Assembly: GCF_000689395.1 (NCBI RefSeq)
Contig: NZ_HG966617.1
Coordinates: 754,753-818,752 of the forward strand
Direction: 5' to 3'
Length of the DNA stretch: 64,000 nt
Source: Candidatus Phaeomarinobacter ectocarpi
Lineage (GTDB): Bacteria; Pseudomonadota; Alphaproteobacteria; CGMCC-115125
The notes below the pieces were generated by a model. That model had not been told where the DNA came from. It saw nothing but the letters and a program-made list of their open reading frames with translations, and made no database searches. Positions 1-64,000 of this stretch are shown here, piece by piece. A program made the position numbers and the translations under genes. How positions within the stretch are numbered: the stretch's first letter is position 1; each line of letters opens with the position of its first letter.

Positions 1-198
1 ACCGCGTGAGACGGCATGATCGGCCTCTTCAGCCTGAGCAAGTGCCCGCTCGAAATCCGTGGCAACTATGGCGTTGAGAGCAGGGTTGTGCGTGTTGTAG
101 CGGCTGATGAGATGATCAAGCAGCTCAACCGATGAAATCTCGCGTCGTCTGATCATGGCGGCCAGAACATGGGCCGGCGCGAAGGTAATATCGCTCAT
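1..198 (-). CDS. Amidase signature family protein (N-terminal part, runs off the window)
   Basis: Only the first 66 codons are present; the gene continues to the left of the window. The translation begins MSDITFAPAHVLAAMIRRRE and continues with VELLDHLISRYNTHNPALNA, which is the typical N-terminal helix region of amidase signature enzymes (hydrolysis of carboxamides by a Ser-cisSer-Lys triad). The triad and the Gly-Ser-rich core lie outside the window, so the substrate cannot be guessed. The ATG at 198 is preceded by an AAGAGGAAG-like ribosome site. It is divergent from the acyl-CoA ligase at 425, and the 226-bp gap carries a 10-bp direct repeat. Confidence 0.75.
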   Translation of the reverse strand, partial: MSDITFAPAHVLAAMIRRREISSVELLDHLISRYNTHNPALNAIVATDFERALAQAEEADHAVSRG

Positions 199-241
199 CA
201 GCGGTCTTCCTCTTGAATCTTATGTGTTTTTGCCGCTGAAC

Positions 242-273
242 TTTGTGCAAAGCCCTTAGCCATTTTGTGCAAA
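242..273. promoter_or_regulatory. Two direct copies of TTTGTGCAAA, 22 bp apart
   Basis: The 10-mer TTTGTGCAAA occurs at 242-251 and again at 264-273, about two helical turns apart, between a divergent amidase and acyl-CoA ligase. The spacing suits a dimeric regulator binding one face of the DNA. No regulator is identifiable from the sequence. Confidence 0.4.
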
Positions 274-424
274 CCAAAGTGATTGCCGCGTTGAGCCTCA
301 GGCCTGCCTCGCCTAAAGTACGGCCAAATGTCGGGCTGCCACCATGCGGCACTCAAAAAGACCATGCAATCATTTAGGCGCGCGGGCATAGCCACGCGAG
401 GCTGGAAAACAGGGAGACTACCCC

Positions 425-2077
<1,653 letters not shown>

Positions 2078-2089
2078 CCGCGTTTCTCG

Positions 2090-2114
2090 CCGGCTCAGCA
2101 TTTGGCTGGGCCGG
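2090..2114 (+). terminator. GC-rich hairpin after the acyl-CoA ligase
   Basis: CCGGCTCAGC at 2090-2099 pairs with GCTGGGCCGG at 2105-2114 (one G-U pair) around a 5-nt loop, 12 bp after the stop codon. There is no T-tract, so termination may be weak or factor-assisted. A second perfect hairpin, CAGGAC/GTCCTG at 2154-2170, lies just before the next start codon. Confidence 0.4.
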
Positions 2115-2180
2115 AACATGCCGACAACAAGCGCCGGGGTAGCGCAAAGGGGGCAGGACGTTAGGTCCTGATACGTAGAT

Positions 2181-2939
2181 ATGAGTGACAACACACGTTC
2201 GCGGCTCGCGAGCCTTGCGGTTCGACTGGTCATTGCCGGTGTCGTGGTTTCAGTGCTCGCCATGCTGATCGGTCGCATGGGGATCGTGGATGGACGTCTT
2301 GGTTTCTTTGGGGCCGCTGGCGGACTCCTGATTGTGGCTGTTGGCGTGGTCCTTGGCCTGATCGGCGTTATCCGCGGCCTGATGGGCAAGCCAGGCACGG
2401 GCCAGGCGGCACTGGCTGCCATTCTTGGCGTTGCTATTCTCGCTTTTCCCATAAGCAATGCACTGACCAATGGCTCGGCGCCACAGATACACGACATCAC
2501 GACAGACCTGGAAAACCCGCCTGAGTTTGTCTCAGCCGTGGCTTTGCGTGGGGACGACAGCAATCCGTTGGATCGGGCAAATCCGGCAAATCTTGCTGAT
2601 CTCCAGCGGGAAGCCTATCCGCAGCTTCAAACGCTGGTAGTGGCTGACGATATTGCGACGGTGTTTGCGGCTGCGCTCGATGTAGCGAATGCACAAGGGT
2701 GGGATGTGGCCGATGCTGACGAGCCGGAAAACGGTGAGCCAGGCCGCATCGAGGCGACGGACACCACCTTGTTGTTTGGCTTCCAGGACGACATCGTCAT
2801 TCGCATTGCCGACGATGGTCCCGAGCGCACCCTGGTTGATATGCGGTCCGTCAGCCGCATCGGGATTTCAGACCTTGGCAAAAATGCGGCCCGCATCGAT
2901 TCTTACATGCAGGCATTGCAGGCCAAGCTTGGGTCGTAA
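2181..2939 (+). CDS. DUF1499 domain membrane protein
   Basis: A 252-aa protein with three predicted membrane segments (about residues 10-31, 40-68 and 74-94) followed by a soluble C-terminal half. Residues ~150-250 carry the DUF1499 signature, with a TDTTLLFGFQDDIVIRI stretch and the terminal VDMRSVSRIGISDLGKNA block typical of the family. DUF1499 proteins have no established reaction. The gene is in the same direction as the acyl-CoA ligase and separated by 103 bp containing two hairpins. The start at 2181 has only a weak ribosome site, and the hairpin at 2154-2170 sits where one would be expected. Confidence 0.8.
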   Translation: MSDNTRSRLASLAVRLVIAGVVVSVLAMLIGRMGIVDGRLGFFGAAGGLLIVAVGVVLGLIGVIRGLMGKPGTGQAALAAILGVAILAFPISNALTNGSAPQIHDITTDLENPPEFVSAVALRGDDSNPLDRANPANLADLQREAYPQLQTLVVADDIATVFAAALDVANAQGWDVADADEPENGEPGRIEATDTTLLFGFQDDIVIRIADDGPERTLVDMRSVSRIGISDLGKNAARIDSYMQALQAKLGS

Positions 2940-2948
2940 CCAGAAGGT

Positions 2949-3857
2949 CTAGTCCAACCAGTATTCACCGTTGATGGCCGGGACACCGTTTGTGTGGACC
3001 CGGCCTTCTTCTGCCATCTGCTTCATATGGGCAAAAACGGACCGTGCAGCTGCAGGGTGCAGGCGTTTGTCGGTTTCCGCATACATCACCGGCACCATGT
3101 CGGTGATGGTTCGGTCACCAGCCTGAAGCCGACTGAGAATTTGGGCTTCGCGCGCCTTGCGGTGGGTAATGTAACCGCGCACGAGCGAATGTGGCTTTGT
3201 CACTGGCGCTCCGTGCGTCGGGTAATAGACCTCGTCATCACGCTCCAGCAGTTTGCGTAGGCTGGCCATGTACTGCGCCATGTCACCATCGGGTGGTGCG
3301 ATCACCGCCGTTGACCAGCCCATAACATGGTCGCCCGTAAACAGGGCCTTTTCCTCGCGCAGGCCAAAGCACATGTGATTGGACGTATGACCGGGTGTGA
3401 ACACGCACTCAGCGGTCCAACCGTCGCCCTTAATCACGTCGCCATCCTTGATGACATGGTCAGGTGTGAAGGCCATGTCCCCACCTTCATCCATGCGTGC
3501 GCCCTCAGCGATACCTGCTCCGGCACCCATTCCATGGGGGCCAAATCCATAAGTGGGTGCGCCGGTCTTTTCCTTGAGGGGTGCTGCCGCCGGTGAGTGA
3601 TCGTTGTGCGTGTGGGTGATGAGAATGTGGGTAATCGTTTCCCCTTCAAGCCCATCCAGAATGGCCTGCACATGGCCATGGTCGAGTGGGCCTGGATCAA
3701 TCACTGCAACATTGCCGCGACCGATCACATAGGTGCCGGTGCCTTTGAAGGTGAACGCGCTTTCGTTGGGCGCGACAACACGGCGGACCAGAGGCGTTAC
3801 CTCGATCATCTTGCCGTACTGAGGATCAAACTGTCTGTTGAGTGGTAGATCAGCCAT
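2949..3857 (-). CDS. MBL-fold metallo-hydrolase (LACTB2-like)
   Basis: A 302-aa metallo-beta-lactamase-fold protein. The metal-binding motif HTHNDHSPAA lies near residue 81, followed by a further His in FTPGHTSNH and Asp in LFTGDHVMG, as expected for a dinuclear zinc hydrolase. The C-terminal region (KAREAQILSRLQAG onward) matches the winged-helix-like tail of LACTB2-type enzymes. Substrate unknown; nuclease or thioester hydrolase are both known in the fold. It is convergent with the DUF1499 gene (9-bp gap), and its start overlaps the end of the small membrane protein gene at 3850 by 8 bp, so the two minus-strand genes are probably co-transcribed. Confidence 0.88.
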   Translation of the reverse strand: MADLPLNRQFDPQYGKMIEVTPLVRRVVAPNESAFTFKGTGTYVIGRGNVAVIDPGPLDHGHVQAILDGLEGETITHILITHTHNDHSPAAAPLKEKTGAPTYGFGPHGMGAGAGIAEGARMDEGGDMAFTPDHVIKDGDVIKGDGWTAECVFTPGHTSNHMCFGLREEKALFTGDHVMGWSTAVIAPPDGDMAQYMASLRKLLERDDEVYYPTHGAPVTKPHSLVRGYITHRKAREAQILSRLQAGDRTITDMVPVMYAETDKRLHPAAARSVFAHMKQMAEEGRVHTNGVPAINGEYWLD

Positions 3858-4221
3858 GCGGAGATGTGTCCGTTTCAGATGAGATTGTGGTCACTTTATC
3901 AGAGTGCCTGCGTTTTTGCCGCCGTTTCTGTCGTAAAGCACGTCCAATGGCTGACGGGTTCGTGCGCTTTAGACTGCGGCCAAGAAGGTCAGGCACGCGC
4001 GTTTCAATGGCTTTCAGCGCGGTATCCACAGCACGGAACCGCGCGCGAATGCCCTGTATGAGTCGGCGCATACCCTTTGAGTAAGCAACAAGAATGGCGA
4101 TGCCCGGCAACACCATGAAGATGCCAAATGCAAAGGGTGGCGGAAGGACAACAAAGATCAGGCCCGGAATAAGCAGTAGCCATCCAAGCGTGATCATGAG
4201 TGCACGTATGACAGAACGCAA
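3850..4221 (-). CDS. Small membrane protein with basic cytoplasmic tail
   Basis: A 123-aa protein with a hydrophobic hairpin at residues ~8-48 (IRALMITLGWLLLIPGLIFV, then a second segment ending VLPGIAILVAYS), then an amphipathic region rich in Arg and Lys (RRLIQGIRARFRAVD; RQKRRQKRRHS). I do not recognise a family with certainty. It precedes and overlaps the MBL hydrolase gene by 8 bp, which suggests translational coupling. Confidence 0.6.
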   Translation of the reverse strand: MRSVIRALMITLGWLLLIPGLIFVVLPPPFAFGIFMVLPGIAILVAYSKGMRRLIQGIRARFRAVDTALKAIETRVPDLLGRSLKRTNPSAIGRALRQKRRQKRRHSDKVTTISSETDTSPHG

Positions 4222-4406
4222 TGTCGCCCCCGAAGGTCAATCGCCACAGTCAGACGACCGTGGAGGCTTCCCAAATGGCAAGCCTGTGCATCAAACGCAA
4301 GTGTTGCATTGGTGACCGGTGGCCGTGTGGATGAATATTGTCAGAGACACTATGGTGCGTGCGTCAAAACAAAAATCATCACGAATATTCCATAGGAAAC
4401 GCCCAG

Positions 4407-5018
4407 ATGAAACTCTACAACTCCATCGGCCCAAACCCAAAAATGGTGCGCATGTACATCGCCGAGCGCGGCATCAGTATTCCGCTTGAGGACGTAGACA
4501 TTGTGGCAGGTGAGAACCGTCAAGGTGACTACGCGACACGCAACCCCCGTGGTCAGTTGCCTTGCCTCGAACTCGATGATGGATCTTATCTCGCTGAAAT
4601 TACGGCGATCTGTGAGTACCTCGACGACTTGAACGGGTCTTCGGACCTGGTTGGTACAACGCCGCAGGCACGCGCGGAGACACGCATGTGGATGCGTCGT
4701 GCCGATTTGTATGTCTGCGAACCTTTGGCCAATGGCTTTCGTTTTGCAGAAGGACTGGCGATGTTTGAATCACGGCTTCTCTGCCGCCCGGAAATGGCAG
4801 ATGGCTTGAAAGCCATGGCGGTCAACGGGCAGGAGTGGTTCAACGGCCAACTCGACGGCAAGACCTGGTTGACCGGTGATACCTTCACGATCGCAGATTG
4901 CTTGCTTTACGCCTTCCTGGAGTTCGGCGCGTCAGTAGGACAGCCCATTCCCGATAGCTGCCCGAATGTCAAAGCATGGTACGACCGCGTTGCCGCACGT
5001 CCATCAGCAAACGCCTAG
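4407..5018 (+). CDS. Glutathione S-transferase family protein
   Basis: The protein starting at the ATG at 4407 (preceded by ATAGGAAAC) is 203 aa, the usual GST length. The N-terminal thioredoxin-fold domain shows MKLYNSIGPNPKMVRMYIAE, NPRGQLPCLELDDG (cis-Pro of the G-site) and LAEITAICEYLDD (Glu-Ser/Thr type glutathione contact). The C-terminal all-alpha domain carries FTIADCLLYAFLEF, the conserved capping Asp motif. An upstream in-frame start at 4338 would add 23 residues without family support. It is followed by a strong hairpin at 5049-5088. The substrate is not predictable. Confidence 0.88.
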   Translation: MKLYNSIGPNPKMVRMYIAERGISIPLEDVDIVAGENRQGDYATRNPRGQLPCLELDDGSYLAEITAICEYLDDLNGSSDLVGTTPQARAETRMWMRRADLYVCEPLANGFRFAEGLAMFESRLLCRPEMADGLKAMAVNGQEWFNGQLDGKTWLTGDTFTIADCLLYAFLEFGASVGQPIPDSCPNVKAWYDRVAARPSANA

Positions 5019-5048
5019 TCGTTAAGCGATCACGATTGCTGAATTGAA

Positions 5049-5088
5049 AACGGCCCGGTTGCGCCTGTATAAGGCGTGCCGGGCCGTT
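5049..5088 (+). terminator. Strong terminator-type hairpin after the GST gene
   Basis: AACGGCCCGG at 5049-5058 pairs perfectly with CCGGGCCGTT at 5079-5088, and an inner CGCCT/AGGCG stem (5062-5066 with 5072-5076) extends it. It lies 30 bp after the GST stop codon. A long U-tract is missing. Confidence 0.6.
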
Positions 5089-5142
5089 CGTGCTTCTGAG
5101 GTGACGCAATTCGCCACCGGATGGTGGTTGGTCACGCTGGTC

Positions 5143-5171
5143 GACCTAATAGGTTAGGAGACCTAATAGGT
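5143..5171. repeat. Tandem copies of the palindrome ACCTAATAGGT
   Basis: GACCTAATAGGT occurs at 5143-5154 and 5160-5171 (17-bp period). Each contains the 11-bp palindrome ACCTA-A-TAGGT. The second copy overlaps the stop codon of the small membrane protein at 5163. Function unknown. Confidence 0.45.
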
Positions 5172-5354
5172 CAGGAAGACGTTGGTGGTTGCGACCAGAC
5201 CGTAGAGGGCAAATGCCACCCACAGTCCATTGATGAAAAGGTCACCAGCCTTGATGCCCTTGGCCTTCCGAACCATGCGGTCGAGAGTCGACCCGGAGTT
5301 CGCGCTGACTGGTGCTGCGTTGAGAGAGGAGGCCATATTTGTATTCGCACTCAT
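5163..5354 (-). CDS. Small single-span membrane protein
   Basis: A 63-aa ORF starting MSANTNMASSLNAAP from the ATG at 5354, which has a good GGAAGGA ribosome site 9 bp upstream (the longer in-frame start at 5378 lacks this). The first half is polar; the second half, LFINGLWVAFALYGLVATTN, is one membrane span ending in FLTY. No family recognised. Isolated between a GST gene and a long non-coding gap; its promoter probably lies in 5355-5620, which contains a 7-bp-arm inverted repeat. Confidence 0.55.
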   Translation of the reverse strand: MSANTNMASSLNAAPVSANSGSTLDRMVRKAKGIKAGDLFINGLWVAFALYGLVATTNVFLTY

Positions 5355-5747
5355 GAGACTATTCCTTCCGGAATACACGCTCAGCCAATTACAATGCCTT
5401 CAGGTCACGTTTCCAATCCGGTTCGCCCGGATTTTAGGCTGATATGTTCAGCTCTTTTATGTGGGCCGCCAAATCCGCATCTTCCGGCTCAAAGCCATTG
5501 TGCGCCGCATCATTTGTTTGCCTGAGAGGAAGATGGGCCCAATTATCTCAAACGGCAATACCGCAAGTGCGAAGACTTTGTGAAACAGTGAACAATATGA
5601 AAAATGTTCACAATGCGCGTTATGTCAATAAAAACAGTATGTTGTGAGGTGGTGTGTTGGAGCGGTTGTCAAATAGGGGCACCTGCCATCCCTCAGCGCA
5701 TAGCAGAGTTAACGGAATTTGTGCGTCGCAGCATGTCTGACCAGAAG
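5355..5747. other. Intergenic region of about 390 bp
   Basis: No credible coding sequence on either strand. It is AT-richer than its surroundings and contains the inverted repeat at 5588-5611. It probably holds the promoter of the small membrane protein and the 3' end region of the PLP enzyme gene. Confidence 0.5.
5588..5611. promoter_or_regulatory. Inverted repeat GTGAACA-N10-TGTTCAC
   Basis: Perfect 7-bp arms GTGAACA (5588-5594) and TGTTCAC (5605-5611) flank an AT-rich 10-bp spacer. The form is typical of an operator for a dimeric HTH regulator. The nearest gene it could control is the small membrane protein starting at 5354. Confidence 0.4.
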
Positions 5748-6998
5748 TCAACCGCTATAGCGGATCTCTTTTTCGGCTTTTGGCTCATTTGCGCCCCTTA
5801 CCTGCTCTGTCGCCCAAGCAAGGTCTGCCAGATAGGTATCGGCCACTTCTGCATGTTTAGGTGACAGCATCAGGTGGATGCCGCGCGGTTTCGTCACGAC
5901 GGATGTGAACCAGCCGCGCTCAAACAGCTTGCCCCAGATAGCGAACATGTCCCGGTCCGGGTGGGTGTATCCAACAAGGCCCAGCTGAGGTTTTCCGATG
6001 ACGTCGAACCCAAGATCGCGCACGCCATCCTCGATCTTTTCGCGGGTCTCCACCACAAGGCCCTGTTTGGCGCGGTAGCCATCAACGCCAAGATAATTCA
6101 TCACAGCCCACGCTGCCGCAATCGCACCACCTGGCCGCGTGCCGGCAAGTGTCGGAGTTATCATGCGTCCACCCGGCCAGTCATTGGTGTCAAAGATCAT
6201 ATGCTCTTTGAGTGCCTCTGACCGGAACATGACGGTCGATGCACCTTTTGCGCAGTAGCCGTATTTGTGCAGGTCAGCCGACATGGAATGTACCTGCGGC
6301 ACGGCAAAGTCGAAGGCAGGAAGGTCAGCACCGTTCATGCGGACAAATGGCGCAAAGAACCCACCGACACACGCGTCCACATGGAGCCAGACATTGTGGG
6401 CTTCAGCGACAGCGCCCAGCTCAGCAATCGGATCAATCAGTCCATATGGAAAACAGGGCGCTGAGCCCACCATCATGATGGTGTTGGCATCAACCGCATC
6501 TGACATGGCCTGAGGGTCGGCCAGGAAATCATCCGTAACCGGAATACGACGCAACTCGATGTCCATCATCAACGCAGCTTTGTCGAAGGCTGGGTGGCCG
6601 GACCAGGGCAACACGATGTTGGGTTGATTACCCGCGGCAAGTCGGCCCGTCGCACGCGCATAGTCGCGTGCAGTCTTGATGGCCATGGTTATGGAGTCAG
6701 TGCCCCCGGAGGTCACGTTCCCTGCGCCATCTTCGGGAGCCTGAAGCAGGCTCAGGCCCATCTGGATGATTTCTTCTTCCATGCGCTTGAGGCTTGGAAA
6801 AGCCATCGGTCCAAGTCCGTTCTCGGACATGAAGCGTGTATAGGCTTCTTTTTGCACCTTTGAGACGTCTTCGCCGGCATTGAAGACATAGACGGCCGTC
6901 TTGCCATCACGCCACTTCACGTCGCCGGTGGCCATCTCGTTCATCTGGGCGGACAGCGTGTCCCAATCAGTTCCATTTGAAGGCAGTTCGACGCGCAT
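5748..6998 (-). CDS. PLP-dependent sphingosine-1-phosphate lyase-like aldolase/decarboxylase
   Basis: A 416-aa fold-type I PLP enzyme. Visible features are NVTSGGTDSITMAIKTARDY (~94-113, phosphate-binding Gly/Ser region), HVDACVGGF (~206-214, the Asp that binds the pyridine nitrogen) and SADLHKYGYCAKG with the Schiff-base lysine at about Lys245. The HKYG context and length match the sphingosine-1-phosphate lyase / group II decarboxylase-like branch. In that family a phosphorylated sphingoid base is cleaved to an aldehyde and phosphoethanolamine; the bacterial substrate is uncertain. Minus strand, divergent from nothing close; 63 bp separates its start from the VOC gene stop upstream, so they may form one transcript. 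Confidence 0.85.
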   Translation of the reverse strand: MRVELPSNGTDWDTLSAQMNEMATGDVKWRDGKTAVYVFNAGEDVSKVQKEAYTRFMSENGLGPMAFPSLKRMEEEIIQMGLSLLQAPEDGAGNVTSGGTDSITMAIKTARDYARATGRLAAGNQPNIVLPWSGHPAFDKAALMMDIELRRIPVTDDFLADPQAMSDAVDANTIMMVGSAPCFPYGLIDPIAELGAVAEAHNVWLHVDACVGGFFAPFVRMNGADLPAFDFAVPQVHSMSADLHKYGYCAKGASTVMFRSEALKEHMIFDTNDWPGGRMITPTLAGTRPGGAIAAAWAVMNYLGVDGYRAKQGLVVETREKIEDGVRDLGFDVIGKPQLGLVGYTHPDRDMFAIWGKLFERGWFTSVVTKPRGIHLMLSPKHAEVADTYLADLAWATEQVRGANEPKAEKEIRYSG

Positions 6999-7061
6999 GG
7001 GTTTCTCTCCGGCAGGTTTCTTGGGCGGTACGTGATCGCCAGAAGCCTAACCTGTTTGACC

Positions 7062-7517
7062 TCAGCCGCCCATCATCTGCTGCCAACGTTTCTGCATTTC
7101 TTCAGGGCTCACTTCCTCACCCTTGCTGGCAAGCATCCAAGTGTGCCCAAACGGATCCATGACTGTTCCCGTCCTGTCGCCGTAAAACTCATCCTTCAAG
7201 GGGCGTAGCTCGGTAGCGCCGGCCTCTAGAGCGGTCGCAAACACCTTGTCCACATCCTCGACATAGAGGTGCAGTTTCACAGGTGAGCCACCGAGCGAAT
7301 CCGGGCTAAGGGCGCCAAAATCCGGGTATTCGTCGGAGATCATGATGGTGTTTCCACCAATCCGGATTTCCGAATGGCCAATCCGTCCCCCGTCAGGGTC
7401 TTCCAGCCGAAACTGCTCTTCCGCGCCGAAAGCCGCTGTGTAAAAGGCGATGGCATCGCTTGCGCCTTTGACGGATATGTAGGGCGACAGGGCGAAATTC
7501 AGGGGTGTGTCTGGCAT
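7062..7517 (-). CDS. VOC-family protein, PhnB/glyoxalase-like
   Basis: The ATG at 7517 follows a perfect GGAGG site, giving 151 aa. The sequence has the vicinal-oxygen-chelate signature of PhnB-like proteins: LSPYISVKGASDAIAFYTAAFGAEE at the N-terminus, SEIRIGGNTIMISDEYP in the middle, then LHLYVEDVDKVFATALEAGA and DPFGHTWMLAS near the end. Such proteins bind a metal through His/Glu on paired beta-alpha-beta-beta-beta modules; the reaction is unknown. It is divergent from a TetR gene, with a palindrome between them at 7539-7556, so the TetR protein is its likely repressor. Confidence 0.87.
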   Translation of the reverse strand: MPDTPLNFALSPYISVKGASDAIAFYTAAFGAEEQFRLEDPDGGRIGHSEIRIGGNTIMISDEYPDFGALSPDSLGGSPVKLHLYVEDVDKVFATALEAGATELRPLKDEFYGDRTGTVMDPFGHTWMLASKGEEVSPEEMQKRWQQMMGG

Positions 7518-7538
7518 TGGTTCCTCCATAGTGTTATA

Positions 7539-7556
7539 AAACGTTACGTACCGTTT
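7539..7556. promoter_or_regulatory. Probable TetR operator between the VOC and tetR-type genes
   Basis: The 18-bp imperfect palindrome AAACGTTACGTACCGTTT (one mismatched pair around the centre TACGTA) lies 22 bp from the VOC start and 23 bp from the TetR start, the usual place for an autoregulating TetR operator. Confidence 0.6.
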
Positions 7557-7579
7557 CATAAATAAGCAAGACGAAAATT

Positions 7580-8167
7580 ATGGCTGAGCAAAAAAGGCGA
7601 GGGCGACCAAGAAGTGCACAGGCCGAGGCGGCAATCCTCAAGGCCGCACGAGAGTTGCTGGATGATGCCGGTCCGGCGCGTCTGACCATCGAAGCCGTTG
7701 CCGCTCGAGCAAAGGTAGGCAAGCCGACGATATACCGGTACTGGGCGAATGCCCGCGAGTTGGCCATGGCCGCCCTTATGGCCCGAATGCCGGATGCGCC
7801 TGGGGTAGAGGAAAGCCAGTCAGCATTGGCTGATCTGCGTACCCATGTGCGAGGCCTCATCGCTCGATTCTCGACAACACGAGGAAAGCAAACCGCACTG
7901 ATGCTTGCCACAGCGGAACGCGACAGCGAGATGTTCAAGGCCTTCCGCAATCAGGTGGTCATGACCGGCCGTGAAGAGGGGCGTGCGATCCTGACGCGTG
8001 CACAAACATCTGGCGAAGTGCGGGCAAACCTGCCCATTGAGACAACTCTGGATCTGATCTATGGGCCGATATTCTTCCGACTGCTGACGGTTCATGCGCC
8101 GCTCACACAGTCTTTCGCAGATGAAATCGTTGGTCTTATTTCAAGTGGCGTAAAAGCGCCGAACTAG
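7580..8167 (+). CDS. TetR-family transcriptional regulator
   Basis: A 195-aa protein with a classical N-terminal TetR HTH: RSAQAEAAILKAARELLDD, then LTIEAVAARAKVGKPTIYRYW with the recognition helix at about residues 45-55. The C-terminal ligand domain (from ~65) ends FRLLTVHAPLTQSFADEIVG, a form seen in the TetR_C_33-like group. It is divergent from the VOC gene with a palindromic operator between them. Its stop codon overlaps the convergent enoyl-CoA hydratase stop by a few bases. Confidence 0.9.
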   Translation: MAEQKRRGRPRSAQAEAAILKAARELLDDAGPARLTIEAVAARAKVGKPTIYRYWANARELAMAALMARMPDAPGVEESQSALADLRTHVRGLIARFSTTRGKQTALMLATAERDSEMFKAFRNQVVMTGREEGRAILTRAQTSGEVRANLPIETTLDLIYGPIFFRLLTVHAPLTQSFADEIVGLISSGVKAPN

Positions 8168-8970
8168 TGTCCTGTGAAAACGGGCGCTTCCTTCCTGAAA
8201 AACGCCCTGACACCTTCTGCGACATCTTTCGACGGGTTGGCGACCATCACAGCAAGAGCTGCTTCACGCTGCGATTGCTCTAGCGTCATGTCCATGGACG
8301 CCGTCATCATGCCTTTGGCCAGCCTCACGGCGAGTGGTGATTGCGCGGCAATGCGTTGCGCCAGGTCGAGTGACTGGTTCAACGCTTCGCCACGGGCAAC
8401 CACTTCAGTCACCAGACCAAGTGCTTGAGCTTCGCGGGCGAGGTAGGTCTCAGCCAGCATTGTCATTTTCAACGCACGGTCCAAACCCATGGCGCGCGGG
8501 AATAGCCATGCGCCCCCCTCATCCGGCAACAGGGCAAATCGACCGGAGGTGTCTCCAAGTTTCGCGTCCTCGTCGGCGATGCGAAAATCACATGCCAAAG
8601 CCAGCGCCAGTCCGCCGGCCACTGCTGGACCGTTGATTGCAGCAATCACCGGTTTGTCCAGATGGCGCAATGCCTGAATAACCCTGTGCATCCCGTCACG
8701 CATCTCCCGACCATGGGACAGCTGTTGTTTCATCAGATCATGCCGGTCTTCATCCGCGTTGGAGACGTCTCCGCCCGCACAGAACCCGCGGCCCTCTCCG
8801 GTGAGAACCAGGACACGCAGAGCATCATCTTTCAGATAGTCATCGATCTCTGTGCAGAGTTCCTCACACATGCGCGTTGAATAGGCATTGAGTTGTCTTG
8901 GTCTGTTGAGCTTTACCAGCCGAACGCTCTCGAGGGGTGTTTCTGCAAGGATGGTTTCATACTGCGACAT
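8164..8970 (-). CDS. Enoyl-CoA hydratase/isomerase family protein
   Basis: A 268-aa crotonase-fold enzyme from the ATG at 8970 (MSQYETILAETPLESVRLVKL). The oxyanion-hole segments are visible: GRGFCAGGDVS near residue 66 and AAINGPAVAGGLALALACDFRIA near 113. The C-terminus ends VRAFFRKEAPVFTGH, as in beta-oxidation hydratases. Expected reaction: hydration of trans-2-enoyl-CoA, or isomerisation; exact substrate unknown. An in-frame start at 9042 would add 24 residues without homology. It is divergent from a second hydratase gene at 9063. Confidence 0.88.
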   Translation of the reverse strand: MSQYETILAETPLESVRLVKLNRPRQLNAYSTRMCEELCTEIDDYLKDDALRVLVLTGEGRGFCAGGDVSNADEDRHDLMKQQLSHGREMRDGMHRVIQALRHLDKPVIAAINGPAVAGGLALALACDFRIADEDAKLGDTSGRFALLPDEGGAWLFPRAMGLDRALKMTMLAETYLAREAQALGLVTEVVARGEALNQSLDLAQRIAAQSPLAVRLAKGMMTASMDMTLEQSQREAALAVMVANPSKDVAEGVRAFFRKEAPVFTGH

Positions 8971-9062
8971 GGGCTTGCCTTCTCGTGCTGGGTGAGGCGC
9001 AATTGCCCCGAAGCATAAACGAAAGTGGGCGCCGACAGGCAACCCGCGATGGGAGGACGAAC

Positions 9063-9935
9063 ATGAATTCGATTGCAGATGTGTCTCCGGACGACCTCGA
9101 AGACATCAGTCTTGAAACGCGCCGTGCGGTAGCTGTGATTACCCTCAATCGACCGGACAAGCTCAACGCGTGGACAGCGGCCATGCAACGATCCATACGG
9201 ATCGCCCTGGCAGCGTGCGCCAACGACGAAAGCGTGCGGGCCATTGTCGTGACCGGCGCAGGCAGGGGGTTTTGTGCGGGCGCGGACATGAACCTCCTGC
9301 AGGGCATTGATCCGGATGCAGGTGAAAACCGCGAGCTGGCGCAGGCCAACGAAGGCGAATCCTACAATTGGGACAGGTCGCTTGGCCCCGATATCTCTGA
9401 ACATATGGGCGGTCGTTTTGGCTACATGCCGCAAATACCCAAGCCGATCATTGCAGCGATAAACGGACCCTGCGCCGGACTTGGAATGGTGTTTGCCCTT
9501 TGGTGCGACATGCGCATCGGCGCGGAAGACATGTTCTACACGACGTCATTCGCGAAACGCGGCTTGATTGCGGAGCACGGCATTTCATGGCTCTTGCCCG
9601 AATTGGCCGGACATTCGGCCGCCATGGATTTGTTGTTTTCAGCACGGCGTGTGGATGCCCAAGAAGCCAAGACCATTGGCTTGCTCAACAAGACAGTCCC
9701 GACCCAGGAACTCGTCAATGAGGCAGTGGCCTACGCTCAGGAAATGGCGGACACTGTCAGCCCGCGCTCCGTGGCGGTCATGAAGGCACAGGTGTGGAAG
9801 GCGAAGTTCCAGTCCTTAAGTGAGGCAATCACGACGGGTGACAGTGAAATGCAGAAGAGTTTTGCGACGGACGACTTCAAGGAAGGCGTGGACCACTTCG
9901 TCCAGAAACGAGCACCAAGGTTCACGGGGCGATAG
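9063..9935 (+). CDS. Enoyl-CoA hydratase/isomerase family protein
   Basis: The 290-aa product starts at the ATG at 9063 (GGAGGACGAAC just upstream). Crotonase motifs are GRGFCAGADMNLLQ (~75-88) and AAINGPCAGLGMVFALWCDMRIG (~131-153), with the typical C-terminal FVQKRAPRFTGR. It is divergent from the first hydratase and only distantly similar to it. Its acidic N-terminal extension (SPDDLEDISLETRRAVAVITLNRP) is unremarkable. Probable role: acyl-CoA degradation. A hairpin at 10076-10107 separates it from the convergent diiron gene. Confidence 0.88.
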   Translation: MNSIADVSPDDLEDISLETRRAVAVITLNRPDKLNAWTAAMQRSIRIALAACANDESVRAIVVTGAGRGFCAGADMNLLQGIDPDAGENRELAQANEGESYNWDRSLGPDISEHMGGRFGYMPQIPKPIIAAINGPCAGLGMVFALWCDMRIGAEDMFYTTSFAKRGLIAEHGISWLLPELAGHSAAMDLLFSARRVDAQEAKTIGLLNKTVPTQELVNEAVAYAQEMADTVSPRSVAVMKAQVWKAKFQSLSEAITTGDSEMQKSFATDDFKEGVDHFVQKRAPRFTGR

Positions 9936-10075
9936 ACCTGCTGCTGCCAACCCTCAAAACGACAACGACCCCAGCACCGCCGAAACGATGCTGGAGCCGC
10001 GTGTCCCCTCTTGAGAACTGCCAGACTGGGCTAGGGTCATCGCCTGACAAAACCGCTGAGGGAATAGCGTGATCT

Positions 10076-10107
10076 GCAGGGCCGCCCTTGGAGAGACACG
10101 GCCCTGC
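10076..10107. terminator. Perfect 9-bp hairpin between convergent genes
   Basis: GCAGGGCCG at 10076-10084 pairs exactly with CGGCCCTGC at 10099-10107 around a 14-nt loop. It lies between the plus-strand hydratase (ends 9935) and the minus-strand diiron gene (ends 10131), so it may act in both directions. No T-tract on either side. Confidence 0.5.
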
Positions 10108-10130
10108 AAAACCGCTCGATTGTCGGCGAC

Positions 10131-11264
10131 CTAGTCGGCCGCCTGACCTGCAAGGGCGCGAAGCGCCTCATTCTTCGAGTTGATCTTCTTGAGCTGCTCG
10201 ATGCCGTGCGCTGCGATGGAGTCGCCAACCATCTCATCGCCTTCCATCTGTAGCTGTTTCATATCGATGTAAGCTGCATAGTTGCCGGCGGTCCGCTTGG
10301 TGATGATCCCGCACATGAGCAAAGTCTTCACGAGCACCCGGAAGATGTTCGATGATTGCTGCATGTTTTCACGCACCTTCTCATCCGTCATGCCTTCCAT
10401 GAAGGCGCCTTGAACCCACTCCCAGTCGAGTCCGACCTGCACATAGATGTGCTTTTTCTGGTCAGGCGATGCGAGGTTGTAGAGCAGGTTCGAAAACACC
10501 TGCCATGCCCAGTCTTCGATCTTGTTGTGCTCTTCCTCATTGAGATGAGGAATGGTGCGGTCGGCCCAGATCTTGCCGAACTTGTGATGGAACGCTTCAT
10601 CGGTCATGGCCAGCTGTGCAAGCCGCACGATCAGGGGATCGCGACCACGATTGTAGAATGTCGCAAAGGCACCCATCGCCAGGCCCTCAATGAGGAGCTG
10701 CATGCCGACGATTTTTTTCCACGCGAGCTTTGAATTGACGAGCTCAGTCAGTGTGTCGCGCAACACAGGGCCAGCTGGCATTGGCTTGCCAAACCGAGAC
10801 CGAACAATCTCGATGAAAGCCGTTACGTGCCGTGCTTCTTCGCGTGCCTGGTTGGCTGCGTATTCCTGTGCGCCGGGGTCCCGCAGGATGTGACACAGCG
10901 AGGCTGACAGCGCCATGGCACCTTGCTCACCATGCAGTATGTTCGACAGCGACCAATGCGTGTCGAGATTGGTCAGCTTCACACGATCCTTTGGCGACAG
11001 CTTGTCCCAGACAGCCGTCCCATAACCAACAGTCATTTCAGGATCGACCATGAATTCGTTTTCGACGTCAAACGGCTCGGAGAAGTCGATGTACCGTTTG
11101 TCCATCGGGTCCCAGAAATGGTCATGCGTCGCCGAGATGATCTTGTCGAAAGCACTTGCCCGCTCGAGATAGCGGTCGCATTCAATCATCGCTGCAAAGT
11201 CATCCGGCTCCACAGTGTTGTAGATTTCGTCTTTTGTGATCTGGTCTTTTTGGGTCTCGGCCAT
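10131..11264 (-). CDS. Ferritin-like diiron protein
   Basis: A 377-aa protein from the ATG at 11264 (GGGAGGATTTC upstream). It carries a four-helix diiron pattern: Glu in LHGEQGAMALSAS, Glu-x-x-His in REEARHVTAFIEI, Glu in LLIEGLAMGAF and Glu-x-x-His in TDEAFHHKFGKIW. This is the ligand arrangement of ferritin-like oxidases and oxygenases (R2-like, AurF-like). No closer assignment is possible by eye; a hydroxylase or desaturase-like role in lipid metabolism is inference. Upstream lie a 16-bp palindrome (11318-11333) and an FNR/FixK-type box (11342-11355), which suggest oxygen-responsive control. Confidence 0.75.
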   Translation of the reverse strand: MAETQKDQITKDEIYNTVEPDDFAAMIECDRYLERASAFDKIISATHDHFWDPMDKRYIDFSEPFDVENEFMVDPEMTVGYGTAVWDKLSPKDRVKLTNLDTHWSLSNILHGEQGAMALSASLCHILRDPGAQEYAANQAREEARHVTAFIEIVRSRFGKPMPAGPVLRDTLTELVNSKLAWKKIVGMQLLIEGLAMGAFATFYNRGRDPLIVRLAQLAMTDEAFHHKFGKIWADRTIPHLNEEEHNKIEDWAWQVFSNLLYNLASPDQKKHIYVQVGLDWEWVQGAFMEGMTDEKVRENMQQSSNIFRVLVKTLLMCGIITKRTAGNYAAYIDMKQLQMEGDEMVGDSIAAHGIEQLKKINSKNEALRALAGQAAD

Positions 11265-11317
11265 GAAATCCTCCCGGCACAAACGCGGCACGCAGCCGTT
11301 GGTGTGATGGGCAAATC

Positions 11318-11333
11318 ATGACGCCGGCGTCAT
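11318..11333. promoter_or_regulatory. 16-bp perfect palindrome upstream of the diiron gene
   Basis: ATGACGCCGGCGTCAT is a perfect palindrome located 54 bp upstream of the diiron gene start and next to the FNR-type box. Operator for an unidentified dimeric regulator. Confidence 0.5.
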
Positions 11334-11341
11334 TTTTGTCC

Positions 11342-11355
11342 TTGATCTGGGTCAA
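11342..11355. promoter_or_regulatory. FNR/FixK-type box
   Basis: TTGATCTGGGTCAA matches the TTGAY-N4-RTCAA form of FNR, FixK and Dnr sites in alphaproteobacteria. It is 78 bp upstream of the diiron protein gene and 151 bp upstream of the histidine kinase gene, so either or both could be controlled by oxygen status. No fnr/fixK gene is in the window. Confidence 0.65.
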
Positions 11356-11506
11356 AGCGATGCAGTGGCCTGCAAAATGGGCGGGAATTCTGCCTAGGGA
11401 CCAGTGTTTTGGCGGGTTTGCAGGCGATTTGGGTGCCGCAGCCTTACTCCATATTAAGCATCAGCCGCGCACACTGGGCATTCTGAAATTCCAAGGATGA
11501 CCACCC

Positions 11507-12898
11507 ATGTTGCGGTTTTTGCGCCGTCGGCCTTCACAGGCCATTGAGCGCCTGAAGCACGAACAAGGACATCAGGCTCTGCGCTACCTCACAACGGGCG
11601 TGGGCGTGTTCTATGCCGTGATGATGTGGATGCATCTGTTCTTCCTGCCGCATCCCGCAAACACAATCATGTTTGCAGTCTCGTTGACCGCGTCCGGGGC
11701 TTTCTTCGGTATGCGGATGTGTTCAGGGTGGATTGGGGCCACTGCGGAACGTACGCGAAGCTTCGAAGCCATCGCAATGGCGATACTTGCCGGTGTGACC
11801 ATCGCCCACGCGGTCGTGCACCCTGATGCTGCCATAGCGACAACGCTTTCCCTTGTGGTGATTGCCGCCGGTCTTGTCGTTCACTCAACAATGACATTGA
11901 TAGGCATCATGCTGCTATGCATGGCCGGCGTCTCATACGCATTGATGGGACCCACGACGGGCAGTGACCTGATTGCCCATTACAGCTTTCACTTCTTCTT
12001 CAGCGCATTGCTGGCAGCGCTAGCCTTCGCCATTCGCATGACCCAGATCCGTCATCGTGCGGCAAACGAATTGCGGCGGATGAGGGCAATTCAGCGACTG
12101 CAACGTCAGCAGAAGTTATTGAAGGCAACAAGTATCCGCGCGGAGAGAGCCGCTTTGCAGGCTGATGGGGCCAATCGGGCCAAGAGCCAGTTCCTGGCAA
12201 ATATGAGCCACGAGCTCCGCACGCCCCTGAACGCGATTCTTGGTTTCTCCGAGTTGATGGAGCACCGCATTTTCGGTGACCTGGGAGATAAAAGATATGC
12301 TGAGTATGCGCAGCATATTCACAGCAGCGGTGGCTTTTTGCTTAAGCTGGTGAACGACATTCTGGATCTGTCCAAGATCGAGGCCAACAAGTTTGAGGTT
12401 TTCCCCGAGGCTGTGCGTCTTCATGAGGCATTGGGCGAGACCGTTGCCATGATCGCACCCCAGGCGGACCAGCGTATGGTCGAGTTCAGAGTTTTTGATG
12501 TGCCCGCTGAGGCCACAATCATGGCCGACCCTCGTGCGGTTCAGCAAATCCTGCTCAACCTCATGTCAAACGCCGTAAAATTCACCGAGCCAGGCGGCAA
12601 CGTTCATGTGCGTGTTGCCCGTGACGCCGACCGTTGGTCAATCACAGTGACCGATACTGGCATCGGTATTCCGGAAGAAGACCTGCCAAACGTTCTGGCA
12701 CCCTTTGGTCAGGTGGCCAACGCAATGACACGTCAGCAGGACGGCACCGGTCTGGGGCTGCCGCTGGCAAAGTCGCTAACCGAGATAATGTCCGGTGAGT
12801 TCAGGCTTGAGAGCAGTGTCGGTGAGGGCACGCGGGTATCCGTTGCCTTCCCGCTTCACTCGGAGCACGAAGACCGCCTGGACACCTCAGCCGCATAG
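11507..12898 (+). CDS. Membrane-bound sensor histidine kinase
   Basis: A 463-aa kinase. Residues ~25-185 form about six hydrophobic membrane segments with no recognisable periplasmic domain. A short coiled region follows, then HisKA with the phospho-acceptor in SQFLANMSHELRTPLNAILGF (His at about 234) and a HATPase_c domain with the N box (NLMSNAVKFTEPGG), G1 (VTDTGIGIPEEDL) and G2 (GTGLGLPLAKSL). There is no receiver domain and no adjacent response regulator, so it is an orphan kinase here. The domain order resembles PleC/DivJ-type kinases of alphaproteobacteria. The start at 11507 has AAGGATGACC upstream. Confidence 0.9.
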   Translation: MLRFLRRRPSQAIERLKHEQGHQALRYLTTGVGVFYAVMMWMHLFFLPHPANTIMFAVSLTASGAFFGMRMCSGWIGATAERTRSFEAIAMAILAGVTIAHAVVHPDAAIATTLSLVVIAAGLVVHSTMTLIGIMLLCMAGVSYALMGPTTGSDLIAHYSFHFFFSALLAALAFAIRMTQIRHRAANELRRMRAIQRLQRQQKLLKATSIRAERAALQADGANRAKSQFLANMSHELRTPLNAILGFSELMEHRIFGDLGDKRYAEYAQHIHSSGGFLLKLVNDILDLSKIEANKFEVFPEAVRLHEALGETVAMIAPQADQRMVEFRVFDVPAEATIMADPRAVQQILLNLMSNAVKFTEPGGNVHVRVARDADRWSITVTDTGIGIPEEDLPNVLAPFGQVANAMTRQQDGTGLGLPLAKSLTEIMSGEFRLESSVGEGTRVSVAFPLHSEHEDRLDTSAA

Positions 12899-12943
12899 CC
12901 AATCCTCTGTGCTCGGTATCCTGAATATGGGGCAATGATTCAC

Positions 12944-13020
12944 TGGTCGGAGTGGCAAGATTCGAACTTGCGACCCCCTCGTCCCGAACGAGGTGCGCTA
13001 CCGGGCTGCGCCACACTCCG
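12944..13020 (-). tRNA. tRNA-Pro (CGG)
   Basis: On the minus strand a 77-nt cloverleaf: acceptor CGGAGTG paired with CACTCCG, anticodon stem CCTCG/CGAGG with loop TTCGGGA (anticodon CGG), T-arm with TTCGAAT, and an encoded 3' CCA. Confidence 0.95.
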
Positions 13021-13214
13021 TGACCATGCGAAGGCGGCGTTATAGCGGCATGGAGCGACCTCAGGCAAGCCCGATATGGGCCCCCTGAAGTACGATGTTC
13101 ATCGTCTGCTGCCTGGCGCAGAAGGGGCTGTCAAAATCACATTCAAATGGGCATTGCACGGGGCATAAGCGCTCTTTATGTTCCCCCATTCGCGCTTCAA
13201 AGCGGAGCGTCTGC

Positions 13215-13289
13215 TGGGGCGTCGCCAAGTGGTAAGGCAGCGGCTTTTGATGCCGCCATGCGCAGGTTCGAATCCTGCCGCCCCAGCCA
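13215..13289 (+). tRNA. tRNA-Gln (TTG)
   Basis: A 75-nt cloverleaf: acceptor TGGGGCG paired with CGCCCCA, anticodon stem GCGGC/GCCGC with loop TTTTGAT (anticodon TTG), T-stem GCAGG/CCTGC with loop TTCGAAT, and encoded CCA. Its 3' end is repeated in degenerate form at 23984-24012, which makes it the candidate left attachment site of a genomic island. Confidence 0.95.
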
Positions 13290-13291
13290 GC
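13262..13291 (+). repeat. Candidate attL: tRNA-Gln 3' end
   Basis: GCAGG, T-loop, CCTGC and CGCCCCAGCCAGC at 13262-13291 match 23984-24012 at about 25 of 30 positions (one-base loop deletion, three mismatches in the acceptor strand, changes in the loop). tRNA 3' ends are the standard integration targets of tyrosine-recombinase elements. Confidence 0.5.
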
Positions 13292-13474
13292 ATTTCCAGT
13301 CTCCTTCAGCTCACAGTACCGAAGTCAATATATTCATTGAAATCAATGGGTTGAAGGTATTTAATCAGTGTAGAGACTAATTGTTTGCACGAATTCTGGC
13401 TGACAGGATTCGAACTCGCATAGTGTCTCTGAAACTGGTTTCGCGATATCCGTTTTTGACGAGATTCTGCACCA

Positions 13475-13515
13475 GAGACCGGTTCGAAATAGCCGGAGAC
13501 TAGTTCGAACCGGTC
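13475..13515. repeat. Inverted repeat GACCGGTTCGAA, with a 16-mer shared with 23959-23974
   Basis: GAGACCGGTTCGAAAT at 13475-13490 is identical to 23959-23974. The complementary arm TTCGAACCGGTC lies at 13504-13515, giving a 12-bp stem with a 15-bp loop. The GGTTCGAA core is the universal tRNA T-loop text, so these are probably relics of tRNA-targeted integration. Confidence 0.5.
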
Positions 13516-13700
13516 GGGTCGATTTTTGACCGCCAATATCTCAAGTTTTGTCCATTCAGTGGCCGCCCTATCCTCCTCTGCAAACGGACGGACGACTACT
13601 GATGATAGGTATTAGGACATGGCGCGAATGTCGAGCGATCCTCAACTGCCTAGTCTGTCTCAATCACAGAACAACGGTGACCGTGATCAGTCTGGCAGCT

Positions 13701-13790
13701 GGTACACAGCACTGGTACACTTGGCCCCGACACAAGACAAAAGAGACCCAGATTTCAGCGGTTTGTTGGAAATCCATGGAAGGTCCCTTC
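13701..13790 (+). repeat. Left copy of an island-edge repeat block
   Basis: GGTACACAG (13701), CGACAC (13728) and GGAAGGTCCCTTC (13778-13790) occur in the same order and spacing as at 23738, 23765 and 23816-23828. The overall spacing is 77 versus 78 bp, with scattered matches between. Direct orientation. Confidence 0.5.
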
Positions 13791-13956
13791 CTCTCTGCCA
13801 GCCTTCTTTCTCAATCTCGATTTGACGTTTTGATGTTGCTTTGCCTTGGGCGCCGGGTGCTTGCATTTTTGGCTTGGGAAAATACTATTCTCCTGCCTAG
13901 TCAAGCTCGGCTTTCTGCCGCTATTAGAGACTTTGGTGCCGGGGGACGTGTCGTAG

Positions 13957-14793
13957 ATGGCGGGTGAGCGAAAGACTGGCCGGCGGGGTAGGAAAACAGC
14001 CGATTTGCGCACACCGACTTCGCGTTCAGATGATGCGGTGACGCTTCTGCCGCCGGCGTCTCGGCTGTTGGCGCAGATAGGATCGTTCTCGAGTTACAAT
14101 CAGGTTGTGAATGTGCTTGAGGCGATCCTCCAGTCTATGGGCGTTGATGGTGTGCTCTACTTTTCGTGCAGGCGTGAGGCCTGGGCGACGGCGCAGTCCA
14201 ATGACTACCTCATTACCACCCGCGGGCCGCGGCATATGAAGCCGTATGAGGCGATGTATTTGTGGAAAGGATACAAGGACACCGACCTTGCCCTTGCCGC
14301 GATTGCGAAAGCGACAGCCCCTTTCACGACGGCTGAAGTCTACACGCCTGACAAGGTCACGAGGGATCAAAAGGATCTGGTGGACCTTACGGAACATTAT
14401 CATCTCAACTTTGATCTTTTCGTTCCGGTGCATACGCCTGGGCGCATTCAGGTCGTTTATTTCTTTGTGTTGGGTGACAATGAGGCCGACGAAGCCCGCA
14501 TCTCGGTTCAGCGACAGGACCTGATCGACCTGGCGCGCGTGTTTGCCTTGGTGGTTCATGAGTTCATCGGCATTGATCTTGAACAGGTGCCCAATGTGCA
14601 ATTGTCTGTGCGCGAGCTTGAGTGCCTGTCGCTGTTGGGCAGCGGGTCTTCAAACCCGGAAATGGCCAAGAGCCTGAATATCAGTGAGCGGACCATCAAG
14701 TTTCATGTGAAAAATCTCATGAAGAAGCTGGGAGCTTCCTCGCGCCTTGAAGTGGTCGCGATTGCCGCACGCACCAATCTCATGAGCAATTAG
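13957..14793 (+). CDS. LuxR-family regulator with autoinducer-binding-like domain (LuxR solo)
   Basis: A 278-aa protein. After a basic leader (KTGRRGRKTADLR) residues ~45-195 have the size and pattern of an autoinducer-binding domain; the C-terminus (~210-275) is a GerE/LuxR HTH with LSVRELECLSLLGSGSSNPE, then LNISERTIKFHVKNLMKKLG. In the ligand domain, the stretch KGYKDTDLALAAIAKATAPFTTAE keeps the conserved Asp but has Leu where the Asp-Pro proline is expected and Thr where the conserved Trp of the PFxW motif is expected, so the ligand may not be a standard acyl-homoserine lactone. No luxI-type synthase is in the window. It is followed by a terminator and then a lux-box-like palindrome before the 1604-aa gene. 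Confidence 0.85.
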   Translation: MAGERKTGRRGRKTADLRTPTSRSDDAVTLLPPASRLLAQIGSFSSYNQVVNVLEAILQSMGVDGVLYFSCRREAWATAQSNDYLITTRGPRHMKPYEAMYLWKGYKDTDLALAAIAKATAPFTTAEVYTPDKVTRDQKDLVDLTEHYHLNFDLFVPVHTPGRIQVVYFFVLGDNEADEARISVQRQDLIDLARVFALVVHEFIGIDLEQVPNVQLSVRELECLSLLGSGSSNPEMAKSLNISERTIKFHVKNLMKKLGASSRLEVVAIAARTNLMSN

Positions 14794-14794
14794 C

Positions 14795-14826
14795 ACGCGC
14801 TTTCTTTGGTTTTGTGCGCGTTTTTT
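14795..14826 (+). terminator. Rho-independent terminator after the LuxR-type gene
   Basis: ACGCGC (14795-14800) pairs with GCGCGT (14816-14821) across a T-rich loop and is followed directly by T residues to 14826. It separates the regulator transcript from the operon starting at 14943. Confidence 0.6.
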
Positions 14827-14843
14827 CCTGGTAGATGTGGCTT

Positions 14844-14861
14844 CCTGTCCTATTGGACAGG
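14844..14861. promoter_or_regulatory. lux-box-like operator
   Basis: CCTGTCCTATTGGACAGG is a perfect 18-bp palindrome with the arrangement CCTGT-N8-ACAGG, the same half-sites and spacing as the Vibrio fischeri lux box core. It sits 51 bp after the LuxR-type gene and 82 bp before the GTG of the 1604-aa gene. This position suits activation of the downstream operon by the neighbouring regulator. Confidence 0.7.
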
Positions 14862-14942
14862 TGCCTCATACTGGGAATACCCATAGATATTTTCCTCCAC
14901 ATGCGGGTCAAACGTGTGAGTGAGTAGGGGGAATATCTAAAC

Positions 14943-17900
14943 GTGCTGGGTTCAAGTGTCTTTTGTGCGCCGTGCCGAGGCTTGGTTCGCCTGGCTGGAC
15001 ATGTGTGTGCTCTTGGCATGCTCGGCATCGTCGCAGTGTTTGCGATGCCGGCTTCCTCAGCCTCTGCCCAGTCTCCCGTATGCGGATTGCCCAACCAGAT
15101 TGGCGTGCTGTCACCCCAAGAAGCAGCGCAGGCGCAGGCGGGTCTGGCACGCGCGCTCAGCAAGGACGGCTTTACACAGGCGGGTGTCGGGCAGCGTGTG
15201 CTCAAGCAGCTCTATTTCAAGCTGCCGACGGTCATTGATTTTGCCAACCAGCCGCCGATCCGTCCTGTTGGTGACTACGTCATCATCGAAAAAATTCTCG
15301 GCTTCTCCACGGACTGCCATGTGACGCAGGCGTTCTCGCGCGATGCAGGCAAACGTCAGCCGGTGGTGGAGCAGTATGATTTGGTTGTTGAGCGCGCCGA
15401 CAATGCGGACGCGCCTTTTGAAAAGCTCGGCGAGTTTGCCCAGGGCCTTGCCAAACTGCCCCGGCCGGGCGTCTACCGGTTGACCGTCCGGGCCAAGGGG
15501 CGGTTGTCGCCGTTCAGGATTGGGGCCGTGTCGCAGACCGTGACGGTTGTCTCAGCCGGCCAGAATCGGACCCGCGGCATTACGCAGATCCGGATTGATA
15601 ATCCCAAGGGCTCGAAGGTTGTGGGCACGGCGTTTGTCATCGGGTCCAAGCGTGATCCGAGGGACCCCGACAATCGCACTCACTGCAAGACCTATACATT
15701 CACCTCGACGGTGCGGGTGGCGGATATCACCAGTGAGACCAATTCAGCGGTGTTCTCCAAAAATGTCCGTGAGGAACCCTACAGCCGGGCGACCTGGGAG
15801 CTGCGGCGCGACGGGGAAGTTCTTGAAACAGTCGGGCCGCGGGGCAATTTTGTTTTCGATGCCAGAAAATATGGAGACGGCAACTACCAGCTATTTGCGT
15901 CCATCGATGAAGCAGACCTTGGGGGCGGGCCGCAGAACTTCCGGCCGGCTCCGGTGCGGCACATCATTCAGGTGCTCAATTGCGGTGGCAAAAAACCCGT
16001 CGCTCAGAACGCTGCGGACGGTGCGGGTGGCCTGAAAGTTGAGTTGCCAGAAGATCAACTGGCCGATGGCGGTTTTGAGAATGTCGGGGGTGCTCAGCAG
16101 CCCGGCGATCTGGTGCCGATCGCGCTGCATGAGCTGGACGAGAACGGCAAGATCGTCGTTCGAACGCAGCTTGAGCCGGAACGGTTTTTGAAAGAGGCGT
16201 CGGCCCCCAAGGTGCCACCAGCCGACCAGAAGGCCTGCCGCGACTGCGAGCGGGAGATTGCCCGTCGGACAAAGCTGCTGACGCAATCCTGCGAACCGGT
16301 GACGGATCTGATGGAAGCATTGCTGCTTGATGTCCTGTTTCATGATGCGGGGCAAAAGGACATTGAAGCGATCTTCCTCAATGACATTCTGACACCGCTG
16401 CGCGACTTTCGGGCACCGCTTCAGGCTCAGAATGATTTGATGGCAGACTATGTGGAGCGGGCCGCACGGGCGGGCGTTCTGCAAAGCAAGCAGGCGCAGA
16501 CCATTCTGGCAGCTGGCCAGCGCGCAGCTCTTGACCGCGATCGCAAACGCCGGGCGGCGCTGGGCGATGATGCACTGTTTATCCCCACGCTGCTGGGCGC
16601 GGACATTCCCGAACCCGCCATTCCCTTCATTTTTACGTCCGGCGCCGGGCAGCTGGCACAGGTCGCCAAGTTCAGAAAGGAACTTGCAGACATTTCCGCG
16701 CGGGCAGGTACCGAAGGCAACAAGACGCGCACAAAGGTTGAGGCCTTCATTGCCAAGGACCTGAAGGAAGCACGGGAAAAAATTCAGGAGCGCAAAGACC
16801 AGCAGGCACAGCTGCGCGAAGACAACCGGAGCAAGAAGCAGCGGTTGGCTGCACTGTTCAACGCGGGCACCTTTGAGCATTGCCTTGGTGCCCCTCCCGG
16901 AGAGGGCACGTCTGTGCTTGCAGGCACTGAGGGTGACGGGCTTGTGACCGGTCTGCCGGGCATGAACACAACTTTCCCGGAGCACCCCGACCGCGACGTG
17001 TCGCCGGAGGTTTTCCGAAAGGCCGCGACTTTGCCGCCGCCACTGAAAACCGTTGTGGAAGGCTTTGAGGATTTTTTCCCTCTGCGTTTCAAGATGGATG
17101 GCGACAAGGCACTGGCGGCACAGCGCGAGATCACCAAGCGGATCAAGGATGTTGAGAGCCTCGGTGGACTGGTTGCTATTGAAGACTTCTTTGTGGGGCT
17201 GCGGACCTTCTTTGAAACCACAGGCAAGGCCAGCCTCAACGGCATTACGCTCGGCACGGCCTTCTCCGACGACCCGCAGCTCAGGGCCGCCAAGAAGTTT
17301 CTGACGGAATCCCTGCCGCGCGGCTTTGACATTGTGGTGGGGACGGACATCGCCGCCTTCATTGATGAAGACCTGAGAGTGCGCCAGGAAGACAAGCTGA
17401 GTGGTGCGGTGGTGCTGAACCAGCTTGGTGGTTTTGGTGTTGGCAATATCGCGGAACTGACTGCAAAGGATGCAGAGTCGGTTGGGGAAGCCATCGGTAT
17501 TGCGATTGGTCAGGCTACGCGCGACGAGCCGACGGATCTGACAGAAGAGGCGACGCGCTTTCTTGTGGAAAGCGAAGAGCAGCAGAAGATCAATGAGGGG
17601 CAGTCGGCGGGGCTCTTCCTGGCGCTCGACCTGCTTGGGGGGGAAGCTCTGGTTGTCAGTGCCCGGTCCTTGAAGGTCGGCGGCAAGGTATTCACGTCAA
17701 CCGATGAAGCGATTGCTGCTGCAAATGATCTGCGTGCCGCCAAGGGGTTGGGGCCGCTTGATGAGGTTGCTGAACAGGCCATTCGCGATACGCAGAAGTT
17801 TGTCGACAAGGTTGATGAGGCCAATGAGCTCAAACGTATTGAAGATCAGGTAGACGCCCTTGCCAGGCAGGCTGACAACTCTGACGTGCTCGATGACCTT

Positions 17901-19757
17901 GCCAAAGTGGCGGACGGTGACGTTCCGGGAGCTGGCACGGGTAATGGCACCGGCAATGGTACAGGGGGTGGCACGGGGGGTGGCAGAACTGTTGAAGATG
18001 ATCTGGCCGATATCTTTGGCGATGCGGAACCTGGAACCGGCAACAGCAGCTTCCTCGATGAGGTTGTCGACAATGCGGGTGGCGGCCGGACGGTTGAGGA
18101 TGATCTGGCTGACCTGTTCGGTGACGCAGATGGATCTGCAGATGGCGGATCGTTTGGTCTGGCGGATGATCTTGCTGATACGGGCGATGCCGCGCCGGAT
18201 GATGTGTCGGACTTCTTTGCAAACCTTGGAAAGAAGCCCGGGACGCCTGAGGAGAAAGTCGCAGATGCGCTGGATGACGTAGCAGACGAAGCCGAGGCGG
18301 CAGCGCGCGCTGCCAAGGACAAGGCCCGTCAGGAAGCGCTCAAGCAGCAGGCTGACAAAGGCAATCAGGGACCGCCACTGACGCCTGGCAAGGTGAACAA
18401 AGGCGAGGTTGATCTGCCCGCTGATCGGTTGGCGGCGCTGGATGATCCGGCGGGGGGCGTTGGCCAAGGCCGGACAGCCAATGTGGTGGCTGAAACAATC
18501 GGTGATCCCAACTCCGACGTGATCAAGCTGGTTGAGAATGTCCGGGTGGATGGCACCGGCAAGATTGTGTCCAAGGGTGAGGGCGGAGCGGGTGCCAAGT
18601 TTGATCCGGAAGTCGCCGGTGCAATAAGACAGGACCAGTTTGCCGGGGCGGACAAGTTTGCTGATGCTGGCATCAACTCGCTGGACATCAAGGGGCAAGG
18701 GACGGTCAAGCGCATCATTGATGGCGTTGAAGTGGAGGTGCCGTTCTTCAAGCAGGAGCGCTTCCCGGATGGGGCAAAGACCCTTGAAGATATCGAGAAG
18801 GCTGTTGGTGAGGGCAACGTCAAGCTGACGCGTGAGCAGCAGATTGCCATCCTGCGCGAGTTCGACAAGGCGGCGAATGCCAAGCTGGTGCCGTTTGATA
18901 CCAATCCCGGCAACATTCTCGTCAAGGGTGATGGGCCTGATGCGTCAGCGGGGTTTGTTGAGTCCGGCAGTGTGGTTGAGGCCGGCTCGCAAGAATCCGC
19001 CCGTGCGGTGTTGAGCGAGCGGTTGTTCGGCTCCACCAATGTGGGGGCCAGCGAGTTCAACAGTTTCAGAAAGGCAACTGCGGCTGGTGATGATGTTCTG
19101 GCCAAGAGCATTCAAGATGGCACCGCGACCAAGTTTGGTCAGGGCGGGGCGGGTGGCTTCAAGGACATCATTGATAAAGACCTGCGGGATGCTTTTGCGG
19201 ACCCTGACGCTTTCAAGGACGTTTTGAAGAAGTTTGATGACGCCAGGGCGCCAAATGTTGCCTCTGGCGGTCAGGGCGGCGTAGCGGTTGATGCGGTCAA
19301 TGAGGCGGCTGCGCTGGATGCGAAAGCACAGCGTTTGCGCAAGCTGGCGGATGATGCTGCGGACCGCGTGGTGGGAGGCAATCAGCCGGTCGATGCGCAG
19401 GCCCTTCAGGCGCAAAAAGTGTCGCAGGATCTCAAACAGGCCAAGACGGAGCAAAATCAGGCTCTTGCGGAACTTGTGACAAAGTCCAAGCGCCTTGAGG
19501 ATGCCAAGACATCCGGCGCTGATGCGGACGCGATTGCCTCGCTGCAGAGCGATGTTACGAATGCCGGCCGCAGGTTCTCGGACCGTGCGCAAAAAACAGC
19601 AGACGCATTTGATGCTGCCCGCAAACTTGTGGACAGCACACCGGACGCAAATGCTGATGCCCTTGCCCGCGACCTGGCCTCGGTGGAAGCCGGGCTCAAT
19701 GCGCAGGGCGCGAGCGCGCAAGGATTTGGTGCTGTCGATACGGGTGGGGGGAACTGA
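14943..19757 (+). CDS. Giant exported protein of unknown function (1604 aa), island operon gene 1
   Basis: Begins at GTG 14943 with GTAGGGGG upstream. A Sec signal peptide (hydrophobic LGMLGIVAVFAMPASSASAQ, cleavage near residue 43) is followed by a Cys-containing mature protein. Residues ~50-400 look beta-rich; ~410-640 is alpha-helical with a CRDCE motif; ~1000-1085 is Gly/Thr/Asn- and Asp-rich with two copies of GGGRTVEDDLAD (near 1013 and 1047) that resemble linker or acidic repeats; the last ~150 residues are Ala/Gln/Lys-rich and predicted coiled coil. Around 1319, the text FDTNPGNILVKGD resembles the catalytic loop of kinase-fold proteins, with an upstream FFKQERF that could supply a lysine; this is weak. 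No known family recognised. It ends 2 bp before the next gene. Confidence 0.7.
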   Translation: MLGSSVFCAPCRGLVRLAGHVCALGMLGIVAVFAMPASSASAQSPVCGLPNQIGVLSPQEAAQAQAGLARALSKDGFTQAGVGQRVLKQLYFKLPTVIDFANQPPIRPVGDYVIIEKILGFSTDCHVTQAFSRDAGKRQPVVEQYDLVVERADNADAPFEKLGEFAQGLAKLPRPGVYRLTVRAKGRLSPFRIGAVSQTVTVVSAGQNRTRGITQIRIDNPKGSKVVGTAFVIGSKRDPRDPDNRTHCKTYTFTSTVRVADITSETNSAVFSKNVREEPYSRATWELRRDGEVLETVGPRGNFVFDARKYGDGNYQLFASIDEADLGGGPQNFRPAPVRHIIQVLNCGGKKPVAQNAADGAGGLKVELPEDQLADGGFENVGGAQQPGDLVPIALHELDENGKIVVRTQLEPERFLKEASAPKVPPADQKACRDCEREIARRTKLLTQSCEPVTDLMEALLLDVLFHDAGQKDIEAIFLNDILTPLRDFRAPLQAQNDLMADYVERAARAGVLQSKQAQTILAAGQRAALDRDRKRRAALGDDALFIPTLLGADIPEPAIPFIFTSGAGQLAQVAKFRKELADISARAGTEGNKTRTKVEAFIAKDLKEAREKIQERKDQQAQLREDNRSKKQRLAALFNAGTFEHCLGAPPGEGTSVLAGTEGDGLVTGLPGMNTTFPEHPDRDVSPEVFRKAATLPPPLKTVVEGFEDFFPLRFKMDGDKALAAQREITKRIKDVESLGGLVAIEDFFVGLRTFFETTGKASLNGITLGTAFSDDPQLRAAKKFLTESLPRGFDIVVGTDIAAFIDEDLRVRQEDKLSGAVVLNQLGGFGVGNIAELTAKDAESVGEAIGIAIGQATRDEPTDLTEEATRFLVESEEQQKINEGQSAGLFLALDLLGGEALVVSARSLKVGGKVFTSTDEAIAAANDLRAAKGLGPLDEVAEQAIRDTQKFVDKVDEANELKRIEDQVDALARQADNSDVLDDLAKVADGDVPGAGTGNGTGNGTGGGTGGGRTVEDDLADIFGDAEPGTGNSSFLDEVVDNAGGGRTVEDDLADLFGDADGSADGGSFGLADDLADTGDAAPDDVSDFFANLGKKPGTPEEKVADALDDVADEAEAAARAAKDKARQEALKQQADKGNQGPPLTPGKVNKGEVDLPADRLAALDDPAGGVGQGRTANVVAETIGDPNSDVIKLVENVRVDGTGKIVSKGEGGAGAKFDPEVAGAIRQDQFAGADKFADAGINSLDIKGQGTVKRIIDGVEVEVPFFKQERFPDGAKTLEDIEKAVGEGNVKLTREQQIAILREFDKAANAKLVPFDTNPGNILVKGDGPDASAGFVESGSVVEAGSQESARAVLSERLFGSTNVGASEFNSFRKATAAGDDVLAKSIQDGTATKFGQGGAGGFKDIIDKDLRDAFADPDAFKDVLKKFDDARAPNVASGGQGGVAVDAVNEAAALDAKAQRLRKLADDAADRVVGGNQPVDAQALQAQKVSQDLKQAKTEQNQALAELVTKSKRLEDAKTSGADADAIASLQSDVTNAGRRFSDRAQKTADAFDAARKLVDSTPDANADALARDLASVEAGLNAQGASAQGFGAVDTGGGN

Positions 19758-19759
19758 TC

Positions 19760-20611
19760 ATGACCCGCTCACCTTTCAAACTGGCCGTTGTTGCCGGGGC
19801 CGCCTGGTGTGGCCTGACGGTTTCCGCGCAGGCTTTGTCGATTGAGGACTTCGGATCACCACAGGCTTTTGCACAGTCAAACCGCGGCGAGTTTACGGTT
19901 GGCCTGCTTGAGTTGCAGCACCGCTTCGTTGCGGTGTTTGGCGGCAAGTGCGAGGGGCCGCCGATTGAAGAAGATGACAAAAAGAAGGGCGGCGATGGGC
20001 CCAAGCCGCCACCGGGTCCCCCAGGACCACCGGGCCCTGGGCCGGGTCCGGGGCCGGGGCCGCGCGGCAATGGCATTGTAACGCTGCTGCCGGACGGTGA
20101 AAAAGCACTCCTTGAGTTGCTGGGCGTTGAAGCTGACAGAAGCATCCACGTGCAGGGGTTTGATCCCCTGTCTGAGCGGTTGATCGTCACTGAATTTGGT
20201 GGCGGCAACGACAATGCAGGCGATGCCGGAAACAATGCTGGCAATGATGCGGGCAACGACGCTGGCAACAATGCAGGAGGCGGGGGTGGCGCTATCCAGA
20301 CCGCCCAGGACACGCTGGGTGCGCCGCCGGACGCTGCATACTTTGTGATCGCAAATGACGGGTCGATCACGGTTCTTCCTGCGGCTGGCGGGGAAAGCCT
20401 GCAGGCGGGGACGGACAACGCGACGGACGCGTTCATTTTTCCCAACAATGGATTTGTGTTTGAGAACCCGGCAATTGCGCCAGGTCTGTCGCTCACCATC
20501 CCGGTCAACTCCACCCGAGTGGTCATTATTCGTGCGCCGGGCGGACAGCGGTTCCGTGTGACGGTGACTGTCACGCTTGGTCTGGCAACTATTCAGGTGG
20601 AGCGGCTTTGA
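19760..20611 (+). CDS. Exported protein with collagen-like Pro-Gly tract, island operon gene 2
   Basis: A 283-aa protein with a signal peptide (FKLAVVAGAAWCGLTVSAQA). Residues ~70-98 contain a KPPPGPPGPPGPGPGPG tract, and ~150-176 a repeat of Asn-Ala-Gly-Asn-Asp units. The C-terminal ~100 residues (AAYFVIANDGSITVLPAAGG onward to LGLATIQVERL) are beta-rich. Function unknown; the low-complexity tracts suggest an extended linker or surface protein. It lies 2 bp after the 1604-aa gene, and its stop TGA shares its A with the ATG of the next gene. Confidence 0.65.
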   Translation: MTRSPFKLAVVAGAAWCGLTVSAQALSIEDFGSPQAFAQSNRGEFTVGLLELQHRFVAVFGGKCEGPPIEEDDKKKGGDGPKPPPGPPGPPGPGPGPGPGPRGNGIVTLLPDGEKALLELLGVEADRSIHVQGFDPLSERLIVTEFGGGNDNAGDAGNNAGNDAGNDAGNNAGGGGGAIQTAQDTLGAPPDAAYFVIANDGSITVLPAAGGESLQAGTDNATDAFIFPNNGFVFENPAIAPGLSLTIPVNSTRVVIIRAPGGQRFRVTVTVTLGLATIQVERL

Positions 20612-21174
20612 TGTGTATGACATTTCGCCTGAGCTGCACACTTTATGCCGCTGTTTTGTTGACCGGTCTGCTTGCAGTGGCGCCCGGTGCAGATGCGCGT
20701 GGCTTCAGGTCTGCTGACCGTATTTTGACGCCCGAGCTTCTGGCGGTTGGAGAGTCGGCGTCTGTGTTGTCTGACCTCGTGGGCGAGCCATTGTCAGGGC
20801 CTGTGCCCATTCCACGGTTGCATGTGGAGCAGGCCATGGAGCAGGTGCTTGCGAACTGGGGTGACACGCAGTTCCGCCGCGCGCTCAGCACGGACTTTGT
20901 AGATGGGGATCGGCTGGCCGACACGGCAACACTGCTGGTGCCCCGTGACGCGCAGGTACGGGTGCTTGGCATCTCCAACATCGACACGCTGGACCAGGTG
21001 TTGCGCAGGGATGAGGGGCCAGATGATGGCGACCTGCTTGTGTCGCGCGTCACGCTAACGGCCCAGACACAGGTTGAGTTTGTGGATCGCACGACGGGGG
21101 CCTTCCGGCTGCTGCGCGGGACCAATGACTATGTGCTGCTTTTACGCCACCGGTTTGAAGAGGTGGCGCAATGA
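20611..21174 (+). CDS. Small exported protein, island operon gene 3
   Basis: A 187-aa protein. The ATG at 20611 overlaps the previous stop (TGATG); a TTG at 20608 and an ATG at 20617 are alternatives. A signal peptide (LYAAVLLTGLLAVAPGADAR) precedes a mature domain of about 155 residues with no recognised family; the C-terminal half is beta-rich (LLVSRVTLTAQTQVEFVDRT). Its ATGA overlap with the following barrel gene shows translational coupling, and suggests a periplasmic partner of the operon's other products. Confidence 0.65.
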   Translation: MCMTFRLSCTLYAAVLLTGLLAVAPGADARGFRSADRILTPELLAVGESASVLSDLVGEPLSGPVPIPRLHVEQAMEQVLANWGDTQFRRALSTDFVDGDRLADTATLLVPRDAQVRVLGISNIDTLDQVLRRDEGPDDGDLLVSRVTLTAQTQVEFVDRTTGAFRLLRGTNDYVLLLRHRFEEVAQ

Positions 21175-23366
21175 TCTCTCGCTGTTTGTCTGCGGCCGCT
21201 GTGATGCTGGGCGCTTGCGTTGTATCGGCCGCGGGAGGCGTATCTGCTCACGCACAGGGTGTTGACGACGACTGGCTCATCAACGGGTCTGTATTCGGAC
21301 AAGTCGAGTATCGCGATTGTGCGGGCGACGATGGAGCGTGTGCCTTCGGGGAAAACGAAGCGGATGCCTTTGGCGAGCTGGACATTCGCTTCTCCCGGCA
21401 GATATCCCAGTTTGAAAACTGGCGCGGCAGCTTCTTTGGTGCGGTTGATCCATCGGAGTTTCGCGGGCGAAGCGACCTTCTGTCCGCGGAACGGTTTTCT
21501 CTGGTTGGTGAGCGTGGCGGTGGCGCCATTCCGTGGCGCGTTGAGCTGGGGGATTATTTCGGCTTCACGTCCCTTCGGACTTTGCAGTTGCCCCTCAAGG
21601 GCGCACGGGCGGAGATACAGCTTCAGGACAATGCGTCATCACCGTTTCATTCGCTGCAGGTCTTCGGGGGGACGACGGCCCGTAGCTACAATGATGCGCT
21701 GAGCGAACAGTTTGACGACACGCTGGTGGCGGGCGCGTCGCATCTGATGGAATTGCCCGGTGGACTTTCGCTGGTGGCAACGGGTTATGCGGCCAGTCAG
21801 GACACAGCGCAGGGGACGTTGCACAGCGGCGTGTTCTCGCTGGCCGGGGCGCAGGATTTTTCCGTGGCGGATCATGCGCTGGAGCTTGAGGCTGAGATCA
21901 GCGCGCTGCTGGGTGAGACCCTTGATGGCGCCACCAAGCGGAGCAAGGGCGGCACGGCGGTGTCTGCGTCCCTATCAGGTCGTAACGAGACCGGCCTTCG
22001 CTACGGAGCCCGGTTTGAAGACTTTTCCAATACCTATCGGCCCGTTGGGGCTGCGGTGACACCTGACCGTCAATTCTGGGAAACGCGGGTGGGGCATGTG
22101 TTTGACGGCATTGGTGACGCTGAGTTGCGCTATCAGGGATTTCGCGATGCCCGCAGCACGGCCAATCAGGTGGATACAGATACGTTCAGGTTTTCCGGTA
22201 GCTGGGTTGATCTGTTTGAAGGTGCAGGTGGAGCAGGCACCATCGATGCATTCTGGCGCGAGACGCAAAGCAGCAACGGCGCCACGAGCAATGAAGCCTG
22301 GTCGGCTGATGTTGTTACCAATTGGGCCCTGACCCAGGACTGGACAGGGGTTGCGCGTCTGCAGGTTCAGCAGACCGAAGACAAGTCGGTGGCAGATGTG
22401 GATCGGTCCACGGTGCTGGGTGATCTTTCAGCGTCTCGCCGGATCATCTGGGGGGATGTGTCGGGCACCATTGCACCGGGCATCGTGCTGCGGCGCGAGC
22501 GCGTGGGTAGTCAACGGATCATGGCGGCCGGGCCACGTGTTGCAGCGTCTCTCTTTACGGATGATGGACACAGCCTGACAGGTGATGCGTCGGTGCTGTT
22601 TCAGGAAGGACATCGCGGCGCAACGGACACGCGGGATGTATCTGCGCGCGGGCGTTACAGCTTTACGAATGGTCCGCATACGGTCGCGTTGACGGGGCAG
22701 TTCCGGTCCAATGACCCTGATCCGGGACGCTTTGGGTCTGCGTGGCAAATTGCGGCAAGTTACCAGTTTCAGTTTGCAACACGTATTGCCGCGGGGCAGG
22801 GGGGAACTGGTCTGGCCAGCGAGAGAATTTCGACACCTGCCGGTGTTGGCCCTCTGGCGCCGGGCGTGCCGGACATCACCACGCTGGCGCTTGATGGCGA
22901 TGTCGTGTTGGCGGAAGAGCAATTGTCGATCTCCGGATTTGGCAATCCGGTGCGTCTGGGCGGGGCGATGATTTATCTGGGCCGCTACTTTGAACGCATC
23001 GAACAGCGCCAACGGCTCGTTCTGGAAGCACCATCAAAGGCCTTGGACCGCGCCGGGCTCATCATTGAGTTTGCGACCGGGGCGAGGACCACCCGCGAAC
23101 AGACCTATAATGATGTGTTGGACGAGCTGGTTCGCCATTATGGGGCGCCGGAGCGGGTCATCGAAGATGGGCGATTTGGGCCGCAGGTGGAGAGCGACCT
23201 GCAGAATGGCGCTTTCCGCCGCATCGTTAAATGGCAGCAACCCGGCGGTGTTCTGCGATTTGGTATTCCTGCGCGGTTTGATGGCACATTCCGCATGGAA
23301 CTTCAATTCGCCGCCGGCTTCCCCACCATCGCCAATCCGTTTTGGAGTTTTGACACGGTTCGATAG
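21171..23366 (+). CDS. Probable outer-membrane beta-barrel protein, island operon gene 4
   Basis: A 731-aa protein with a signal peptide ending near SAHAQG. The body is a long series of amphipathic strands with aromatic girdles (FGQVEYRD, GELDIRFSRQ, GLRYGARFEDF, WSADVVTNWALT, QIAASYQFQF) and few hydrophobic helices, the pattern of a large outer-membrane barrel. An internal stretch RTLQLPLKGARAEIQL and a soluble segment ~610-700 (LVLEAPSKALDRAGLIIEFA) break the pattern. It ends in FWSFDTVR, without a terminal Phe. The family is not recognised: it could be a barrel exporting or anchoring the 1604-aa protein, but this is inference from operon position. The ATG overlaps the preceding stop (ATGA). 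Confidence 0.65.
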   Translation: MISRCLSAAAVMLGACVVSAAGGVSAHAQGVDDDWLINGSVFGQVEYRDCAGDDGACAFGENEADAFGELDIRFSRQISQFENWRGSFFGAVDPSEFRGRSDLLSAERFSLVGERGGGAIPWRVELGDYFGFTSLRTLQLPLKGARAEIQLQDNASSPFHSLQVFGGTTARSYNDALSEQFDDTLVAGASHLMELPGGLSLVATGYAASQDTAQGTLHSGVFSLAGAQDFSVADHALELEAEISALLGETLDGATKRSKGGTAVSASLSGRNETGLRYGARFEDFSNTYRPVGAAVTPDRQFWETRVGHVFDGIGDAELRYQGFRDARSTANQVDTDTFRFSGSWVDLFEGAGGAGTIDAFWRETQSSNGATSNEAWSADVVTNWALTQDWTGVARLQVQQTEDKSVADVDRSTVLGDLSASRRIIWGDVSGTIAPGIVLRRERVGSQRIMAAGPRVAASLFTDDGHSLTGDASVLFQEGHRGATDTRDVSARGRYSFTNGPHTVALTGQFRSNDPDPGRFGSAWQIAASYQFQFATRIAAGQGGTGLASERISTPAGVGPLAPGVPDITTLALDGDVVLAEEQLSISGFGNPVRLGGAMIYLGRYFERIEQRQRLVLEAPSKALDRAGLIIEFATGARTTREQTYNDVLDELVRHYGAPERVIEDGRFGPQVESDLQNGAFRRIVKWQQPGGVLRFGIPARFDGTFRMELQFAAGFPTIANPFWSFDTVR

Positions 23367-23477
23367 GGGAATGGCGGGCAGGAAAGTGGTCAACGGGGCG
23401 CTTATATGCGCGTGCGTTTGAGTCACAAAGCGTTGGTGATGACGGAGGCGGAACTCAGGTTCATTGCGGCGGCGGCG

Positions 23478-23603
23478 ATCACATCCGATGTCATCCCGTT
23501 TGGTGGCGTGAAGGAATCCGGACAGCGGAGTGAAGGCTGGAAATACGGCCTCGATGACTATCTCGAAATGAAATATGTCTGCATGGGCGACCTGATCACC
23601 TAA
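23478..23603 (+). pseudogene. Fragment of succinate-semialdehyde dehydrogenase (C-terminal ~40 residues)
   Basis: The reading frame [20 protein letters not shown] and [19 protein letters not shown], ending at TAA 23603, matches the conserved C-terminus of GabD-type aldehyde dehydrogenases ([18 protein letters not shown], DYLEIKY). The rest of the ~480-residue enzyme, including the catalytic Cys and Glu, is absent. It is therefore a remnant, presumably left by recombination at the island edge. Confidence 0.8.
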
Positions 23604-23737
23604 TTTTTGGCTCAGTTCGTCTTGAGTTCTCAGGCCGACCTGAGCGTCCATTCGGTATTGCTCGAAACACGCGTGTATTGAGGTCCGACGCTTGCAACGC
23701 ATTGCAGTTGAAGTAGCTCAAGATTGAGTCGCCACTT

Positions 23738-23828
23738 GGTACACAGTCTTGGTGCATTTTTACTCGACACCGGTGTCAAGACCCCTGTGTTTTCAGCCAA
23801 TTTTTAGGCCTAGGCGGAAGGTCCCTTC
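23738..23828 (+). repeat. Right copy of the island-edge repeat block
   Basis: GGTACACAG, CGACAC and GGAAGGTCCCTTC in the same order and nearly the same spacing (78 versus 77 bp) as at 13701-13790, in the same orientation. Confidence 0.5.
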
Positions 23829-23983
23829 TCCTCCAACACTTGCTGTGCCGAAATTGCTAGTTTGTTTTGCTTAACGGAGAGTCCGCCTGGCTCCATAGAG
23901 TTGTGAAGATATCCCAAACTGACCTAAAGAAATCCCTGGCGCAGCCGAGATACAAGCGGAGACCGGTTCGAAATTGACAGAGT

Positions 23984-24012
23984 GCAGGATGAATCCTGCA
24001 AACCCAGCCAGC
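23984..24012 (+). repeat. Candidate attR: degenerate copy of the tRNA-Gln 3' end
   Basis: GCAGG-ATGAAT-CCTGC followed by AAACCCAGCCAGC, against GCAGG-TTCGAAT-CCTGC-CGCCCCAGCCAGC in tRNA-Gln. The loop has lost one base and the acceptor strand differs at three positions, so it is an old or non-reconstituting end. Confidence 0.5.
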
Positions 24013-24074
24013 CCATGGTGCTGAAAGCATGGAGTGCCATGGTCGCGCCCTGAAGAAGCCAATTCATTGCGTGG

Positions 24075-24578
24075 TCAGGCGAGTTGGGAACCAATCCAAA
24101 TGAATGCATCCCTGAAGTCAAAAACCAGCGAGACGCCGTAGAAGAAGAACATTGCACAGGCCCAAAATCCGTAGGCTGACGGAAGTCTGATTTCAGAGCG
24201 ATAGCGATAGAGTGCGTAGATGGCTGGCGCCCATACGATGAAATGGCCCAATGAGACTTGCCCACCCTGAACAGTATACGTGCCTGATGCCTCAAGAACC
24301 GCAATCCATGCGTGTCCGACTATCAATGCTCCCAAGACCCAGCGCGCGGCCACGTGGTTCTTAATGAAGAAAAGCGATGAGAGATTCGCAGCCATCATCG
24401 CTCCAAGCCAGATTTTCATCGTCAACGGCAGACTGTTGCGGGTCTCCATATTCCAATCTTCCAACGCATAAGAAGCGTTGGCTTCGGCTGCCAGAGTCAA
24501 AGCAAAAAGGGGTATGAGGAAGCCATTCAGCAAAGGTCGGGCTATGGGTGAACTATTCACGTTCCTCGGGCCTTTCAA
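24075..24578 (-). CDS. Multispan membrane protein downstream of the P450
   Basis: A 167-aa protein with about five hydrophobic segments (LLNGFLIPLFALTLAAEA, LTMKIWLGAMMAANLSSLFF, WVLGALIVGHAWIAVLEA, LGHFIVWAPAIYALYRY, WACAMFFFYGVSLVFDF). Family not recognised. It lies 10 bp after the 215-aa membrane protein gene and in the same direction as the P450, so the three are one transcription unit. A role in substrate uptake or electron supply for the P450 is possible but unsupported. Confidence 0.6.
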   Translation of the reverse strand: MKGPRNVNSSPIARPLLNGFLIPLFALTLAAEANASYALEDWNMETRNSLPLTMKIWLGAMMAANLSSLFFIKNHVAARWVLGALIVGHAWIAVLEASGTYTVQGGQVSLGHFIVWAPAIYALYRYRSEIRLPSAYGFWACAMFFFYGVSLVFDFRDAFIWIGSQLA

Positions 24579-24588
24579 AGCAGATGTG

Positions 24589-25236
24589 TCAGTGTGCTGT
24601 CGTGGTTCGAGCGCGGCGAAAATAGTCTGCCAGTTGCCATGCCCATGCAGAGAAAATGATCAACCAGGCGATGCCGTGAGTGACGTATTTCACCAGATCC
24701 AGCATTGGGATGACCGAATACAGAAGGGGTAGGAGGCCCGACTCTGTGTCGGGATAGTTCTGCATGATGACAGGCATGAAAGTGTTGGCGATCAGGACGG
24801 ACGTAAAGTAGGTGAAGGCAAGTGCTGTAAGCATAAATTGGATGCGCATTGATCGAACGGTCGACCGGTAGACCGACATCAAGAAACAAAGAAATGCCGG
24901 AGGTGCCAGCGCATCTGCGCCTAGTTGGAAAACCGCGTAAGCGATGCGCCCGTCCGGCCCGAGACGTTCCGCAAACGCAGTGACTGTCGCCACGCCATAT
25001 GCAAACTGGCCATCAAGTGGCGTCATGCCTCCAGCCATGGCGCTCAGCTTTCCCATTTCGCTGGTCACATGCCACAGGCTAAGGAAGAGCAGGATGGCAG
25101 CTGGGATGATCGTCCACGCCTTGGACATGATCGTGCGCCCTTGATGCGAGAACATCAGCCAATAGGTCACACCGGACCAGGACCAACCGACAAGTGTCAA
25201 AAGCGAGAGCAGGGTCGGATCTGGCAGCATGCTCAT
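24589..25236 (-). CDS. Multispan membrane protein downstream of the P450
   Basis: A 215-aa protein with five to six hydrophobic segments (LLSLLTLVGWSWSGVTYWLM, WTIIPAAILLFLSLWHV, FQLGADALAPPAFLCFLMSV, FMLTALAFTYFTSVLIA, GIAWLIIFSAWAWQLADYF). Family not recognised. Located 11 bp after the P450 stop and 10 bp before the 167-aa membrane protein gene. Confidence 0.6.
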   Translation of the reverse strand: MSMLPDPTLLSLLTLVGWSWSGVTYWLMFSHQGRTIMSKAWTIIPAAILLFLSLWHVTSEMGKLSAMAGGMTPLDGQFAYGVATVTAFAERLGPDGRIAYAVFQLGADALAPPAFLCFLMSVYRSTVRSMRIQFMLTALAFTYFTSVLIANTFMPVIMQNYPDTESGLLPLLYSVIPMLDLVKYVTHGIAWLIIFSAWAWQLADYFRRARTTTAH

Positions 25237-25247
25237 ACTGGGTCGAC

Positions 25248-26519
25248 CTATTTCTTCGGATGCAGTCGCACCGGCAATTCGGTAAAGCCCATTACGAAAT
25301 TCGAGAGCGTGCGAGCTGGTTTGCCCACGACTTCTACACGGTCAAACCGCTTCAAAATCTCTTCCCAAAGAATGCGGACTTGCATTTCTCCAACCCGATT
25401 ACCCATACAACGGTGGATGCCAAATCCGAACGACAGATGCCGACGCGCATTCTCTCGATCAATCAGGAACTCATTCGGACGTTCGATCGCGCGTTCATCG
25501 CGATTGCCGGAGACGTACCACATCATTATGCGGTCACCCTGTTTGATCTGTTTCCCCCGAAACTCGAGATCTTCATTCGCCGTACGGCGCATGTACGCGA
25601 GTGGTGTCTGCCATCGAATGATCTCTGACACCATGTTTGGGATGATTGAAGGATCAGCTTTGAGCTTCGCAAATTCCGCAGGATTCTCGTGCAGGGCCAG
25701 CACGCCCCCAGACATTGAATTCCGGGTGGTATCGTTGCCACCAACAATAAGAAGCACCAGATTGCCCAGGAGATTCATGGGGTCGAGGTTCTTCATGTCC
25801 TCGTTGTGAGCCATGAGCGAAATGAAATCGTTGGCAGGCGGCAACTGGGCCCTTTCGGCGTAGAGGCCGCCAAATATCTCCAGGCACTCATACATGGCGT
25901 TGCGGCGGTCTTCTATTGTGAGGCCCATGGCAGCCAGTGTTTCGGGATTGGCAGTGGTCATATCGGACCACCGGGTCAGCATGTATCGGTCTTCAAATGG
26001 AAAATCGAATAGCGTCGCCAGCATTTGGGTGGTGATCTCAATGGAGACCAGATCCACCCAGTTGAAGGTTTCACCAATTGGCAGACTATCAAGCACCGCG
26101 GATACACGTTGACGAATGAGCGGCTCCAGATCTCTCAGGGCCGGTGGTGCAACCGCAGGGTTTACTGCGTTTCGTTGCGCATCATGCTTGGGCGGATCCA
26201 TGGCGATGAACGTCGCCGGATTGAAATTTTCGTCCTCGTCAGAGTTCGTGTTGCCCAGGAAGATCGAGGGCTCTGATGAGAACTGCTGGTGATTGGTATC
26301 AATCGACATGATGTCCGCATGCCGCGTCACAGACCAGAACCGCCCGAACTCTTCATGCTCAAAAAAATGCACAGGGTCTTCGTTGCGCAAGCGCTCAAAC
26401 AATTTCCAATGGTGTTGATTGAAAAAGTGGTTCGCGTCCGACAGGTCAATATCCCTGAGCGCTACTTCAGCTGGATTGAATTCGTCTGTCAGAGGGGTGG
26501 CGGCAGTGGCTTGCGTCAT
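25248..26519 (-). CDS. Cytochrome P450, CYP153-type alkane/fatty-acid hydroxylase
   Basis: A 423-aa P450 from the ATG at 26519 (TGGGAGACTTTG upstream). The haem-ligand motif FGFGIHRCMGN puts Cys at about residue 371. The I-helix GGNDTTRNSMSGG carries the acid-threonine pair, and the ExxR helix reads VSEIIRWQ. RWQTPLAYMRRTA, MWYVSGNRDE and HLSFGFGIHRC are characteristic of the CYP153 family, which hydroxylates the terminal carbon of medium-chain alkanes or fatty acids. No ferredoxin or reductase gene is adjacent, so electron partners must be elsewhere. Divergent TetR gene and strong operator lie upstream. Confidence 0.92.
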   Translation of the reverse strand: MTQATAATPLTDEFNPAEVALRDIDLSDANHFFNQHHWKLFERLRNEDPVHFFEHEEFGRFWSVTRHADIMSIDTNHQQFSSEPSIFLGNTNSDEDENFNPATFIAMDPPKHDAQRNAVNPAVAPPALRDLEPLIRQRVSAVLDSLPIGETFNWVDLVSIEITTQMLATLFDFPFEDRYMLTRWSDMTTANPETLAAMGLTIEDRRNAMYECLEIFGGLYAERAQLPPANDFISLMAHNEDMKNLDPMNLLGNLVLLIVGGNDTTRNSMSGGVLALHENPAEFAKLKADPSIIPNMVSEIIRWQTPLAYMRRTANEDLEFRGKQIKQGDRIMMWYVSGNRDERAIERPNEFLIDRENARRHLSFGFGIHRCMGNRVGEMQVRILWEEILKRFDRVEVVGKPARTLSNFVMGFTELPVRLHPKK

Positions 26520-26542
26520 CAAAGTCTCCCAGCCCAAAAAAA

Positions 26543-26575
26543 TACAACAATGTTGTAATTTGCAACATTGTTGTA
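26543..26575. promoter_or_regulatory. Long inverted-repeat operator between P450 and TetR genes
   Basis: TACAACAATGTTG (26543-26555) and CAACATTGTTGTA (26563-26575) are perfect 13-bp arms around a 7-bp spacer, starting 23 bp upstream of the P450 start. The length would accommodate one large or two cooperative TetR dimers and would cover the P450 promoter. Confidence 0.75.
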
Positions 26576-26667
26576 GTCAATAGTGCTTCGATTATAGGGT
26601 CGGCAGGGTTCGCCAAGGCTCAAATTTGCCGGGTCGAGCCTTGTAAACTTGGATTGGGACGTTTCGC

Positions 26668-27342
26668 ATGGATCAACGCACCGCAAACATGCAGGCGCGC
26701 CGGGACCGCATTATCTCGTCGGCCGAGACCCTGATCATCCAGGACTCACTGGCGGCATTCAAAATGCGCGATTTGGCCGAAGAGGTCGGTCTCAGCGTCA
26801 AGACACTCTACAATTTGTGCGGTGACAAATTTGCCATTGCAGCTGAAGTTGAGCGTCGTGCCTATGCAACCCTTGAGGCAGAGCTCTTGTCGCTGCCGGT
26901 GCTGGACGATCCTATCGAGCAGGTCTTGGCCGTAATGCAGGCCGGTGCGCAAAAGGCGATAGATCGCAAAGGGATCATTCACCCTTTGTGGCGTGGCGGC
27001 GACATTGCAGAAAAACCAAAATCTCGCCGCGCGCTTGAATTGGTTCAATTGGGATCTCACTTGGCCGAGCAAGCCTTGATCCGGGGCATCGACCAACAGG
27101 TGTTCGTTGCCGAACTCGCCGCCCCGGTCGTTGCACACCAACTATCAGTCACATGGTTTGGCAACGCCATGCTTTGGGCCCGCGATATCTTCAGCGATGA
27201 GGCATTTCTGAATCATGTCAGGTACGCCGGTCTATGCAACCTGCTCCCCTACACCGAAGCAGAAGCGGCAGATGACCTTCGAGACAGCATCATCTCATCG
27301 CAGCCGATGCTTTCCATGGGCAATAAACCAAGGACAACGTGA
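26668..27342 (+). CDS. TetR-family transcriptional regulator (probable P450 repressor)
   Basis: A 224-aa protein. The N-terminal HTH reads RDRIISSAETLIIQDSLAAF, then MRDLAEEVGLSVKTLYNLCG as helix-turn-helix. The C-terminal ligand domain (from ~70) is not assignable. It is divergent from the P450 operon with a 13-bp-arm inverted repeat between them. The arrangement predicts autoregulation and control of the P450 by a hydrophobic effector; the effector itself is inference. Confidence 0.88.
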   Translation: MDQRTANMQARRDRIISSAETLIIQDSLAAFKMRDLAEEVGLSVKTLYNLCGDKFAIAAEVERRAYATLEAELLSLPVLDDPIEQVLAVMQAGAQKAIDRKGIIHPLWRGGDIAEKPKSRRALELVQLGSHLAEQALIRGIDQQVFVAELAAPVVAHQLSVTWFGNAMLWARDIFSDEAFLNHVRYAGLCNLLPYTEAEAADDLRDSIISSQPMLSMGNKPRTT

Positions 27343-28013
27343 AGTGCGCTACCTGCGCACGGAATTGCGGGGGGGGGGGGCAGCCAGTTGATCTCAAAAG
27401 AGTTGGAGACTGGATTGTAGTCTTGCTAGGGCACGGCCAGCTTTCTAAGTCTCGTTCAACTTCTTGGTCCGAATCCTACGATGGATACCGAACGATGGCG
27501 CTGCGATGTGAGTAGTCCAGGATGGCATCTGCGACTAACTGCTGCGGTTTCGTCATTGGACGTGGTCCGCAAACAGATGTTTTTTGGGTCCTCATTGGCT
27601 CCATCTCGTGAGGTGTGAAAGCGTGTGACCTGCGGTGAACTAACTGCCGACAGCACGTACAATCCATGAGACCCCGCCCACAGTTTGAGAACAGGGGTTT
27701 TGTGCCAAAAATCGGGCGCTGCCTAAATCCATTTAGGACGTGAACGGATGATCACTTGTCGCTTCGAATGAACTTCGGCATCTCGCTCCGTACGGCTACT
27801 TCCTGTTGAGTCCGAACTCGCGTTTCATCAATGTCCGCTTCCACCATGACGTGACTGTCACGGCTTTTGATGTGCTGCTCGCTGCATCGAAAACAGCAAC
27901 GATCTCGTTTTTGCGCACGATCTGCATGGTTGATTTCGGTCAATGTACCCAACCACAAATTGACATAAATTATATGTGGAATTGATGTATGGAATGCGGG
28001 GGCACTGTCGAAA
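27343..28013. other. Intergenic region of about 670 bp
   Basis: No convincing gene. It starts with a G12 run (27369-27380). ORFs on the minus strand (about 27456-27667 and 27752-28174) show no family resemblance, and the latter overlaps the next gene. Just before the 294-aa gene, CCACA (27953-27957) and TGTGG (27975-27979) flank a TTGACA hexamer at 27960-27965, which may be the promoter. Confidence 0.4.
27369..27380 (+). repeat. Homopolymer run of 12 G
   Basis: Twelve consecutive G residues, 26 bp after the TetR stop codon and outside any gene. Such tracts are prone to slippage, and to sequencing error. Confidence 0.6.
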
Positions 28014-28898
28014 ATGAGTAGCTTTAGGAACTTGCTTCTCTTGGCCACTGTTGGCTTTGGCGCAGGTCTTCTGGGGGCGCATCCAGCGCTTGGCAATGAA
28101 CTGCGTCTTTTTGGATTGGACGCACCCATTGTATCAACGCTTGAGGACGCGCCGGCAGACATGGCGCTTGTCACAACTGCGATCGTGGCGCGTATGCGCG
28201 GCAGTGTTGAAGCAACAGACCCCGTTGTTTTTGCGCCGCCGCTTGCAGACAGGCTACTGGAGAGAACCTTCCGGTATGACGGGTTCTACGTCGAAACCAT
28301 AACCGTCAGTTACATCGGCCCCGCCAACGGCTGGGAAGCAGGTCGACGCTTATACGGCACGATCCAGTTTGCAGACGAGCTGGGCCGCAGGGCGGCCACT
28401 TCCTTTGGCGTTGAATACCTCCTCGATGATGGCGAGGTGTATGTGTCCGACGTGGCCCTTGATGTTGTTGCGCCGCCCGAGCCAGAAGTCCGGCTTTATT
28501 TTCTGCCTCAGGAAAAAGCGTCCGAGATGTTTGAAGACGCTGCCTCCAGTCACTTGGAGTTTCTCACTTTCCTTGCCGGTCACGCGCTTGATCTGCCTTT
28601 GGAGACTGAGTCTTGCAGCTGCATCGTTGCGGCAGTCTCCATGGACCGGACACCAGCCAACGCCAGCCTCTATGCCAATGTGAGTGACGTGCGAGATGGC
28701 GGCAAGATTGTTCTTGGTGCGCACTATCTGATGGAGTTCGAAGGGTGGCGCGTTGGACTTCTCGAAGGCGAGTTTGATCTTGGACCCGACTCGATCATGG
28801 ACATCCAGGCGCTTTATGCGCCACCGGCAATTGGCGACAGCAAAAAAGCGAAGCTCCAGATTGCGACAAGCTATGCACCCGGAGGTGATCGCAAATGA
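28014..28898 (+). CDS. Exported protein, paralogue of the 268-aa protein at 36795
   Basis: A 294-aa protein with a signal peptide (NLLLLATVGFGAGLLGAHPALG). The mature part shares a pattern with the protein at 36795-37601: F-x-Y-x-GF-x-V-x-x-I, R-x-L-x-G near 110, DD-x-x-V, and AVSMDR-x-P-A-x-A near residue 205. No known family. The ATGA overlap with the next gene shows coupling to the 564-aa protein. Function unknown; periplasmic or surface location is expected. Confidence 0.65.
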   Translation: MSSFRNLLLLATVGFGAGLLGAHPALGNELRLFGLDAPIVSTLEDAPADMALVTTAIVARMRGSVEATDPVVFAPPLADRLLERTFRYDGFYVETITVSYIGPANGWEAGRRLYGTIQFADELGRRAATSFGVEYLLDDGEVYVSDVALDVVAPPEPEVRLYFLPQEKASEMFEDAASSHLEFLTFLAGHALDLPLETESCSCIVAAVSMDRTPANASLYANVSDVRDGGKIVLGAHYLMEFEGWRVGLLEGEFDLGPDSIMDIQALYAPPAIGDSKKAKLQIATSYAPGGDRK

Positions 28899-30589
28899 CA
28901 CAATTGCCGATCAGGACCCGCCTTTCCACTGCCGTTTTTCTGGCGATCACAATGATCGCTGCAACGACAATGGTCCATGCGCAAGGGCATCCGCCGCATC
29001 CACCCACTCATTCTCCACAGCCGACACCTCAGCCTCCGGTATACGTGCCGCCGCCGGCACCGCCGGTGGTCCCGCCCATCTTGAAAGCTCCAATACTGCC
29101 GCCGGATACGAAAATTGGAGATTCAGATTCAGGCAAACCTGATGCGGTCGATCCCGAAGTTTCTGTCGATGCTGCCACAGACAAGGGGATCGACAAGGAT
29201 AATCTACCGCCGTTTGTCTACACGCTCGGCGACAGCGCCGACATCGCGGTATTTGCTGAACCACCGAAGGTGCCCGTTGTCGGCGAGTTCTTCTGCGACT
29301 GGCAGTGCGAAGCGGAGAAGATGTTCCCGGACTCTGACAATCCCAACGAGGAGTACTTGCAATGGGCGGAGGAACAGGCCCGCATTCAGCAAGAGCGTTA
29401 CGAACGACTACAGTCGGGCGATGCGATACCAAAGGACCTTCGGATCGAGGGAATGTCATTTACGCAGATCAAGTACCGCACAGATGAGAACGGCAATGGT
29501 CGCTTTTATCTGTTGCTGGAAGGGTTCGGCCAGGAAGCCATTTTCTCGGTTCCTGCTGACGATATTGGGTCGGGTATCAAAGCCAATCTGGACAAGGTCA
29601 GATCTGTCGCCGGCTATACGGCTGGCCACGTGAAAAGCGAGGCCGAATGGAACAGGAGCCGCGCGGAATCTGGGAGCTTCACTGAGGCCAGTACTGAAAG
29701 GTTCCGGGAAAGAGCGAAATATTATGAGGCTCTATTGGCTGGATATGGCGGACCCGTCATTGAAACAAGGAGGGAGGATGCAGGCACCGCAGGTGCCGGA
29801 CCGGCGGATGTGATGCTGCCAGACGGTGTGCCTCCGATTGATCCGTCACTCACCGACACAACGGTCGTGCCCGTACCGACAATAGATGACCCTATCGTTC
29901 TGGTAGACGCCATCACGTCAGAAGACATCTCTCTTTTTGACCCTGAGATGATGGGTGGATGGGGCAAGGAGGACACAGGCCCAGGCAGCGATGCTGCCAT
30001 GAAGGAACTTATCCGAACCACGCGTGACTTCGGCGGCGGCGAGGTCATGATCGATATCGACATAGTCGACAATGGCAACCTTGGCGAGTTGATGGATACC
30101 ATGGCCCGCGCGAGCGTGGATGTTGGCCTGGCGGTCGCCGGGGCTGTTAATCCAGCAGTCGGGATCACCATCGCGTTCGGCAAGAACGCCAAGGAGACTT
30201 ACGACTACGCGATCTCAAAAGGTCTCAATACACGGCAAGCGATTTTTGCGGCGACCACTGCTGGAGCTATCGGTGGCGCCGACACCTATGTGGTTGGCAT
30301 GGGGATCGGCAAGGTTGCGGGCTGGGTGGGTCCCGCCCTTAAGTCGGTCAGCTCCGGCGGCGCTGAGGCTGCGACACAAATGGCCGAACACGGGATCGGA
30401 ACCGCCGGCAACGCCTCCGGGTTCTCTCTTCTTGGAAATGTGGGCAAGGCACTTGTGGACAAGATGGTCGAGGAGAAAAACAATCCAAAGCGCTACATCC
30501 CTCCCAGGCGGGATGTGCCGCTTGGTCCGGGGCAGGTGACTTTCGTCATGTCAGGTGGCGGGCCATGGCATCAAAACGCGGTTCAGTAA
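28895..30589 (+). CDS. Proline-rich exported protein with Gly/Ala-rich hydrophobic C-terminus
   Basis: A 564-aa protein. A signal peptide (STAVFLAITMIAATTMVHA) is followed by a Pro/His-rich segment (HPPHPPTHSPQPTPQPP; residues ~33-60), an acidic central part, and from ~410 a Gly/Ala-rich hydrophobic region (VDVGLAVAGAVNPAVGITIA; TTAGAIGGADTYVVGMGIG). This order (signal, Pro-rich, helical middle, Gly/Ala-rich C-terminus) is shared with the protein at 34700-36793. No family recognised. Similar hydrophobic modules occur in exported toxins, but no toxin domain is visible. Confidence 0.6.
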   Translation: MTQLPIRTRLSTAVFLAITMIAATTMVHAQGHPPHPPTHSPQPTPQPPVYVPPPAPPVVPPILKAPILPPDTKIGDSDSGKPDAVDPEVSVDAATDKGIDKDNLPPFVYTLGDSADIAVFAEPPKVPVVGEFFCDWQCEAEKMFPDSDNPNEEYLQWAEEQARIQQERYERLQSGDAIPKDLRIEGMSFTQIKYRTDENGNGRFYLLLEGFGQEAIFSVPADDIGSGIKANLDKVRSVAGYTAGHVKSEAEWNRSRAESGSFTEASTERFRERAKYYEALLAGYGGPVIETRREDAGTAGAGPADVMLPDGVPPIDPSLTDTTVVPVPTIDDPIVLVDAITSEDISLFDPEMMGGWGKEDTGPGSDAAMKELIRTTRDFGGGEVMIDIDIVDNGNLGELMDTMARASVDVGLAVAGAVNPAVGITIAFGKNAKETYDYAISKGLNTRQAIFAATTAGAIGGADTYVVGMGIGKVAGWVGPALKSVSSGGAEAATQMAEHGIGTAGNASGFSLLGNVGKALVDKMVEEKNNPKRYIPPRRDVPLGPGQVTFVMSGGGPWHQNAVQ

Positions 30590-30758
30590 CGTGGCGCCCG
30601 TGAATCAGAAGCCAGCATCTGTGCCGTGTAAACAAGTTGGATGCCGCGCAGATGTGAGGTAGTCTATTCCATATTATTTTTGTGGGTAGCTACTCTCCGT
30701 AGAAGTAACACTCGGCGCTAAGCAGATTGCCGTTCGCGATCAGGGAAGCTCTTGTTCA

Positions 30759-31400
30759 GTGAAAATTATACTTGCAGATGATCATGCGCTTGTTCGCGAC
30801 GGCTTGAAGATGCTGCTTCAGTCGGCGTTTCCCAATTGCGAAGTCATCGAGGGCAAGTCATTCGGCGACGTGATCGCCATACTCAGGGACCATCGCAGTA
30901 TTGACCTGATCCTGGTCGACTTCACCATGGACGACATGCATGCGAGCACCGGCATTCGCGCCATCAAGCGCTCTGCTTCTGCCGTGCCGGTGGTCATCGT
31001 GTCAGCGCGGGATGATCTGGATGCGTATCAAATTTCCTTCGATGCTGGGGCGTCTGCATTTGTGGACAAGAAATCCGCTCATGAAAAAGTGCTGGGGGTC
31101 GTAGCGCAGGTGATGGCTGGCGAGCGGGTGTTCCCAACCGATGTGAAACGATCAACACCCAGTTCAAATCGCCGTGAGGCTGTGGCTCCAGTGGACACCT
31201 TGACGCCACGGCAGCTGCAGGTTTTGGAGTTGCTTGGTCGGGGTCTGTCGAACAAGGACATCGCGAAAAGAATTGGTATCGAGATCGGGACAGTGAAGGT
31301 GTACCTCAATGCCATTTACAGGGCGTTTGGGGTTCACAACCGTACTCAGGCTGCATTGATGGCCAAAAAGGACATCGGCGAAGAATTGCCGTCGGTCTGA
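30759..31400 (+). CDS. NarL/FixJ-family response regulator
   Basis: A 213-aa protein starting at GTG 30759 (CAGGGAAGC upstream). The receiver domain has the acidic pocket ADDH, the phospho-acceptor in LILVDFTMDD (about Asp54), the Ser/Thr of VIVSARDD and the lysine in FVDKKSA. The C-terminal LuxR-type HTH reads LTPRQLQVLELLGRGLSNKD, IAKRIGIEIGTVKVYLNAIY. It is convergent with the hybrid histidine kinase (3-bp gap), so the two probably form a signalling pair, and it lies between two exported-protein clusters it may control. Confidence 0.9.
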   Translation: MKIILADDHALVRDGLKMLLQSAFPNCEVIEGKSFGDVIAILRDHRSIDLILVDFTMDDMHASTGIRAIKRSASAVPVVIVSARDDLDAYQISFDAGASAFVDKKSAHEKVLGVVAQVMAGERVFPTDVKRSTPSSNRREAVAPVDTLTPRQLQVLELLGRGLSNKDIAKRIGIEIGTVKVYLNAIYRAFGVHNRTQAALMAKKDIGEELPSV

Positions 31401-31403
31401 GCT

Positions 31404-33215
31404 TTATCCTTTATGACTGAATAGAAATGCCGCCAGCGTATCGGGGGTGATGGGCTTGTGAAGCACATCCAGTTGCCCGCCCGCAATCCGGCGCAACAGG
31501 TCCGGGGAGCTGTCGCCCGTCAGGAGGACTGCGGGCAATGTGAGATCGCCGAAGTGTTCCTGGATTTTGGCGATCTCGGCTGGCCCTTCCCGCGCGCCGC
31601 CAAGCTGGAAATCTGAAATGATGACGTCCGGAGTGAAACCGCCATCGGCGACAACGACGTTGCCCAGAATGTCTTTGGCGCTTTTCCCCGCGATGGCCTC
31701 GCACCCCCATGCGGAGACGAGATCCAGCATGGCGGCCCGACTGTCCTTGTCGTCCTCAAGTAACACGAGCTTCATTCCATTCAGCACAGGCACATCTGTT
31801 GACCGGCTTGCAGTCAGTATTTTGGTATTTGTCGCACTACCATGGTCCCTGAGGGTGATGTCAAAACGCGCTCCTTTACCGTCGGTCGAGTTGAGGTTGA
31901 TTTCACCACCCAGCAAGGACGAAAGTCGCTTTACGATAGCCAGGCCGAGACCAAGACCGCCTTGATCTGTTGAGGTTCCTTCGACCTGGTAAAATTCCTC
32001 AAACACGCGCTCTTGCTGATCGTGATGAATGCCGGGACCATTGTCAGCGACGGATATGACGATGTCATTGTTGCCGCGGCGTTGTGCCGACAGTTCGACT
32101 TTTGAGCCCGGAGCATGGCGAATGGCATTGCCCACCAGGTTTCGCAAGATGCTTTCCAGAAGCACCCTGTCAGTGCGCACAGAGACATCACCCGGGGCCA
32201 TTGAAATTTCGCAGTTGGCTTCCGCAGCCATGGCGGAGGCTTCTGAGGAGATCGTGTGAAAGACATCCTCGATCAGGACCGGTGTCGGATTTACCTCGAC
32301 GGTTCCTGCATCCAGTTTTGAGATGTCCAGAAGGCTGTTTACCAGACCTTCCATGGCTTGCACGGACCGCTCCACGCGATCGAACATGGGCTCAAGGTGG
32401 TTGGACTTTTCCCTCAACCTATAGGCGGCGACCGTCAGGTTCATCGCGTGCAAAGGCTGGCGCAGATCGTGGCTTGCTGCAGCCAGGAACCTCGTCTTGG
32501 CCCTGTTGGAAATGTCGAGTTCATGACGCTCGCGCTCAAGGGACGCAACCAGTTCCGTTTTATCAAGGCGCAAGGACAGCGCCATGGTCATCACGCCGCT
32601 CGCATTGCGGGCTGTGGCCATCATGGCCATGAAAAACATGACCAGCGCACCACTCATAAGCTGCTGTTCAAATTGGCCTTCAAATGCCAACCGGATAATG
32701 AGTGGAATGACGGACGTTGAAAGGGCGATGACGATTGCGAAGAAGGCCGACGCAAGGGTAGCGACAGTCCCCGCGGCCGTGCCGCTGAGAAACAGAATGA
32801 AGAGGACTTGCTCCAGCGTTGTGTCTGGGACCAGGAAGACACCCGCATAGCCCCACGTGACGCCCACAAGTGTAATCAGGGCAACAAACAGTGTGCCCCA
32901 AAGGCTCGCTTTCTCCGGGGGAGGGCTTGTTTTGTGGAACAGGTATATGGCGCAGCCCCGGAGCCAGCCTAGCAGAATCATGACCGTCGCCCAGGTCAGG
33001 AGCGCTGCATGTTCTACAGTGTCCCAGAATAGATACGTCAGAACACTGATAACGATGGTGTGGACAATCACTCCCACGGGCCCTTGCTGATAAAGCAGGG
33101 TAACGCGATCGTTCAGCAACACCACGCGGCGGTCGTGAGGGACATCCGAGTCGACCAAACGTCCCCAGACTTTGCCCAGCCAGGGCGCTGCTGCGTCGTG
33201 AAGATTATCTGTCAT
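31404..33215 (-). CDS. Membrane hybrid histidine kinase with C-terminal receiver domain
   Basis: A 603-aa kinase; the ATG at 33215 is preferred over 33239. Residues ~45-210 form about six membrane segments. HisKA has the phospho-acceptor in AASHDLRQPLHAMNL, followed by HATPase_c with N box NLVGNAIRHAPG, VADNGPGIHHDQ and GGLGLGLAIVKRL. The last ~120 residues are a receiver domain with acidic residues LLEDDKDS, phospho-acceptor in VIISDFQLGG and VLLTGDSS. The SHDLRQPLHA sequence is typical of kinases paired with NarL-type regulators. It is convergent with the response regulator gene at 30759. Confidence 0.9.
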   Translation of the reverse strand: MTDNLHDAAAPWLGKVWGRLVDSDVPHDRRVVLLNDRVTLLYQQGPVGVIVHTIVISVLTYLFWDTVEHAALLTWATVMILLGWLRGCAIYLFHKTSPPPEKASLWGTLFVALITLVGVTWGYAGVFLVPDTTLEQVLFILFLSGTAAGTVATLASAFFAIVIALSTSVIPLIIRLAFEGQFEQQLMSGALVMFFMAMMATARNASGVMTMALSLRLDKTELVASLERERHELDISNRAKTRFLAAASHDLRQPLHAMNLTVAAYRLREKSNHLEPMFDRVERSVQAMEGLVNSLLDISKLDAGTVEVNPTPVLIEDVFHTISSEASAMAAEANCEISMAPGDVSVRTDRVLLESILRNLVGNAIRHAPGSKVELSAQRRGNNDIVISVADNGPGIHHDQQERVFEEFYQVEGTSTDQGGLGLGLAIVKRLSSLLGGEINLNSTDGKGARFDITLRDHGSATNTKILTASRSTDVPVLNGMKLVLLEDDKDSRAAMLDLVSAWGCEAIAGKSAKDILGNVVVADGGFTPDVIISDFQLGGAREGPAEIAKIQEHFGDLTLPAVLLTGDSSPDLLRRIAGGQLDVLHKPITPDTLAAFLFSHKG

Positions 33216-33340
33216 CGGGTACCTGACCGTCCGTATCATGGCGAATCCAGAGCGTCACCAACGGATCATCTGGGGTGTCCATCTCCAAGTTTGATCCTGT
33301 CAAAATCTGCGATGGAGGCAAAGGTTTCTAATGTTGACAC

Positions 33341-33369
33341 AAAAAAGGCCCACACCACAGGTGCGGGCC
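33341..33369 (-). terminator. Rho-independent terminator of the small autotransporter gene
   Basis: On the minus strand GGCCCGCAC (33369-33361) pairs with GTGTGGGCC (33355-33347), one G-U, followed by six T residues (33346-33341). It lies 24 bp after the stop of the gene at 33394. Confidence 0.75.
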
Positions 33370-33393
33370 CTTCCTGACAAACGATTGTAACCC

Positions 33394-34467
33394 TTAGAAG
33401 CGATAGCTGACGTTTCCGCCAATACCCCAAGCGTCATTCTCTTCGCGAGCAGCATTGTAGCTCACATCCAGTCCACCTGAAAAAGCGGTGTCGCCGAACA
33501 GACTCACACCCGCCTGCAGCAACACATCATCCTCGTCATTGGCTGGCTGTGGATTGGCTGCTGTGCGTACTTTGTCGCGCTTTACATCATTAATGTATGT
33601 GGCGCCGATGTAAGGCATGAAGTTCTGCGTGTAATACATGACGCGTCCACCAACCTGAAGCTGGGCCAGATTGCTCTTTGAGGATGCAATTACTGTGGCT
33701 GCGCTGTCAGTGTACGCATCGTTCTTGGTGTTTGAATTGTTGTATCCAAGTCGTCCGGACACCCCTATACCACCTTCAAACCAGTGGCTGAGACCAGCAC
33801 CGAATGAATAGTAATTGGTCATGCCATCCTGCGTGCCTGTCACCGTGACACCTGCTGCAGTAACGCGCCGGTTGTCTGTGGTCGATGACGTATGGGCATA
33901 GCTTGCATCCAATGACAGCCAGTCAGTAATTGCCACAGACAGATATGGCCCGAATGTTGTCGAGTCCGTGTCAGATCCACCGCCATTAAAGGCAGAGCTT
34001 GTGTCGGTCCAGGCCTGCGACACGAAAAAACCAACTGTAATCGGGCCGCCAAGGATGAAGTCCAGGCCAACTGAAACGCTGTCCGTATCGGCGTCGTAGG
34101 CGATGCCCGGTGCGTCATTTTCAGTTTCATTGTGGGAGTAGCTGACCCACGCATTCACATTCTGCCCAAGTGGCTCAATGTTCTCACCAGCAGAAACACC
34201 GGACATTGGTGCACCGGCAACCTGCGTGTTCTCGAGCGCGCGTCCGGCCTGGAGGTTTGTCAGGTGATTGGTGACTGTCGTGGAGACAATCTGCGTTTGC
34301 TGAATGATCTGCTCTGGTAGCAACGCGGAGCTTGTATCACTGGTTGACGACACAAGAGTTGCGTCGTCGGTTGTTGTGGCTGCCGGCGCGTGCTGAGCGA
34401 GCGCTGCGTGTGATGTTGAGGCGACAAGTAAAATCGCCCCCAGAACTGAATGCTTTGTTGTCGGCAT
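33394..34467 (-). CDS. Autotransporter-type outer-membrane beta-barrel protein
   Basis: A 357-aa protein from the ATG at 34467 (GGGGGACGG upstream; an ATG at 34494 is an alternative). The signal peptide ends in HAALAQ. A short passenger of ~75 residues precedes a barrel domain of ~270 residues with alternating strands (VNAWVSYSHNE, VSVGLDFILGGP, LSLDASYAHTS, QLQVGGRVMYYTQ, FSGGLDVSYNA) and a C-terminal NVSYRF with the terminal Phe recognised by the BAM complex. This is the architecture of the PF03797 domain. The short passenger suggests an adhesin-like or porin-like role rather than a secreted enzyme. A terminator follows. Confidence 0.85.
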   Translation of the reverse strand: MPTTKHSVLGAILLVASTSHAALAQHAPAATTTDDATLVSSTSDTSSALLPEQIIQQTQIVSTTVTNHLTNLQAGRALENTQVAGAPMSGVSAGENIEPLGQNVNAWVSYSHNETENDAPGIAYDADTDSVSVGLDFILGGPITVGFFVSQAWTDTSSAFNGGGSDTDSTTFGPYLSVAITDWLSLDASYAHTSSTTDNRRVTAAGVTVTGTQDGMTNYYSFGAGLSHWFEGGIGVSGRLGYNNSNTKNDAYTDSAATVIASSKSNLAQLQVGGRVMYYTQNFMPYIGATYINDVKRDKVRTAANPQPANDEDDVLLQAGVSLFGDTAFSGGLDVSYNAAREENDAWGIGGNVSYRF

Positions 34468-34576
34468 GGTTGGCCGTCCCCCGAACTGACTCATGAAAAC
34501 GCGCTTGAAACACGTAAATCTCGCAGCGCTTGCATTGAGACTTAGATCAATAAAACGGCGTCCACTATCGGTCGGG

Positions 34577-34620
34577 CGGTATAGTCCGTTCGGCCTATAT
34601 CGTTCGGTATAGTCCGTTCG
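34577..34620. promoter_or_regulatory. Duplicated 16-mer CGGTATAGTCCGTTCG in a divergent promoter region
   Basis: CGGTATAGTCCGTTCG occurs at 34577-34592 and 34605-34620 (28-bp period), with a partial relative at 34567-34577. The region separates the autotransporter (minus) from the proline-rich protein (plus), so a shared regulator could bind here. Confidence 0.5.
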
Positions 34621-34699
34621 TGGCGTAGTGCCTCGCGAGCCTGAGTGCGAAAAATTGAGGCAGCAACCTGTGCTCAATTTGTTGGACTATGTGCGCGCC

Positions 34700-36793
34700 A
34701 TGATGGAAGTCGGTATTCCCGAGCAGAGTTCCCGCAACTGGATTGCTGGAAACCACGTCGAGCGCTTTCGACCTGCGGGCGTCCTGGTACTCAAGGCCTT
34801 TCTGGTACTTGTTGCTACGGTCAGCCTGCTGTCGCCAGCATGGGCCAGTCCTTATGGTCATCCCTCACCACCACCGCCGGTTCATCAACCGCCTCCCATG
34901 CCGCCACAGCCTCCCGTGCAACCGCCGGTCAGGCCGCCAAGTCATGTTCAGGACCGGATGATCCAGCAACGGGCCGTGCAGGATGCGCAGCGGGCGACAC
35001 TCAAGGCTGGCGCCATGGATTTGCCGCCGCGCTCGCAGGTCGCGGCCAAAAAGGTCAACAGTTGGGCTGACATCGCCAATTTGTCTGAAAGCGAGCTAGC
35101 CGCGCTTTTCAAGGAATGGGGGCTTTTGCCATCGGGTGGTGGCCAGGTCACCGGCACGCAACTTAAAAGTCTCTGGGTCGGTGAAGCCCGGGCCAGCGGT
35201 GTACCACAAGCGCAGATCAATCAGATGCTCAAACAGGTGGGCGGTGCCTGGTCTCAAATGGCCGGCCAGATCAACGGATTGATTGGTGCAGCCGGTGATC
35301 CGAACGCGGCAATGGGCAGTCTGTTCAAGCAGGAGTATGCCAAGACGTGTAGGTGTGGGCCGCAGGCTTTTGCAGATGCGCTTGGCCGTGCAGAGACACG
35401 CCTCGGCGGGCAGGTGCAAGACGCCATTATGAAGGCAATGGGCGGGCAGGGGATTCCAATTGGCTCAATGCCTTCTTCCCCGCTTGTGACCTACAGCACG
35501 AACGACCAACCAGTTCTTGTTGCCCAGGCCATTATCAATCAAGGGCAAGCGCAATCGTCCGCGAAAGCGCCTCCAGCTCCCGTGGCTGTTGCACCGCCTC
35601 CTGGACCTGCACCCGTGGCACCACCTCCGGCTCCCGTGGCTGTTGCGCCACCACCTGGACCTGCACCTGTGGCACCACCTCCGGCTCCCGTGGCTGTTGC
35701 GCCACCTCCCGGACCTGCACCCGTGGCACCGCCTCCAGCTCCGGTGGCTGTTGCACCACCTCCCGGACCTGCACCCGTGGCACCGCCTCCAGCTCCGGTG
35801 GCTGTTGCACCACCTCCCGGACCTGCACCCGTGGCACCGCCTCCGGCTCCTGTGGCTGTTGCACCACCTCCCGGACCTGCACCCGTGGCACCGCCTCCGG
35901 CTCCTGTGGCTGTTGCACCACCTCCCGGACCTGCACCCGTGGCACCGCCTCCAGCTCCCGTGGCTGTTGCCCCACCTCCTGGACCTGCACCCGTGGCACC
36001 ACCTCCAGCTCCCGTGGCTGTTGCGCCGCCGCCCGGACCTGCAGTTGTAGGTTCCGCCCCTCCCGCGCCTTCGACACCACCGACACCTTCATTGCTCGAT
36101 CTGACGCCTCCGCCGCCATCAGACCTGAGTTCACTCACACCGCCGCCGCCAGGGCCTGACATGACGCCTGCGGAGAAATCCGAGCCCGGCGACAAGATGC
36201 CTGACGTGCCCTACATCCCGCCGGTCGTCGAACCCGAGAAGCAATGCACCACGGTGGCATGCTACCAAGCGGAACTCGACCGCCTGGCCCGCGAACGCAA
36301 GAAGCTCGACATCGACGTGCGCAATGAGCCCTTCATCGCCACCCTAGATACCATCGGCAACATAACGTCAGGCGTCGGCAGTATCGGGTGTGCAACCGCC
36401 AATCCGGCTTGTGCGCTCTTGCCTATTGGCATCGCTGTTAAAGGCCTCAAGGCCCTGATCACAGCCGGCAAGGAAGCCCAGAAGGCAGGCGTCGATGGTG
36501 CCAGCCAGAGTGAACGCGCAGGTGTCTTCTTCGGTACCGCAGGCATGGAAATTGGCACCGAGGCTGGCAAGGAGCTGGTCGGCGGCGCCATCGGCAAGCT
36601 CGTGCCCTCTGGCTTGGTAGATGATTTCGGCGGTGCGGTGATTGATGTCGGGATTGGTACCGGTGTCGATAACGCGGGCGCGATCGGGAATGCAGCGTTG
36701 AACTTCGTCGAAGGCAACCCAGGCCAGATTGCCAAGGACACCAGTGCCTTTGCCGGCGACATAGGCCGTGTAATGACAGGCGGGGGTTTCTAG
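34700..36793 (+). CDS. Proline-repeat exported protein with Gly/Ala-rich C-terminus
   Basis: A 697-aa protein if started at the ATG at 34700; an in-frame GTG at 34628 would add 24 residues, and neither has a clear ribosome site. A signal peptide (VLKAFLVLVATVSLLSPAWA) is followed by a Pro-rich stretch, a helical domain (~80-290), nine 18-residue units of APVAVAPPPGPAPVAPPP (~293-448), a second Pro-rich linker and a C-terminal ~190-residue Gly/Ala-rich domain with two Cys (IGCATANPACALLPIG). The order matches the 564-aa protein at 28895. The repeats would form a polyproline II stalk crossing the periplasm or cell wall. One base separates it from the next gene. Confidence 0.65.
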   Translation: MMEVGIPEQSSRNWIAGNHVERFRPAGVLVLKAFLVLVATVSLLSPAWASPYGHPSPPPPVHQPPPMPPQPPVQPPVRPPSHVQDRMIQQRAVQDAQRATLKAGAMDLPPRSQVAAKKVNSWADIANLSESELAALFKEWGLLPSGGGQVTGTQLKSLWVGEARASGVPQAQINQMLKQVGGAWSQMAGQINGLIGAAGDPNAAMGSLFKQEYAKTCRCGPQAFADALGRAETRLGGQVQDAIMKAMGGQGIPIGSMPSSPLVTYSTNDQPVLVAQAIINQGQAQSSAKAPPAPVAVAPPPGPAPVAPPPAPVAVAPPPGPAPVAPPPAPVAVAPPPGPAPVAPPPAPVAVAPPPGPAPVAPPPAPVAVAPPPGPAPVAPPPAPVAVAPPPGPAPVAPPPAPVAVAPPPGPAPVAPPPAPVAVAPPPGPAPVAPPPAPVAVAPPPGPAVVGSAPPAPSTPPTPSLLDLTPPPPSDLSSLTPPPPGPDMTPAEKSEPGDKMPDVPYIPPVVEPEKQCTTVACYQAELDRLARERKKLDIDVRNEPFIATLDTIGNITSGVGSIGCATANPACALLPIGIAVKGLKALITAGKEAQKAGVDGASQSERAGVFFGTAGMEIGTEAGKELVGGAIGKLVPSGLVDDFGGAVIDVGIGTGVDNAGAIGNAALNFVEGNPGQIAKDTSAFAGDIGRVMTGGGF
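35576..36043 (+). repeat. 54-bp tandem repeat, nine copies (18-aa Pro/Ala/Val unit)
   Basis: Units start at 35576 and recur every 54 bp to 36008, the ninth being partial. They are nearly identical in DNA, with synonymous changes concentrated at third positions, so the array is recent or homogenised. The antisense frame stays open through the array but is a shadow. Confidence 0.9.
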
Positions 36794-36794
36794 G

Positions 36795-37601
36795 ATGCGG
36801 TTGACCCTGATCTCCTTCCGGCTGGCAGCCATGGCTGCTGCCGTTTTCGCGGTTTTTGCCCATCCGGCGCACGCGCAGAACCCGGACATCCCGCTGCACG
36901 CCAAGGTCGCCAGCTACGGGGTCATCCTCGGCCTGCGCGGTGCCGGGGCGAGCCCGGACGGCTTGCCCGCAACGCTCTCATCGGAGGCGCGGAAAACGCT
37001 TGCCAGTCCAGACTTCGGCTACGAGGGTTTCCTCGTCCACTCGATCCATGTTGAGGGCCTGGCGCGTGTCGAGGACACGGACAACCGCTGGCGGCTTCTT
37101 GGCCTCGTTATTTTCGAGGATATGGTCCGCCGCCGCGTCTACACCGAGTTTGCAGCCTACTACGACACCGATGATACGCAGGTGACAATCGACTGGGCCA
37201 CCGCCCGCACGCGTATGCCGGAGACCCCCGCGATCATCTGGTTCGTTGCGGATCCGGAAGAGTTCACCGCTGCCGATCTCGCGCCCAAGTCCCACGTCGA
37301 TCTTCTAAATCTCGCGTCCGAGCGCTCACTGGAAACGGCGTCGGGCGGCGAGGGGAACTACGCGATCTACGCGGTTTCCATGGACAGGTTTCCGGCTGAT
37401 GCGGAAACAGTGTTTCACTCCTCAGACGACGAGGCGCGCGTCACGACATTCAATTTTGGCGGATGGCCTGCAGCCGTCTTTGAGAGCCGCATCGCCGCGA
37501 ACCAGATCGGAACCGGTGAGACTTACACTGTCATGACGCCCGGTAACGACACGATCAGCAAGCTGACGGAATTCCCGGGCGGGCTCCTCCGAACCGAGTA
37601 G
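36795..37601 (+). CDS. Exported protein, paralogue of the 294-aa protein at 28014
   Basis: A 268-aa protein with a signal peptide (LAAMAAAVFAVFAHPAHAQ). The pattern FGYEGFLVHSIHVEG, then RRRVYTEFAAYYDTDDTQV and YAIYAVSMDRFPADA aligns with the protein at 28014. It follows the proline-repeat gene by 1 bp, the reverse order to the related pair at 28014-30589. Function unknown. Confidence 0.65.
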   Translation: MRLTLISFRLAAMAAAVFAVFAHPAHAQNPDIPLHAKVASYGVILGLRGAGASPDGLPATLSSEARKTLASPDFGYEGFLVHSIHVEGLARVEDTDNRWRLLGLVIFEDMVRRRVYTEFAAYYDTDDTQVTIDWATARTRMPETPAIIWFVADPEEFTAADLAPKSHVDLLNLASERSLETASGGEGNYAIYAVSMDRFPADAETVFHSSDDEARVTTFNFGGWPAAVFESRIAANQIGTGETYTVMTPGNDTISKLTEFPGGLLRTE

Positions 37602-37781
37602 TCAGTGCCGCTCTGGCGGCGGTGGAAGTATGGCCGACTATCGCCCATGTCATGACTATCTGCGCACGCCAAGCAGGGCCCTGCCGCTCGCTGAAGAGTG
37701 AGTATAAAATGAGCGAGCCCGATAGGGATTTTGGCCATTCACACAGAACACTTCGAGTCATCTTCGACCCATTACGAGAGA

Positions 37782-38873
37782 CTACCTGAAGAATTCACCG
37801 GCAATGAGATCAGCGACATATTCGTTACCGACCTCTGACATATGTCCGAAACGGCCGCCAGCGTTTCCTTCAGGGCGCTCGTTGTAAAGAGAACGGAACC
37901 TGTCCAGATCCTCCACGCTAACAGCGTGCAAGGCTTCAAACAGGTCCAGCGTTGGGAGACCTTTTTCAATTGCACAGGTTGAAACTGCTTTCCCAAACCA
38001 AGATATGTCGCCGCTGAGCGCTCTGTCGCCTCCATACTGGAGCATTATGAATGGCTCAAAATTCAGCCTCTCTGCATCGGCCTTTATGTCATCAAGGAGG
38101 AGACACGAGATCTGCACTGCCTCTTCGTTGGTCGAAACCTGGCGAAACTGAAGCTCATGGCCAAGCCATGATCTTGGCGACAAGATCATCATGAATTCAT
38201 GGATCAGTCGCGAGTGACCAAGAACACCGCGCAAAAATCCGAGTCGATCAAATTGAGGCGGTACTTCGGAAACGGGCACTCCACGCAGTTCGAGACCGCC
38301 CTGGCCATCAATCACATAGTAGGGTTTGTACCCTCCGTAGATGGCGAACGCGTTGCGCAGAATGTCTTCATCTAGGAACGAATATATGACCGCCTTCGGC
38401 GCAAATTCTTCAGCCAGTTGCCGGCCGCGAAGAACGATTTGGTCAACGCCGTATCCTCCCACGCCTCCGTTCAGGACTGGTTCTTGAAGCTTTCGCTCCA
38501 AGGCTGCAGGCCAGGACCCGTCGTCGCCTTCCTCGGAACCTGCCGTGAATGAATCACCAACCGCCAGAATTGCGCCACTCTGTGGCACGACGATCTCGTG
38601 TGGCACGTTCATTCTTAGTCCAAAGACGCCTGTTGTAAGTGGGGCCTCACTGTCTTTTGCTGACGAATAGTTTTCCCTCATCATCCAGCCAAGGGTTGGA
38701 TCGATGACCGAAGGGCCAACCGGATTTACGTGCCTGTCCACCGCAGCCTTCACGAAGTTTTCCATCGAGAAAACCGGTGTAGCAGCGTAGATTCTGAAAA
38801 TGATCTCCGCCGAAATCAGAGAAAATAGGAAGATGAAAAAGTATGTCGTGATGGATCTGGATAGATCTCTCAT
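37782..38873 (-). CDS. SGNH/GDSL hydrolase-like membrane-anchored protein
   Basis: A 363-aa protein from the ATG at 38873. The N-terminal hydrophobic segment (TTYFFIFLFSLISAEIIF, ~10-27) is an uncleaved anchor or signal. The nucleophile motif is AVGDSFTAGS (Ser at ~108), followed by GGVGGYGVDQ (block II Gly/Asn region) and a C-terminal GHMSEVGNEYVADLI with a candidate His. The order matches SGNH hydrolases, including glycan O-acetyl transferases and esterases. Substrate unknown. Its neighbour is a sulfotransferase-domain gene transcribed in the same direction, 196 bp upstream, so a role in glycan or surface modification is possible. Confidence 0.8.
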   Translation of the reverse strand: MRDLSRSITTYFFIFLFSLISAEIIFRIYAATPVFSMENFVKAAVDRHVNPVGPSVIDPTLGWMMRENYSSAKDSEAPLTTGVFGLRMNVPHEIVVPQSGAILAVGDSFTAGSEEGDDGSWPAALERKLQEPVLNGGVGGYGVDQIVLRGRQLAEEFAPKAVIYSFLDEDILRNAFAIYGGYKPYYVIDGQGGLELRGVPVSEVPPQFDRLGFLRGVLGHSRLIHEFMMILSPRSWLGHELQFRQVSTNEEAVQISCLLLDDIKADAERLNFEPFIMLQYGGDRALSGDISWFGKAVSTCAIEKGLPTLDLFEALHAVSVEDLDRFRSLYNERPEGNAGGRFGHMSEVGNEYVADLIAGEFFR

Positions 38874-39069
38874 AGATAAATCCCACATTGGTTTTCGCGT
38901 GTGAGCGTAGTATCGAGATTTCGATTTGCCCAGTCCGGCCTTGGTGCAGATTACGCATGGCTATGCAGTACGCATAGCAATATGGCGGCCAGAAGTATCT
39001 GTCGCCAGCAGCCGGTACGGCAGCCTCTGGCGTTTTCTCACGGCGTCAGGTTTTGAACGGCAGCTACCC

Positions 39070-40884
39070 TCAGGTTTGATCCCAACCATAGAAAGTCAGA
39101 AGGTCATGGGGCACGATGCGCTCGATGCGGCTTCTCTGGCCTGGTGAGGTTTCGGTGCGCCAAGAATCCACGTGCCCCTGCCGGAAGTTTCGGTCGCCTT
39201 CTTTCGTTGGTTTGGTCGGCATTTCAAACAGGTCGTGGTCAATTTCAAAGAAGTCGAGAATATCTAGGAAAAACTTCTCCTGATCTTTGCGCAAGTCTTC
39301 AAACCGAGCGTAGTGAATCTTCGTCTCAAACCAATCGGTCCGTGATGCTTCCTTCCATTCGTCCAACCACGTAACAAGAACTGGCAGCCAGTTTTCGATC
39401 AGCCAGTCCATTTGTTCTTCGTCTGAGAAATCCAAGAATGAATCCGGAAGGTTGTAGTGCTGAGCCTGGACAGGATCCATGTCGCTGGCGATCTTCGGCA
39501 TGAAGTCATGCCACGACATGAGCGCCTGACGCGGATCACGAACCATAACCAAGAGTTTCTTGATCCCATATCGCGGGCCCATCTCAAGCAAATTCATTCG
39601 TGATGCACGTATGTGCGTGTGAGAGGACCCGCGGCCCGCACGCACAACGTTGAAGCCCTCCTGAGCGAAGACAAAATCCGGAAATGCGCCGCCCATCATT
39701 CCGCCGAAACTTGGTTTGCCCAATCCACTTACCAACGACGAGAAAACGAAAACGCTACCACTACGTGGAAAGCCGACAAACGGTAGCTCTGGAATGGCCT
39801 GTTGTCGCGCCTGCCTGGTGTAGAAGTCTATGACAGGGTCTGGTGCGGAGTTCGCCTTGACTGCCTCAAAGGCCTGTACGGCCTCAGCTGGGTCATTTTG
39901 CCATGTAACAAACCCGGAGCGAAGTGTGGAGGCGTTCTTGACGGCCAAAGTGCCTTGCGTACCTGCGATGCCAAAGTCCAATTGAGCAGCGGTGTCGCTT
40001 GGATCAGACTGTTTTCTATCCTTCAAAACGTCTCCAGCTATCGCCACGCGAGGCGCCAGCGCATTGCTGCGCGATCCATAGTTGGTGACGGCTCTGGCGA
40101 AGAGGTACCGCATCTCAGTTTTGGACCCCTGGTCCATTTTTCTGAGTGTCGGTGACGCTAGCGCTTCCAATACGGACAAAGACTGATCTGATGCCACAAC
40201 TTCCGCAAAGTCGGCTGCAAGTTCCTCATCGCGCTGCAACGTTTTTAGCAATCGCGCTGCCGCCAACACTGTCCGGCGAGTTGCCGGGACCTGGCGATGG
40301 CTCAGCCCGTCTGCGTCTCGTTTCACAAGTTCGTTGATCTGGTCGGTAACGATATCCCCACTTGCATTGGCAAGGCTTGCAGCAGTGAGGAGTTGGTCGC
40401 TGGTCTGTTCGACGCCGACACTGCTCAAGGTGTTGAAAAGCGGTTTGGCGACGCGATCTACCAAGGCCAGGACATCAGCGTCGTCCCGAAAGATCGTACT
40501 CAGATTAGCGATGAGATCGTCGTCAGATAGCGCAAGGCCGGTCGCCTGAAGCGTTTGGCTCAGGCTGTTTCGGATCGCTTCGTCGTCTGGGTTGGCAAGT
40601 GCCGCATCTGAAAGGGATTTCAAACCTTCAGCGAGCCGTCCTTCCCAAACAAGCATCTGCCCCTGTTGATGTAGTTCCTGGAGTGTCGGCTCACCGGTAT
40701 CCTCTTGAAGAGGTGTCGCTGCGGCAGCATCGCCTGACAAAGAGGCCGTCGCACCAATGGACACCACCTCTGCCGCGCGCTTTTCAATCGACATGTTATC
40801 GGGTGCGGCTGTTTTCGCCGTTTTGTTCGCGTCCAAGGTTTTGCGCATGTACGCCAGTATCTTATTGAACCAAGTTACCGGCAT
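39070..40884 (-). CDS. Sulfotransferase-domain protein with helical N-terminal repeat region
   Basis: A 604-aa protein from the ATG at 40884 (GTGGAGCG upstream). Residues ~60-330 are helical and may form TPR-like repeats (LQELHQQGQMLVWEGRLAEG). The C-terminal ~240 residues are a PAPS-dependent sulfotransferase domain: 5'-phosphosulfate loop in VGFPRSGSVFVFSSL (~366-380) and 3'-phosphate site in MVRDPRQALMSWHDF (~448). The final region has FYGWDQT. Acceptor unknown, probably cell-envelope carbohydrate or a small molecule. No signal peptide, so it is cytosolic. Confidence 0.85.
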   Translation of the reverse strand: MPVTWFNKILAYMRKTLDANKTAKTAAPDNMSIEKRAAEVVSIGATASLSGDAAAATPLQEDTGEPTLQELHQQGQMLVWEGRLAEGLKSLSDAALANPDDEAIRNSLSQTLQATGLALSDDDLIANLSTIFRDDADVLALVDRVAKPLFNTLSSVGVEQTSDQLLTAASLANASGDIVTDQINELVKRDADGLSHRQVPATRRTVLAAARLLKTLQRDEELAADFAEVVASDQSLSVLEALASPTLRKMDQGSKTEMRYLFARAVTNYGSRSNALAPRVAIAGDVLKDRKQSDPSDTAAQLDFGIAGTQGTLAVKNASTLRSGFVTWQNDPAEAVQAFEAVKANSAPDPVIDFYTRQARQQAIPELPFVGFPRSGSVFVFSSLVSGLGKPSFGGMMGGAFPDFVFAQEGFNVVRAGRGSSHTHIRASRMNLLEMGPRYGIKKLLVMVRDPRQALMSWHDFMPKIASDMDPVQAQHYNLPDSFLDFSDEEQMDWLIENWLPVLVTWLDEWKEASRTDWFETKIHYARFEDLRKDQEKFFLDILDFFEIDHDLFEMPTKPTKEGDRNFRQGHVDSWRTETSPGQRSRIERIVPHDLLTFYGWDQT

Positions 40885-40946
40885 TCCACGCTCCACTCAG
40901 GTCTGACAGGCGCCGAACTCGCCCCAACGGTTCACCACTGACGTCC

Positions 40947-40962
40947 ATGGTCCAAGGACCAT
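40947..40962. promoter_or_regulatory. 16-bp perfect palindrome in a non-coding gap
   Basis: ATGGTCCAAGGACCAT is a perfect palindrome in the 297-bp gap (40885-41181) between the large autotransporter 3' end and the sulfotransferase start. It lies 63 bp upstream of the sulfotransferase start and could be its operator. Nothing else is seen in this gap. Confidence 0.4.
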
Positions 40963-41181
40963 TTGGATCGCCTAATGGTAGCGCCGATAAAGGCAGAGCC
41001 GTCCAGAGTTGTGACCAGACACATAGTCGCTAATCTGTACCGCGTCTATGCGATTTGGTTGCCGGGTGGGCTGGTCCAGAGTCTTCTAGAGCAAAAGTCT
41101 GTATCGCCAGAGCCGATATACCGGGTCGCGGCCGTGACTCCGCACAGCCAAAACACGCCCGGCATCCGCGACCGTCAGCCT

Positions 41182-44100
41182 CTAGAACTCGACGCGAATG
41201 GCCGCCGTGACGGAGTCTTCACGATAGTCGTCCTGGAACTCACCGTCATAGAGCAGGCGGACGGAGAACACGTCTGTGAACTCGTAGGTGAAGCCTGCGC
41301 CGACCGCGTAGGAGAAGTCGTCACGTTCAGTCGGTGTTGAGACAAATTGACCGCCGCCGACAACGGAGCCGGTGATCGGTTGGCTCGGATCGGCCAGTTC
41401 CTGCAGGCCGCGGATATAGCCTTCCGGCAGAAAGCGGCTGCCATTGTCATACTCGAATGTGTAGCGGGCACCGACACCGGCCACGGCCCGAACAGATGTA
41501 ATGTTCTGGCTGTTCACAGTCGTGGCGACCGGGCCACCTTCTGTATAGCCGTCAAGCCACAGCTTGTTGGCACGCAGGCCCACATGTGGCGTGATGTCGA
41601 GGGCACCTTCATCAAACTGGAAGATACGACCCGCCTCTACGCGGCTCATCAGCTGCGTGCCATTGAAGCTGGCGGTATGCACGGCACCGGCCGCCGTGCG
41701 CTGGCTCTTGTACTGATTGTGGCCATAGCCAACCGTACCGTTGACGTACCAGTCTTTCGGCCGCCAGGAGGCATAGGCCAGCACGCCCAGACCTTCAATC
41801 TGCTGGCCGGAATTCGGGTTGGACCCGTTCTCATCGACGTCTGTGTCGGAGTAGAAGCCCGCAAGGCCAAACCGTATCTCGGGTGTGATGTCCCCATCAA
41901 TACCGATCGACACAGCGTAGGTGTTGGAGTCAAACCCATTGACGCCTGATGGCGTGAACTCCGCAAAGCTGCCGCCGACGCGGCCCCACAGGGCGAGGTT
42001 GGCGTCGGTCCCCAGGAACATGTCACCAGCTGCGACACCGGTCTGACCATTGCCCTGACCGCTGTCCACCACGTTGAAGCCGCCACCGGACAGACGCTCC
42101 ATGATCAGGTCGATCACCATGTCAGTGGAGACCACACTGGCGGATCCCGTTGCGCCGGATTCCTCAGGCAGCGTGTCCTGCACCAACTGGGCCAGACGCT
42201 GCTCCTGCTCCGCGACCGGGAACTGAGCCAGGAATTGTACGATCGGGTTGTCGGTCGGTGCAGTGTCAATGAACGCATCGATGGCGGCGGCAATATTGAG
42301 CGCGTTTGACGACCCACGGTTGGTGCCTGTCGCCGGCACTGCGCGTACGCCGCGCTGCGGGATAAGGAACAGGTCGTTGCCGACCACGCTTTTGGTAAAG
42401 TTCACCAGCGCCGAGTTGTCATAAACTGCCGCACCGTTATCTGTGAGAGTGTTTGTGGCATTGGCAACTTTGATGCCCTGGCCATCAGTCAGTTCGATGC
42501 CGCGCGTCAGGTCAGCATAGATTTCCGACCCCGCATTGAAGGTGACGTTGTTGCCTTGCAAGTACCCGGCATTGTTCTGCCCGGCGATGCCGACCTTGAA
42601 CCGGCCTTTGTCGCCGAAGGTGACGTCGCCGGTGAAGTTCAGGCGGCCGCCTGCAGGCACCTCAACCGTCGCACGCTGCGTGCCAGCGCCTGTTGCATTC
42701 AGTGTACCGCCAAAGACGATGCCTTCGTCGGCCCGTCCAAATGTGGTCGTCCCGCCGGATACCTTGAATGTTGCGCCAGGGCCGACTGTGACCGCAGTTT
42801 CCACACTGTAAGGAGCACGATTGTTTGTGCTGAGGAACGTGTTACTGCCGACAAACTCAGTCGTGCCAGCGGTAAAGCGGACTTCATCGAAGGCTTGAAC
42901 CGAGATAAATCCGCCCCCGCCATAGGCAGTGGCTCGACCTTGTGTCAAACGCACAGTGTCGGTCTGGCTGAAGGTCAGGATGTTGCCGCTGCTGTAGCCG
43001 CCGAAGGTGTTACCATCTTCTATCGTACCATTGATGACGTTGCCGGTGCCCGTGATCGTGACCTGGTCACCATTGCTGGAGCCCGTGGCAATCGCCGTCG
43101 TGTTGTCCCCGACCGTCCCGCCATTGTTAGTAATGTTGGCAATGGAGTTGACGTTGCTGCGAATTGACCCGTTGATGGTACCGCCATTGTTATTGACGAT
43201 GAATGTATTGGGTGTGGCGATCATCGCAGGCCGCCCCCCGGGATTGTAGGACGTAACACCTCCATTGATCGTGCCGGCATTGGTGACTGTTGCCGTGCCA
43301 CCGGTGTAGGCCATGCCGACCAGAGTGTTTTGTGCAACAGCCACAACACCAACTCCGCCGCCTGTTACGGTGCCGGAAGCAGTGTTTGTGATGTTGACAG
43401 TAGGGCCGACGCCGTAAATGCCGGAACCTGTCCCCGAGGCGGCGGTCACTGTGCCGGAATTGGTGATGTTGGTCGTGCGTGCGGTCACGGACCGACCAAA
43501 AAGGCCGGCCACATTGGCACCGCTGGTGGTGACGCTGCCTGTGTTGGTCACGTTCACCGTGGCCCCGCTCGCGCCGACACCAATGCCCGGACCATCGCCC
43601 GTGAGGGTGATGGTCCCCGCATTGCTTGCGGTGGCCGTCCCTGTGGCCGAGGCGTAAACGCCGACCGGGTTGGTCACAGCGCCCTGGACTGTCCCGTAGT
43701 TGCGTGCCGTTGCCGTGTCGCCGTTGGCCAAAATACCGTTGGCATATGCCCCGTTCACATTGACCGTGCCGCCGGCCTGGTTGACCGACGTCGCGATGCC
43801 ACCGGTTGATACGGCCGCGACACCGGCTGTCCGTGTCCCCATCACCGCGCCGCTGCCGATAACGCTGATCGTCCCGGTATTGTAGGCCTTGGCTGTTTCG
43901 GTGGTGTTGGTGATGATGCCGTGCTGGCTGGCGAAATTGGTCCCGTCTTGACCGGTTGTGATCTGGCCGTTGTTGGTGACCGTTCCCCGGCTGCCCATCG
44001 TAAGTCTGACGCCGGCGTTCGAATAGGTCCCCGTGCCCGCCCTGCCCGACGTGTCCTGAACGAAGGTATTGTCGGCCGTGACGTTGAGGTCATTGGCAAA

Positions 44101-44397
44101 GAGGAGCTGGGTCGCATCACCTGCATTGCCGGAGCAGGTTACCGTCGTGCCTACCGTGTTACATGCCGGCGCCGCCTGGGCGTGAGCAGACGACGTCCCC
44201 AGTGTGCCAATGGCCAGCAGCGAAGTGGACGACAGCAGCGCGGCAGACAGAAGCCGCTTGGTCCCGTTGGACAGGCGGCCGTCACCGGAGGTGGTATGCG
44301 CTGCGGAATAGTATGCGTAGGCCGACGCATGCAGGGCTTGCGTTGCAGTTGTCACCGCTGCTGCGGGCTGCTGTTTGGACCGATTTCGTTTCGCCAC
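41182..44397 (-). CDS. Large autotransporter adhesin-like protein
   Basis: From GTG 44397 (GGGAGATTG upstream) it encodes 1071 aa with an extended N-terminus (KRNRSKQQ) and a signal ending SSAHAQ. The passenger (~75-600) consists of short repeats rich in Thr/Gly/Asn/Val (NTGTVTTSG, NNGGTING), the pattern of a beta-helix. The last ~270 residues form an autotransporter barrel with a C-terminal Phe (AIRVEF). A longer in-frame start at 44463 gives no better signal. Likely surface adhesin or aggregation factor; the passenger has no visible protease triad. Orphan gene, no linked regulator. Confidence 0.9.
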   Translation of the reverse strand: MAKRNRSKQQPAAAVTTATQALHASAYAYYSAAHTTSGDGRLSNGTKRLLSAALLSSTSLLAIGTLGTSSAHAQAAPACNTVGTTVTCSGNAGDATQLLFANDLNVTADNTFVQDTSGRAGTGTYSNAGVRLTMGSRGTVTNNGQITTGQDGTNFASQHGIITNTTETAKAYNTGTISVIGSGAVMGTRTAGVAAVSTGGIATSVNQAGGTVNVNGAYANGILANGDTATARNYGTVQGAVTNPVGVYASATGTATASNAGTITLTGDGPGIGVGASGATVNVTNTGSVTTSGANVAGLFGRSVTARTTNITNSGTVTAASGTGSGIYGVGPTVNITNTASGTVTGGGVGVVAVAQNTLVGMAYTGGTATVTNAGTINGGVTSYNPGGRPAMIATPNTFIVNNNGGTINGSIRSNVNSIANITNNGGTVGDNTTAIATGSSNGDQVTITGTGNVINGTIEDGNTFGGYSSGNILTFSQTDTVRLTQGRATAYGGGGFISVQAFDEVRFTAGTTEFVGSNTFLSTNNRAPYSVETAVTVGPGATFKVSGGTTTFGRADEGIVFGGTLNATGAGTQRATVEVPAGGRLNFTGDVTFGDKGRFKVGIAGQNNAGYLQGNNVTFNAGSEIYADLTRGIELTDGQGIKVANATNTLTDNGAAVYDNSALVNFTKSVVGNDLFLIPQRGVRAVPATGTNRGSSNALNIAAAIDAFIDTAPTDNPIVQFLAQFPVAEQEQRLAQLVQDTLPEESGATGSASVVSTDMVIDLIMERLSGGGFNVVDSGQGNGQTGVAAGDMFLGTDANLALWGRVGGSFAEFTPSGVNGFDSNTYAVSIGIDGDITPEIRFGLAGFYSDTDVDENGSNPNSGQQIEGLGVLAYASWRPKDWYVNGTVGYGHNQYKSQRTAAGAVHTASFNGTQLMSRVEAGRIFQFDEGALDITPHVGLRANKLWLDGYTEGGPVATTVNSQNITSVRAVAGVGARYTFEYDNGSRFLPEGYIRGLQELADPSQPITGSVVGGGQFVSTPTERDDFSYAVGAGFTYEFTDVFSVRLLYDGEFQDDYREDSVTAAIRVEF

Positions 44398-44589
44398 GCT
44401 ACAATCTCCCAGGCGCGCACACAAAAACACGTACCAGTGCGCAGGGGCTTCGCCATTTGGCATTACCCGCAGTTTTCCTAGGTTTCAGTGGACCGGAACG
44501 TTAATTGCCGCAATCACCCGAAAGTATGAGTGCGATGCAAAAAGGCCTGAAAACAGCCAGTTTTTTGTGATCACAATTTTGAGGAAAGG

Positions 44590-45714
44590 TTAACCCGTCA
44601 CCGGCTGTGGCCGGTCTGCCTCATCCCAATCCTCGATTGTGATCATTGTCCTTATCATCGGGTCCAGCATCCCCAGTGCCATTGGGGTTTTAACGCCCGG
44701 CAGGACGAAGACATCGAAAAGCTCCCGGATCTCGCCTTCAAAGCGAATCCACTCAACGATATCGCCGGTTTGCGTGTCGACAATCAGGACGCCGCACCAT
44801 GGGTCTGCATCCCGCTTCTCAAGCGCCGCATCGAGCGCCAGGCCTGAAAAACTGCCGTCACGGGGCAGGGACAGGCCGACAAATGCAAAGCGGCCGTGAA
44901 ACGCCAGGCCGCGAAGAAATCCGGGCAGGAAAGCGACCGTGGTCAGCGCACCGCTGGCTTCGTCGACCGTGCACAGCTCACCATGACCGGAATTCAGAAC
45001 CCAGAGTCTTCCGTCATGCAGCCGCGGCGAGTGCGGCATGGACAGCTTCTGGGTCACAAACTCATTGCTGGCCACATCAATAATACAGCCGCCCTCGGCG
45101 CGACGGTCACGCCAGCCATTAATGATGTCGCTCTTGCACACAGCGGTCACATATTTCGGTGCGCCGTCGCTCATGGCCAGCCCGTTGAGATGGCAACGGT
45201 CTTCGGGTGCAAGGCGCGATATGAAATGCGGCTTCCAGATAGGCTTGAAGCTGTGGGTGACACTGGGCGTGGCAAGGCACGAGTACTTGGTATTCACGAA
45301 GATGACCCGACCGTCCCGGTCGATGCCGATCTCATGGGCATCGAGGTCGCCGGTTGTCTGCGCGTTGCGCGGCACATAATTCGCATCGAACTGGTCGATC
45401 ATCTGACCGGGCCCCAGAATGTTCTCCAACCGCCATATCTGGAACAGGTCGGCCAGAAATATCCGTTGGGAGTCGGCGGCAACGCCCATAGCCCGGTTGA
45501 AAACGCGCTCGTGAAAACTCACCACGTCGCCATCCTGATGGCCAATGAGGTAGAGCCGACCGGATTGATAGGACGTCAGCCCGAAACTCACCCCCTGCAT
45601 TGCCAGCCATGACGCCAGGCCCCGCGAGCATGAAATGGTCGTTTGTGGCGGGTTTGCGGCCTCCGCAGCGGCCGCGTCTACATCGGATGGAAGGGTTGTT
45701 GGGGCGTCGGACAT
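44590..45714 (-). CDS. TIGR03032-family protein
   Basis: A 374-aa protein from the ATG at 45714. The text GDLDAHEIGIDRDGRVIFVN, FISRLAPEDRCHLNGLAMSD and VLNSGHGELCTVDEASG is characteristic of the TIGR03032 family, which is predicted to be a beta-propeller-like protein of unknown function. It is divergent from the lipoprotein hydrolase gene at 45853; the 138-bp gap holds both promoters. Sulfotransferases and 2OG-oxygenase-like proteins are close neighbours here, which fits a modification cluster but does not prove one. Confidence 0.85.
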   Translation of the reverse strand: MSDAPTTLPSDVDAAAAEAANPPQTTISCSRGLASWLAMQGVSFGLTSYQSGRLYLIGHQDGDVVSFHERVFNRAMGVAADSQRIFLADLFQIWRLENILGPGQMIDQFDANYVPRNAQTTGDLDAHEIGIDRDGRVIFVNTKYSCLATPSVTHSFKPIWKPHFISRLAPEDRCHLNGLAMSDGAPKYVTAVCKSDIINGWRDRRAEGGCIIDVASNEFVTQKLSMPHSPRLHDGRLWVLNSGHGELCTVDEASGALTTVAFLPGFLRGLAFHGRFAFVGLSLPRDGSFSGLALDAALEKRDADPWCGVLIVDTQTGDIVEWIRFEGEIRELFDVFVLPGVKTPMALGMLDPMIRTMITIEDWDEADRPQPVTG

Positions 45715-45852
45715 GAGACTTGATCTGCGCCTTTGCAAAAGGGACGTGTCCCCAGTGGCGTGCAACAGATTTGCACAAATGTCGAGTTTCCACTGGACGT
45801 GTGGGCTTGCGTTCGCAAACACTGCGCTCTGGACGAAGGATCAATAAACGAA

Positions 45853-46716
45853 ATGCGTGCGGCCAAATCAATTGCTTTATCCATGTGCGCGGCGATGCTT
45901 GCCGCATGCACAAGCGTGCCTGACCTCGACACACGGCGTCAGGCAGCGTTGGCGTCCGCGCCCGGCGCACTGACCGAAATTATGATTCCCACACGGAGTT
46001 TTGATCTTGCAGCCTTCCTGCCAAGCGGATTTGCTCAGGCGGATTCCGGGGCCATTCTTACTGTCTATATCGAGGGAGACGGACTGGCCTGGATCACCCG
46101 TTCGCGTCCATCAGATGATCCCACCCCTGCCACACCATTGGTGATGGGCCTGATGAGCTCTGATGGCGCCATGCCGACTGCCTATCTGGCCCGACCGTGC
46201 CAGTATGTGGGGGCAGGAAGCCGGAACTGCGAGGCCGCCTATTGGACCAACAAGCGCTTTGCGCCTGAAGTCGTTGCGTCGATGAATGAAGCAATTTCCG
46301 CGTTGAAGGCCCGGACGCCCGGAGCGCAGACCATACGACTGATCGGCTTTTCGGGCGGCGGTGTGATTGCGGCTCTGATCGCAGCCCGCCGGCAGGATAT
46401 TGCTGGTCTTGTCACCATCGCCGCTCCCATGGATATCAACGCCTTCACCAGACATCATGGCGTATCAGGGCTGAGCGGGTCCCTTGATCCAGTCGCGGAC
46501 AAGGCTGTGCTGTCCGGTGTGCCGCAAATGCACTTTGTCGGTGGACAGGACGGGATCGTCCCTCGATCGATCGTCGACAGTTACCTCCGTTCCCTGGGTG
46601 CAACGCCTTGCGCCCGCCTCGTCATGGTCCCCGAGGCGTCTCATATCTCTGGGTGGCAAGATATTGGCTCGGTTATCCATAGTGCCGTTCCCAGATGTGA
46701 GGCTGAAGCAGCATGA
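45853..46716 (+). CDS. Alpha/beta-hydrolase lipoprotein
   Basis: A 287-aa protein from ATG 45853. The signal peptide ends in a lipobox (AAMLAACTSV), so it is probably a lipoprotein. The mature domain has LIGFSGGGVIAALIA (nucleophile elbow GFSGG, Ser near residue 160) and late HFVGGQDGIVP (Asp) and PEASHISGW (His), giving a complete Ser-Asp-His set. Likely esterase or lipase-like; substrate unknown. ATGA overlap with the next gene shows coupling to the 2OG-oxygenase-like gene. Confidence 0.82.
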   Translation: MRAAKSIALSMCAAMLAACTSVPDLDTRRQAALASAPGALTEIMIPTRSFDLAAFLPSGFAQADSGAILTVYIEGDGLAWITRSRPSDDPTPATPLVMGLMSSDGAMPTAYLARPCQYVGAGSRNCEAAYWTNKRFAPEVVASMNEAISALKARTPGAQTIRLIGFSGGGVIAALIAARRQDIAGLVTIAAPMDINAFTRHHGVSGLSGSLDPVADKAVLSGVPQMHFVGGQDGIVPRSIVDSYLRSLGATPCARLVMVPEASHISGWQDIGSVIHSAVPRCEAEAA

Positions 46717-47372
46717 CCAGGGACGCAGGGCCTCAAGGAAATGGTGATCAGCCGGCACAGAATGGCCTGCAACCTCAGGGCGTTTTTCAAACGCCGCTCT
46801 GGATACGCCGCGTGATTGACTTCGAGGCGCGCAATAAGGAGATCATGTCATACCTACCCGAACTTCAGCAGCATGACGGAGAGCAGCGCTCCAACATGGG
46901 GGGATGGCACAGCACGTCACAACTGCACCTCGACGAACGACTTGCGCCCATCCGTAAGATCATTGGCACCACATGTGTCCAATGCGCCATTGCGATGGAT
47001 TTCAATTTCGACGCCTACGATCTCGTCTTGAATGAAATGTGGATCAACGTGAACGGTCCGGGCCATAGCAACAAGGCGCATATCCACTCCGGCTCATTCC
47101 TGAGCGGGGCCTACTATGTTCAGGTGCCGGAGAACTCAGGCAATATCGAGATTTATGACCCGGTGATTGCCCGTGTCGCGTCTCCATATCCCGTCCGCAC
47201 TGAGTCCATTTCAAATGCAAATCATATTGCTCATCAATGCGCGGCAGGTGATTTGGTCATTTTTCCCGGCTGGTTGCAGCATGGCGTGCAAATGAATGAA
47301 AGCGATGCCGACCGCATCTCCATAAGTTTTAACATGGTCCATAGGCCAAAAACTCATCAGTCAACGGAGTAA
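46713..47372 (+). CDS. TIGR02466-like 2-oxoglutarate/Fe(II) oxygenase-family protein
   Basis: A 219-aa protein. The metal-binding pattern is visible as HIHSGSFLSGAYYVQVPENSG (first His), Asp in EIYDP and His in PGWLQHGV, with Arg in ADRISISFNM as the co-substrate contact. This is the arrangement of the TIGR02466 group. The ATG overlaps the hydrolase stop by 4 bp (ATGA), and the small membrane protein follows after 6 bp, so three genes form one unit. Reaction unknown; hydroxylation is expected. Confidence 0.82.
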   Translation: MTRDAGPQGNGDQPAQNGLQPQGVFQTPLWIRRVIDFEARNKEIMSYLPELQQHDGEQRSNMGGWHSTSQLHLDERLAPIRKIIGTTCVQCAIAMDFNFDAYDLVLNEMWINVNGPGHSNKAHIHSGSFLSGAYYVQVPENSGNIEIYDPVIARVASPYPVRTESISNANHIAHQCAAGDLVIFPGWLQHGVQMNESDADRISISFNMVHRPKTHQSTE

Positions 47373-47378
47373 CTTCTC

Positions 47379-47699
47379 ATGTCACCCTCAGACCCCGAGA
47401 CACCGCGGTCCTCTCTGGCAGGCTTGTGGCACGATTTGACCACGGCTCAGGCAGTCTTGTTGAGCACGGCCGCCATGGTCTTGCTCATTGGTGGTTTGTA
47501 TCTGACATCTCAGTCTCACCCAGGGCAGGGCCAGGAAAAGGCCTCGCAGCTAGACTACCTGCCCAATCCACAAGGGGGGATTTGGGTGCGCACAGACGCT
47601 GATCTTTATCTGTGTCGTGCCGTTGCGGATGCACCTGGTCAGTGCTTCAGCATGACAACGGACGCGCAACTCACCTACCCGGAGCTTGGCCTTCACTAA
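47379..47699 (+). CDS. Small single-span membrane protein
   Basis: A 106-aa protein with one membrane segment (AVLLSTAAMVLLIGGLYLTS, ~25-44) and a soluble C-terminal domain with two Cys (YLCRAVADAPGQCF) that may form a disulfide outside the cytoplasm. Family not recognised. It lies 6 bp after the 2OG-oxygenase-like gene and is probably co-transcribed. Confidence 0.6.
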   Translation: MSPSDPETPRSSLAGLWHDLTTAQAVLLSTAAMVLLIGGLYLTSQSHPGQGQEKASQLDYLPNPQGGIWVRTDADLYLCRAVADAPGQCFSMTTDAQLTYPELGLH

Positions 47700-47739
47700 A
47701 AGGAGTTCTGCCATTGGCGTGGCACCCGGCGGGGGATGG

Positions 47740-48240
47740 TCAGGACGATTGACGAAGATGCAAAGCATCAAGGGTTCGCGCAACCTGCTCCGGCAACGAG
47801 ACCGATGAGTCGGTCGCCGTAACGACACCCATATCCATCGCGGCCTTGAATCCCAGAGAGTTGGCCAGCGACGTAGGAATGACGAGGCCGCTAGGCATCT
47901 TGCTTTCTTGATCCCTGCCGTCTGCCCACCGCGCATAGCCGTCCCTGACAATAGCCGCCGGCATGCCGCTGCTTACAGCCACCTCCGCCCCGTCCATCAT
48001 GAATTGCAGGGGGATAACGCGAGCCGCATCCGCCCGTTTTGCAAGTTTGCCCGCTTTGTCAGCATCACCCACGAGACTATGTAGGAGCAGAAAGGCATCG
48101 GTATCTTCCGGGTCGCTTGAAAAAAGGCGTGCGTCAATACCGTGGCGGCTCAGTGCGTCCGCAAAGTGTGCGTAGGAGAGCGATCGGTTTGCGGAATCGC
48201 TGGCAACGATGAGCACCCTGGGCCGACTAGAATGGGACAA
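47740..48240 (-). CDS. Small cytosolic protein downstream of the exported operon
   Basis: A 166-aa protein if started at TTG 48240; a GTG at 48216 gives a protein starting VLIVASDSANRS. The start cannot be decided because the ribosome site lies inside the upstream gene. The product has an alternating alpha/beta pattern (RVLIVASDSANRSLSY, ARLFSSDPEDTDAFLLL, RVIPLQFMMDGAEVAV) that looks like a Rossmann- or TIR/flavodoxin-like fold, without a recognised motif. It overlaps the end of the 1348-aa gene and closes the VWA operon. An immunity or regulatory role is a possibility only from position. Confidence 0.5.
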   Translation of the reverse strand: MSHSSRPRVLIVASDSANRSLSYAHFADALSRHGIDARLFSSDPEDTDAFLLLHSLVGDADKAGKLAKRADAARVIPLQFMMDGAEVAVSSGMPAAIVRDGYARWADGRDQESKMPSGLVIPTSLANSLGFKAAMDMGVVTATDSSVSLPEQVARTLDALHLRQSS

Positions 48241-51200
48241 CTTCAAGCTCGATATTGAACAACCCAACCATCCTCGTATCCTCTGTAAAGCCGTGGCGTG
48301 CAAGAAACTGCGCCAGTGTTTCTGACCGTGCGTCGAAGAAATCGGACCATACACTGATTGGGTGTGGGGCATTCATACTGCTGGTTCCAATTTTGACAGT
48401 CGCCTTTTTTACGCGATAGCCAGCACCTGCCAGCACGCCCTCTGCATAGCGTGCTGAATGGGTCATCATGATCCAGCGAGACAGTTCCTCAGCGGGAACA
48501 TCTGCCAGCGGCGTGTTGGGCATGTGCAGTTTGCGCAGATACTCCAGTGTGGTGATGGTACGCACATTGGCAATGCCGGACATCACCGTTTTCTTGATGG
48601 CGCCGACCCCTTCAGTCCCGTACTGCACGCCAAGCTTATGCATCAGCCGCATTGTGAAGTACTGAATCGTCGGCACACCGCGCCCGGCATTGGGCACGGG
48701 AAGGATGTCATCGATCTTGCCACGGACGAAACCCGGCGTAACTTCAAATTGCCCGTCGATGACCGGCCCCTTTGGCCGCGGTGTCATCTCCGCTTTGGCA
48801 TAGGACATCTTGAATGTCCCATCAGACGGATCAAACGAACGAATGATTTCACCGGCTCGGCGGTCGGGATCATAGATTTTGTACCCACCATCTACGCCAT
48901 CAATTTCCAACTCCGACCGCCACCCGGCCTGCTCGAGCGCGTCACTGATCTGGCGGTCGGCTGGGTCAGCCTGCCTGAAGAAGTCCTCTCCAATTTCGCG
49001 GGGTCGACGCTTGTAAAGCGTCTCAACGGCCTTCTCAAATGCATCCGGTGACAATCCGGGATCGGACTCAAGGACTTCGCGTGCATAGCGGGCTTTGACC
49101 GGATCAGCATCGTCCAGCAGCCGCGCAATTCGGCTGCCTGCTTCCTCCATAAGGTCGAGAACGTCCGTCCGCGCCCGAGAGACCAAGCGGTCCGTCAGGG
49201 CACGACTTTCAGCTGAAAGGCCCGCTTCCCACGCAAAGGCATCATCACCCCGGCGGCCAGCGCCTTCGGCACTTTCAAGTACGGCATCATCAAGGCGCGA
49301 GAGCACCCCGGAGCTTGCGAGGTCATCAAGATAGGCGAAGATGTCGTCGGCACTGTCAGACAACGCGTCTGGCAATTCATCGAACCGCACGCCGCGCGTG
49401 GGTCGGGCAAGACCCGCATCAATCTCTGGATCACTCCCTCGCAGATTTGGAGGTGTAGTGGGCGCCTCGCCGGCGGCCTGCGCAACGCGGGCCCGCTCCA
49501 GTGTCTCTTCGAGTTCCTCAGCAACGGCTTTGGCGCGTGCCGGCACTGCGGCAGCGGCTTGCTCAATTTCAAGCCCTTCCGCCAGCGCCCGCCTGCCCCG
49601 CGCGATGCGGGTTATGCGCAGACCTTCTCCAAAGGCTTTGTAGATATCGGGTACATCAACGAGGATGCCGATTGAGGCAAACGCCACTGTTGGAAACAGC
49701 TTGCCCATGACGCTGGCCCAGCTGCGGCGGCGGGAGTCAGCCACTTGCAGTCTTTGCATGCCGATGACGTCCGCAGCCGCGAACGCAAAGTCGTATTCTG
49801 CGTCCCGGCCAAGCTTGTCTGAAATCTCCGCGTAGGTGGATGCCCCCACATCAATGATGTCGACGGCAAACGTCGCCACGATTGCTGCAGAAGATCCAGC
49901 CATGCCGCCCACAATGGCAACGGGAATGGTGGCGATTGCGACCGCCATGGCGGCCTCCCGCCGGTCGGCTTCTCCCAGCTGTTCACCGATGCGTACGGTA
50001 TCAGCCGCAAACTTCACTGTGTCTACGTGGCCGCGTGCGCGATAGTCAGGCGCCCAATAAAGCGGTTTATCCGCAGGGACCATGAGCTTGGTTTTGGCCA
50101 AGGCGGCGACCGCATCAAAGTCATGGCCTGTCAGCTTGAGCAGATCTTCGACATTACACTCGTCGATCTCCCGCGCGTCCTTCGCCGTCTTGAACATGAG
50201 ATCGATGTATTTCCGCAGTGCCTCGCGCGTGGCGCGCAGTGCCCATGCCTCGACATCACTGGTGCGTTTGTCATGGACATCACCAATGACGGACTTGTGG
50301 AATGACCAGTCGAATGCCGTGGGCTGGCCATCAATGCCCGTGACTTCGATGCGGGTGAGGGGCGATTGCCCCTGCAGGATGATCGGCTCCATGGCCCTTC
50401 GGAATGCGAGTATCTCCTCATCTGATTCAATTCGTGAGAAGCCTGTCCTGTTTCGATCCATCTGGCGCGCAAATGTATCTCGCATCAACATCATCGCGGC
50501 ATGCTGTGCGACCGTGACTTTACTCTCGAACGAGCCGGGTATCGGGAAGCGCGATCGACCTGAATTGATGAGCCACTCTGAGATCGTTGCAGCCTCAGAT
50601 CGTTCCGTCACAACACGGTCGGCATTCTCCACCCCGGCGCACGCGGCCGCTGACGCCAGCCAGGTGTTCCAGCTTCCTCCGACGGCTGTATCCGTTGGCG
50701 TATTGAAAATCGTCGCCTGCGTCATCGAAGGTGGAATTGAAATAATTCCGGGCGACGAGATCATCGCAAAAATGCGCGCACCCTGACCGCCGTGAATAAT
50801 GTGTGTTTTGGCACCGCCTTCGCCGGCTTGAATGGACTTGTCTGCCGCAACACGTGGATCGTTACGTATGAACTCGGTTCTGTAGATGCGTGGGTTTTCG
50901 GCGCTGCGTATCGCCGGAATGCCCTCGCCGTCGCCAATCAGCATGCCTTTCTTGGCGCTGGTGCTCAGTGAGGCGCCAGGCGCCACCGAAGCGACCACGA
51001 CGGGAATCTGGTCCACGGGCAATTTGTATTTGGTCTCAATCTCTATCCGGAAAATTTCGCCCGTATAAAGAATGCCGGTGGGTTCGTGTCGATCGCCAAG
51101 CCGCTCCACTTTGCGGACAATGCGGATGGTGGCGGTGTTGTCGCCGAACTGCAGAAGCCATGCGGCTTCCGAGCCGCCATATTTGAACGTCTGCCAACCT

Positions 51201-52273
51201 GGAATGACTTTTTCATCTATGGTTGCCCGAAGAATAACAGCGTCGAGTTCGTCAACATTGCCTGCCTGAGACTCGTCCAATCGGTCTTTCACGATCTTCC
51301 GACCACGGACAAAGTCGTCCATGTTGTGGTCGTCTTCGGCAACCTCGCGCCGGTACCCTTCACGCGCAGCTTCACGGGATTCATAGTCTGACAGGCGGGC
51401 AATCTCACTATAGGTAACGCCGGGAGAGCCACCTTTGATCTCTATCGAGCGGCTCCAGTCACGCGGCAGGTCTCGCCCAAATACAAACAGCGTGCGCATC
51501 TTGCCCAGGTCTTCACCCCCTGGACGGAACGGGTAGCTGTAGTAGGGCAGGTTGGTCCCGTCGGAGAACATTTCCTTTGCCAACTGGTCCTGGATTGGAA
51601 CCACGCCAAAAACCTTGGGCTCGTGGCGCTGCCAGGATTCACGACCAGACGCCCACCAGACGCCGTCGTCGTCCTGCTCCAGGCCCCCGGCGCGGCCGCG
51701 TCCATCCTCCGCGCGACCGAGGAAGGGATGCACCCGGTAGCGCCAGTGGCCAACGAGTGCGGTCTCGCTGGTCGGTTTGAGCCGGACCTCAATAAAATCC
51801 AGATCGGTCTCGGGCATGGGCGCAATCTGTGCCTCGACCTCCTCGGTGCCGCCTTTGAGTGTGATGCTTGTAATTTCCGGTGCACCGACGGCAATCATTT
51901 CTTCGGGGAAACCTTCACCGGTCTTGCGCGCGCCCTCAGGGCTGGGACCCATGAATGTCAGGACCAGCTCATCGCCCTCAATTGCTGCGCTATATGCAGT
52001 TTTTGGTGTCTGTTGTCCGTTCTTTGGATCAACCAGAGTAATGGTGACGGTCTGATCTTCGACTTTGGCCTCACCGGCGACGCCGCCAAGGTCATCATCC
52101 AGGTAGAAGATCTTCCAGCTGCCCTCGAGCAGTTCCCAGGTGAGGTGTGTTGAGGTTTCCTCGCCAAAGTCAAACCACTGAGCTGATGCACTGGGGAGGT
52201 TCAGCAGGAGGAAAGCTGCAACGCCCATCAGCCACGCCGACCAGGCAGGACGAAATTTGTAGTGCCAGCTCAT
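48227..52273 (-). CDS. Giant exported protein (1348 aa), VWA operon gene 3
   Basis: A signal peptide (SAWLMGVAAFLLLNLPSASAQ, cleavage ~32) precedes a large protein. Residues ~35-560 are mixed beta-rich, ~570-760 helical, ~800-880 hydrophobic and Gly/Ala-rich (AVAIATIPVAIVGGMAGSSA) which could insert in a membrane, ~930-1100 helical and acidic, and the last ~200 form a compact domain (KMSYAKAEMTPRP; LMHKLGVQYGTEGVGAIKKT; LEYLRKLHMPNTP). The layout, with a long exported body, hydrophobic module and separate C-terminal domain, resembles polymorphic toxins, but no known toxin fold is recognised. The start overlaps the previous gene's stop (ATGA). Confidence 0.65.
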   Translation of the reverse strand: MSWHYKFRPAWSAWLMGVAAFLLLNLPSASAQWFDFGEETSTHLTWELLEGSWKIFYLDDDLGGVAGEAKVEDQTVTITLVDPKNGQQTPKTAYSAAIEGDELVLTFMGPSPEGARKTGEGFPEEMIAVGAPEITSITLKGGTEEVEAQIAPMPETDLDFIEVRLKPTSETALVGHWRYRVHPFLGRAEDGRGRAGGLEQDDDGVWWASGRESWQRHEPKVFGVVPIQDQLAKEMFSDGTNLPYYSYPFRPGGEDLGKMRTLFVFGRDLPRDWSRSIEIKGGSPGVTYSEIARLSDYESREAAREGYRREVAEDDHNMDDFVRGRKIVKDRLDESQAGNVDELDAVILRATIDEKVIPGWQTFKYGGSEAAWLLQFGDNTATIRIVRKVERLGDRHEPTGILYTGEIFRIEIETKYKLPVDQIPVVVASVAPGASLSTSAKKGMLIGDGEGIPAIRSAENPRIYRTEFIRNDPRVAADKSIQAGEGGAKTHIIHGGQGARIFAMISSPGIISIPPSMTQATIFNTPTDTAVGGSWNTWLASAAACAGVENADRVVTERSEAATISEWLINSGRSRFPIPGSFESKVTVAQHAAMMLMRDTFARQMDRNRTGFSRIESDEEILAFRRAMEPIILQGQSPLTRIEVTGIDGQPTAFDWSFHKSVIGDVHDKRTSDVEAWALRATREALRKYIDLMFKTAKDAREIDECNVEDLLKLTGHDFDAVAALAKTKLMVPADKPLYWAPDYRARGHVDTVKFAADTVRIGEQLGEADRREAAMAVAIATIPVAIVGGMAGSSAAIVATFAVDIIDVGASTYAEISDKLGRDAEYDFAFAAADVIGMQRLQVADSRRRSWASVMGKLFPTVAFASIGILVDVPDIYKAFGEGLRITRIARGRRALAEGLEIEQAAAAVPARAKAVAEELEETLERARVAQAAGEAPTTPPNLRGSDPEIDAGLARPTRGVRFDELPDALSDSADDIFAYLDDLASSGVLSRLDDAVLESAEGAGRRGDDAFAWEAGLSAESRALTDRLVSRARTDVLDLMEEAGSRIARLLDDADPVKARYAREVLESDPGLSPDAFEKAVETLYKRRPREIGEDFFRQADPADRQISDALEQAGWRSELEIDGVDGGYKIYDPDRRAGEIIRSFDPSDGTFKMSYAKAEMTPRPKGPVIDGQFEVTPGFVRGKIDDILPVPNAGRGVPTIQYFTMRLMHKLGVQYGTEGVGAIKKTVMSGIANVRTITTLEYLRKLHMPNTPLADVPAEELSRWIMMTHSARYAEGVLAGAGYRVKKATVKIGTSSMNAPHPISVWSDFFDARSETLAQFLARHGFTEDTRMVGLFNIELEVVPF

Positions 52274-54222
52274 CGCGAAGCCTCCGCACCCGCCACCGAT
52301 GCTTCAGCATGGGCCACGTCCCACATCAGATAGAGAATGTCGCTCCGCAGTACCGTGCGGTCTTCCTCCGTTGGATAGAGCAGAACGTCATGTGGACGCT
52401 CACCGCCATAGTCTATTTCCAGGTTGTAGACCTGACGGGCGGCAGGCAGCTCCAGTCGGCCTTCAACCGCGAACGGTGACCCATAGTCCAAAGGATCGCT
52501 CAGCGGTTCATAATCACCGGTCCCGTTCGGTCGAACAAAACGAGCAACGATCTCGGGCGGTTTTGGCGCCCATATGTCGCCATCATGACTGAGCGACCAG
52601 ACCACATTATGCGTCTGTCGCTCGTCAGTAATGTTCCGGGCGTTCGAGTCCGGGTTCACGTCAATTTTGTAGTGTTCGGATGTGATGTTGACGCGCCCCT
52701 TTATTACCTCCCCGGTACCGGCCGCATGGACGATGGTGCGACGCCAAAACAGGTCATCCTCTCTGCGGTATGAAATGCGTTCGCGCGTCGCAGAGCCAGG
52801 ACTGAAACTATGCTGGGCGTCGAAGTTGTTTATGTCCTTTTTGCCTGGATAGTATGGTTCTTTTGGAATCTCGCCAGGTTCATTGGTGATGCCGAACATC
52901 GCCATATCGATCATGACCAGCGTGTCTGTTTCCAGCGGCGGTAGCTGAAGTGGCGTTGTTGCGTTGAAGTAGGGCGTGCCTGAACCATCCACGAGCCGCC
53001 CACCTTCCTCCCGCATCACTGCAAACTGGTTTCGCAGTCCATCCGGAATCTGGTCTTCAGAAGTTGCCCAAACAGATGCATCAGCCTCATACGGACCGAT
53101 CCACCATGCAACTCGTGCGATTTCATACAGGGCTGCAAGAAAAGGGTCGCGGACATTGTTGTGATACAGCCCGGGCACCAAGACCAGCATGCTTTCAAGG
53201 TGCTCTGGAAGATCGACACCAGTGAGATCCAGTGTCATGCCGCGCTTGATCTCTTCGTATTCCTCGATAAGAACGGCAACCCGCGCCATGTCTTCAGGAA
53301 CGAAGCGCCACACGACAGCGGAGTAGGTTCGATGTGGGCCATTGTCGAGCGCATCGAACTCTTGTGAATTTACTCGCGGCATCTCCGTGGTACTGCTAAC
53401 CGGATCCTCCCAAGAGCCGGTAAAGTCCGAGGAAAAAGTGCCGCCCTCAAGATGTACCAATGTGTCGGAAGAAACGGGCTTTGTGTTGGCTGGGTCGTAG
53501 TCTCGGTCCTCGATCACCGTGTAGAACTGCAGTCCCTGCAAGACCCGGATAAGCAACTCTGCGTCTTCCGAACGTGACTTCATGTAATCGATGACGACTT
53601 GGGCCTCTTCGGCAATAGGTTCGTACGACTCTTTCGTTTTTATGTTCTCTAGCCATGTCGCAATTGAGTTCTGCCAAAGTGCAAGTTGAACGCTTATGCC
53701 GTCGTGACCGTAACCATCGTAACTGTCATAGGTGGCCAAACGTACAGAAACCGAAGCAGGCCCGTAGTGCCACTCATCGTGTGTGTTGTTCCAGCGATCT
53801 CTTGAGGGGTCTTCCCAGCGGTAAATGCTGTGCCCTGTTCGCGTCTTGTGGATTGTAAGAACCCAGGAATCTTCAGCATTCGGAAGAATGCGTTCATAAG
53901 CTTCCGTCAGCCAATCCGTGTCAGCCCTTTCTGGTTGGCTGGCCTCACTGCGAAAGACGTCACGTGGTAGACGCTCCGCCTCTGCATTGTCAGGCGGATC
54001 AGGGAGGTCCGGTATGTCGAGCTCCGGAAGCGCAATGTCAAGCGCCTCGAAGACCGGCATTTCAAAGTCCGGAACTTCAAATGTCGGTGCCTCAAAAACC
54101 TCAGGTTCAAACGTCTCTGGTTCAGAACTTCCCGGTTGCGGGTCTTGAGCCGCAGCATGAGACGACAGAACCAGAAGGGCTACCCCACCCAGAGCACCCA
54201 TCAAGCCGTGCCTGTAATTCAT
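52270..54222 (-). CDS. Exported protein with acidic Phe-Glu-Val-Pro repeats, VWA operon gene 2
   Basis: A 650-aa protein from the ATG at 54222 (GGGAGCGG site 5 bp upstream); an in-frame start at 54267 lacks this. A signal peptide ends near HAAAQ. Residues ~38-85 repeat a five-residue pattern (FEPEVFEAPTFEVPDFEMPV), then a body of ~570 residues that is largely beta-rich and hydrophilic. Family not recognised. It is coupled to the 1348-aa gene by an ATGA overlap and follows the VWA gene after 82 bp. Confidence 0.65.
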   Translation of the reverse strand: MNYRHGLMGALGGVALLVLSSHAAAQDPQPGSSEPETFEPEVFEAPTFEVPDFEMPVFEALDIALPELDIPDLPDPPDNAEAERLPRDVFRSEASQPERADTDWLTEAYERILPNAEDSWVLTIHKTRTGHSIYRWEDPSRDRWNNTHDEWHYGPASVSVRLATYDSYDGYGHDGISVQLALWQNSIATWLENIKTKESYEPIAEEAQVVIDYMKSRSEDAELLIRVLQGLQFYTVIEDRDYDPANTKPVSSDTLVHLEGGTFSSDFTGSWEDPVSSTTEMPRVNSQEFDALDNGPHRTYSAVVWRFVPEDMARVAVLIEEYEEIKRGMTLDLTGVDLPEHLESMLVLVPGLYHNNVRDPFLAALYEIARVAWWIGPYEADASVWATSEDQIPDGLRNQFAVMREEGGRLVDGSGTPYFNATTPLQLPPLETDTLVMIDMAMFGITNEPGEIPKEPYYPGKKDINNFDAQHSFSPGSATRERISYRREDDLFWRRTIVHAAGTGEVIKGRVNITSEHYKIDVNPDSNARNITDERQTHNVVWSLSHDGDIWAPKPPEIVARFVRPNGTGDYEPLSDPLDYGSPFAVEGRLELPAARQVYNLEIDYGGERPHDVLLYPTEEDRTVLRSDILYLMWDVAHAEASVAGAEASR

Positions 54223-54304
54223 AGCCGCTCCCTGTTTGTCAAAGAGGCAGCAGAGGCCGCAACGCATTCCGCCGCGCGTGGTTCTTGCCTTATCTCAACT
54301 CACG

Positions 54305-55660
54305 TCACTCGGTTACCGACACAATCTCAATTGAGTCGATCATCAACATGATTTCGCCTTCTGCTTGCTCATACTTGCCAATGGTGAATGCCAACTCACC
54401 AGGCGAACGCAGGGATGTCAGCGGGTCGGTTGTAAAGACAATCGGTTCACCCGCGTCCGTCTTGTCACCGCGATACGCGGAGACATGGTAGCTTCGCCCG
54501 CGCTTGTGTAGCGACAAGCGAATGGGTTGCGTCTCGTTTTCGGCGAGTTCCGCCCGGAAAGGAGCTTCCTCCATGGCACCGCAGCCGAACTGGCTTCCGA
54601 TAATGGGGATGTTGAACTGGGTCAGCACACCCTTTGACGATTTGAGGTTTCCAAGACCCGCGGAGCTGCAGTTGCAACAGCCGATGCTGGTGTAAAACTG
54701 AGATGTCAGAAAGTTCAGCGAGTCGGTGTAAAGACCAAACATGATGACATCGCGTCCGGTCTTTATCTCACCGGTGAACACCATGTTGGCATCCCAGTCG
54801 CCTTCCGGCAGCGGTCGCTTCAGCACCACAACATTCTGTGCGGTTTCGACACCAAAGCCGCCGACAGCGCTGTTGATCATCAGCAGGCTTCCGTCTTCAA
54901 CGAGATAGGCGTCCTCGTTGGGGTTGTTGATGACCCAGTCCTCGCTGAGCTTCGTATCGAAGTCATCAAAGAAGTACTGGCTGGACGTCGGTTCGGCGAC
55001 AGGCTCCGGCTCAGGTTCTGGTGCCGCTTCGACAACATCCACAACTTCCGCAAGCGCCACTTTGAGTTCGCTGGCGCTGGACGCATTGTAGTAGGAGCCG
55101 TTGCCTTTTTCGGCAATGCACTCCAGCTGCTCGCGCGCCGCACTATCCACGTCAAATCCAACCGCATGAACTTTGGTGTCGACACCGGCACCAGCAAGGT
55201 CAGCGGCCACAGCACATGGGTCGCCGTTACATGTTTCGATACCGTCAGAAATCAGGATGATATTGTTGTTTGCATCATTGGTTGCAAAGGTCTCGCCGGC
55301 TGCCTGAAGCGCGCCGGCTATGGGAGTCTTGCCAGTCGGCTTAAGCTCGTTGAGTTTCGCAATGAGGTCTTCCGGCGTTGCCGCACCAAGCCCTGCCAGA
55401 ACCTCAATGTCATCACATGCGCCTTCCGAGCGGTGGCCATAGGCCAGCAGTCCGATCGTTGTTCCGTCACTCACATTGCCAAGCAGGTCAGTCATGACCT
55501 CGCGGGCAGTCTCGATCTTGGCGGTGCCATCAATCTGGCCCCACATGGAGTTGGATGCGTCCAGAATGTAGACCACGTTAGTGGCAGCTGTGGCCGGGAG
55601 CGCTGTCGCAGCCGCTCCCACCGACAGGACAATTGCAGACAAGGCGGCGCGAAAACGCAT
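54305..55660 (-). CDS. Exported VWA-domain protein, VWA operon gene 1
   Basis: A 451-aa protein from the ATG at 55660 with a strong GGGGAGAG site. A signal peptide (AIVLSVGAAATALPATAA) is followed by a von Willebrand A domain with the MIDAS motif DASNS (Asp34, Ser36, Ser38), Thr in the TGKTPIAGAL segment and Asp in IILISDGIETCNG. This domain binds a divalent metal and mediates protein interaction. The C-terminal ~230 residues form a beta-rich domain (concanavalin-like pattern) with a cysteine cluster (IGCCNCSSAG). It heads the operon that encodes the 650- and 1348-aa exported proteins and is the likely interaction partner. Confidence 0.85.
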   Translation of the reverse strand: MRFRAALSAIVLSVGAAATALPATAATNVVYILDASNSMWGQIDGTAKIETAREVMTDLLGNVSDGTTIGLLAYGHRSEGACDDIEVLAGLGAATPEDLIAKLNELKPTGKTPIAGALQAAGETFATNDANNNIILISDGIETCNGDPCAVAADLAGAGVDTKVHAVGFDVDSAAREQLECIAEKGNGSYYNASSASELKVALAEVVDVVEAAPEPEPEPVAEPTSSQYFFDDFDTKLSEDWVINNPNEDAYLVEDGSLLMINSAVGGFGVETAQNVVVLKRPLPEGDWDANMVFTGEIKTGRDVIMFGLYTDSLNFLTSQFYTSIGCCNCSSAGLGNLKSSKGVLTQFNIPIIGSQFGCGAMEEAPFRAELAENETQPIRLSLHKRGRSYHVSAYRGDKTDAGEPIVFTTDPLTSLRSPGELAFTIGKYEQAEGEIMLMIDSIEIVSVTE

Positions 55661-55827
55661 CTTTCTCTCCCCGAAAAGACCTTTGTTCGGCAGGAAAAGT
55701 CTCCCTACAGACGGCAATGCTATACCGAGTCCATGCCCACGCGTATCATCAATTGTGATGATGCAGGCGAGGTCGCAGAAAATGTGACATTCTGCGTAAC
55801 AGGCAAGACAACAGGGTGTAACTCAAA

Positions 55828-57525
55828 GTGACAAAGCTCCAAGAAGCGCATGTGAAAGGCGCAAAAACCGAGCCATTGCTCGAGCACACTATTTCCGATG
55901 CTCTGACCCATGCGGCGGCCACCTGGCCTGAGCAGGACGCTGTCGTATCTGTCCACCAAAACATCAAATGGACCTATGCGCAGCTCAAACAGAAATCCGA
56001 AGCTCTTGCTGCAGGCTTGCACAGACTTGGATTGCGCAAGGGTGACCGGATCGGCATCTGGGCGCCCAATATGGCGGAGTGGACGCTGACGCAATTCGCG
56101 ACCGCACACCTCGGCCTGATCCTGGTCAATGTGAATCCGGCCTATCGCGTTTTTGAGCTGGACTACGCTCTCAACAAGGTTGAGCTGAAAGCACTCGTTA
56201 CGCCCGTCTCCTATAAGACGAGTGAATATGCGGCGATGGTGGAAAGTCTGGCACCTGAGATTGCGGACCTCACCCCGGGCGAAGAATTGACCGCACAGGC
56301 ATTGCCTCACCTCAAGCACCTGATCCTGATCGGTAATGATGCGCGACCCGGCTGGCTGTCGCTGAATGACCTCAGCGCGGACCCGACCATCCAAGAGCTG
56401 GAAACCGTCCGTAGAATTGCAGCAGGTCTTGATGCTGCAGAGCCGATCAACATTCAGTTCACCAGCGGCACCACCGGAATGCCCAAAGGGGCCACGCTCT
56501 CGCACCGGAATATTCTGAACAACGGGAATGCAGTCGGGCACAATATCGGCCTTATGCCCGGGGACCGTCTGTGCATTCCTGTGCCGCTCTATCACTGCTT
56601 CGGCATGGTGATGGGTAACCTTGGGTGTCTCACCCATGGGGCAGCCATGGTCTATCCGGCGCCTACCTTTGATCCCGGTGAAACCCTGAAAGCAGTTGAA
56701 GCTGAAAAGTGCACAGGACTCTATGGTGTCCCGACAATGTTCATTGCCGAGCTCGCACATCCGGACTTTGCAAGCTTTGACGTATCGTCTCTGCGCACCG
56801 GCTGCATGGCCGGCTCGCCATGTCCTGTGGAAGTCATGAAACAGGTGGTGGGCGACATGCACATGAAGGACGTCACGATCGCCTATGGCATGACGGAAAC
56901 CTCGCCGGTCAGCTTTCAAAGCACCGGAGATGATCCGCTCGACAGACGCGTCTCAACCATCGGTCGTGTGTTGCCACATGTTGAATGCAAGATCGTGGAT
57001 GAGAATGATCAAACGGTTGCACCGGGCGTGCCAGGCGAGCTGTGCACAAAGGGCTATTCCGTAATGATCGGCTATTGGGGCGATGAAGAAAAAACCGCCG
57101 AGGTTCTAGGTGCCGATGGCTGGATGCACACAGGAGATCTCGCAACCATCGACAACGCCGACTATGGCAACATTGTCGGGCGTATCAAGGACATGATCAT
57201 CCGCGGCGGCGAGAACATCTATCCCCGAGAAATCGAAGAATTTCTCTTCACGCATCCGGCAATTGAGGACGTTGCCGTACTGGGTGTCCCGGATGAGAAA
57301 TACGGCGAAGAGGTCTGTGCCTGGATTCGACTGAAGCCGGGCACGAGCTTGTCTGCGGATGACGTGAAGACTTTCTGCGACGGTCAGATCGCGCGCTTCA
57401 AGGTGCCCCGGTACATCGAGTTCGTGGATGAGTTGCCGATGACTGTCACCGGCAAGATCCGCAAAATCGACATACGCGACGCCATGGTGAAGAAGCTTGG
57501 TTTGTCTGCCGCAAAAACGGCCTGA
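55828..57525 (+). CDS. Acyl-CoA synthetase (AMP-forming)
   Basis: A 565-aa ANL-superfamily enzyme starting at GTG 55828. Motifs: [12 protein letters not shown] (P-loop-like, ~210), [14 protein letters not shown] (~350), HTGDLATID (~432), [16 protein letters not shown] (~452) and the catalytic lysine in VTGKIRK (~547). Length and motifs match a fatty-acyl-CoA synthetase; the two ligases in the window differ in subfamily. It is convergent with the SDR gene (10-bp gap). Its promoter lies in the 167-bp gap that it shares with the divergent VWA operon. Confidence 0.9.
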
Positions 57526-57535
57526 GCTCTTTCGC

Positions 57536-58276
57536 CTATCCCATACCGCCGTCGCATCGCACAATGGCGCCTGTCGTAAAGCTCGATGCCGGACTGGCAA
57601 GATAGAGCGCCGTCGTAACGATTTCCTCCGGCTTGCCAGGGCGCTGCATCGAGTTGTCAGACTTCTCCCTCGCTTCCTCGCTCCAGGCTTTGGAGATGTC
57701 GGTCAGGAAGGGGCCCGCTGAGATTGTGTTGACCCGAACACTTGGCCCGTACTCCCGCGCCAGCGACACGGTCATCGCATTGAGTGCAGCCTTGGCACCG
57801 GAGTAGGGCACCGCCCATGGCAACGGCACCAGTGCCCCGCTGGACGACACATTGATGATCACACCGCCGCCTGCGTCCACCATGCGCTGGGCGACGTGGG
57901 CGGCAAGTCTGAACGGACCTTTGAAGTTCAGGTCCACCACCATATCAAACAGTTTTTCCGTCACCTCATGGGAAGGAACCGCGGGTGACTTGCCCGCATT
58001 GTTGACCAGGATATCAATCCGGCCCCACTCGTCGTAAATGCGATCTGCAAAAGCACCGACATCGTCCCACTTGGATGCGTCAAGGGCCAGGGGGAGGGCG
58101 CGGCGACCAAGTGCCTCGACCTCTTTGGCAACGCCTTCGCAGGCATCCAGTTTCCGGCTGGCAATGACGATGTCTGCGCCACGCTGGGCAAATGCCAGTG
58201 CCATTTGACGGCCAAGCCCGCGCGAGCCACCGGTGATGACAGCGATTTTGCCGCTTAGATCAAAAAGATCGTCCAT
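57536..58276 (-). CDS. Short-chain dehydrogenase/reductase (SDR)
   Basis: A 246-aa classical SDR. The NAD(P)-binding motif is TGGSRGLGRQ (~15-24), the NNAG motif is in VNNAGKSP (~90), and the catalytic Ser-Tyr-Lys is visible as SSSGA, then PYSGAKAAL (~157). Substrate unknown. It is convergent with the acyl-CoA synthetase gene. Confidence 0.9.
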   Translation of the reverse strand: MDDLFDLSGKIAVITGGSRGLGRQMALAFAQRGADIVIASRKLDACEGVAKEVEALGRRALPLALDASKWDDVGAFADRIYDEWGRIDILVNNAGKSPAVPSHEVTEKLFDMVVDLNFKGPFRLAAHVAQRMVDAGGGVIINVSSSGALVPLPWAVPYSGAKAALNAMTVSLAREYGPSVRVNTISAGPFLTDISKAWSEEAREKSDNSMQRPGKPEEIVTTALYLASPASSFTTGAIVRCDGGMG

Positions 58277-58441
58277 TTGGTTTCCTTGAATTCAAATTTC
58301 TGTTCGCGATCAACCTAGTGGTCAGCCTCGCAGCCGGTCAATGTGATGCAAGACGGTCAGCCTCAGGGCTTCCATATCGGGGCACCATGGAGTTAGTGTG
58401 TCTCATTAATAATAAGTCCTAGGGACGGCTCGGGGGATACG

Positions 58442-60421
58442 ATGGCTACTTTTGATTTACGCATACTCTTGGCAGCAGGTGCCGCATTGGCATTGGTAGC
58501 CTGCGGAGACACCGGAAATGACACCGCTGCGGACGCAACTGCGCCGGAGCCTGCGGAAGTCAGTGAAGTCACAGCGGCTGAAACCGTCGCGCCTGAAACT
58601 GAGAGCGTTGCGCCGGTAGCAGCAGCACCAGCTGACACAATGGCCACCGACGTTTTCTGGGGCGACACTCATCTGCACACATCCGACTCTGCTGATGCGT
58701 TTGCGTTCGGTGCGCGGCTTGGACCGGAAGCAGCGCTCAAGTTTGCAAGCGGTGAAAAGGTTACCTCGACAACAGGCACGGAAGCGCAGCTTTCACGTCC
58801 GCTGGACTTTCTGGTGATTGCAGATCACGCAGAAGGTCTGGGCGTCACGCGGGAAATCTACAATGGCAACCCGGCCTTGATGACCGACGAAAGACTCGCC
58901 CGCTGGAGCAAGATGCTTCAGGCCGGTGGCAAGGAGTCCGCTCAGGCAACGCTTGAACTGATCGACGGCCATACCAAAGGCACAAACCCGGAAGTGCTGG
59001 GTGATCCCAAGGTCATGGGTCCGATCCTCAAGAACCTCTGGCAGAGCCGCGGTGATCTGATCGAGCAATATAACGAGCCGGGCACATTCACAGCGTTCGT
59101 GGGCTACGAGTACACGTCCGTACCCAAAGGCGACAACATGCACCGCGTTGTCGTGTACAGGGATGGACCTGAGATCACCAATAATGTGTTTCCGTTCTCC
59201 TCGACCGTAAGCGAAGACCCCGCTGATCTTTGGACAGCGCTGGAGCAGTATGAAGCGAAGACGGGTGGTCAGGTTCTTGCCATTCCCCATAACTCCAACC
59301 TGTCAAACGGCCGCATGTTTGCCCTCGTGGACTTCGAAGGCGCTGCAATTGATGCGGAATACGCAACACGGCGCGCGCGCTGGGAACCGATCGTTGAAGT
59401 CACGCAGATCAAGGGTGACTCAGAGTCCCACCCTTTCCTGTCTCCAAACGATGAGTTTGCGTCCTATGGTGACGCAGGGTGGGAAGACGGCAATCTGAAC
59501 ATTGTCGGCAACAAGACGCCTGAGATGCTTTCAGGTGACTATGTGCGTGAAGCCCTCAAGCGCGGCTTGACCATTGAGAAAGACACCGGCGTCAATCCTT
59601 TCAAATTCGGGATGATTGGCTCAACGGACTCCCACACGGCATTGGCGACTGCTGACTCGGACAATTTCTTCGGCAAGCATACTGGTGTGGAGCCAGGAAA
59701 ACGGCGCGCCAACAAGACGGATGGAGGCGGAAGCAGTGACGGTATCCGTCGTCTTGGCTGGCAGTACCTTGCGTCAGGCTATGCAGCTGTTTGGGCCAGG
59801 GAAAACACTCGCGAAGCCCTGTTTGACGCGATGATGCGCAAGGAGGTGTATGCCTCGACAGGACCGCGCATCCAGCTACGCTTCTTCGGCGGCTGTGATT
59901 TTGTTGCAGAAGATGCCGAAGCATCAGATTTTGCGACCCGTGGATATGCCAAGGGCGTTCCCATGGGCGGTGATGTGGCAGCATGTGCTGACGGCGCGGC
60001 ACCCTCGTTCCTTGTCCATTCGGTCATGGATCCTGATGGGGCCAATCTTGATCGGGTGCAGATCATCAAGGGCTGGGTTGATGCCAACGGCGAAACCCAG
60101 GAGCAGGTCCATGATGCGGTCTGGTCTGATGATCGTGTGCGAGATGCAGACGGCAAAGTTCCTGATGTCGGCAACACGGTTGATCTGTCTGGCCCTAGCT
60201 GGACCAACACGATTGGCGCTGCTCAACTGGCCACGGTCTGGACAGATCCTGATTTTGATCCAACGCAGCGTGCTTTCTACTACGTGCGGACAATCGAGAT
60301 TCCAACACCGCGCTGGACGGCATATGATGTGGTTCGCTACGGCACCGAATTGCCGGAGGGTGCTGAACTCATCAATCAGGAACGTGCCTACTCTTCACCG
60401 ATTTGGTACGACCCCGCGTAA
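58442..60421 (+). CDS. DUF3604-domain lipoprotein
   Basis: A 659-aa protein. The signal peptide ends in a lipobox (LALVAC, Cys21), followed by an Ala/Glu-rich linker (TAADATAPEPAEV). From residue ~72 the DUF3604 domain starts with FWGDTHLHTSDSADA, a GDxHxHT metal-site motif shared with PHP-like phosphoesterases; further His and Asp appear in IADHAEG and STDSHTA. It is probably a metal-dependent hydrolase of the outer membrane. It heads a gene trio with the PpiC-like and HupE-like genes (15-bp gap, then ATGA overlap). Confidence 0.88.
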   Translation: MATFDLRILLAAGAALALVACGDTGNDTAADATAPEPAEVSEVTAAETVAPETESVAPVAAAPADTMATDVFWGDTHLHTSDSADAFAFGARLGPEAALKFASGEKVTSTTGTEAQLSRPLDFLVIADHAEGLGVTREIYNGNPALMTDERLARWSKMLQAGGKESAQATLELIDGHTKGTNPEVLGDPKVMGPILKNLWQSRGDLIEQYNEPGTFTAFVGYEYTSVPKGDNMHRVVVYRDGPEITNNVFPFSSTVSEDPADLWTALEQYEAKTGGQVLAIPHNSNLSNGRMFALVDFEGAAIDAEYATRRARWEPIVEVTQIKGDSESHPFLSPNDEFASYGDAGWEDGNLNIVGNKTPEMLSGDYVREALKRGLTIEKDTGVNPFKFGMIGSTDSHTALATADSDNFFGKHTGVEPGKRRANKTDGGGSSDGIRRLGWQYLASGYAAVWARENTREALFDAMMRKEVYASTGPRIQLRFFGGCDFVAEDAEASDFATRGYAKGVPMGGDVAACADGAAPSFLVHSVMDPDGANLDRVQIIKGWVDANGETQEQVHDAVWSDDRVRDADGKVPDVGNTVDLSGPSWTNTIGAAQLATVWTDPDFDPTQRAFYYVRTIEIPTPRWTAYDVVRYGTELPEGAELINQERAYSSPIWYDPA

Positions 60422-60436
60422 GGACGAGTATCTTCA

Positions 60437-61267
60437 ATGTCTAAGACGCGCTGGCCTTCTGGCCTGTGGCGGGAGCCGCTCGTCCATTTTCTGCTAGCGG
60501 CAGCCTTCATTTTTGCGCTCTACGCCTGGGTCGGCGACGACGACCAGGAGAGTGGTCGTATTGTGGTGTCGCTTGAGCAGGTGGAACAGCTGGCCCTGGT
60601 CTGGCAGAGGACATGGAATCGTCCTCCCACCGATGAAGAACTTCAGGGGCTCGTCCGAAATTACATCAAGGATGAAGTGTACTACCGCGAGGCGCTCAAG
60701 CTTGGCCTTGATGTCAATGATCAGGTCATCCGTCGTCGGCTGCGGCAGAAGCTTGAGTTCTTCGCTACTGAATCCGCCGTACAGGAGTTACCATCCCAAG
60801 AGGTCCTGAAGGCGTGGTTTGATCAGAACGCCCAGCGCTATGAGTCCCCGCCCACTTACACTTTTGCGCAGGTCTATTTTACGGCCCTTGATACCTCCCG
60901 AATTGAGGAGGCGGCAGCACAACTGGCTGACGGCGTTCCACCATCAGACCTCGGCGATGCAATCGCCTTGCCCCAGGACATGGATGCAGCCACATCAAAT
61001 GCGGTGACGCGGGTGTTCGGTGAGAAGTTCGCCGAAGCACTGGCATCCTTGCCTGCCAATGAATGGTCCGGCCCGGTCGAGTCGGGACTGGGGTATCATC
61101 TCGTCCAGCTCTCAGCATCCACCCCGTCCCGCCCGGTTGCCTTTGCAGAAGTGCGGCGACAGGTAGAACGCGATTGGCTCGGCGAAGAGCGCGCGAAGGC
61201 AGAGGATGCAGCCTATGCGGCCATGAGCGCTCAGTATGAAATCGAAATCGAAGGTCAGGCCGAATGA
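60437..61267 (+). CDS. PpiC/SurA-like peptidyl-prolyl isomerase-related membrane protein
   Basis: A 276-aa protein with an N-terminal membrane anchor (FLLAAAFIFALYAWVG). The SurA_N-like helical region is ~35-110 (LVRNYIKDEVYYREALKLGL) and a parvulin-like domain follows (~125-240) with PPTYTFAQVYFT and ESGLGYHLVQLSA, but with a low-complexity match. It is the second gene of the DUF3604 trio; the four-base overlap with the next gene (ATGA at 61264) shows coupling. Likely a chaperone for the exported partners. Confidence 0.78.
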   Translation: MSKTRWPSGLWREPLVHFLLAAAFIFALYAWVGDDDQESGRIVVSLEQVEQLALVWQRTWNRPPTDEELQGLVRNYIKDEVYYREALKLGLDVNDQVIRRRLRQKLEFFATESAVQELPSQEVLKAWFDQNAQRYESPPTYTFAQVYFTALDTSRIEEAAAQLADGVPPSDLGDAIALPQDMDAATSNAVTRVFGEKFAEALASLPANEWSGPVESGLGYHLVQLSASTPSRPVAFAEVRRQVERDWLGEERAKAEDAAYAAMSAQYEIEIEGQAE

Positions 61268-62289
61268 GGCCAGCGGGTGTTCTGTTTCTTGTTTGCGCCG
61301 CAGCCGCCGCATTTTTTGCGAGCGCTGGATTGTCCAATGTCGCGCACGCGCACGAACTCAGGCCTGCATATCTTGAAATCAACACCTCAGATGACCTGAG
61401 CACTGCTGACATACGGTATGACCTTGTGTGGAAGGTGCCCAAACGACAGGGGCGTCCGCTCTCGGTTGAGCCGCAGTTCCCTCCGGATTGCGCCATTGAA
61501 GGGCAGCCACAACGGCTCAATGACGCAACCACCCTGCGCGTCAAATTTTCCCTGGTGTGCGAGGAGCTTCTGATCGGCAGGCCAATCCGGTTTCAAGGCC
61601 TGGATGGCACACTCACGGATGTGCTCATCCGAGCAACGACGGGTGACAAGGTTCAGACCGCCCGTGCCACACCTCAAGAGCCGTCTATTGTGCTGGAGCA
61701 GGGACCGCAGGCGTCAGGCGCCGGGTGGACATATTTCTGGCTGGGCGTCGAACACATTCTCATGGGGTATGACCACCTGCTCTTCGTGCTGGCGCTGCTT
61801 TTTTTGATTACCGGCTTCCGGCGGCTGATTGAGACCATTACCGCTTTCACCGTGTCGCACTCATTGACCCTTGGCATGACAGCCATGGGATGGGTGAGCC
61901 TTCCCTCGGCGCCTGTTGAAGCGATCATCGCCCTGTCGATTGTGTTTCTGGCCAGAGAGGTCGCCATACGTGCCCTTGCAGGTGACGATCATGTGCCGCG
62001 ACTGTCAGAGCGCCTTCCCTGGGTTGTGGCCTTTGCATTCGGGCTTCTCCACGGATTTGGCTTTGCCGGGGCCCTTCAGGAAATCGGTTTGCCGGAAGGC
62101 GCAGTTCTGGTTGCGTTGCTGACTTTCAATCTTGGCGTCGAAGCAGGCCAGATTCTGTTTGTGCTTGCCGCCGGCTCTGTGCTGGCGGTGGTCAGCCGCG
62201 TGGCCTCGCGTCGGCTTGTCGAGCTGCCGATTACCTATGGTATCGGCATCGTTTCGTGTGTCTGGCTAATCGAGCGATTGCCACTTTAG
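61264..62289 (+). CDS. HupE/UreJ-family membrane protein
   Basis: A 341-aa protein. A signal peptide ends before HAHELRPAYLEI, then a periplasmic domain (~30-155), then about six membrane segments (~160-335). The conserved motif HILMGYDHLLFVLALLFLI, followed by HSLTLGM and HGFGFAGAL, matches HupE/UreJ proteins, which are proposed nickel or cobalt transporters; whether this member carries metal is uncertain. Third gene of the DUF3604 trio. Confidence 0.85.
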   Translation: MRPAGVLFLVCAAAAAFFASAGLSNVAHAHELRPAYLEINTSDDLSTADIRYDLVWKVPKRQGRPLSVEPQFPPDCAIEGQPQRLNDATTLRVKFSLVCEELLIGRPIRFQGLDGTLTDVLIRATTGDKVQTARATPQEPSIVLEQGPQASGAGWTYFWLGVEHILMGYDHLLFVLALLFLITGFRRLIETITAFTVSHSLTLGMTAMGWVSLPSAPVEAIIALSIVFLAREVAIRALAGDDHVPRLSERLPWVVAFAFGLLHGFGFAGALQEIGLPEGAVLVALLTFNLGVEAGQILFVLAAGSVLAVVSRVASRRLVELPITYGIGIVSCVWLIERLPL

Positions 62290-62471
62290 GCGCACCCCTT
62301 GCCCCCACCTCCCACAATGGGGTAATTCCGCACCCAATGGCGTGCTCATTCGTCAGGGGCTGGGTCTTGTTTTCTCAAGACATTCTTCCGGAATTCGCAG
62401 ATTTCTGACTGCTTCCGCACCCCGGCGGGCATGGCGACCGCTTTGTCACAATGCAAGTTTGAGGGTTTTTC

Positions 62472-64000
62472 ATGGATTATCTGGACAAGGACGGCATCCG
62501 TATTGCGGCGCCGCTCGTGGAATTTGTCGAAAGCAAGTGCCTTCCGGGCTCGGGCGTTTCAGCCGACGCGTTCTGGAAGGGAGCGGCTGACATCTTCAAG
62601 AAGTTCTCGCCGGAGAACGATAAGCTTCTGGCATTCCGTGAAGAGCTTCAGACCAAGATCGACGCCTGGCATGAAGCCAACCCCGGCCCGATTACCGATG
62701 CACCGGCCTATGAGGCATTCCTGCGCGAGATCGGTTACCTCGTGGATGAGCCTGCCAAGTTCAGCATCACTACAGAGAATGTGGACCCTGAGATTGCAAC
62801 CATGGCCGGCCCCCAGCTTGTTGTGCCGTCTCTCAATGCGCGCTTTGTGCTGAATGCCGCCAACGCGCGCTGGGGTAGCCTGTATGACGCGTTCTATGGC
62901 ACCGATGCCTTGCCCGGCGAAGCCAAAGGCCCAGGCTATGACGAAGAGCGCGGTGCACAGGTTGTTGAAAAGGCCAAAAGCCTCCTCGACGAGTTCGCGC
63001 CGCTCGCCTCCGGCAGCCACAAAGACGTAACAGGCTACAAAATTGAAGGTGGTGCCCTGACGCCGGCTCTCAAGGACCCGTCTCTGTTTGCTGGTTTCAC
63101 CGGTCTGCCAGACGCACCGGAATCCGTTCTGCTCAAGCACAACGGTCTGCACATTGAAATTTTGATCGACCGGTCCACGAATGTTGGTTCAACAGATGCT
63201 GCGGGCGTCACCGACATCTTGATGGAAGCAGCACTCACCACCATCGTCGACCTGGAAGACTCGGTTGCCGCTGTTGATTGCGCCGACAAGATCGACGCCT
63301 ACACAAACTGGCTCGGCCTCATGAAGGGCGACCTTGTTGAAAGCTTCGACAAGGGTGGCAAAACGCTGACCCGTAAGCTGGCCTCTGACAAGGACTTCAC
63401 AACGCCAGACGGCAAAGCGGCAACTCTGCAGGGCCGCAGCACGCTGCTCGTCCGCAATGTCGGCCATCTGATGAAAACGGAAGCTGTGCTTCTGGAGGAT
63501 GGAAGTCAGGCACCTGAAGGCGTGCTCGATGCTCTCATCACAAATCTCATCTCGCTGCAGGACGTTGGTCCCAATGGCCGACGCGTCAACAGCCCGGCCG
63601 GCTCCATCTATGTTGTGAAGCCGAAGATGCACGGTCCGGACGAAGTGGCGTTCACTGACAGCCTCTTTGCAGCGGTGGAAGACCTGGTTGGTCTGTCACG
63701 CGGCACCATCAAGGTCGGCGTCATGGACGAAGAGCGTCGCACGTCTGCTAATCTGGCGGCCTGCATCAAGGCTGTGTCCGGTCGCATCGTGTTCATCAAC
63801 ACGGGCTTCCTGGATCGCACCGGCGACGAAATGCACACCAGCATGAAAGCTGGTCCAATGATCCTCAAGGCGGACATGAAAGCGTCCGACTGGATCCAAG
63901 CCTATGAAGAACGCAACGTCGCTATTGGTCTGGCCTGTGGTCTGTCCGGCAAAGCGCAGATCGGCAAGGGCATGTGGGCGGCACCTGATCGGATGGGCGA
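62472..64000 (+). CDS. glcB: Malate synthase G (5' part; continues beyond the window)
   Basis: The ATG at 62472 follows GAGGGTTTTTC. About 509 of ~720 codons are present. The sequence [51 protein letters not shown] (catalytic/metal Glu-Asp region), [18 protein letters not shown] and [20 protein letters not shown] is characteristic of malate synthase G. It condenses glyoxylate with acetyl-CoA to malate in the glyoxylate cycle, needed for growth on fatty acids, acetate or C2 compounds. The gap after the HupE-like gene (62290-62471) holds its promoter. Confidence 0.95.

What the first reader, a model, noticed from the sequence alone, without database searches (positions are those of the whole stretch)
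14844..23366. Lux-box-like operator between a LuxR solo and a four-gene exported-protein operon
CCTGTCCTATTGGACAGG is a perfect 18-bp palindrome with exact lux-box half-sites and spacing (CCTGT-N8-ACAGG). It sits between a LuxR-type gene with its own terminator and a coupled operon (1604, 283, 187, 731 aa). The regulator lacks the usual Asp-Pro proline and the PFxW tryptophan, and no luxI is near. This predicts density- or signal-controlled deployment of an undescribed surface system.
Basis: partly seen in the sequence, partly recalled or inferred. Interest (0 to 1): 0.8.

Follow-up and report, generated by a model that had tools for sequence, protein, structure and literature searches.

The report
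LuxR-type switch for exported-protein operon
A bacterial sensor protein of the LuxR kind and a matching DNA landing site sit together in front of a group of genes for exported proteins, and the same pairing recurs in distantly related bacteria, so the sensor very probably controls this uncharacterised surface or secretion system.

Summary
The core observation holds, with corrections. The 18-mer at 14844-14861 is real but self-complementary at 16 of 18 positions, not perfect. It fits the published CviR operator CTGNCCNNNNGGNCAG without mismatch. The loose motif CCTGT-N8-ACAGG is at background genome-wide; the evidence is conservation. Same-genus G002 keeps LuxR, box and operon. Four Minwuia-family genomes carry an exact CCTGTCC-N4-GGACAGG 62-63 bp before a related operon and a one-mismatch copy 34-50 bp before an orthologous luxR located elsewhere; their paralogous B operons lack it. 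The LuxR subfamily occurs in 6 of 7 genomes (of 385 in the class) that have the operon, and weakly in 1 of the other 378. Best reading: a dedicated LuxR solo with very few targets, controlling an exported system. Its ligand pocket is altered (W57Y, P71L, W85T, G113D), so density sensing is unproven; two luxI genes exist elsewhere in the genome. The operon encodes a signal-peptide protein with a predicted kinase-fold domain and a predicted 26-strand outer-membrane barrel. Counter-example: G197 has LuxR and operon but no recognisable box.

The parts
13957..14793 (+). LuxR-type regulator, 278 aa (autoinducer-binding-like domain + GerE HTH); ligand-domain changes W57->Y97, P71->L111, W85->T125, G113->D153 (TraR numbering, by alignment with the luxI-adjacent LuxR of the same genome)
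   Evidence: Pfam; alignment A3; orthologs
14844..14861 (.). CviR-type lux box CCTGTCC-TATT-GGACAGG (proposed operator), ends 81 bp before gene 1
   Evidence: consensus quoted in PMC12114271 and PMC9654057 (passages)
14884..14889 (+). possible -10 element (TAGATA), 22 bp after the box, about the spacing expected for an activator box overlapping -35; CCCATAGATATTT is identical in G002
   Evidence: sequence reading; inference, the sigma-70 scan found no promoter
14943..19757 (+). gene 1, 1604-aa exported protein (GTG start, signal-like N-terminus)
   Evidence: no Pfam or NCBIfam family at its cut-off, no PHROG or PADLOC match at E 0.01
18390..19322 (+). C-terminal protein-kinase-fold segment of gene 1 (D170 and N175 of this segment invariant in 7 aligned rows; the place of the DFG Asp holds Glu in the window protein)
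19760..20611 (+). gene 2, 283-aa exported Pro/Gly-rich protein
20611..21174 (+). gene 3, 187-aa small exported protein (188 aa from the TTG at 20608), conserved partner of gene 4
21171..23366 (+). gene 4, 731-aa predicted outer-membrane barrel (26 strands by my count, residues 35-539) plus C-terminal alpha/beta domain

Best explanation
The locus is a two-part control module. A LuxR-solo-type regulator (13957-14793) binds, as a dimer, the CviR-type lux box at 14844-14861 and, from a position overlapping the -35 region, switches on the four-gene exported-protein operon 14943-23366. It is a dedicated regulator with very few targets: the operon in the window's genus, the operon and its own gene in the Minwuia family. 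Shown by comparison: conservation of box, regulator and operon together. Inferred: physical binding, activation rather than repression, and the ligand, which is probably not a standard AHL. The operon most likely puts a large protein with a kinase-fold domain on or across the outer membrane, using the 26-strand barrel and the 187-aa partner; this last step is inference.
For: Same-genus G002: LuxR 78% identical, identical 18-mer, operon proteins 80-91% identical. Four Minwuia-family genomes: exact CCTGTCC-N4-GGACAGG 62-63 bp before the assumed start of operon A (0 of 2000 shuffles each) and a one-mismatch copy 34-50 bp before luxR (1-2 of 2000 shuffles each), though luxR and operon lie apart there; the four B operons of the same genomes have only chance-level matches. 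G083: two-mismatch box, 0 of 2000 shuffles. In the 11 boxes found without using the CviR consensus, every deviation falls on a position free in, or outside, that consensus. CviR is first among the PDB matches of the HTH, with VpsT practically tied (7.3e-9, 8.7e-9). LuxR subfamily in 6 of 7 operon-bearing genomes and 1 weak hit in the other 378 of the class (Fisher 1.1e-11; the profile was built from those six rows and the genomes are not independent). In 23 genomes of the two distant families LuxR is in 6 of 8 operon-positive and 0 of 15 operon-negative genomes (p 2.8e-4). LuxR tree: the seven form one group, 94/99.
Against: G197 has LuxR about 1.2 kb before the operon but no box better than chance (4 of 14 mismatches, 144 of 2000 shuffles); its luxR frame is short at the N-terminus. 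G083 has operon and box but no Autoind_bind hit (its contig starts about 140 bp before gene 1). Genome-wide, sites with up to one mismatch do not clearly exceed the reversed-pattern control (8 of 9 genomes have 1-4 sites, controls 0-14), and five further sites in G085, G199 and G291 have no luxR or operon beside them; all five lie inside open frames of 253 aa or more, but the luxR boxes of L096 and L097 also overlap long frames of the other strand, so that is weak evidence of background. The barrel tree does not place all box-bearing operons together (AU p 0.075), so the pairing may have arisen more than once. Same-genus G001 and G003 (81% complete) lack the 731-aa gene. No recognisable sigma-70 promoter. 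No expression or binding data.
Confidence: 0.8

Rival explanations
1. The LuxR is a true quorum sensor that reports the organism's own AHLs, made by one of the two luxI genes elsewhere in the genome, and deploys the operon at high density.
For: Two luxI-type genes in each of four same-genus genomes; Autoind_bind domain over Pfam cut-off; Y61 and D70 retained.
Against: W57, P71, W85 and G113 changed; G001 and G003 have luxI but no operon found; orthologous LuxRs occur in genomes without a luxI hit (G085, G197, G199, G291); a different LuxR sits beside luxI at C1:504470.
Confidence: 0.2
2. The palindrome is an RNA hairpin (5' leader structure or terminator) rather than a protein operator.
For: The 27-nt RNA folds strongly (z -4.34).
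Against: Natural variants break the stem (5 or 6 of 7 pairs in 7 of the 13 boxes) at positions that the CviR consensus leaves free or does not cover; no T-run follows in the window; no Rfam match at gathering threshold; it also precedes luxR.
Confidence: 0.04
3. The box is the operator of another transcription factor, such as a LexA-type repressor (CTGT-N8-ACAG has the spacing of the E. coli SOS box, recalled).
For: The half-sites fit loosely. The five other CCTGT-N8-ACAGG places of the genome were not examined for SOS genes.
Against: It marks the orthologous luxR itself in four Minwuia-family genomes and the operon that co-occurs with it; alphaproteobacterial LexA uses GTTC/GAAC direct repeats (recalled).
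Confidence: 0.05
4. The LuxR represses the operon (CarR or CepR2 style) and releases it on ligand binding.
For: Some LuxR solos act as repressors (PMC4338825, passage); the -10 placement is inferred only.
Against: The box sits at activator-like spacing before a candidate -10 in both same-genus genomes, and LuxR proteins are mostly activators (PMC10134790, passage).
Confidence: 0.15

Closest known systems
CviR/CsuR of Chromobacterium and its operator CTGNCCNNNNGGNCAG
   Same: The box fits the consensus at all 12 defined positions; the csuI promoter box CTGTCCGATAGGACAG differs only within the central four (PMC12114271 passages; PMC9654057 passage); CviR is first, with VpsT tied, among PDB matches of the HTH.
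   Different: CviR is an AHL receptor with a luxI partner; the phmmer match covers only residues 212-270, and the ligand pocket differs.
LuxR solos with an adjacent target (OryR/XccR/NesR with pip; PluR/PauR with a nearby operon)
   Same: A solo regulator beside its target (PMC4338825 section 15 part 1; PMC10134790 passages).
   Different: OryR-type changes are W57M/Y61W and the neighbour is a peptidase; here W57Y/F, W85T, G113D and an exported operon. None of the 11 known (Table 3) or 12 unknown (Table 4) groups of that 2015 survey names such a context, but it left 385 of 657 representatives ungrouped.
Large outer-membrane barrels: ushers FimD/PapC, MtrB, AlgE
   Same: Gene 4 model: Foldseek E 2.6e-9 to FimD (TM 0.28 by query); VIA Z 17.2 over 297 residues to AlgE and Z 17.1 over 443 residues, 6.2 A, to MtrB.
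   Different: No Pfam match; identity 6-13% in the VIA rows named; extra C-terminal alpha/beta domain; no chaperone or pilin family recognised in the operon.
Bud32/PRPK and RIO kinases, PknB
   Same: Fold of the C-terminal segment of gene 1 (Foldseek E 1.4e-4 to PknB; VIA Z 11.6, 187 residues, 3.7 A to PRPK).
   Different: Exported rather than cytoplasmic; DFG Asp replaced in the window protein; modest model (pLDDT 62.5) and low Foldseek TM-scores (at most 0.38 by query in the rows shown).

Membership tests
LuxR solo (QS-domain LuxR without cognate LuxI) | Autoinducer-binding domain plus GerE HTH | tested here: met
   PF03472 E 7.9e-8 and PF00196 E 4.1e-18, both over cut-off
LuxR solo (QS-domain LuxR without cognate LuxI) | No luxI beside the gene | tested here: met
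   The two luxI hits lie at C1:39136 and C1:505223, outside the window C1:754753-818752
LuxR solo (QS-domain LuxR without cognate LuxI) | No cognate AHL synthase in the same genome | tested here: inconclusive
   Two luxI in the own genome, one beside another LuxR; none in the five f81/f83 genomes searched
Canonical AHL-binding LuxR | W57, Y61, D70, P71, W85, G113 conserved | tested here: not met
   Y61 and D70 kept; W57Y, P71L, W85T, G113D by alignment to the luxI-adjacent LuxR; residue list from PMC4338825 (passage)
CviR-type regulon | Operator CTGNCCNNNNGGNCAG | tested here: met
   0 of 12 mismatches in the 13 boxes; two of them (L099, L100) were found with this very consensus, and G197's operon and one luxR-exported gene gap of L099 lack such a box
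CviR-type regulon | DNA binding by the regulator | not testable with these tools
   Needs gel shift or footprint
OryR/XccR/NesR solos | pip neighbour and W57M, Y61W | tested here: not met
   W57Y and Y61 kept; neighbour is the exported operon; no peptidase family in the proteins scanned
Protein kinase fold | Bilobal kinase fold | tested here: met
   The 50 rows shown and the 50 are, by title and recalled knowledge, kinase-fold chains; model confidence modest
Protein kinase (active) | Catalytic Asp/Asn and DFG Asp | tested here: inconclusive
   D170 and N175 invariant in 7 rows; DFG Asp replaced in window, L030 and L020, an Asp present in L043, L044, L050 and L037
Fimbrial usher | Pfam usher family match | tested here: not met
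   No Pfam family for gene 4 at E 0.1

The most novel reading that the evidence does not exclude
The operon is a new kind of exporter-effector system: a dedicated 26-strand outer-membrane pore with a small periplasmic partner delivers a giant protein carrying a kinase-fold domain to the outside or to neighbouring cells, and a LuxR solo with a re-tooled, non-AHL pocket decides when to deploy it. The barrel and small-partner pair occurs in contigs assigned from Alphaproteobacteria to Nitrospirota and Myxococcota.
Probability: 0.2. Interest if true: 0.85.

Novelty: new variant of a known kind. Interest (0 to 1): 0.55.

Why it matters
It gives a LuxR-solo subfamily a predicted operator, a dedicated target and built-in negative controls (paralogous operons without the box), so ligand and function can be tested directly. 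It also draws attention to an undescribed exported operon, found in several phyla, that combines a large outer-membrane barrel with a kinase-fold protein, a fold whose chemistry outside the cytoplasm is hard to explain because ATP is scarce there.

Tried and rejected
Loose motif CCTGT-N8-ACAGG: at background genome-wide, so not used as evidence. Genome-wide counts of the strict motif with up to one mismatch: not clearly above the reversed-pattern control, so not used as evidence of rarity. RNA hairpin, terminator or Rfam element: disfavoured. LexA-type site: disfavoured because the box marks luxR and its co-occurring operon; the looser SOS form was not searched near recA or lexA. LuxR control as a general property of the barrel operon: rejected; apart from three Minwuia-family genomes, the 24 operon-bearing genomes give at most 96 bits to the LuxR profile, and 33 of the 44 rows listed cover the HTH alone. 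One clade for all box-bearing operons: neither supported nor rejected (AU p 0.075). PHROGs and PADLOC: no match for the four operon proteins at E 0.01. Literature searches (listings of 9-15 papers each, open-licence library only) showed no title or abstract start describing this LuxR-operon pairing. VIA-align absences are not used as negatives. A visually picked degenerate box in G197 was dropped as chance-level. A palindrome before a luxR paralog of G418 was noted but not counted. Limits of the class scans: one search scored at most 2 and at most 6 candidates in each genome row shown, and a later scan found a third barrel gene in G291 that I did not inspect for a box.
Full report
What was checked. 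The 18-mer CCTGTCCTATTGGACAGG is at 14844-14861. It is self-complementary at 16 of 18 positions, with perfect 7-bp arms around TATT, so 'perfect 18-bp palindrome' is wrong. It lies between a LuxR-type gene (13957-14793; PF03472 and PF00196 over cut-off) and an operon of four tightly coupled genes, all with signal-like N-termini. The luxR 'terminator' is a hairpin that folds no better than shuffles (scan empty). The genome has two luxI-type genes, far from the window.

Is it more than chance? Counts do not show it: the loose motif is at background (6 places against 4), and the strict one with up to one mismatch has 1 place in the own genome against 3 for its reversed control. Conservation does. 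A same-genus genome (G002) keeps luxR (78% identity), the identical 18-mer and the operon. In four genomes of the Minwuia family, f83 (loci L032, L033, L043, L044; genomes G085, G388, G199, G291; one is titled Kordiimonadales IMCC3096) an exact CCTGTCC-N4-GGACAGG stands 62-63 bp before the assumed start of the first gene of a related operon A, with 0 of 2000 dinucleotide shuffles matching in each. In those genomes the orthologous luxR lies elsewhere, and a one-mismatch copy of the box stands 34-50 bp before it (1-2 of 2000 shuffles each). Each also has a paralogous operon B, whose upstream region gives only chance-level matches (best 4-6 of 14 mismatches): a built-in negative control. G083, of a third family (f81), has a two-mismatch box in its 144 bp of upstream sequence (0 of 2000). 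G197 of that family has LuxR and operon but no box above chance (144 of 2000 shuffles as good), which counts against the reading; its luxR frame also lacks part of the N-terminus. The pattern was taken from the window, so the window's own value is circular and G002 is a close relative; the independent tests are the f83 and f81 ones. In the three f83 genomes scanned whole, the five other sites with up to one mismatch have no luxR or operon beside them and lie within open frames of 253 aa or more; since the luxR boxes of L096 and L097 also overlap long frames on the other strand, this only suggests that the five are background.

Co-occurrence. Of 385 genomes of the class, 7 carry the barrel gene; 6 of those 7 carry the LuxR subfamily at E 1e-30, and among the other 378 only G003 has a match (115 bits against 377 or more). 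Other LuxRs of the genus with a doubled HTH match reach about 162 bits when their whole frames are scored. Fisher p is 1.1e-11, with the caveats that the LuxR profile was built from the six positive rows, that only the best few candidates per genome were scored, and that the genomes are related. The seventh, G083, has a contig that starts about 140 bp before gene 1, so absence of LuxR there is uninformative. In 23 genomes of the two distant families, LuxR is in 6 of 8 operon-positive genomes and 0 of 15 negative ones (p 2.8e-4; one of the 8, G419, is a weak 50-bit match; only G418 among the LuxR-positive ones was not already seen, and its barrel gene has two in-frame stops). Outside these lineages the operon-bearing genomes give at most 96 bits to the LuxR profile, so the LuxR control belongs to a subset of the operon family. 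The LuxR tree groups the seven regulators (94/99); the barrel tree separates window-type from f83-A/G197-type operons, and one clade is neither supported nor rejected (p 0.075).

What the box is. The 13 boxes compared all fit CTGNCCNNNNGGNCAG, the CviR operator that PMC12114271 and PMC9654057 quote from Stauff and Bassler (passages read). Two of the 13, beside other LuxR genes of the genus (L099, L100), were found with that consensus, so they fit by construction. The other 11 were found with the window's own pattern; five of them deviate from it, and every deviating letter falls on a position that the CviR consensus leaves free or does not cover. These changes break RNA pairing in 7 of the 13, so the element behaves as a protein operator, not a hairpin. 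A further luxR-exported gene gap in L099 has only a two-mismatch form. CviR heads the PDB matches of the HTH, with VpsT practically tied. The box-to-start distances (81, 82, 59 and 62-63 bp) and a candidate -10 22 bp downstream in both same-genus genomes suggest an activator site overlapping -35; this is inference, and the sigma-70 scan found nothing.

What it senses. By alignment with the luxI-adjacent LuxR of the same genome the window protein keeps Y61 and D70 but has W57Y, P71L, W85T and G113D; the f83 orthologs have W57F, W85T and G113D but keep P71. PMC4338825 (passages) treats such changes as raising the possibility of non-AHL ligands. The five f81 and f83 genomes searched have no luxI hit. 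Self-AHL sensing is therefore a minority reading.

What it controls. Gene 4 is a predicted 26-strand barrel with a C-terminal domain (pLDDT 79.9, pTM 0.63), nearest in fold to AlgE, MtrB and ushers, without any family match. Gene 3 homologs lie directly upstream of gene 4 homologs in 26 of the 31 loci (coordinates; two more loci hold one elsewhere, three none). Gene 1 carries a C-terminal segment whose model (pLDDT 62.5, pTM 0.65) matches kinase folds (Foldseek E 1.4e-4 with low TM-scores; VIA Z 11.6), with catalytic Asp and Asn invariant in seven aligned rows but the DFG Asp replaced in the window protein. Whether it is active, and whether gene 4 exports it, is inference.

Verdict. The regulator-operator-operon link is very likely real; the quorum interpretation is unproven. 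The regulator is a new variant of a known kind (LuxR solo with adjacent target); no description of the target operon appeared in the listings seen.

Noticed in passing
L100:3082-6058 (G002 C2) and L099:1-5724 (G003 C347): Other LuxR solos of the genus (353, 391, 278 aa) sit directly upstream of exported proteins (612 and 589 aa and a third start seen); CviR-consensus boxes lie in two of the three gaps, a two-mismatch form in the third: a second LuxR-solo/exported-protein module.
   Followed up: partly
window 14943-19757; L030, L020, L043, L044, L050, L037: A kinase-fold segment inside a large exported protein recurs in contigs titled Alpha-, Gammaproteobacteria and Myxococcota beside the same barrel gene.
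   Followed up: partly
L019:5086-5727 (G000 C1:39136): A second luxI-type gene with no LuxR gene recognised within the 10 kb fetched.
   Followed up: no
L148:1388-1405 (G418 C490): A diverged palindrome CCTAGCC-GATC-GGTTAGG about 70 bp before a luxR paralog, perhaps a shifted operator specificity.
   Followed up: no
L023, L024, L025, L039: Minwuia-family genomes carry a second barrel operon without the box, and G291 a third barrel gene, so the copies are probably regulated differently.
   Followed up: partly
L036 and L050 gene 1 C-termini: Two gammaproteobacterial gene 1 proteins share a Cys-containing C-terminal tail that I do not see in the window protein.
   Followed up: no
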